Of a stretch of DNA of 33,560 bases, positions 1 through 33,560 are shown piece by piece; position 1 is the first letter of the stretch, and each line of letters opens with the position of its first letter. The notes under the pieces were generated by a model. It saw only the letters and a list, made by a program, of their open reading frames with translations. It did not search any database and had not been told where the DNA came from. A program made the translations under genes and the position numbers. This DNA comes from Bacteroidales bacterium (GTDB taxonomy: Bacteria > Bacteroidota > Bacteroidia > Bacteroidales > UBA4181), in NCBI GenBank assembly GCA_031271175.1, contig JAISWE010000159.1, forward strand, positions 1-33,560. Direction: 5' to 3'.

Positions 1-1027
1 CTATTACTTCTTTAACGCTTCTGATTTTTTGTGCCAGATAGGCATTGGCTCCGGCAAAGGCATAGCCTTTTTTCATATTACCCTGAGCAGCGTTATACAA
101 AGCTATGATAATACAATACGGGCTTTGGGTATAATCGCAAGTCTTGATACAATGGAAAGGACAGGCTTTCGGCGTTTCGTTTCCCTGATTCACGCTACGG
201 ATAAATTCTCCGTCGAAAGCGCGTCCGGGCATACCTACCGGACTTTGGATAATCAATATATCTTTTTGAGTGGAGTCGATATATACCTGTTTGAATGCGG
301 GAGCGGCGTCACATTCGTAGGTCGGAACAAAGATACTTCCCATTTGTACCGCCGTTGCGCCCAGTTCCATAAAACGGCGGACGTCTTCTCCGGTCGTAAT
401 TCCTCCGGCGGCTATCACAGGAATTACTTTATTGTTTTTATATTGCGATACGGTGGCTACTACTTCCGGGATCAACTGCTCCAGTGCATAATTACTGTCG
501 TCGATCTGTTCTTTCTTGAATCCCAGATGACCGCCTGCCTTAGGTCCTTCTACGACAACCAGGTCGGGAAGATAATTGTAGTTGTTTTTCCATTTCTCAC
601 AGATCAATCGGGTTGCACGGGCAGACGATACGATAGGCGCCAGAAGGGTTTTGCTGTCGGGCGTAAGGTATGACGGCAGGTCAAGCGGAAGTCCGGCTCC
701 GGCAAAGATGATATCTATTTTTTCCGATATCGCCGTACGAACCATATCTTTAAAATTAGAAAGAGCGACCATAATGTTCAATCCTATCACTCCCTGAGAT
801 TTCTCCCTTGCTCTTCGCATTTCCTCTTTAAGCCCCCAGATACAGTTCCGGAGGTAATCGCTGGGAGTTTGCCTGTAAATAAGCCCCAATCCTGCACATG
901 AGATAACGCCGATGCCACCTTCGTTGGCAACAGCCGCAGCAAGTCCCGAAAGCGAAATCCCAACGCCCATACCTCCCTGGATAATAGGCAGTCTGATTTC
1001 TTTATTTCCTATAAAAAACGACTTCAT
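1..1027 (-). CDS. Nitronate monooxygenase / 2-nitropropane dioxygenase-like protein (3' end cut by window edge)
   Basis: Reverse-strand reading from ATG at 1027 gives MKSFFIGNKEIRLPIIQGGMGVGISLSGLAAAVANEGGIGVIS...GAGLPLDLP...VVVEGPKAGGHLG...PVIAAGGI...GATAVQMGS, typical NMO TIM-barrel motifs. Not in the ORF track because no stop lies inside the window. Confidence 0.9.
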   Translation of the reverse strand, partial: MKSFFIGNKEIRLPIIQGGMGVGISLSGLAAAVANEGGIGVISCAGLGLIYRQTPSDYLRNCIWGLKEEMRRAREKSQGVIGLNIMVALSNFKDMVRTAISEKIDIIFAGAGLPLDLPSYLTPDSKTLLAPIVSSARATRLICEKWKNNYNYLPDLVVVEGPKAGGHLGFKKEQIDDSNYALEQLIPEVVATVSQYKNNKVIPVIAAGGITTGEDVRRFMELGATAVQMGSIFVPTYECDAAPAFKQVYIDSTQKDILIIQSPVGMPGRAFDGEFIRSVNQGNETPKACPFHCIKTCDYTQSPYCIIIALYNAAQGNMKKGYAFAGANAYLAQKIRSVKEVI

Positions 1028-1197
1028 TGATTCGTAAAATGTGTGCCACGACGATAGTGTAACACACTTCTCGCGACCGGTAAATAAAATAAACAAACCG
1101 TGTTTATTTCGAGCGACAAAGGTAGATGAAAATTTGGGATTTACAAAGGAGTGCGTAGAAAAAAGTTTTTTTTATGTAGAAAGATTACTCTTTTCAC

Positions 1198-2391
1198 TCA
1201 CCATTTTTTGTTTACTGCTCCGTAGATTTTCATCTGGTTGGAGAGGATTTTGGTAAAGCCTATCACGTCGTTACCCGAGAATGTGGTATTTTCTTCGCCA
1301 TAGGTGGCAAATTTTGCATTCATCAGGTCGTGGGGCGAAGAGATGCCCAGGATTTCAAACTGGCGAGGCCGGAGGGCTATTTTCACTTCGCCCGATACGT
1401 TTTCCTGACTGTCTTCCAGGAATTTTTCGATGTTGCGCATTACCGGATCAAGGTACTGTCCTTCGTGCAGCAACATTCCGTACCAGTTGGACAGTTGTTC
1501 CTTCCAGTATTGTTGCCATTTGGTGAGTACGTGTTTTTCGAGCAGGTGGTGGGCTTTGATCAGCATCAGCGGAGCGGCGGCTTCAAATCCCACACGTCCT
1601 TTGATGCCGATGATGGTGTCGCCCACGTGGATGTCGCGTCCCACGGCATAGCCTGAGGCGATGGTTTCAATCTGCCGGATGGCGGCCACGGGGTCGGTAC
1701 GGAGGGCGTTCACCGTCGTCGGTTCTCCCTTTTCGAATCCTACGGAAAGCATCTCCTCGCCGCTTTTGGTCAGCTGGTCGGGATAAGCTTCCACGGGAAG
1801 CCAAGTGTCGGAGCGCAGTGTTTCGCGTCCGCCGATGCTGGTGCCCCACAGTCCCTTATTAATGGAGTATGCTTTTTGCACCCAGTTGTCTTCTATTCCC
1901 TTGCTTTTGAGATATTCGATTTCCGTCTCGCGCGACAGTTTCATCTCGCGGACAGGCGTAATCACCTGCACGCCGGGCATCATGATCTGGAAAATGAGGT
2001 CGAAGCGCACCTGATCGTTGCCCGCGCCTGTGCTGCCGTGGGCAATAAAACCGGCTTTTATGCGGCGAGCGTATTCCACGATGGCCATTGCCTGAAAAAC
2101 CCTTTCCGAACTGACCGACAGCGGATAGGTGCCGTTTTTTAAGATATTGCCGAATATCATGTACCGGATGCATTTGGAATAGTATTCATCCGTAACGTCG
2201 ATGGTTTCGTGATGTTTTACACCCAGCGCCCGGGCTTTTCGCTCCATGTTCGCCAGTTCGCTTTCGCTGAAGCCGCCCGTATTGACAATCACCGAATATA
2301 CGTCGAACCCTCGCTCTTCACTCAGATATTTCGCACAGTATGACGTATCCAAACCGCCGCTGAACGCAAGTACTAACTTTTCCCTCGCCAT
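1198..2391 (-). CDS. argG: Argininosuccinate synthase
   Basis: ORF 397 aa; N-terminal P-loop-like LVLAFSGGLDTSYCAKYL, internal HGSTGAGNDQVRFD. Confidence 0.95.
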   Translation of the reverse strand: MAREKLVLAFSGGLDTSYCAKYLSEERGFDVYSVIVNTGGFSESELANMERKARALGVKHHETIDVTDEYYSKCIRYMIFGNILKNGTYPLSVSSERVFQAMAIVEYARRIKAGFIAHGSTGAGNDQVRFDLIFQIMMPGVQVITPVREMKLSRETEIEYLKSKGIEDNWVQKAYSINKGLWGTSIGGRETLRSDTWLPVEAYPDQLTKSGEEMLSVGFEKGEPTTVNALRTDPVAAIRQIETIASGYAVGRDIHVGDTIIGIKGRVGFEAAAPLMLIKAHHLLEKHVLTKWQQYWKEQLSNWYGMLLHEGQYLDPVMRNIEKFLEDSQENVSGEVKIALRPRQFEILGISSPHDLMNAKFATYGEENTTFSGNDVIGFTKILSNQMKIYGAVNKKW

Positions 2392-2501
2392 ATACCTTTC
2401 TATTAATTTTTAACGGCACAAAAGTAATATTTTTTTTGAATTTTGTGCTTGGAATTAAAATAATTTAAGTAACTTCGCACTGTTTTTGAATAAGTGAATA
2501 A

Positions 2502-4487
<1,986 letters not shown>

Positions 4488-4528
4488 TAAAAAAGAAAAT
4501 CATCCATCATTATAAAAATCATACGGAA

Positions 4529-4825
4529 ATGGAAGAAAAAAACAGCAATCAAATCAATATCGAACTGAACGAAGAAATAGCGCAGGGACTGTATTCGAAT
4601 CTGGCCATTATTTCCCATTCTTCATCCGAATTTGTGCTTGATTTCGTTCGGGTGATGCCGGGAATCCCCAAGGCGCAAGTAAAATCGCGCATCATTCTGA
4701 CGCCGGAACACGCCAAACGGCTGTTGTTGGCGCTGGGCGAAAACATGACCAAATACGAAACCAAGCACGGACAAGTGAAGTTGGAGGACAGAGGTTCGGC
4801 CATAGGCCCCTTCGGATATAATTAA
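4529..4825 (+). CDS. DUF3467 domain-containing protein
   Basis: ORF track starts at 4484, but the likely start is the in-frame ATG at 4529 (MEEKNSNQINIELNEEIAQGLYSNLAIISHSSSEFVLDFVRVMPGIPKAQVKSRIILTPEHAKRLLLALGEN), characteristic of DUF3467. Confidence 0.85.
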   Translation: MEEKNSNQINIELNEEIAQGLYSNLAIISHSSSEFVLDFVRVMPGIPKAQVKSRIILTPEHAKRLLLALGENMTKYETKHGQVKLEDRGSAIGPFGYN

Positions 4826-4857
4826 ATAGTATTTCTCATTTATCACCTTTATTGAAT

Positions 4858-6039
4858 ATGAACAAGCTAAAATGTATAAACAGTCTAACATGGGGGATAA
4901 CGTTTTTATGCCTGCTTCCCCTGTCGGTTTTTGCCAAAATAACGCACGGCCCTTACCTGCAAGCCGTGGGCGAGAACGAAGTCACCATCGTGTGGACAAC
5001 GGACAATCCTTGCGTTTCGTGGGTGGAAGTCGCCCCTGCCGGCGACGAAAGTTTCTATGCGAAAGAACGTCCTTCCTTCTACCAAACCCGCGACGGAAAC
5101 CGCGTGACGGGAAAGTTACACAAGGTTAGGGTGACAGGCCTCACCAAAGGCACCGAATACCGTTACCGGATATTTTCGAAGGAAGTACTGCGCTACCGCG
5201 GGCAGCACGACGTGCTGTACGGCAAGGTATTCTCTTCCGATGTCTATAACCGGGCACCTCTCCGTTTTACTACTATAGACGATAAAAAGGAAAGTCTTTC
5301 CTTCGTGGTGGTCAACGATATACACGGACGAATCGATGACCTGAAAGCGCTTTGCAAGCCTGTTCGCTATGGAGAAACAGATTTGATGATTTTCAACGGC
5401 GACATGGTGAGCTTCATGATCGATGAAACGGATTTTTTTGCCGGATTTATGGATGAAGCCGTCAAAATGTTTGCCGGAGAAGTGCCTGTTTTCTACGCTC
5501 GGGGAAACCACGAAACGCGCGGCGCCTTCAACATGTCTTTTTCCGACTATTTCCCAAGCGCTACTGGAAAACTCTACTATTCCTTCCGTCAGGGGCCGGT
5601 GCATTTCATCGTACTTGATTCGGGCGAAGACAAACCCGACTCGGATATCGAATATTCCGGCCTGGCGCAATTCGACGCTTATCGATCGGAACAGTGCGAA
5701 TGGCTGAAACAGGATATGCAAAGCGAATCGTTCCGGACAGCCCTCTACCGCGTGGTAGTCGTGCACATACCGCCTTTCGGAGACTGGCACGGCCAGATAG
5801 ACGTCCGCGAAAAATTCCTCCCGATACTGCATCAAGCCGGCATTACCGTCATGCTGTGCGGGCATCTGCACCAGTACATCTACACCGAACCCGACAACCG
5901 GACACATGACTATCCCATTGTGGTCAATGCCCACAACACTTCCCTCGAAATTCACGCCGATGCAAACGGAATGAACGTCAAACATCAGGATACAAGCGGA
6001 AAAGAACTACATTCCTACACTTACCGCAAGAAAGATTGA
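4858..6039 (+). CDS. Secreted metallophosphoesterase with purple-acid-phosphatase-like N-terminal domain
   Basis: Signal peptide; FN3/PAP-like N-terminus (ITHGPYLQAVGENEVTIVWTTD); calcineurin-like motifs VVNDIHGR, FNGDMV, RGNHETRG, VVHIPPF, CGHLHQ. ATG at 4858 preferred over TTG at 4852. Confidence 0.88.
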   Translation: MNKLKCINSLTWGITFLCLLPLSVFAKITHGPYLQAVGENEVTIVWTTDNPCVSWVEVAPAGDESFYAKERPSFYQTRDGNRVTGKLHKVRVTGLTKGTEYRYRIFSKEVLRYRGQHDVLYGKVFSSDVYNRAPLRFTTIDDKKESLSFVVVNDIHGRIDDLKALCKPVRYGETDLMIFNGDMVSFMIDETDFFAGFMDEAVKMFAGEVPVFYARGNHETRGAFNMSFSDYFPSATGKLYYSFRQGPVHFIVLDSGEDKPDSDIEYSGLAQFDAYRSEQCEWLKQDMQSESFRTALYRVVVVHIPPFGDWHGQIDVREKFLPILHQAGITVMLCGHLHQYIYTEPDNRTHDYPIVVNAHNTSLEIHADANGMNVKHQDTSGKELHSYTYRKKD

Positions 6040-6078
6040 TCGTCCGTTCGTGTCTATGAATTTTTCCTGTTTGACGCT

Positions 6079-6801
6079 ATGAAAACCAAATTAAAGCGTT
6101 TTGCCGCCATGTCGGCTTATCCGAATGTGGTGGAACCTTCATTTGAGGAAGTATTTCGCACCGATTATCGCATGAAAGGCAGATGGAAAGAAGATTTTTT
6201 CGGTAACGGCCATCCGCTGGTGCTGGAACTTGGATGTGGGAAAGGAGAATATACCGTTGCGCTGGCGCGGAAATACCCAGAGAAAAATTTTATCGGCATG
6301 GACATCAAAGGTGCGCGGATGTGGGTAGGCGCTACCGATGCCCTGCAAAACCGGCTTAACAATGCGGCCTTCCTGCGAAGCCGCATTGAATTTATCCTCT
6401 CCTGTTTTGCGCCCGGCGAGGTATCGGAGATATGGATCACCTTTCCCGATCCGCAGCCTCAGCAAAGCCGCCTCAATAAACGGTTAACTTCCGTACGTTT
6501 TCTGGAATCGTACCGGACTGTTCTCCGTCCGTCCGGCCTTATTCATCTGAAAACCGACAGCGATAGCCTGTTCGAATACACGCGCCGGGTGCTGCTGTAC
6601 AACCGCCTCCCCGTCCGGTGGTGTACTCCCGATTTGTACCAATCCGCTTTGCCGGACGAAATACTGTCTGTGCAGACCTGCTATGAGAAAATGTTCATGG
6701 CAAAAGGTTTTTCCATCAAATACCTGCAATTCACCGTTCCCGCCGGCTCTCCCCTGCGGGAACCAGAGGAAAAAACAGCCCGGAACATCCTTGCCGGATG
6801 A
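6079..6801 (+). CDS. trmB: tRNA (guanine-N7-)-methyltransferase
   Basis: LVLELGCGKGEYTVALARKYPEKNFIGMDIKGARMW, IWITFPDPQPQQ, HLKTDSDSLFEYT motifs. Confidence 0.93.
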   Translation: MKTKLKRFAAMSAYPNVVEPSFEEVFRTDYRMKGRWKEDFFGNGHPLVLELGCGKGEYTVALARKYPEKNFIGMDIKGARMWVGATDALQNRLNNAAFLRSRIEFILSCFAPGEVSEIWITFPDPQPQQSRLNKRLTSVRFLESYRTVLRPSGLIHLKTDSDSLFEYTRRVLLYNRLPVRWCTPDLYQSALPDEILSVQTCYEKMFMAKGFSIKYLQFTVPAGSPLREPEEKTARNILAG

Positions 6802-6857
6802 AAAATGTCCCGTTTTTTTACTACATTTGTATTTTGTATTATATTGAATGAACATTG

Positions 6858-8075
6858 ATGGATATTCAAAAAATCAGGGATGATTTTCCGATATTGTCGC
6901 AAAAAGTATATGGCAAACCCATAGTATATCTGGATAACGGCGCTACAACCCAAAAACCGAAGGCAGTGCTGGATACCCTTGTCCGGATGTATGCCGAGCA
7001 GAATGCCAATATCCACCGTGGGGTGCACTTTTTGAGCGAACAGGCAACGGAAGCTTACGAAAATGCAAGGCGTACGGTGCGTGATTTCCTGAATGCCGAG
7101 CTTTCGCAGGAAATCATTTTCACTTCGGGGGCAACTGCCGCCATCAACCTGGCAGCATTTTCGTACGGTGAACGGTATGTCGGCGCCGGCGACGAAATCA
7201 TCGTATCCGTCATGGAACACCACTCCAACATCGTTCCCTGGCAGATGATGTGCGAAAGAAAAGGCGCGTCGCTGAAGGTGATCCCCATTTCGGACAGCGG
7301 CGAATTGCTGATGGAAGAATACGGCAAACTGTTTTCGCCCAAAACGCGCCTTGTTGCCATTACCCATGTGTCCAACACGCTGGGAACGGTCAATCCCGTA
7401 AAAGAAATCATCCGGATAGCACACGAAGCAGGCGCGCACGTGCTGGTGGACGGCGCTCAGTCGGTACAGCATATCCCTGTTGACGTACAGGATTTGGCAT
7501 GTGATTTTTTCGCTTTTTCCGGGCATAAACTCTACGGGCCTACCGGTATAGGCGTGCTGTACGGCCGCAGGGAACTCCTCGACGAACTCCCGCCCTGGCA
7601 GGGCGGAGGGGATATGGTTGATTGTGTCCGGTTTGAACAGACTACCTACAACGAACTGCCGTTTAAGTTCGAAGCCGGCACCGCCAATTATATTGATGCC
7701 GTAGGATTGGAAAGCGCCATCCGCTACCTGCTATCCGCAGGAATGGAGGAGATTGGCGCCTATGAAGCGGCGCTGACACAGTATGCGCTGGAACAGCTTC
7801 AGCAAATAGACGGAATACGCATCTTCGGAACGGCCAAACATCGCACAGGCACGTTTTCACTCCTGCTGGACGGCATCCATCCCTATGATACCGGTATGAT
7901 TCTTGATAAAATGGGAATCGCCGTCCGCACAGGCACCCACTGCACACAACCGCTCATGCAACGCTACGGCATAGAAGGAACAGTGCGCGCCTCCTTTGCG
8001 CTTTACAATACTTTCGAAGAAGCGGATCGCTTGTGCGAAGGACTTAAAAAAGCGCAAAAACTGTTTAAAACTTAA
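6858..8075 (+). CDS. sufS: Cysteine desulfurase, SufS type
   Basis: YLDNGATTQKP, EHHSNIVPWQ, DGAQSVQHIPVDVQDLACDFFAFSGHKLYGPTGIGVLYG (PLP lysine), active-site Cys in RTGTHCTQPLM. Confidence 0.92.
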   Translation: MDIQKIRDDFPILSQKVYGKPIVYLDNGATTQKPKAVLDTLVRMYAEQNANIHRGVHFLSEQATEAYENARRTVRDFLNAELSQEIIFTSGATAAINLAAFSYGERYVGAGDEIIVSVMEHHSNIVPWQMMCERKGASLKVIPISDSGELLMEEYGKLFSPKTRLVAITHVSNTLGTVNPVKEIIRIAHEAGAHVLVDGAQSVQHIPVDVQDLACDFFAFSGHKLYGPTGIGVLYGRRELLDELPPWQGGGDMVDCVRFEQTTYNELPFKFEAGTANYIDAVGLESAIRYLLSAGMEEIGAYEAALTQYALEQLQQIDGIRIFGTAKHRTGTFSLLLDGIHPYDTGMILDKMGIAVRTGTHCTQPLMQRYGIEGTVRASFALYNTFEEADRLCEGLKKAQKLFKT

Positions 8076-9573
8076 GACCTACCGTAAAGTTTACCGCATG
8101 TTTTTTTTCCTGCATGACGGAACTCAACCACGCATTATTAGCAGGATTCTGGCGATACAGGTCATAATAATGGGGAGGGTATTTCGTATAAACATACGAC
8201 ATGTCAAGATAGACGCCTCTTCCTCTGATGCCCACGCCTCCGGAAAAACTGATGATACCCTCGTTATCAAACTCGTCGGAGGAAAAATGTTCTTGAGCAA
8301 AGGGAGTGCCGTAATAAGCCGCGCCGCCACGCAAGGAAACAGGTCCTATGCGAAATTCCGCGCCGCCTTTCAGGTTAAGAGCATTCCTGAATATTTGCGC
8401 CGCTTCACGGTTGATATTCCGGTAATCCGAATTGGGACGAAATTTGGCCGTTGCATAATCCACATATTCAGCGTCCAAACCGATAATTCCGAATGTCCCG
8501 ATGATGAAAGCCGCTCCGGCGCTGTATCGCCACGGGGTGGACAGTTTGAATTTCCCTTCGCCAATGGGACTGAGGGAATTATAATGGTTAGCGTTGTCTG
8601 AGGTTATTATTGGTTCTTTGTAGTAAGCATCCATTTCGGTGTCGAGTTCCGACCGCAACGAATAGCGCGTAGGGGTATGAATCGACACAGCCAGCCGCAG
8701 CATATTGATCGGCCGGAAGATGACGCCGGTTTTGAAATTCATTCCTGTGCCGGTAACCGTATAGTCGGAACGGAACTGAAATTCGTCAAGGTATTGAAAA
8801 GAAGGCGTTTCCGTATGAAGATAGGATTCCTTGTGATACAGACTTTGGATACCCCATGTTGCACCGAGATACATCCTGTCGTTAATATTGAAACCCAGCG
8901 AAATGGCATATTCTCCTACGCCTCCTTTGTTGGTCATGGTACGTTTCATCGGTTGGAGATAATTCCCTTCGCTCGAATAATCGTTATAGTAGTGGTTATC
9001 CGACGAATTGTCAGGATCGTGAAATATCAGTTTGGTGTCAAATGCCGGTCCCGTATAAAAGTCGTCCAGCCGGCCTTCCTGCAATGGTTGGCCGTTGTCG
9101 CCATGGTTGGCATCCCATGTTAAATCTTCTACCAGAGAAGACGGGACGTCGGTATCGACAAAAGCCGCAGAGGAGAAATCGCTCAACCGGTTGTAGGCAA
9201 AGCCGAAAGTGAAACTCCGCAGTTTTCTTTCACTCTGCGGTTTCCAGGTATGTACGTAACCGATATTGTTGAGGCGGAAAAAGGAGGCGGCTTCGTCGAA
9301 ATTTTCGCCATTCAGTTTGGAAGAAGTGGTGACGAAACTCGGCCCTAAGGTAAGCGTAAATTCGGTACCACGATAGATGCCTATGCCTGCCGGATTGGTA
9401 CTCAGCACGGACATATCGCCGCCCAGCGCTCCGAACGCGCCGCTCATGGCTGTTGCACGCGCTGTTCCCCCCGAAAAATATCTTGAATACGTCAAGAGGT
9501 CAAGGGCGCCCTGGGCAATAGCGCCTTGTGCAAATAAGGCGCTGCATATCAATATACTGAATATTTTTTTCAT
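8065..9573 (-). CDS. OmpP1/FadL-family outer membrane protein (often annotated hemin receptor in Bacteroidetes)
   Basis: Signal peptide; SGGTARATAMSGAFGALGGDMSVLSTNPAGIGIYRGTEFTLTLG; C-terminal aromatic residue (VGLKF); beta-barrel-like alternation. Confidence 0.85.
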   Translation of the reverse strand: MKKIFSILICSALFAQGAIAQGALDLLTYSRYFSGGTARATAMSGAFGALGGDMSVLSTNPAGIGIYRGTEFTLTLGPSFVTTSSKLNGENFDEAASFFRLNNIGYVHTWKPQSERKLRSFTFGFAYNRLSDFSSAAFVDTDVPSSLVEDLTWDANHGDNGQPLQEGRLDDFYTGPAFDTKLIFHDPDNSSDNHYYNDYSSEGNYLQPMKRTMTNKGGVGEYAISLGFNINDRMYLGATWGIQSLYHKESYLHTETPSFQYLDEFQFRSDYTVTGTGMNFKTGVIFRPINMLRLAVSIHTPTRYSLRSELDTEMDAYYKEPIITSDNANHYNSLSPIGEGKFKLSTPWRYSAGAAFIIGTFGIIGLDAEYVDYATAKFRPNSDYRNINREAAQIFRNALNLKGGAEFRIGPVSLRGGAAYYGTPFAQEHFSSDEFDNEGIISFSGGVGIRGRGVYLDMSYVYTKYPPHYYDLYRQNPANNAWLSSVMQEKKHAVNFTVGLKF

Positions 9574-9639
9574 GTTACTCGGAATAATGGATGGATCTTT
9601 TTTGTTTTGGAAAAATCGAACTTTTTTCTTTTACCTTGT

Positions 9640-10833
9640 TTACCGCCGTCCGCCGGAAGAACTGGACGACGATCTGGAGGAAGAGCTGCTGCTACTGCTG
9701 CTGCTGCTGTATGATGATGAACTTCTGGAAGACGATCCGCTGCTGTAGGAGCTGCTGCTACTGCTGCGCGACGGCGTTGAATAGGTACTGCTACTACTGC
9801 TGCGCGAGGGCGTCGAATAAGTACTGTTCGAACTGCTACTGCGCGAGGGCGTTGAATAGGAAGACGAACTGCTGCGCGAGGGTGAGCTGGAAGTGCTGGA
9901 AGAAGAAGACGTTCTTGTTGACGAACTGCTGCTGCTGTTTTGTGTGGTGCGCGGCGTAGTGTAGGTGGATGATCTTGAAACCGTTGTTCCCGTATTATTG
10001 TTGTTGGCCGTGTTGCTGTTGGTCGTATTGTACGAGGAGGTGGTTCTTCTTGATGTGCTGTATGCGGGCGATGAAGAGGTTGAAACCGCGCTACGTGTTC
10101 CGCTATTGCTGCTGACCGTCCGCCCCGAAGCCGTACTGTATGTGCTGTAACTTCTCCGCGCCGATCCGGTAGAGGCGTAAGTGCTTCCACCTCTGCGATA
10201 GACAGGCCCCGAAATGACGACTCTTGGGCGAGGATTGTAATAATTATAGTGATAATACGGATAATAATCATAGTACCTGTACCCGTAATATCCGTAATAC
10301 CCGTGGTGTCCGTAATACCACGGATTGTAGTACCATGAACTGTAATACCACGGACGGTAATAGTAGGACGGATATCCCCATCCGTAATAGGAACCGTACC
10401 AAGCGCTCGAATACCACGGGTCGTAGTAGAAACGGTCGAAACGGTTCAAGCGATAGGAATACGAGTCGTAGTCGTTGTAATAATTATTGGTAATGTAAGT
10501 ATTACCCGACGGATCCTTGGTTTGAGTGGATTCAACATACGAATAGGACGAAGAGCCGTTATCGCCGGCCGGAACGTCGTATTGCTCAACCGGTGCGGAT
10601 TGAATTTCTCCGGCTTCCAACGCCATACGGTATTTTTCGTAGTTGCTCAAAGTATCTTCGACAATTGTCGAAGCAGCAACCGGAGAGGAAACAACCTGCC
10701 TGTTCTCGGTCGATGATTGTTTTTTGGGAACATAATAGATATCGTCTTCATAGAATTTAGTTCCTTGTGCCGATGAATATTCTATGGACATCGCTATGGC
10801 GATTATACTGGGGATAAAATACATTGTCTTCAT
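9640..10833 (-). CDS. Secreted Tyr/Trp-rich and Ser-rich low-complexity protein
   Basis: In-frame ATG at 10833 (ORF track starts at 11076) preceded by AGGAGG; signal peptide MKTMYFIPSIIAIAMSIEYSSAQG; Tyr-rich block (YYDPWYSSAWYGSYYGWGYPSYYYRPWYY...) followed by Ser-rich tail with YSTPSRSSSS repeats. Confidence 0.75.
   Translation of the reverse strand: MKTMYFIPSIIAIAMSIEYSSAQGTKFYEDDIYYVPKKQSSTENRQVVSSPVAASTIVEDTLSNYEKYRMALEAGEIQSAPVEQYDVPAGDNGSSSYSYVESTQTKDPSGNTYITNNYYNDYDSYSYRLNRFDRFYYDPWYSSAWYGSYYGWGYPSYYYRPWYYSSWYYNPWYYGHHGYYGYYGYRYYDYYPYYHYNYYNPRPRVVISGPVYRRGGSTYASTGSARRSYSTYSTASGRTVSSNSGTRSAVSTSSSPAYSTSRRTTSSYNTTNSNTANNNNTGTTVSRSSTYTTPRTTQNSSSSSSTRTSSSSSTSSSPSRSSSSSYSTPSRSSSSNSTYSTPSRSSSSSTYSTPSRSSSSSSYSSGSSSRSSSSYSSSSSSSSSSSRSSSSSSGGRR
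9744..9885 (-). repeat. Degenerate in-frame tandem repeats encoding (T)YSTPSRSSSS(S/N)
   Basis: Repeated plus-strand units of the form ctgcgcga(c/g)ggcgt(t/c)gaata(g/a)g... three to four times; protein shows three YSTPSRSSSS units in series. Confidence 0.65.
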
Positions 10834-11168
10834 GATTTGGTCCTCCTGTTTGTTTAAATTAGTGTTTATATTTATATATATACCCGATGATATACAAATA
10901 TTGTACCAAAAATGATAAAAATCGGGATTGTGCTTTTTTTCCTGTGATTTTTCTCTTTTTTTACCACAAAGGGCCGCTTTTTTTCTTACTTGTCCGTTGG
11001 GAAACTCGCTTCTGCCGGTGGCTACACCCATTGACAGTGTATCGGGAATCCATATCTGCTGCCTGTTGTTTATCAAAAATTTGGGTTATGCGGGCAAAAA
11101 AAACAGGAAATAAATAAAAAAACCGTTTTTTTTTCGTATTTTTGACAAAAATCCGTTCCAAACGTTTG

Positions 11169-13196
11169 ATGATGGCATCTTATTTCCCAATTGAAAATCA
11201 GGTGATTATAATGGCTCTATGCCTGTTTATCATGCTGGTCATCCCGCCTTTCTGCAAAAAGATCGGGATGCCTGCTATTTTTGGATTGATACTGGCAGGT
11301 ATAGCTATCGGCCCCAACGGATTTTATCTGATCAGCGAGAAGTCGGGTCTGGATTTATTTTCTTCTGCGGGATTGCTCTATCTGATGTTTCTGATGACGC
11401 TGGAAATCGATATTTACAGTTTCCGCAAAAACAAGCTCAAGAGTGTTTGGTTTGGCGCTTTCACCTTTTTGATACCTTTTGTGCTGGGTTTTCTTACCGC
11501 CCGTTTCCTGCTGCACTATGACGTTATGGTTTCCCTCCTGCTTTCGTGCATGTTTGCGTCCCACACACTGGTTTCCTATCCTATTGCTTCGCGGTTGAAC
11601 ATTACGAAAACCGAACCGGTGGTGGTAAGTATCGGCGGCACCATCATTACCGATGTGGCCGTATTGCTGTTGCTGACGATCCTCACGGCCACCATGTCGG
11701 GAACGCTGCATCTGATGTTTTGGGTGAAAACGACCGGCTTGCTGGCGATATTTATTCTGCTGCTGTTGTGGGGGTTTCCCAGAATATGCAGATGGTATTT
11801 TTCTCATTTTCAGAGTGATGAGCCGTCTCAATACATCTTTGTGATGTGTTCGCTTTTTGCTTCCGGTTTTTTGGCGAAACTGACCGGCATAGAGCCGATT
11901 GTCGGCGCTTTTCTGTGTGGACTGGCGCTGAACCGCATTATTCCGCATCAATCGTCGCTGATGAACCGTACTGTTTTTATCGGGAATACGCTTTTCATTC
12001 CTTTTTTTATGATTCACATCGGCATGATGGTAGATATGAAAGCGTTTTTTCAGGGGACGGAAAGCATTGTCCTTGCCGGAATACTGACGCTGGTGGCCAT
12101 TTCCGGCAAATATCTGGCAGCCTTGGCCACACGGTTGATTTACGGATACACCCGTTCGGAGGGGCTGTTGCTGTTCGGGCTAAGCAGTTCGAGAGCGGCT
12201 GCCACCATTGCCGTCGTACTGATCGGCTACAGGATAAACATCCTGGATACCAATATTCTCAATGCTACTGTCATTATTATCATCCTGACCTGCCTGGTCA
12301 GCACTTATTATACCGACCGTGCGGGACGCAAAGTAGCCCTGCAGCAAGAGCAGGAGATGCACAACAACGCTTCCGACCATATATTGGTATCGATCTCGAA
12401 CCCGGGCAATGCCATACTCCTGTTCGATTTTTCCCTCATGATACACAAGCCTCATGAAGACTCTGTGATTCATCCGGTTACCATTGTTACAGAATCCGCA
12501 CAGATGGAACAATCCATCCTCAGAGACAAGAAAATCACGGAGTATTTCAAACAACGCTCTCAACTGGCTTCCGTTGCCTGCTATTCCGGCATCCGGCTGG
12601 ACAGCAACATCTCGGAAGGCATCATCCGCGCTACGGTGGAACTGCAAGCCACCCACATCGTGATGGGATGGAGCGGACAATCGGGTACCGGACAATATTT
12701 TTTCGGCACCATCATGGAAAATCTCCTGAAACACTGCAAACAAACTATCCTCGTCACCAAACTGATCACACAGCAGTTGCGTTTTAACAAAATGTACATT
12801 CTTGTACCTCGCAATGCCGACCACGAAACAGGTTTCCACGCATGGTTGACCATTTTGAAGCGAATTTGGCGCAACTCGACCGAGGTGTTGTTTATCAGCG
12901 ACGAACACACCGCCTCAGCTATTGCCGGCATGAAAGAAACGGCGTCGCTGACCGGTAAAAACTATCGTATCATGTCTGTTTTTCCCGACATGCCCAGCTT
13001 GTCGAACGAATTGACTTCCGCCGACCTGCTGGTAGTAATTTCCGCTCGACAGAACACGGTTTCCTACAGCCGGAAAACAGCTGTCATGCCAAGAGCCGTC
13101 ATGCGCTTCTTTGAACGTACCAATTGCGTGATCCTCTATCCGGAACAGCCCGATATACAACCCGACAACATCAACAGCGCTTTCAGCGGGCTATAA
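11169..13196 (+). CDS. CPA2-type cation:proton antiporter with C-terminal USP-like region
   Basis: Multiple TM segments; GLILAGIAIGPNG, GLLYLMFLMTLEIDI, GIEPIVGAFLCGLALNRIIP; soluble C-terminal half. ATG at 11169/11172 lies downstream of a TATTTTTG box. Confidence 0.88.
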   Translation: MMASYFPIENQVIIMALCLFIMLVIPPFCKKIGMPAIFGLILAGIAIGPNGFYLISEKSGLDLFSSAGLLYLMFLMTLEIDIYSFRKNKLKSVWFGAFTFLIPFVLGFLTARFLLHYDVMVSLLLSCMFASHTLVSYPIASRLNITKTEPVVVSIGGTIITDVAVLLLLTILTATMSGTLHLMFWVKTTGLLAIFILLLLWGFPRICRWYFSHFQSDEPSQYIFVMCSLFASGFLAKLTGIEPIVGAFLCGLALNRIIPHQSSLMNRTVFIGNTLFIPFFMIHIGMMVDMKAFFQGTESIVLAGILTLVAISGKYLAALATRLIYGYTRSEGLLLFGLSSSRAAATIAVVLIGYRINILDTNILNATVIIIILTCLVSTYYTDRAGRKVALQQEQEMHNNASDHILVSISNPGNAILLFDFSLMIHKPHEDSVIHPVTIVTESAQMEQSILRDKKITEYFKQRSQLASVACYSGIRLDSNISEGIIRATVELQATHIVMGWSGQSGTGQYFFGTIMENLLKHCKQTILVTKLITQQLRFNKMYILVPRNADHETGFHAWLTILKRIWRNSTEVLFISDEHTASAIAGMKETASLTGKNYRIMSVFPDMPSLSNELTSADLLVVISARQNTVSYSRKTAVMPRAVMRFFERTNCVILYPEQPDIQPDNINSAFSGL

Positions 13197-13392
13197 ATAC
13201 CGGCAGGCATCCTCAGTTTCAATTGTGCCGTACGGCGATGCATTTAGCCGGACGGAAAATCACATGAAATAGTATTGTAAAAGAGGATATTGTAAAAATT
13301 TAAAGAAAAAATAAAATATTTTTTGCCGTCAATTAAAAATAGTTCCCTATTTTTACAGTTTGAAAGAAGTGGTTTTTTTATTAAAAAATTAG

Positions 13393-14904
<1,512 letters not shown>

Positions 14905-14924
14905 CCGTATATGGAGGAAGAATC

Positions 14925-15185
14925 ATGTTACTGGAAGTTATCACGCCACAAAAAACGGTTTTTTCGGGAGAAGTGTCCCTGATAAAAGTGCCGGGAAGCA
15001 AAGGCTCCTTTGAAATATTGAAAAACCATGCACCCGTTATCTCGACCCTATCGCCGGGCGAACTGAAATTTGCCATAAACGACGGAGAAGTCCGTTACTA
15101 CAGGACAGGCAACGGCGTGGTCGAGATCAAAAACAACCATGTGATCGTACTGGTTGATTCTTTGGAAAAAATAACGATGCCATGA
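14925..15185 (+). CDS. atpC: F1Fo ATP synthase subunit epsilon (short form)
   Basis: 86 aa immediately downstream of atpD; MLLEVITPQKTVFSGEVSLIKVPGSKGSFEILKNHAPVISTLSPGEL typical epsilon N-terminal domain. Confidence 0.92.
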   Translation: MLLEVITPQKTVFSGEVSLIKVPGSKGSFEILKNHAPVISTLSPGELKFAINDGEVRYYRTGNGVVEIKNNHVIVLVDSLEKITMP

Positions 15186-15937
15186 TGCACGCCATTGTTA
15201 AACTTCCACTTTTAAGTTTGGCCATTGCCGTGTCGGCGCCTGTTTTTGCCCAGAAAAAGGTCACATTTACAACGGCAGACAGTTTGACCGTCACTGCCGA
15301 CATGTACCGCGTGGATAAATATGCGCCTTATATCGTTCTGCTGCACGGAGAAAACAGCAGTCGCGGCGAATATCGCGACATTGCACCCAAACTGCAAAAA
15401 CTCGGATTCAACTGTCTTGCCGTTGACCTTCGCCACGGCAAAGAATGTAATTTTGTAAGAAATGAAACGGTAAAAGAACAGTGGCAGAAAAACGGCATAC
15501 AGGCCGTCATGCTCGACTGTGAAAAAGACATCACGGCCGCTATCGACTATATTGCCGCCATTGCCATCAACAAAAGATGTATCCTGCTGGGAAGTAATTT
15601 TTCGGCATCGCTTGCCATGAAAACGGCCAGACATAACCGACAGGTAACGGGAGTGGTCGCTTTCAGCCCGGGCGAATACTTTGGCCCCTCCATTGCAGTT
15701 AAAGACTGGTTTGACGGTTTCGATCATCTGCTGCTGGTGGCGGCCACCCAGCGCGAAACGCCTTTCGTCGCCGAATTGCTGCAAGACATCCCCGCCGACT
15801 TGCTGACACGATTCCAGCCCGCTACAGGCAACGGTCAGCAAGGAGCGCCCGCCCTGTGGAAGAATGATTCTACCTCCGACGAATACTGGATATCCTTGAT
15901 GCTCTTCCTAAACAAAGTGAAAGAAAAAACGTATTGA
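15182..15937 (+). CDS. Exported alpha/beta-hydrolase-fold protein
   Basis: Signal peptide; YIVLLHGENSSRGEYRDIAPKLQKLGFNCLAVDLRHG; elbow-like CILLGSNFSASLA. ATGA overlap with the atpC stop. Confidence 0.75.
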   Translation: MMHAIVKLPLLSLAIAVSAPVFAQKKVTFTTADSLTVTADMYRVDKYAPYIVLLHGENSSRGEYRDIAPKLQKLGFNCLAVDLRHGKECNFVRNETVKEQWQKNGIQAVMLDCEKDITAAIDYIAAIAINKRCILLGSNFSASLAMKTARHNRQVTGVVAFSPGEYFGPSIAVKDWFDGFDHLLLVAATQRETPFVAELLQDIPADLLTRFQPATGNGQQGAPALWKNDSTSDEYWISLMLFLNKVKEKTY

Positions 15938-15965
15938 CGTCAGCCATTAATCCCTGACGTTTTTT
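15937..15965 (+). terminator. Intrinsic terminator after the atpDC-hydrolase genes
   Basis: ACGTCAG (15937-15943), 10-nt loop, CTGACGT (15954-15960), with a T6 run starting at 15960. Confidence 0.65.
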
Positions 15966-15973
15966 AGCTCTTA

Positions 15974-16222
15974 CTACAAATTCAACAGCTTGTTTTTGGG
16001 ATATTTCACCGAATACATCCATTTGAACGTCCGGATTTTTCCGGGTGGCATGTCCAGTTCCCATGTGATGACTCCCACATCCGTTTTGTTGAACGATGGT
16101 GGCGTCGTGTCTTTGGACAGTTCCACCGTCACTTCCTTGATGGTGGATATGGGATATTGGTCTTTGAGCACCATTTGTACAGTTTGGTTACTGTTGTTGC
16201 GCAGGGGTGGGTCTCCATTCAT
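15974..16222 (-). pseudogene. C-terminal remnant of a DUF4139 domain-containing protein
   Basis: 82-codon ORF MNGDPPLRNNSNQTVQMVLKDQYPISTIKEVTVELSKDTTPPSFNKTDVGVITWELDMPPGKIRTFKWMYSVKYPKNKLLNL matches the C-terminal end of DUF4139 proteins (RNN..V.L.DQ.P.S....V.....G...W.L.L.PGE.R.F.W.Y.VKYPK). The rest of the domain is missing; upstream is cmk. Confidence 0.75.
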
Positions 16223-16911
16223 ACATGCGGTTGATGTTTCCGAAGGATTTTTTCGAACCATTCCATTTGTTGGTCAACGGTCATATCGCTATTGTCGAGT
16301 ACAACAGCATCTTCTGCCTGTTTGAGCGGATCTTCGGCGCGGGTACGGTCGATGTAGTCCCGTCGGATGATGTTTTCGCGGATTTCTTCAAGGCTGGCAG
16401 GTATTCCTTTGCCTTTCAGTTCGTCGTATCTTCGTCGAATACGCACCTCTTCCCGGGCGGTCATGAAAATCTTAATGTCGGCGGCGGGGAAGACCACCGT
16501 TCCGATGTCGCGCCCGTCCATCACGACGGATTTGCCCTTTCCCATTTTCTGTTGCAGCGCCACCAGTTTTTTTCGCACCTCCCGGATGGCGCTAATTTCG
16601 CTTACTTTTTCGGAAACTTTGATCGTCCGGATGTCGTCTTCGACACATCTTCCGTTCAGCAGCGTTTCATTCCGACCGGTTTTGTCGTTTCTCCGGAAGG
16701 AAATAACGATGTCGTCCAAACGATTCAGCAACGCGATACGGTCAATCCCGTTGTCGCCGACAAGGCTGTTTTCCATGGCAAACAGCGTAACTGCCCGGTA
16801 CATGGCGCCGGTGTCGATGTAGGCATATCCCAGCCGTTCCGCAATGGATTTGGCGAAAGTGCTTTTTCCGCATGACGAAAAGCCGTCAACAGCAATGATC
16901 AATGGTATCAT
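16219..16911 (-). CDS. cmk: Cytidylate kinase
   Basis: IIAVDGFSSCGKSTFAKSIAERLGYAYIDTGAMYRAVTL, VVMDGRDIGTVVFPAADIKIFMTA, RDYIDRTRAEDPL. Confidence 0.94.
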   Translation of the reverse strand: MIPLIIAVDGFSSCGKSTFAKSIAERLGYAYIDTGAMYRAVTLFAMENSLVGDNGIDRIALLNRLDDIVISFRRNDKTGRNETLLNGRCVEDDIRTIKVSEKVSEISAIREVRKKLVALQQKMGKGKSVVMDGRDIGTVVFPAADIKIFMTAREEVRIRRRYDELKGKGIPASLEEIRENIIRRDYIDRTRAEDPLKQAEDAVVLDNSDMTVDQQMEWFEKILRKHQPHV

Positions 16912-17015
16912 GATATTTTTTCTTAAAGCGCAAATATACGCGGTTTTTTTGAGATTTACGGTGTGGGGATGATGTTACTTTTGGGGGAGCGAAAATTTCA
17001 GGAGAAAAGTCGCAT

Positions 17016-17606
17016 TTACAAGTATCCCGCTTCGATCTGACGAATGATTTGTTCGATGATTTTGTCTTCACCTTTGCTGGCATCGTACTGTGTTTTCAGA
17101 TTGGAGCCGAACAGTTTGGCTACTGTTTGCCAGAAAATGGCAGAAACAGTCCCCCTAAAGTCTTTAACTATTGCATAAGTGGTACTGCCTGTTTCCCTAT
17201 CCACCAATCTTAACAGAATACGTCCCTGCGAAATGGTCAATTTCCGCAGTTCGCCTTCAAACTCGTTTTTGAGTTCTTCTTCTACCTTCCGGGCATATTG
17301 TTTTCTTTGCCGTTCGCTGTCCAGTTCCAGATACTGTTCATTGAGTTCCTGCAATTTCACTGCTGCAAGTTTTGCATAGGGATATGTCCTTTTCACATTA
17401 TATACCAGCCGCCAGAAGGCTTTTTCGTCGGCTTTGCTTTTAAAAACCCGTCGGGTGGTAATGTCTACGCCTTCAATTTTTGCAAGATAAACCGTATCTC
17501 CATTTTCGATTTTTATTCCCATCATCACGCCTTCGTGCCGTATTTGCGCCCGGGAAGAAAGCAAGCCGGCTTGCATCAGGAATAAAAAACAGACAAAATA
17601 CCGCAT
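17016..17606 (-). CDS. DUF4294 domain-containing secreted protein
   Basis: Signal peptide; ENGDTVYLAKIEGVDITTRRVFKSKADEKAFWRLVYNVKRTYPYAKLAAVKLQELNEQ...EGELRKLTISQGRILLRLVDRETGSTTYAIVKDFRGTVSAIFWQTVAKLFGSNLKTQYD. Confidence 0.85.
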   Translation of the reverse strand: MRYFVCFLFLMQAGLLSSRAQIRHEGVMMGIKIENGDTVYLAKIEGVDITTRRVFKSKADEKAFWRLVYNVKRTYPYAKLAAVKLQELNEQYLELDSERQRKQYARKVEEELKNEFEGELRKLTISQGRILLRLVDRETGSTTYAIVKDFRGTVSAIFWQTVAKLFGSNLKTQYDASKGEDKIIEQIIRQIEAGYL

Positions 17607-17646
17607 ATTTTTTTAATTGATGAAAATGATGCTTCAATTTTCGTTC

Positions 17647-17663
17647 CAAAAATACTATTTTTG
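17647..17663. promoter_or_regulatory. Face-to-face divergent -7 promoter boxes (CAAAAATA-C-TATTTTTG)
   Basis: Both strands read TATTTTTG (TAnnTTTG consensus) with 1 bp between them, between the divergent DUF4294 and FtsX-like permease genes. Confidence 0.5.
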
Positions 17664-17690
17664 TCGTTTGATTTGTTTCATTTTAAATCA

Positions 17691-18935
17691 TTGAAGACCG
17701 AATTTTACATAGCGCGGCGACTTTTGTCGGGAGGAGCGCAACGGAAGTCCACCGGTTTGATGGTGGCTATCAGTATGGCCGGCATAGCGCTAAGTTTGTC
17801 GGTGATGATTGTTGCTGTGGCTGTTACAAGCGGTTTTAAAGCCGAAATCAGCATGAAAGCCGTCGGGTTTGCCGCCGACATACAAATCACCAATATGGAC
17901 AGCCACTATTCGCTTTACAACATGTCGCCCATATCATCGAGCCGGGCTTTTCTCGACGAATTGAAGATGATGCCGGAAGTGCGTCATGTACAGCCGTACT
18001 GCGTCAAACCGGGGATACTGAAAAGCGCGGAAGAAACACAGGGGATTGTTCTGAAGGGGATCGACAGGGATTTTGAATGGGATTTTTTCCGAAAAAACCT
18101 CCGGGAAGGCGAAGTATTTCAGGTCAATGATTCGGTGGCGTCGGACCGGATGGTCGTATCGCGCTACATAGCGAATCTTTTGCAGTTGAAAGTCAATGAT
18201 GCGGTCATGGTTTATTTTGTACAGGATCCGGTACGGATGCGCCGTTTTAAGATTTCCGGCATATACGAGACCGGTTTGACGGAGTTCGACAAGGTGTTTG
18301 CGCTGGTTGACATGATGCATCTCCAGCGGCTGAACAATTGGAAGAAAGATCAGATCAGCGGTTTCGAGATTTTTATCCGTCGATTCGACCGCTTGGAAGA
18401 AGTCACGGACGAGATTTTAAACAAGGTCGGTTTTGACCTTCTGGAAGACGGCTCGAGTTTGAATGTGCAGCATATTCGCGAACTTTATTCCCAACTTTTT
18501 GACTGGCTGGGACTGCAGGACACCACGGTGTTCATCATTTTGTTGCTGATGGCGCTGGTAGCGGGTTTCAACATGATTTCCGGATTACTCATCGTGATTC
18601 TGGAACGGACTTCCACCATCGGCATATTGAAGTCGCTGGGCGCCGATAACCGTTTCGTCCGAAAGGTTTTTCTCTGCGAATCGCTGTTTTTCATCGGCAA
18701 AGGGCTTTTCTGGGGCAACGTCATCGCGCTGTCATTGTGCTGGTTGCAATGGAATTACGGTATCATCTCCCTCGATCAGGAGTCTTATTTCCTGAACAAG
18801 GTTCCTATTCACATCCATCCGTTACACCTGCTGGCGATCAATGTCGGGACAGCCGCCGCCATCCTGTTGATGCTGATGGTTCCGTCGTCCATTATCAGCA
18901 GGATAAGTCCCGGCGTTGCCGTCAAATACCGTTAG
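17691..18935 (+). CDS. FtsX/LolC-LolE-like ABC transporter permease
   Basis: KTEFYIARRLLSGGAQRKSTGLMVAISMAGIALSLSVMIVAVAVTSGFKAEI and C-terminal FtsX TM segments (LLIVILERTSTIGILKSLGADNRFVRKVFLCES). The ORF-track start at 17661 lies inside the -7 box; TTG at 17691 is the likely start. Confidence 0.85.
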   Translation: MKTEFYIARRLLSGGAQRKSTGLMVAISMAGIALSLSVMIVAVAVTSGFKAEISMKAVGFAADIQITNMDSHYSLYNMSPISSSRAFLDELKMMPEVRHVQPYCVKPGILKSAEETQGIVLKGIDRDFEWDFFRKNLREGEVFQVNDSVASDRMVVSRYIANLLQLKVNDAVMVYFVQDPVRMRRFKISGIYETGLTEFDKVFALVDMMHLQRLNNWKKDQISGFEIFIRRFDRLEEVTDEILNKVGFDLLEDGSSLNVQHIRELYSQLFDWLGLQDTTVFIILLLMALVAGFNMISGLLIVILERTSTIGILKSLGADNRFVRKVFLCESLFFIGKGLFWGNVIALSLCWLQWNYGIISLDQESYFLNKVPIHIHPLHLLAINVGTAAAILLMLMVPSSIISRISPGVAVKYR

Positions 18936-19915
18936 TCGATATGGATTTCCAGCAATTCCGAAGGTTTCAACGGGATGAGGCTGATATTTTTCAATACGGC
19001 CGGTAACAGTACGGTTTCGCCTTCGGCAATGGGCAATACGGCATCGCCGGCGTTGATCATGCAATGGCCTGCAACGCAAACGAAAATGACAAACGAATCA
19101 ATGCCCTGATAGTCTTTCTCCACCGGTTGCCGTAGCCGAACGAGTTTTGTGGTAAAATACGGACATTTCACCAGTTCCACCGTTTGCGCCAAAGAATCGT
19201 AACGGACTTTATGCTGCGTTTGCTGCGTATAATCGATGGCGTCTATTGCCTGTTCCGTATGGATTTCGCGCGATTTGCCGCTGGCATCGGTACGGTCCCA
19301 GTCGTAAATACGGTAAGTGATGTCGGAAGTCTGTTGAATCTCCGCCACAACGATGTTCTTGCAGAGGGCATGAACTTTTCCTGCCGGAATAAAAAACACG
19401 TCGCCTTTTTTTGCTTCTTCTACATTCAGCATGTCCGGCAGTCGTTTTTCCGCCACGGCCTTCCTATAAGTTTCCCTGTCCACAGGCCGGTTAAATCCCA
19501 TTATTACGCGGCTGTCGGCATCCGCTTCCATCACATACCACATTTCGGTTTTTCCATAGGCGTTGTGACGCTGGGCTGCCAACCGATCGTCGGGATGCAC
19601 CTGAATGGAAAGGTTGTCCTGCGCGGCAATGAATTTGACCAGTAGCGGAAACTCCGCTCCGAAGCGTTCATACACCCTGTCGCCTACCAAATCGCCCATA
19701 TATACCTCTACCAGCTCATTCAAATCGTTTCCCTTGAGAAAGCCGTTCGCAACAACAGACACGTCGCCTGTTACGCCCGAAAGTTCCCAGCTTTCGCCGA
19801 TATGTTTCGACCGGCTCCCCTTGCCCGGTAAACGCTGTAACCAAGTCCCGCCCCATATCCGTTCTTTCAGGATGGGAATAAATTTCAACGGGTATAAACC
19901 TTGAGATTCCTGCAT
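18932..19915 (-). CDS. manA: Mannose-6-phosphate isomerase, class I
   Basis: LKFIPILKERIWGGTWLQ, SIQVHPDDRLA, GKTEMWYVMEA, FIPAGKVHALCKNIVVAEIQQTSDITYRIYDWDR. Start is 19918 or 19915 (MM). Confidence 0.92.
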   Translation of the reverse strand: MQESQGLYPLKFIPILKERIWGGTWLQRLPGKGSRSKHIGESWELSGVTGDVSVVANGFLKGNDLNELVEVYMGDLVGDRVYERFGAEFPLLVKFIAAQDNLSIQVHPDDRLAAQRHNAYGKTEMWYVMEADADSRVIMGFNRPVDRETYRKAVAEKRLPDMLNVEEAKKGDVFFIPAGKVHALCKNIVVAEIQQTSDITYRIYDWDRTDASGKSREIHTEQAIDAIDYTQQTQHKVRYDSLAQTVELVKCPYFTTKLVRLRQPVEKDYQGIDSFVIFVCVAGHCMINAGDAVLPIAEGETVLLPAVLKNISLIPLKPSELLEIHID

Positions 19916-20007
19916 CATTAAGATTTTTCAAATATCGGTACAAAGAAAGGTATTTTTTCGAAAATCCGTACATTTTCACTGTAAAAAACTTTTTTTCACT
20001 TGTATGA

Positions 20008-20039
20008 TTTGGAAATCGTATGATTTTCATCTAATTTTG
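20008..20039 (+). promoter_or_regulatory. Bacteroidetes-type promoter TTTG-N20-TAATTTTG
   Basis: TTTG at 20008-20011 and TAATTTTG at 20032-20039 with 20-bp spacing, matching the -33/-7 consensus, directly upstream of the ATG at 20049. Confidence 0.55.
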
Positions 20040-20048
20040 CATCGTGTT

Positions 20049-22772
20049 ATGCGTACTTTTGTAGTCATATTATCGGTTCTGCTGTTTCTGGCGGGTGCGG
20101 CCTTTTCGGTTTATTTTGTTTTATTGAAAGAGGAGCCGCCGGTTCTGGAGATACAGTTCGACGCTGTTCCGCCGGATGCCGGCATCATCGTGGATGTCCG
20201 GGACTATGGCGCATTGTGTGAACTGATGAAGGAAAGTCCCCTGTGGACGCAACTGTGTAAAATAGCTTCTCCGGAAAAATTAACGAAACAGATGGCACAA
20301 TGGCAGGCGCTCATCCGGGGACATGTTGTTTTTTCCGTACATCCGCTGGGCAAAGAGGATATGGGGTTTATCGGATACATGCGCATGAGCGGCAAGGAAG
20401 CGGAAAACGTGATGCTTTCCATCAGACAGCAATGGCCTGCAAGCGTTTTTTCCGATCGCGAATACGACAAAATCGTCATTACGGAAGTGATCTTCTCTGA
20501 GGAAAAACAAGCGCCGCAAAATTTTTTCTATGCCTTTCGCAACGGTTATCTGCTTTTTTCCCCTTCGTCCATCCTGCTGGAAAATGCGCTACGACAGCTA
20601 ATCGTCGGCCATAACATTACCGATCGGGGAGGGCTGGCCAATCTGGTGCGTACGGCGGGTAAAAATGCCGCTGCCAACGTTTACCTCCATTACGAAATGT
20701 TGCCCCGTGCGTTGCGTCCCTTTCTCCATCCCGACAGGATGAAAACCGTGTCGTCGGTAACCGGTTTTGCCGATTGGACGGCACTGGATTTGACGCTGAA
20801 ACCGGAATGGATGATGTTCAACGGGTTCACCGGCAATGCCCCCCATTCCGACAAGTGGCTTCCCGTCCTGCAAACACAGCCCCCCCTTCCGGTGACCCTT
20901 ACCGATGCCATGCCGCCTACTACCTGCGCCTTCTTCTGGATGGGCATCCGGCATATCCGGCAATATTTCAACGATTACGGTAATTATTCGACCAAATCCG
21001 GGCTAACAGCCCATAAAAAAGAACAGGAACGGATACGCGCCTCTTATGGAATCCGGCTGGAAAATGACTTTTCGGAACAGTTTGAAAACGAAATAGCGCA
21101 AGTTTATCCTTACCTGGGAACAGACCATACGGCATTTACCCTTTGCCGCATCAAAAGCACATCTGCCGCCATTGCCATGATTGAAAACTGGCAAGTAGGC
21201 TTTTGCGGGGCTACCGGTGATCCGGTCAACCGGCACAGAGCCGTACTTCCATTCGATGAACAACTGTCTTTTACGGCATACCATTTCCCTTTCGACGTCC
21301 CTTTTGCACTTTTCGGCAAACTGTTCAAAGGGAAAGGCGAATGGTGCGCCGTTGCTGATAATTACCTGCTTTTCGGCCCTTCGCCCGAATATCTCAAACG
21401 ATACCTGCACTACACCGCCCTTCACGCCAGCCTGCAAACCGACCTGACTTTCGGCAGGGTGGCCAATGAATTTTCGTCCAAGTGCAACCTGATGTTTTAC
21501 TGCAATCCCGCTGAATCCGCCGACTGTTTCCAACAATGGTTCGGCGCCGAAACGTTCAAAGAACTGGAAAATGCGGAAGAAACGCTGTCACAGGTACCGG
21601 CGGCCGTTTTCCAACTGAGCGTGGCAGGAGAGATGTACTACAACAACTTTTTCCTGAAACTGCAATCCGGAGAATCGGCAGCCCGCTCAACAGGGCTGCA
21701 AACCTCGTGGGAAAGCCTGCTGGATACCGCCATCACCTTCAAACCGCAACTGCTTCAAAATCACAATACGGGGAAAACAGAGGTTTTCGTCCAGGACATG
21801 GCAGGAAATGCCTGCCTGCTGAACAACATCGGCAGGATTTTATGGAAAATACGCTTGCCGGAAGCCATTCAAAGCTCCGTTTACCAGATAGACATTTACA
21901 AAAACAACAAACTGCAAATGCTTTTCAACACGCGGCATCATATCTATGCCGTCGATCGGCTGGGCAATATGGTGGACGGGTTTCCCGTACGGCTGCCTTC
22001 GGCGGCGACCGGCAGCATTGCCGTTTTCGATTACGAAAACAACCGAGATTACAGAATAATGGTAGCCTGCGAAAACCGGAACGTGTATGCCTACGATAAA
22101 AACGGCGCAAGCGTCGCCGGATGGAAATTCATCCGGAGCGAACACCCCGTTCAAACCGGCGTGTACCACCATCGTGCCGGAAACAAAGACTTTATCATCT
22201 TTGCCGACAAATACAAGGTATATATTCTCGACCGGCAAGGACGGACAAGAGTTTCCACCGAATACAATTTTCCCGTCGCCCGGAATACCGCTATTGCCAT
22301 GCACCGAAATGCAAGCATCGTATTGACGGATACCGCCGGTACGCCGCATTTCATATCCCTCTCCGACGGCAAAATCCAACGACAACCCGTGGCCAAATTT
22401 TCGTCCGGCCACTTTTTCGACTTCCAGGACACGGACGGCGACGGCCGGAACGATTTCATCTTTGCCGACAAAAATAAAATAGACGTCTTCCGGCAGGACG
22501 GCAGTCGGATAACCGCCATCGAAACCGACGAACCCGTGAGGATGCGCCCCGGCATCTATACCTTCTCCGCCACCGACATCAGGCTGGGTACCGTAGCCCC
22601 GCAAAAAAACCTGATCTACCTCTACAACAGCAAAGGCGAACTCCAGCCCGGATTTCCCCTGACGGGAAGCACCCCCTTCTCCATCGGACGGCTGGACAAG
22701 TTAAGCCCCAACTACAACCTTCTGGTAGGCAGTAAAAACAATTACCTCTATAATTATCCGGTAGGCCGTTAG
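20049..22772 (+). CDS. Large membrane-anchored/exported protein, DUF3352-like N-terminal part and propeller-like C-terminal repeats
   Basis: N-terminal TM (MRTFVVILSVLLFLAGAAFSVYFVLL); C-terminal repeats such as GNMVDGFPVRLPSAATGSIAVFDYENNRDYRIMVACENRNVYAYDKNGASVAGW and GELQPGFPLTGSTPFSIGRLD. Real start is in-frame ATG 20049, not 20004. Confidence 0.65.
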   Translation: MRTFVVILSVLLFLAGAAFSVYFVLLKEEPPVLEIQFDAVPPDAGIIVDVRDYGALCELMKESPLWTQLCKIASPEKLTKQMAQWQALIRGHVVFSVHPLGKEDMGFIGYMRMSGKEAENVMLSIRQQWPASVFSDREYDKIVITEVIFSEEKQAPQNFFYAFRNGYLLFSPSSILLENALRQLIVGHNITDRGGLANLVRTAGKNAAANVYLHYEMLPRALRPFLHPDRMKTVSSVTGFADWTALDLTLKPEWMMFNGFTGNAPHSDKWLPVLQTQPPLPVTLTDAMPPTTCAFFWMGIRHIRQYFNDYGNYSTKSGLTAHKKEQERIRASYGIRLENDFSEQFENEIAQVYPYLGTDHTAFTLCRIKSTSAAIAMIENWQVGFCGATGDPVNRHRAVLPFDEQLSFTAYHFPFDVPFALFGKLFKGKGEWCAVADNYLLFGPSPEYLKRYLHYTALHASLQTDLTFGRVANEFSSKCNLMFYCNPAESADCFQQWFGAETFKELENAEETLSQVPAAVFQLSVAGEMYYNNFFLKLQSGESAARSTGLQTSWESLLDTAITFKPQLLQNHNTGKTEVFVQDMAGNACLLNNIGRILWKIRLPEAIQSSVYQIDIYKNNKLQMLFNTRHHIYAVDRLGNMVDGFPVRLPSAATGSIAVFDYENNRDYRIMVACENRNVYAYDKNGASVAGWKFIRSEHPVQTGVYHHRAGNKDFIIFADKYKVYILDRQGRTRVSTEYNFPVARNTAIAMHRNASIVLTDTAGTPHFISLSDGKIQRQPVAKFSSGHFFDFQDTDGDGRNDFIFADKNKIDVFRQDGSRITAIETDEPVRMRPGIYTFSATDIRLGTVAPQKNLIYLYNSKGELQPGFPLTGSTPFSIGRLDKLSPNYNLLVGSKNNYLYNYPVGR

Positions 22773-22944
22773 ATATCCTCCCAACTTTATCATCTACACA
22801 TGACGCATCGCATACGCCATACCACTTTCCCAGCCGCCGGTAAACCTCCCGGAGAAAAGCTGCCGAAATTGGCGGAAACGGCATCATGTGACCTTCCTCT
22901 TCCATTTTTAATTTTCCATATTCCATTTTCAAACCTCAAATTTT

Positions 22945-24048
22945 ATGGCACTTCAATGTGGTATTGTAGGACTTCCCAACGTCGGCAAGTCCACTCTTTT
23001 TAACTGTCTGTCGAATGCTAAAGCGCAGGCAGCCAATTTTCCTTTTTGCACGATCGAGCCTAATGTAGGCGTCATCACGGTTCCGGACGAACGTCTGGCC
23101 AAACTTGCGGAACTCGACCAACCGCCAAGGGTGATTCCGGCCACCATCGAAACAGTAGATATCGCAGGGCTGGTGAAAGGCGCCGGTAAAGGAGAAGGGC
23201 TGGGCAACAAATTCCTCGCCCATATCCGCGAAACGGACGCTATCCTGCACGTGCTGCGCTGTTTCGACGACAACAATGTGACGCATGTGGACGGCTCCGT
23301 CGATCCGGTTCGCGACAAGGAAATCATCGATACGGAACTGCAATTCAAAGACCTCGAAACGGTGGAAAACCGGATCGAAAAAGTTCGGAAACAGTCGCAG
23401 GCCGGAGGCGACAAAACAGCCGGAAGAATGTACGAAATCCTGTTACAGTACCAGGAAGCGCTCCGGAAAGGTCAATCGGCGCGAACGGTGCAACTCGACA
23501 ACAAAGATGACCGCCGACTGGCGCGGGAACTTTTCCTGCTTACCGACAAACCGGTGCTCTACGTGTGCAATGTGGACGAGGCGTCGGCAGTGAAGGGCAA
23601 CCGTCATGTGGACGCCGTTGCCGCCGCCGTCAAATCCGAACAGGCGGGACTGCTGGTGGTAGCCGCCAAAATAGAAGCGGATATTGCCGAGTTCGACACC
23701 TTTGAAGAGCGGCAGCTGTTCCTGTCGGAAATGGGACTGAAAGAGTCCGGCGCCGTACGGCTCATCAAAGCCGCCTATTCGCTGCTCGGCCTGGAGACCT
23801 ATTTCACCACCGGAAAAGACGAAACCCGCGCATGGACTTACGTGAAAGGCGCCAAAGCGCCGCAGGCGGCCGGCCTCATCCACACCGACTTTGAAAAAGG
23901 CTTTATCCGCGCCGAAGTCATCCGGTACGACGATTACATCCGCTACGGTTCGGAAGCCGCCTGTCGCGAAGCCGGGAAAATAGCCATCGAAGGCAGGGAA
24001 TACACGGTACGGGACGGCGACATCATGCATTTCCGGTTTAACGTATAA
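22945..24048 (+). CDS. ychF: Ribosome-associated P-loop ATPase/GTPase YchF (OLA1 homologue)
   Basis: CGIVGLPNVGKSTLFNCLSNAKAQAANFPFCTIEPNVGVITVPD, VDIAGLVKGAGKGEGLGNKFLAHIRETDAILHVLRCF, C-terminal TGS region RDGDIMHFRFNV. Confidence 0.96.
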   Translation: MALQCGIVGLPNVGKSTLFNCLSNAKAQAANFPFCTIEPNVGVITVPDERLAKLAELDQPPRVIPATIETVDIAGLVKGAGKGEGLGNKFLAHIRETDAILHVLRCFDDNNVTHVDGSVDPVRDKEIIDTELQFKDLETVENRIEKVRKQSQAGGDKTAGRMYEILLQYQEALRKGQSARTVQLDNKDDRRLARELFLLTDKPVLYVCNVDEASAVKGNRHVDAVAAAVKSEQAGLLVVAAKIEADIAEFDTFEERQLFLSEMGLKESGAVRLIKAAYSLLGLETYFTTGKDETRAWTYVKGAKAPQAAGLIHTDFEKGFIRAEVIRYDDYIRYGSEAACREAGKIAIEGREYTVRDGDIMHFRFNV

Positions 24049-24066
24049 CTTTTTATTACCACCATT

Positions 24067-25146
24067 ATGGAACAACAGTTAAATGTACACGACAAGATCG
24101 AATACCCGCCGATGCACACGGCGGAACATATCCTGAACAGGACGATGGTAGAACTGTTCGGCTGTTCGAGGGCTATCACCACCCATATTGATAAGAAAAA
24201 GAGCAAATGCGATTATCTGCTTCCGTCGTCGCCCGGAGCGAAGATGCTGGCGGAAGTGGAACGCCGCGTGAATGAAGTGATCCGTCGCCGTCTTCCCGTT
24301 CATATCGACTTCCTGTCGCGCGAAGAAGCCGGCAAGATCGTTGATCTGGACAAACTGCCCGTCCGTGCGGGCAATACGGTTCGCATCGTGCGCGTGGGCA
24401 ATTACGATGCCTGCGCCTGCATCGGAAAACATGTGGGCAACACTTCGGAAATCGGCAGGTTTAAAATCGTCAGCTATAACTACAGCGAGGGAAAACTTCG
24501 CCTCCGGTTTACCGTCGTCGATCCGGCCGCCGTTTACCTGCAAGATGTGCCGGTAGACCATTTTTTTACCATCGCATCGGAATCCGAAGGAATATTCAGG
24601 AACAAGGGCAGCAAATTTATGGCTTTTGCCGTTCCGGTGAGCAGCGAAGAGGAAATCAGGGAAAAAATGGAATGGCTGAAGAAAAAATATTTCGACGCGA
24701 GGCATCATTGTTATGCATGGAGATTAGGCGTGGGCGGCGCACATTTCCGCACCTACGACGACGGCGAGCCTGCCGGTTCTGCCGGTAAACCGATTCTCAG
24801 ACAAATCACCTCTTTCGGGCTGACCAACATACTGGTGGCGGTCGTCCGCTATTTCGGCGGGATTCCGCTGGGTACGGCCGGACTGGTGCAGGCGTACAAA
24901 CATGCGTCCATAGATGCCTTAAGCCATGCCAACATCGTGCCGGCCGTGCTTACCGATACTTTTCTCCTCACTTTTGACTATCAAAACATGGATCAGGTAC
25001 TCCGAACGTTGAAAGACATGGAACTGGAATATACGGACAGATGTTTTGAAAACAACTGTTCCCTGAAAGTAAAAGTACGTCAAAGCCTTTCCGGCGTTTT
25101 GCTGCATCGAATCGGAAGGATTGCCAGCGCGGAAATGCAGGCATAG
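24067..25146 (+). CDS. Fusion protein: AlaX-like tRNA-editing (tRNA_SAD) domain + YigZ/IMPACT domain
   Basis: aa 1-~150: HTAEH (HxxxH) and CIGKH (CxxxH) metal motifs of AlaX/AlaRS editing domains. aa ~166-359: GIFRNKGSKFMAFAVPVSSEEEIREKMEWLKKKYFDARHHCYAWRLG...YDDGEPAGSAGKPIL...VVRYFGGIPLGTAGLVQAYKHA of YigZ/UPF0029/IMPACT. Single uninterrupted ORF. Confidence 0.88.
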   Translation: MEQQLNVHDKIEYPPMHTAEHILNRTMVELFGCSRAITTHIDKKKSKCDYLLPSSPGAKMLAEVERRVNEVIRRRLPVHIDFLSREEAGKIVDLDKLPVRAGNTVRIVRVGNYDACACIGKHVGNTSEIGRFKIVSYNYSEGKLRLRFTVVDPAAVYLQDVPVDHFFTIASESEGIFRNKGSKFMAFAVPVSSEEEIREKMEWLKKKYFDARHHCYAWRLGVGGAHFRTYDDGEPAGSAGKPILRQITSFGLTNILVAVVRYFGGIPLGTAGLVQAYKHASIDALSHANIVPAVLTDTFLLTFDYQNMDQVLRTLKDMELEYTDRCFENNCSLKVKVRQSLSGVLLHRIGRIASAEMQA

Positions 25147-25175
25147 TCACGCCGGTCTTACCGGAAACGGCGTGA
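25147..25175. terminator. Possible bidirectional hairpin between convergent genes
   Basis: TCACGCCG (25147-25154), 13-nt spacer, CGGCGTGA (25168-25175) between the converging AlaX-YigZ and TonB_C genes; no T-run. Confidence 0.35.
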
Positions 25176-25185
25176 AGCGGGATAT

Positions 25186-26352
25186 TCAAAATTTTACCGT
25201 TACCGTTGCATCTTTTGTTCCTCGCACCCAGTCGCAGCCTTCCGTGATCAGGCGCATCGCTTCGCGGTCGGCGTCCGGGCAGAGGCTTTGTTCCACCGTC
25301 AAGCCGGCAGGACGCCGGTTCTCGTCCACGCCGAAACGGATCACCACTTCTCCCTTAACGCCGGCACATGCTCCGCCGGGACGGACACGATGCCGTTCCA
25401 AATACCGCCGGTACGCCTTTTTACCGATAACCGGCTGCGGGAGTTTTTCGGCAGTCTCTTCCGTCGCCGGACCGGCAACAGTGGCAACAGCCCCCACCGG
25501 CGATTGCTTTTTTTGCCTTCCGAATGCGACTACCACCACTTCATCCAGCGCTTCGGAATTTTCCTGCATGGCGATCAGCAGCGGAGAAGTATCGGCTTTG
25601 AACTCGCTGTTACGGTAGCCGACAAAAGAGGCAACGATAACAGCGCTGTCGGCGGCTTCCATTTCAAACCGGCCTTCCCTGTCGGCGAAGACGCCGTTGT
25701 GCGCGTCTTTCACCTGAAGGGTAGCTCCCGGAAGCGGTTGCCCCGATTCGTCCGTTACAAGCCCCCGGATGAGGTGTTTCATCTCTGCCATGTGCCGGAT
25801 GTCCCCGGACGGGGATGTATCAACGGCAGAGGATTTTTCGTTCTCAGCGACTGTGATAACGGCAGGCGGTGCAAGCCTGTCCTGTATCTCCTCGCTGATA
25901 ACTGCGGCTGTTTCAGCTGTTTCCTGCATGTCCGGTTCCGGTTTCAAGACAGCGCTCCGGTTTTCGGCGAGTTCCGGCGCCGACGGCTTTTTGGCGTCGT
26001 CGATCGGAAACAGTTCCGTCCGATCCGCAAGAATATTTTCCTGCGGCGGCAATTCCGGTGTTTCTTTCCGCAACAGCAACAGTCCCGCCCCGCCCAGCAG
26101 CAGGAGACTTGCGGCAATAGCCGCCCAGTAGCGGACGGCGTATGTTCCGGAACGGGATTTTCCGGCAACCGCAGTCTGTAGCCGTTTGATGGCCGAAGCA
26201 TGGTCGCCGGGCACGGTTTCGAAGCCTTCCATCGCATCGGCAAGGAAAGCGTCGGTCATGGAGATGCGTTCCAGACGGTGCGCCTCTTTTCCTTTCCGCT
26301 TTCCCCGGAGATACGGCAATATCTTTATCTGTTCATCCGGCTTTCGATGCAT
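25186..26352 (-). CDS. Single-TM protein with CarboxypepD_reg-like domain, SusC-like TonB-box motif and TonB C-terminal-like domain
   Basis: TM YWAAIAASLLLLGGAGLLLL; LIRGLVTDESGQPLPGATLQVKDAHNGVFADREGRFEMEAADSAVIVASFVGYRNSE; ALDEVVVVAFGRQKKQSPVGAV; C-terminus KGEVVIRFGVDENRRPAGLTVEQSLCPDADREAMRLITEGCDW. Confidence 0.75.
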   Translation of the reverse strand: MHRKPDEQIKILPYLRGKRKGKEAHRLERISMTDAFLADAMEGFETVPGDHASAIKRLQTAVAGKSRSGTYAVRYWAAIAASLLLLGGAGLLLLRKETPELPPQENILADRTELFPIDDAKKPSAPELAENRSAVLKPEPDMQETAETAAVISEEIQDRLAPPAVITVAENEKSSAVDTSPSGDIRHMAEMKHLIRGLVTDESGQPLPGATLQVKDAHNGVFADREGRFEMEAADSAVIVASFVGYRNSEFKADTSPLLIAMQENSEALDEVVVVAFGRQKKQSPVGAVATVAGPATEETAEKLPQPVIGKKAYRRYLERHRVRPGGACAGVKGEVVIRFGVDENRRPAGLTVEQSLCPDADREAMRLITEGCDWVRGTKDATVTVKF

Positions 26353-26909
26353 ATTTTTAAATTTCTTTTTCCGTTCTGGATGTAACTTTTGACGCTTTTC
26401 AACTGATAACCGGTGGCATTCGCAACGTCGGCATAGGACATTTCATCCAGAAAAAATTTCCTGATGCTGATGCGTTGCGGTTCGGGAAGTTTTTCCATGC
26501 AGCGGTGCAATGCCTCCAGCCATTCCCCGTTCTGTTCTTCCCGTCCTTCGTTTAATAATAGATGATCCACCGGATGCGATTCCATAAACTGTTCGTCAAA
26601 TTCAACGATCATTTCGTGTTTTTCTTTCCGCAACACTTGCAGACAGTGGTTCTTTGCTACACTGTACAGCCATGTGCGAAACGACCGGATTTCATAGAGG
26701 GCGATTTTGGAAGCCAGTTCTTCGTACAGTTGCATAACGGCATCCTCCGCATCTTCGGGGTGTTTCAGGTATTTCAGGCAAAGCCCGTACACCAGCGGGA
26801 TATAGCGGTGGTACAGCCGTCCAAAATACGCCATATCGCCTGTCGTACGGTAATACGCCAACAGTTCATCATCGCCCGGATGCCATAAAGTAGCCGAATC
26901 AATACCCAA
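26325..26909 (-). CDS. ECF-type RNA polymerase sigma factor
   Basis: ELLAYYRTTGDMAYFGRLYHRYIPLVYGLCLKYLKHPEDAEDAVMQLYEEL...FRTWLYSVAKNHCLQVLRK...LPEPQRISIRKFFLDEMSYADVANATGYQLKSVKSYIQNGKRNLK. Start set at TTG 26909 because a TATATTTG -7 box (26936-26929) lies inside the longer ORF (to 27005). Confidence 0.82.
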   Translation of the reverse strand: MGIDSATLWHPGDDELLAYYRTTGDMAYFGRLYHRYIPLVYGLCLKYLKHPEDAEDAVMQLYEELASKIALYEIRSFRTWLYSVAKNHCLQVLRKEKHEMIVEFDEQFMESHPVDHLLLNEGREEQNGEWLEALHRCMEKLPEPQRISIRKFFLDEMSYADVANATGYQLKSVKSYIQNGKRNLKICIESRMNR

Positions 26910-27061
26910 TTTATCAACGTTTATCCTGCAAATATATAAAAGAATTTCAAATAGATGCACCGGCAGATAAAAAAATAATTGAAAAAAGCCGTTTTTTGCA
27001 CGCAACGTTTTAAAAATATTACGTCTATATCATTGTTTGATAATAATTGTTTCAACATAAA

Positions 27062-27742
27062 ATGATCATGCATAGCCAAAAAGTTTTTATTTTAGCAGCA
27101 TTGTTATGTACCGCATGTTCTACGGGGCATGTTATTCCTGAAAACCAGGCGGAACGGTTAAATACTTATCTTGATTCCGAACATCCGTATTTTAGCCGCA
27201 TGTTTTCTCACGACGATGTGGTTGAAACGGTACAGCCTGTGTTTACACGCACCGAACTGTTTATTCTGGATGCCTTGGTAAGCAGGATTGATCCCGAAGT
27301 TTGCCGTACTTTCGATGATAAATGCCGGAAATGGATAAAATGCTGGATGGATGCCGATACCGAAATGCTGGTGGAAAATCCTCAGTTCGTACTTAAGTGC
27401 AATGAATCCGAATACCTTGATATGATTCGTTACTGCGAGCAGCAGGATGAGAGCGTCGTTTTGCTGTTTTTTCAATTGGCGGTGCGTGCGCATTGTCCTT
27501 ACGACCAATGCCTGATGCGTCCCGTACTTGATTTGATGAACCGGTTTCCTCCCTACGCGCGGTATTGGGAAACCGTTAATTACGGTTTATTCAGCGAAAA
27601 GCCCAATCTTGCCGACCGGAAATGCAATGAAACGACTATTTGGTACACCCGCAAAGTGCTTGAATCGGAATACGGCTACACCTATCTCAACCGCCTTGCT
27701 TCATTGATTGATGCCCGCAGGTTGATGATGATCGGCAAATAA
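27062..27742 (+). CDS. Putative lipoprotein of unknown function
   Basis: MIMHSQKVFILAALLCTACSTG signal peptide with a lipobox-like LCTAC; 226-aa ORF; no family recognised. Confidence 0.6.
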   Translation: MIMHSQKVFILAALLCTACSTGHVIPENQAERLNTYLDSEHPYFSRMFSHDDVVETVQPVFTRTELFILDALVSRIDPEVCRTFDDKCRKWIKCWMDADTEMLVENPQFVLKCNESEYLDMIRYCEQQDESVVLLFFQLAVRAHCPYDQCLMRPVLDLMNRFPPYARYWETVNYGLFSEKPNLADRKCNETTIWYTRKVLESEYGYTYLNRLASLIDARRLMMIGK

Positions 27743-27753
27743 TTTTCCGGACG

Positions 27754-28926
27754 TTATTCGAACAAATTTCTCATTTTTTGGAAAAACGTCCTGTCTTCGG
27801 ATGAAGGATGGGGACGAAAACTGTTCGACTGGTTGAGTTTTTCCAGTAGGGTGCGTTCTTCTCTGGTTACGTCTTTCGGTATCCATACGTTGATGGTGAC
27901 CAGCAAATCGCCTGTTCGGTAACCGTTGACTTCCGGTATTCCTTTTCCCCTGAGACGAAGTATTTTCCCGGGTTGTGTGCCGCTGTCTATTTTGATTTTG
28001 GCTTTCCCGTTGACCGTAGGAATTTCGGCGGTGGTTCCCATGATGGCGTCGGGGATACTGATAAACAGCGGATAAATCAAGTCATTACCGTCACGAATGA
28101 GTTCAGGGTGCTGTTCTTCTTCAATCACAACTATCAGGTCGCCGTTGATACCGCCGCGACGGGCTGCATTGCCTTTTCCGTTGACGGTCAGTTGCATTCC
28201 TTCGGCTACTCCGGCAGGGATTTTTATGGTAATCACTTCTTCGCCCTGCTCAATTCCCTCGCCGTAACAGGCGGTACATTTTTGGGTAATGATTCTTCCG
28301 CTCCCGCCGCAGGTATCGCATATTGATGTGGTCTGCATTCGTCCCAGAATCGAATTGACCACATGTGTCACCTGTCCTGTTCCTTTGCAGGTGGTGCATG
28401 TGGAATGGCTGTTGCCTTCCGCTCCGCTGCCTTTGCAGGTGCCGCAGGGAACGTATTTTTTCAATTTCAGTTTTTTTTCTGTTCCCTGTGAGATTTCTTC
28501 CAGATTCAGTTTTACTTTTACCCGCAGGTTACTGCCTTTGCTGACGGCGCGTCCCTGTCGTCCTCCGCCAAAACCGCTGTTTCCGAAGACACTGCCTCCC
28601 CAACTGCCGAATTTGAAGCCTCCTATATCGTCGAAGATATCGCCAAAGTGGGAGAAAATGTCTTCCATCGACATTCCGCTGCTGCTGAACCCGCCCTGTC
28701 CGCTCATGCCGGCATGGCCGTACCGGTCGTAGCGCGCTTTTTTGTTCTCATCGCTCAGGACTTCATAGGCTTCGGCAGCCTCCTTAAATTTTTCTTCCGC
28801 CTCCTTGTCGCCCGGATTTTTGTCCGGATGATAGCGGATGGCTTTTTGCCGGTATGCTTTTTTTATTTCTTCTTTTGTGGCTGTTTTCGGCACATCCAGC
28901 ACTTCGTAATAATCCCTTTTTGTCAT
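27754..28926 (-). CDS. dnaJ: Chaperone protein DnaJ
   Basis: J domain [38 protein letters not shown]; CxxCxGxG zinc repeats; C-terminal substrate domain. Confidence 0.97.
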
Positions 28927-28937
28927 GTTTTCTTTAA

Positions 28938-29537
28938 TTATTCACCGACAACGACTTTTGGATAGCGGATAATTTTTTCGTGCAATACATATCCTTTTTG
29001 TATTATGTCAATGACTTTTCCTTTCTGGTCTTCCGACAGTGCGGGGATTTTAGTCACCGCTTCGTGGAGATCGGCGTTAAAATGTTCGCCTAAAGCCTTT
29101 ATTTCGGAAACGCCGCTGTTGGACAGAAAATCCAATAATTTACCATATATGAGGTTCATGCCTGTTTTTATTGATTCGATGTCGCCGGATTTGTCAATGG
29201 CTATCAGCCCGCGTTCGAAATCGTCCACTACCGGCAATAAGTCCTTGAGCAGCGATTCACCTGCCGTACGCATCAGTTCCATTTTTTCGCGGAGCGTCCG
29301 TTTGCGCGAATTGTCAAATTCCGCCGCCAGCCGCAGATACCTGTCCTGCCATTCTGCCGCTTTGTCGGTCGGTTCTTCCGTTACCGCCGCCGCATCCGTA
29401 TCCGCATCTACTGTATTTTCGCTGTCTGCTACCGTATTTTTGGTATCCACCGTACTTTCGTACGCAGGATCGTTTTCTCCGACAGGCTTTTCCGGTCGGA
29501 TATTATCGGCCTGATGTTTCGGATGTTTTTTGGTCAT
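28938..29537 (-). CDS. grpE: Nucleotide exchange factor GrpE
   Basis: [49 protein letters not shown]...[20 protein letters not shown]...[18 protein letters not shown]. Confidence 0.95.
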
Positions 29538-29629
29538 AGTATATTATTTTTGATAAGCATTCCTTTAGCAAAATTATGGTGGATGTTAATACAAAAAATT
29601 TGCCAAAACGTTTTTCGGAAGGAATGACA

Positions 29630-29662
29630 GCCATATTGTCCGACATGAATGGACAATATGGC
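29630..29662. promoter_or_regulatory. 12-bp perfect inverted repeat GCCATATTGTCC-N9-GGACAATATGGC
   Basis: Arms 29630-29641 and 29651-29662 are exact reverse complements; 93 bp upstream of the grpE start, between purA and grpE. Confidence 0.5.
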
Positions 29663-29799
29663 AGATAATGCTTCACTGTCAATTGACATGACATTTTGAG
29701 ATACCCCCCCCATATTTTATACATCAATATGGAATCGAGAATTGAAGGATGCACTCTCCCGAATGGCCTGTGGGGTGGCGATGTTCCGCAGGTACGTTC

Positions 29800-31059
29800 T
29801 TACCTGATGATGGTTTTTTCCCGTGCGGGACTTACCGAGATGATTTTGAAAGGCACTCCGGTTTCCTGTTCGATGAAGGACAGGTAATCCTTCAGTTCTG
29901 TCGGCAGATCATCGTAGGTGGAATGATGGCTGATATCGCTGCCCCAGCCGCTCATTTCCTTGTAAACCGGTGTGATGTCGGTATTTACGTCAAACGGTAT
30001 CTGGTCTGTCAATTGTCCGTTGATTTTATAATGTGTGCAGATTTTGACGGTGGAAAACCCCGACAGGACGTCGGCTTTGGTCATGATGAGGGCGGTAGCG
30101 CCATTGATCATGATGGAATATTTGAGGGCGGGCAGGTCTAACCAGCCGCACCGGCGTGGGCGTCCCGTAGTGGCGCCAAATTCGCCGCCTTTTCGGCGGA
30201 GTTGTTCGCCTGTCTCGTCGAAGAGTTCTGTCGGGAAAGGGCCGCTGCCTACGCGCGTGCAATAGGCTTTTACGATGCCGAAGACTTCCCCGATGCGGGA
30301 AGGCGGAACGCCCAGCCCCGTACAGGCGCCGGCGCATACCGTATTGGACGAGGTGACAAACGGATACGAACCGAAATCGATGTCCAGCATGGTGCCTTGT
30401 GCTCCTTCCGCCAGTATGCTCTTGTTTTCGGACAGATAGCGATTGATGAGATACTCGCTGTCCACAGCGGTAAAACGCTTGAGAAGGTCAATGGCGGCGA
30501 ACCATTCCTTTTCTTCCGTCCGGTAATCGGACTGGTAATCGTACAGTTGCAGTTGTTTCAGGTGTTCGTCAACCAGTTTTTGATAACGCGCTCTGAAATC
30601 GGGCATAAAAGTATCGCCTACCCTCAATCCGTTACGGCCTGTTTTGTCCCGGTAGGTAGGGCCGATGCCTTTCAGCGTGGAACCGATTTTCGACTTTCCC
30701 ATGGATGCCTCCGATGCAGCGTCGAGCAGACGATGAGTAGGCAATATCAAATGTGCTTTGCGTGAAATAAACAGGTTTTGCAAATCTGTCTTCCTGTCAT
30801 TCAACGCTTCAATTTCTTTTTTAAACACAATGGGGTCTATGACTACGCCATTGCCGATAATATTGATTTTTTCGGGATGGAAAATTCCCGACGGAATGGT
30901 GTGCAATACATGCTTAATTCCGTTAAATTCAAGTGAATGTCCTGCATTAGGACCGCCCTGAAAACGCGCCACTACATCATAATGCGGTGTCAGGAAATCC
31001 ACTACTTTGCCCTTGCCTTCGTCGCCCCACTGGAGGCCTAATAATACGTCCAATTTCAT
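29800..31059 (-). CDS. purA: Adenylosuccinate synthetase
   Basis: MKLDVLLGLQWGDEGKGKVVDFLTPHYDVVARFQGGPNAGHSL, EGAQGTMLDIDFGSYPFVTSSNT, GATTGRPRRCGWLD. ATG at 31059 preferred over TTG at 31074. Confidence 0.96.
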   Translation of the reverse strand: MKLDVLLGLQWGDEGKGKVVDFLTPHYDVVARFQGGPNAGHSLEFNGIKHVLHTIPSGIFHPEKINIIGNGVVIDPIVFKKEIEALNDRKTDLQNLFISRKAHLILPTHRLLDAASEASMGKSKIGSTLKGIGPTYRDKTGRNGLRVGDTFMPDFRARYQKLVDEHLKQLQLYDYQSDYRTEEKEWFAAIDLLKRFTAVDSEYLINRYLSENKSILAEGAQGTMLDIDFGSYPFVTSSNTVCAGACTGLGVPPSRIGEVFGIVKAYCTRVGSGPFPTELFDETGEQLRRKGGEFGATTGRPRRCGWLDLPALKYSIMINGATALIMTKADVLSGFSTVKICTHYKINGQLTDQIPFDVNTDITPVYKEMSGWGSDISHHSTYDDLPTELKDYLSFIEQETGVPFKIISVSPAREKTIIR

Positions 31060-31199
31060 TCGATATGCTGTCAATACAAAAAATTATCGTTCACTTGTTG
31101 CCGCAGTAAACGATGCTACAAAGAAAGTAAAAAGTTTGTTTCGATATACCATCAACGTGAAAAAAAATTAAAAAATCTTCGGATAATGTTTTTTTCCTG

Positions 31200-31207
31200 T
31201 ACTTTTG
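31200..31207 (+). promoter_or_regulatory. TACTTTTG -7 box upstream of folB
   Basis: Exact TAnnTTTG match 20 bp before the ATG at 31228. Confidence 0.4.
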
Positions 31208-31227
31208 CCGAAAAAATATAGAAAGAG

Positions 31228-31638
31228 ATGGGCAGGATTTTTCTCGAAGGAATGGAATTTCATGCTTTCCACGGCTGTTTCCCGCAGGAAAGAGAAACGG
31301 GGAACCGCTTTGTAGTGGATGTTGAGTTGGAAACCGGCATGGAAGTCGCCGCAGAAAGCGACTGTCTCGAAGATACGGTGAATTATGCCGAAATTTACGC
31401 ACTGGTACTGCGGGAAATGGCCGTTCCGTCGAATTTGCTGGAACACGTTTGCGGCCGCATCCTGAAGCAGATCATGACCGCCTTTCCCCGTATCCGGCGG
31501 GCGGAAGTGAAGATAGCCAAGATGCATCCACCCGAAATGGGAAAATTGCGGAATGTCGCCGTCAGCCTGCATGACGTCAGCATCCCCGGACAATCGTTTT
31601 GCAAAAAAAACGTTAAAAACACGCCCGGCAAGCAATAA
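31228..31638 (+). CDS. folB: Dihydroneopterin aldolase
   Basis: IFLEGMEFHAFHGCFPQERETGNRFVVDVELETGMEVAAESDCLEDTVNYAEIYALV typical FolB. Confidence 0.9.
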   Translation: MGRIFLEGMEFHAFHGCFPQERETGNRFVVDVELETGMEVAAESDCLEDTVNYAEIYALVLREMAVPSNLLEHVCGRILKQIMTAFPRIRRAEVKIAKMHPPEMGKLRNVAVSLHDVSIPGQSFCKKNVKNTPGKQ

Positions 31639-31706
31639 TTTTACTATTTTTGGGGAAAATTTCAGTCACAGGTCAAAAATCGGAATTTTATCAAAATTTT
31701 ATCAGT

Positions 31707-33179
31707 ATGAAAATCTTGTATCAATCGAAAATTATACCGCTGTTGTTGCTTGTTTCCTTTCCTGTTTTTTCGCAGGAATATGAGATAAAAATAGCTGTTA
31801 ACAGCCCGGGCGATACCGTTATCATGGGCTATTATTTTGCCAAGAACAGCTCTATGATACCCGAAGACACCTGCATACTGGACAAGTCCGGCAAGGGCGT
31901 GTTCCGGGGAAAACAGAAACTGGATCGAGGCCTGTATTTTTTCATCATCAACAAAAGGAAAAAATTTGATTTTGTAATGGGCGACGAACAAAAGTTCGAA
32001 ATCAAAGCCGATACGAGCGATCTCATCAGCAATACCACCGCCAAGGGGTCAAAGGAAAACGAAATATTTTTTGATTTCCAGCGAACCAACCTTCGACAGG
32101 GAGTGCAACTGCACGAATTGCGCCAAGCACTCGAAGCGGCGGAAAAAGAAGGAAACAGGGAAAAACAGACCGAAATACGCGCCCGCATGCAGGAACTTCA
32201 CAAGGATCGCATCGCTTACCTGCAACAACTGATCGACGCCCATCCCGGGCTGTTTGTCACCAAATTCCTCAACACGCTGATACCGACGGAACAAAGGCTA
32301 CCCGATTATCCGCGCGACGAAGCAGGCAATATCACCGACTCAACCTATCTGTACCGCTGGTACAGGGCGCATTTCTTCGACGACCTGAACATTTACGATC
32401 CCGACATGCTTCGTACGCCGCTGTATGAAGAAAAACTGATGACTTTTTTTGCCAAAATCCCGCAGCATCCGGATACCATCATTGCGGAAGCGGACAAGAT
32501 ACTGGAAAAAACGCTGTCCGAACCTGCCGTTTTCCGGTGCGTACTGGTGCTGCTGTTCAATCATTATACCAAAAGCCAAATAATGGTACATGAAAACATC
32601 TGGGTACATCTGGCCAAAAAATGGTACATTCCTCATGCCTCGTGGGCGGCGCCCGATTATGTCGAAAATCTGAAAAAGGAAGTGGACAAGCGTGCCTCCA
32701 ATCTAATTGGAATGCACGCGCCGCCCATGGAAATGCTCATGACGCTTCCACCCGACCATTTCAGGGCAGCCGCATTGGACACCGCCATCAAGTTCGACCT
32801 CCACGCAGGAATAAATATCAAGGATTTCAGGCAAAGCCTCAAAGGAAAATATACTGCCATCCTTTTTTGGGACATCTCATGCAGTCATTGCCGGAAAACC
32901 ATTCAGGACTTGTACGCCGAATATGAGAAACTAAAGGACAAAGGACTGACCGTCATTACCGTGATGACCGTCCCCACAAAGGAATCCAAAGGCAAGTGGG
33001 TCGATTTTATCAACGAACACCAGATGTTCGGATGGACTAACGGATGGAGTCCATACAGCGCCAAATACCGCACCACCTATGATGTCGCTCAGACACCGCT
33101 GCTTTTTCTTCTCGACGAAAATGAAAACATCATCGGCAAACGACTGACACCCGACCAGCTTGGCATGTTAATCAATTAA
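31707..33179 (+). CDS. DUF5106-like / thioredoxin-like (redoxin) secreted protein
   Basis: Signal peptide MKILYQSKIIPLLLLVSFPVFSQEYEI; C-terminal ILFWDISCSHCRKTIQDLYAEYEKLKDKGLTVITV (CxxC) and TPLLFLLDENENIIGKRL. ATG 31707 lies downstream of a TATTTTTG box (31645-31652). Confidence 0.82.
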   Translation: MKILYQSKIIPLLLLVSFPVFSQEYEIKIAVNSPGDTVIMGYYFAKNSSMIPEDTCILDKSGKGVFRGKQKLDRGLYFFIINKRKKFDFVMGDEQKFEIKADTSDLISNTTAKGSKENEIFFDFQRTNLRQGVQLHELRQALEAAEKEGNREKQTEIRARMQELHKDRIAYLQQLIDAHPGLFVTKFLNTLIPTEQRLPDYPRDEAGNITDSTYLYRWYRAHFFDDLNIYDPDMLRTPLYEEKLMTFFAKIPQHPDTIIAEADKILEKTLSEPAVFRCVLVLLFNHYTKSQIMVHENIWVHLAKKWYIPHASWAAPDYVENLKKEVDKRASNLIGMHAPPMEMLMTLPPDHFRAAALDTAIKFDLHAGINIKDFRQSLKGKYTAILFWDISCSHCRKTIQDLYAEYEKLKDKGLTVITVMTVPTKESKGKWVDFINEHQMFGWTNGWSPYSAKYRTTYDVAQTPLLFLLDENENIIGKRLTPDQLGMLIN

Positions 33180-33208
33180 TAATTAACAATTAATAATTAA
33201 TAATTGTT
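33174..33208. repeat. AT-rich short repeat (attaataattaacaattaataattaataattgtt)
   Basis: Overlapping AATTAAT/AATTAAC units with AACAATTA...TAATTGTT arms, at the junction between the redoxin stop and the OmpA remnant. Confidence 0.5.
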
Positions 33209-33210
33209 AG

Positions 33211-33437
33211 TTGATCCTTCCTTCCGTACATACCGACAACGCCGGCACGGATGAAGCGAACCGGCGCCTCTCGAATTTACGCGCCCAAGCGGTACGCGAC
33301 TATCTGGTGCATGAAGGCATAGCTCCCCAGCGCCTTACGTGTATCGCTTACGGCGCAACCCGTCCCGCGCTTCCAACGATACCGAAGAAGAACGCGCTAA
33401 AAACCGCCGCGTGGAAATGAAAATAACCTCGCGCTGA
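33211..33437 (+). pseudogene. Truncated, frameshifted OmpA-family C-terminal domain remnant
   Basis: HTDNAGTDEANRRLSNLRAQAVRDYLVHEGIAPQRLTCIAYGATRPA, then in another frame SNDTEEERAKNRRVEMKITSR*; together they make the OmpA C-terminal motif with one lesion near 33370 and no upstream part. Confidence 0.8.
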
Positions 33438-33446
33438 AAGCGCAAA

Positions 33447-33478
33447 AACCCCGCACAACCTGTTAGTCATGCGGGGTT
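33447..33478. terminator. Intrinsic terminator-like hairpin
   Basis: AACCCCGCA (33447-33455), 14-nt loop, TGCGGGGTT (33470-33478), flanked by A-run and T-rich sequence; between the OmpA remnant and the convergent gene. Confidence 0.65.
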
Positions 33479-33500
33479 CGTTTTAGTGCGGATTTACGAA

Positions 33501-33560
33501 TCAGTTATAGGCTGTTTCGCCGTGTTCGTAAATATCCAGCCCTTCTTCTTCTACTCTTTG
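33501..33560 (-). CDS. C-terminal end of a probable ammonium transporter (cut by window edge)
   Basis: Reverse-strand reading QRVEEEGLDIYEHGETAYN* resembles the Amt C-terminal tail (RV..EEE..GLD..EHGE.AY). Only 19 residues visible. Confidence 0.5.
   Translation of the reverse strand, partial: QRVEEEGLDIYEHGETAYN

Follow-up and report, generated by a model that had tools for sequence, protein, structure and literature searches.

This study focused on a window of 33,560 nucleotides, which belongs to a 2.93-Mb draft MAG with 236 contigs and a completeness of about 80%, and in particular on a single forward-strand ORF at positions 24067–25146 that joins an alaX gene to a yigZ gene. The ORF specifies 359 aa plus a stop, and the uninterrupted frame reported in the initial annotation was confirmed from the sequence. 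It lies 18 nt downstream of ychF (22945–24048, forward strand), a gene of the ribosome-binding ATPase family that is also the neighbour at the corresponding loci of G002 and G009, two genomes of the same genus. From the N-terminus, the product carries an AlaX-S-type editing domain (24067–24540, aa 1–158) of which standalone homologues exist, with a tRNA_SAD core at aa 105–138 and two metal-binding motifs, HTAEH (HxxxH, H17 and H21, 24115–24129) and CIGKH (CxxxH, C118 and H122, 24418–24432). This is followed by a linker of predicted disorder (aa 153–162, 24523–24552) and then by a YigZ/IMPACT part (aa 162–359, 24550–25143) with its UPF0029 domain at aa 180–285. The seam proper occupies aa 158–161 (24538–24549) and includes a CAA codon for Q159 (24541–24543) and a GTG codon for V161 (24547–24549), a possible original yigZ start that stays in frame.

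Other genes of the window were noted as well. Downstream, on the reverse strand, are a gene for an ECF sigma factor (26325–27005) and then one for a 388-aa protein (25186–26352) that combines a CarboxypepD_reg/SusC-N-type domain with a weak TonB_C-like end and resembles an anti-sigma or TonB-type hybrid. Upstream, a 922-aa protein (20004–22772, forward strand) has weak matches, below cut-off, to DUF3352 and beta-propeller-like families, and two overlapping reverse-strand frames of 502 and 233 aa (8065–9573 and 9570–10271) have no Pfam match at E ≤ 0.001.

In the AlaX half, Pfam tRNA_SAD scores 40.4 bits against a curated cut-off of 24, and NCBIfam matches to the AlaX/AlaRS editing region span about aa 16–156. 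H17, H21, C118 and H122 align with H9, H13, C116 and H120 of Pyrococcus horikoshii AlaX-S, which are the zinc ligands of that protein (PMC3680381). Both motifs are near-invariant in relatives, and the AlaX module with intact metal motifs that had been proposed at the outset therefore stands, with tRNA_SAD above its cut-off and all four ligands in place. Since just 16 residues precede H17, the half belongs to the short AlaX-S type and not to AlaX-M; consistent with this subtype, the C-terminal part is UPF0029 and no C-Ala family match was found. The AlaX-M equivalog model NF040865, which requires 300 bits over 234 positions, gave 78.3 bits, the match covering only positions 97–231. AlaXp enzymes cleave Ser- and Gly-tRNA-Ala, and AlaXp-S cleaves Ser-tRNA-Ala only and is without tRNA specificity (PMC11295145). 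As every metal ligand is present, hydrolysis of Ser-tRNA-Ala is predicted for the N-terminal half, which probably removes serine misattached to tRNA-Ala and so backs up AlaRS. Of AlaRS itself, the first 35 positions and no more were found in the window's genome, and that of G002 is full-length with its editing region.

In the YigZ half, UPF0029 scores 117.7 bits against a cut-off of 27 over the full profile (positions 1–107), and NCBIfam places a YigZ match at aa 165–338, so that the in-frame joining of a YigZ/IMPACT protein to the AlaX module was also borne out. With the equivalog TIGR00257 the score is 143.5 bits, under the cut-off of 167.95, over positions 4–179 of 205, the C-terminal end being divergent; the half is thus filed as UPF0029/YigZ-like rather than as a certified member of that equivalog. 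A DUF1949-type C-terminal domain gave no Pfam sequence match at E ≤ 1, and the predicted structure matches the whole chains of the E. coli and Thermus YigZ structures 1vi7 and 2cve with E-values of about 1e-17. The fused ORF is the sole UPF0029 match in the window's draft genome. Genes for yigZ elsewhere in the order, at about 45–60% identity to the YigZ half, are likely its orthologues, and the half probably functions in the same way as free YigZ. In E. coli, the function of yigZ was given as unknown in a biofilm screen (PMC8743551), and the gene has been reported as necessary for gut colonisation (PMC12171958).

An AlphaFold model of the fused protein (mean pLDDT 83.8, pTM 0.50) has residues 153–162 below a pLDDT of 50. 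Its AlaX half matches 1v7o and 1wnu (target-normalised TM of about 0.8) and its YigZ half the structures named above; together with the low confidence of residues 153–162, this indicates that two folds already known are connected by a flexible linker. The model shows no confident inter-domain contact or mutual orientation.

Each half is 46–75% identical to its counterparts in relatives. The AlaX half keeps 44 of 45 residues that are near-invariant among 23 standalone Bacteroidota AlaX proteins, and the YigZ half 48 of 49 that are near-invariant among 25 standalone YigZ proteins, the exceptions being E42D and G246R. These identities and the retained residues argue that the fusion partners are not chance matches. 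In comparison with G002, the AlaX half has a dN of about 0.14 and a dS of about 0.74; the respective values are about 0.19 and 0.54 for the YigZ half and 0.06 and 0.60 for YchF. At the sequence level, these values show purifying selection on both halves since the split from G002, although most of the signal may predate the fusion. Both halves cluster with G002 in their trees, where for each half the branch of the window exceeds that of G002 in length (0.29 against 0.12 and 0.25 against 0.11). Relaxed constraint after the fusion was considered and rejected, as p fell below 0.05 in only one of 12 Tajima tests and a similar lean is seen in YchF.

The probable history of the gene emerges from its closest relatives. 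In G002, a sister species, the order is ychF-alaX-yigZ, with alaX and yigZ separate and their products 75% and 72% identical to the window halves. In G009, which is 93% complete, ychF adjoins yigZ with no alaX in between, and a search of the rest of that genome gave no alaX match. The seam reads GTT TAT ACG TAA AAAGGGCG ATG GAA AAC GAC in G002 and GTT TAC CTG CAA GAT GTG CCG GTA GAC in the window, so that the Q159 codon aligns with the TAA stop of G002 alaX and the GTG codon with the ATG start of G002 yigZ. The stop-to-start distance is 11 nt in G002, where alaX and yigZ occupy different frames, and the equivalent distance in the window is 6 nt, which brings the AlaX and YigZ parts into a shared frame. 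From these differences it follows that fusion required the loss of a stop and a net 5-nt change in the spacer. It also added almost no sequence, given that most standalone AlaX proteins of Bacteroidales terminate at the equivalents of aa 152–159 and that yigZ proteins begin near aa 161.

These comparisons favour, with some confidence, a young read-through fusion of adjacent alaX and yigZ genes by stop loss, in which the halves are probably independent and their coupling incidental. It would have begun with the arrival of alaX between ychF and yigZ in the common ancestor of the window species and its sister, after which the window lineage would have lost the alaX stop and the short spacer come into frame. 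We infer by parsimony over incomplete MAGs that there was a gain of alaX and not a loss from G009 and others, and the order of stop loss and spacer change is likewise a reconstruction. A ribosome would then translate from alaX straight on into yigZ, giving a protein whose two domains fold independently and are joined by about 10 flexible residues, and some free YigZ may still arise from the GTG start.

In a rival account, the gene would have two products, a fused AlaX-YigZ and a free YigZ initiated at 24547, with the fused form a by-product of lost termination. The GTG is the only in-frame ATG, GTG or TTG near the seam, as well as being the counterpart of the G002 start codon, and a non-ATG yigZ start has a precedent in the genus, since the yigZ of G009 follows an in-frame stop and has only a TTG as a possible start before the conserved N-terminus (L017:1433–1501, directly after ychF with no alaX). 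However, elongating ribosomes crossing the GTG site may hinder initiation there, and on balance this account is considered quite unlikely.

A more serious concern is that the seam is an artefact of assembly or base calling, or represents a rare population variant, and that the true alaX ends near codon 159, the GTG or a codon close to it being the start of yigZ. The single change C24541T would recreate a stop exactly at the G002 position and leave an in-frame start at the position of the G002 ATG. A single-base indel scan showed that loss of any one base at 24538–24546 ends alaX at a TAG overlapping yigZ, with the GTG start kept, and that the genes are also split by an extra T following 24543 or 24555. 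Because the scan found these routes beyond the stop substitution, the artefact is given more weight than it would otherwise receive, and the fragmented, incomplete state of the draft MAG points the same way. Against it, the other conserved genes of the window (ArgG, GyrB-type, SufS-type, Cmk, PurA and YchF) give long unbroken domain matches, and as they carry no sign of frameshift a general problem of sequence errors is not apparent. The spacer differs by 5 nt from that of G002, and hence the seam has diverged, and over the divergence from G002 (dS of about 0.5–0.7) a true change is a priori likelier than an error falling on so few positions. A false fusion through miscounting of the run of seven Ts at 24561–24567 was rejected, as the scan did not yield two good genes from it. 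An artefact or rare variant is accordingly regarded as unlikely.

Whether real fusions of this kind recur is a separate matter. Searches with the whole protein, or with a profile for both halves, covered overlapping samples of 393 genomes from the order, 395 from the class and 396 from the phylum. A match across both domains was obtained in the window's own genome and in no other, and on these samples a conserved fusion family shared by more than one species was rejected. For the order sample this result covers the matches listed, ranked by score, where a fused gene would be expected among the first. The fused protein was not covered to 80% by any plasmid record, and none of the papers searched named AlaX and YigZ together. 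A general alaX-yigZ neighbourhood was also rejected: in the stretch examined around them, yigZ loci outside the window's genome and G002 have no alaX, and alaX loci no yigZ. The only adjacent, unfused pair found was that of G002, the two genes being apart at the other loci examined, and the stretch examined around standalone Bacteroidales AlaX loci gave no match to ychF or yigZ.

This rarity bears directly on what the fusion could reveal about YigZ. The initial annotation had taken it to suggest a role for YigZ in translation quality control, which is unsupported because the AlaX-YigZ pairing is not recurrent, and the domains show no confident contact in the model. A singleton arising by stop loss between neighbours is weak 'Rosetta stone' evidence and carries little functional weight, and the function of YigZ is not revealed by the fusion alone. 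It could still be argued that the fusion is adaptive, with YigZ acting as a tRNA- or ribosome-targeting module for AlaX-S. The lack of tRNA specificity in AlaXp-S (PMC11295145) would leave room for such a partner, and C-Ala, which in AlaX-L is joined on the same side of the editing domain, brings that domain to tRNA (PMC3158927); by this comparison YigZ might conceivably carry the editing domain. The translation-linked ychF lies just upstream, and Foldseek matches the model to EF-G/EF-2, although these matches superpose poorly over their length (rmsd > 10) and are uninformative on tRNA binding by the fused protein. However, the fusion occurs in one genome only among the order, class and phylum samples, its domains lack a confident contact in the model, and G002 makes AlaX and YigZ as separate proteins, all of which render an adaptive targeting module very unlikely. 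The stronger version, in which the fusion was selected so that a tethered YigZ targets a non-selective AlaX-S, is highly improbable; it would make the protein a trans-editing enzyme of a new kind and give YigZ a part in translation quality control. Read-through of neighbouring genes remains the preferred reading, and the fusion is probably a genuine, if minor, curiosity, a recent and lineage-specific accident. Should it be real, the domain architecture is one for which we found no description, seen shortly after its formation and with the unfused and alaX-free states both surviving in the same genus, and the fused gene could readily serve as a construct to ask if YigZ influences AlaX activity.

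The protein can be set beside several known systems. P. horikoshii AlaX-S (1v4p/1v7o/1wnu) has the same domain length, HxxxH and CxxxH ligands and fold, and likewise lacks an N-terminal domain before the first motif, but the identity is just about 25% and the window protein runs on in frame into YigZ. The standalone AlaX proteins of Bacteroidales (Bacteroides ihuae, B. nordii, B. pyogenes and others) are closer, with the same motifs, about 51–66% identity and lengths mostly of 152–159 aa; their genes end in a stop codon where the window ORF reads on. On the other side of the seam, E. coli YigZ (1vi7) and Thermus TTHA1053 (2cve) share the UPF0029 domain and fold but are free proteins without an N-terminal AlaX. 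AlaX-L resembles the window protein in having a domain added C-terminally to the editing domain, C-Ala in the one case and YigZ in the other. A further example is the TrpRS of Plasmodium and other apicomplexans, in which an AlaX-type module is also placed N-terminal to another protein (PMC3680381). Unlike in the window, the apicomplexan module has lost its metal motifs and is attached to a synthetase by a 72-residue linker, and several apicomplexans share the fusion (PMC3680381).
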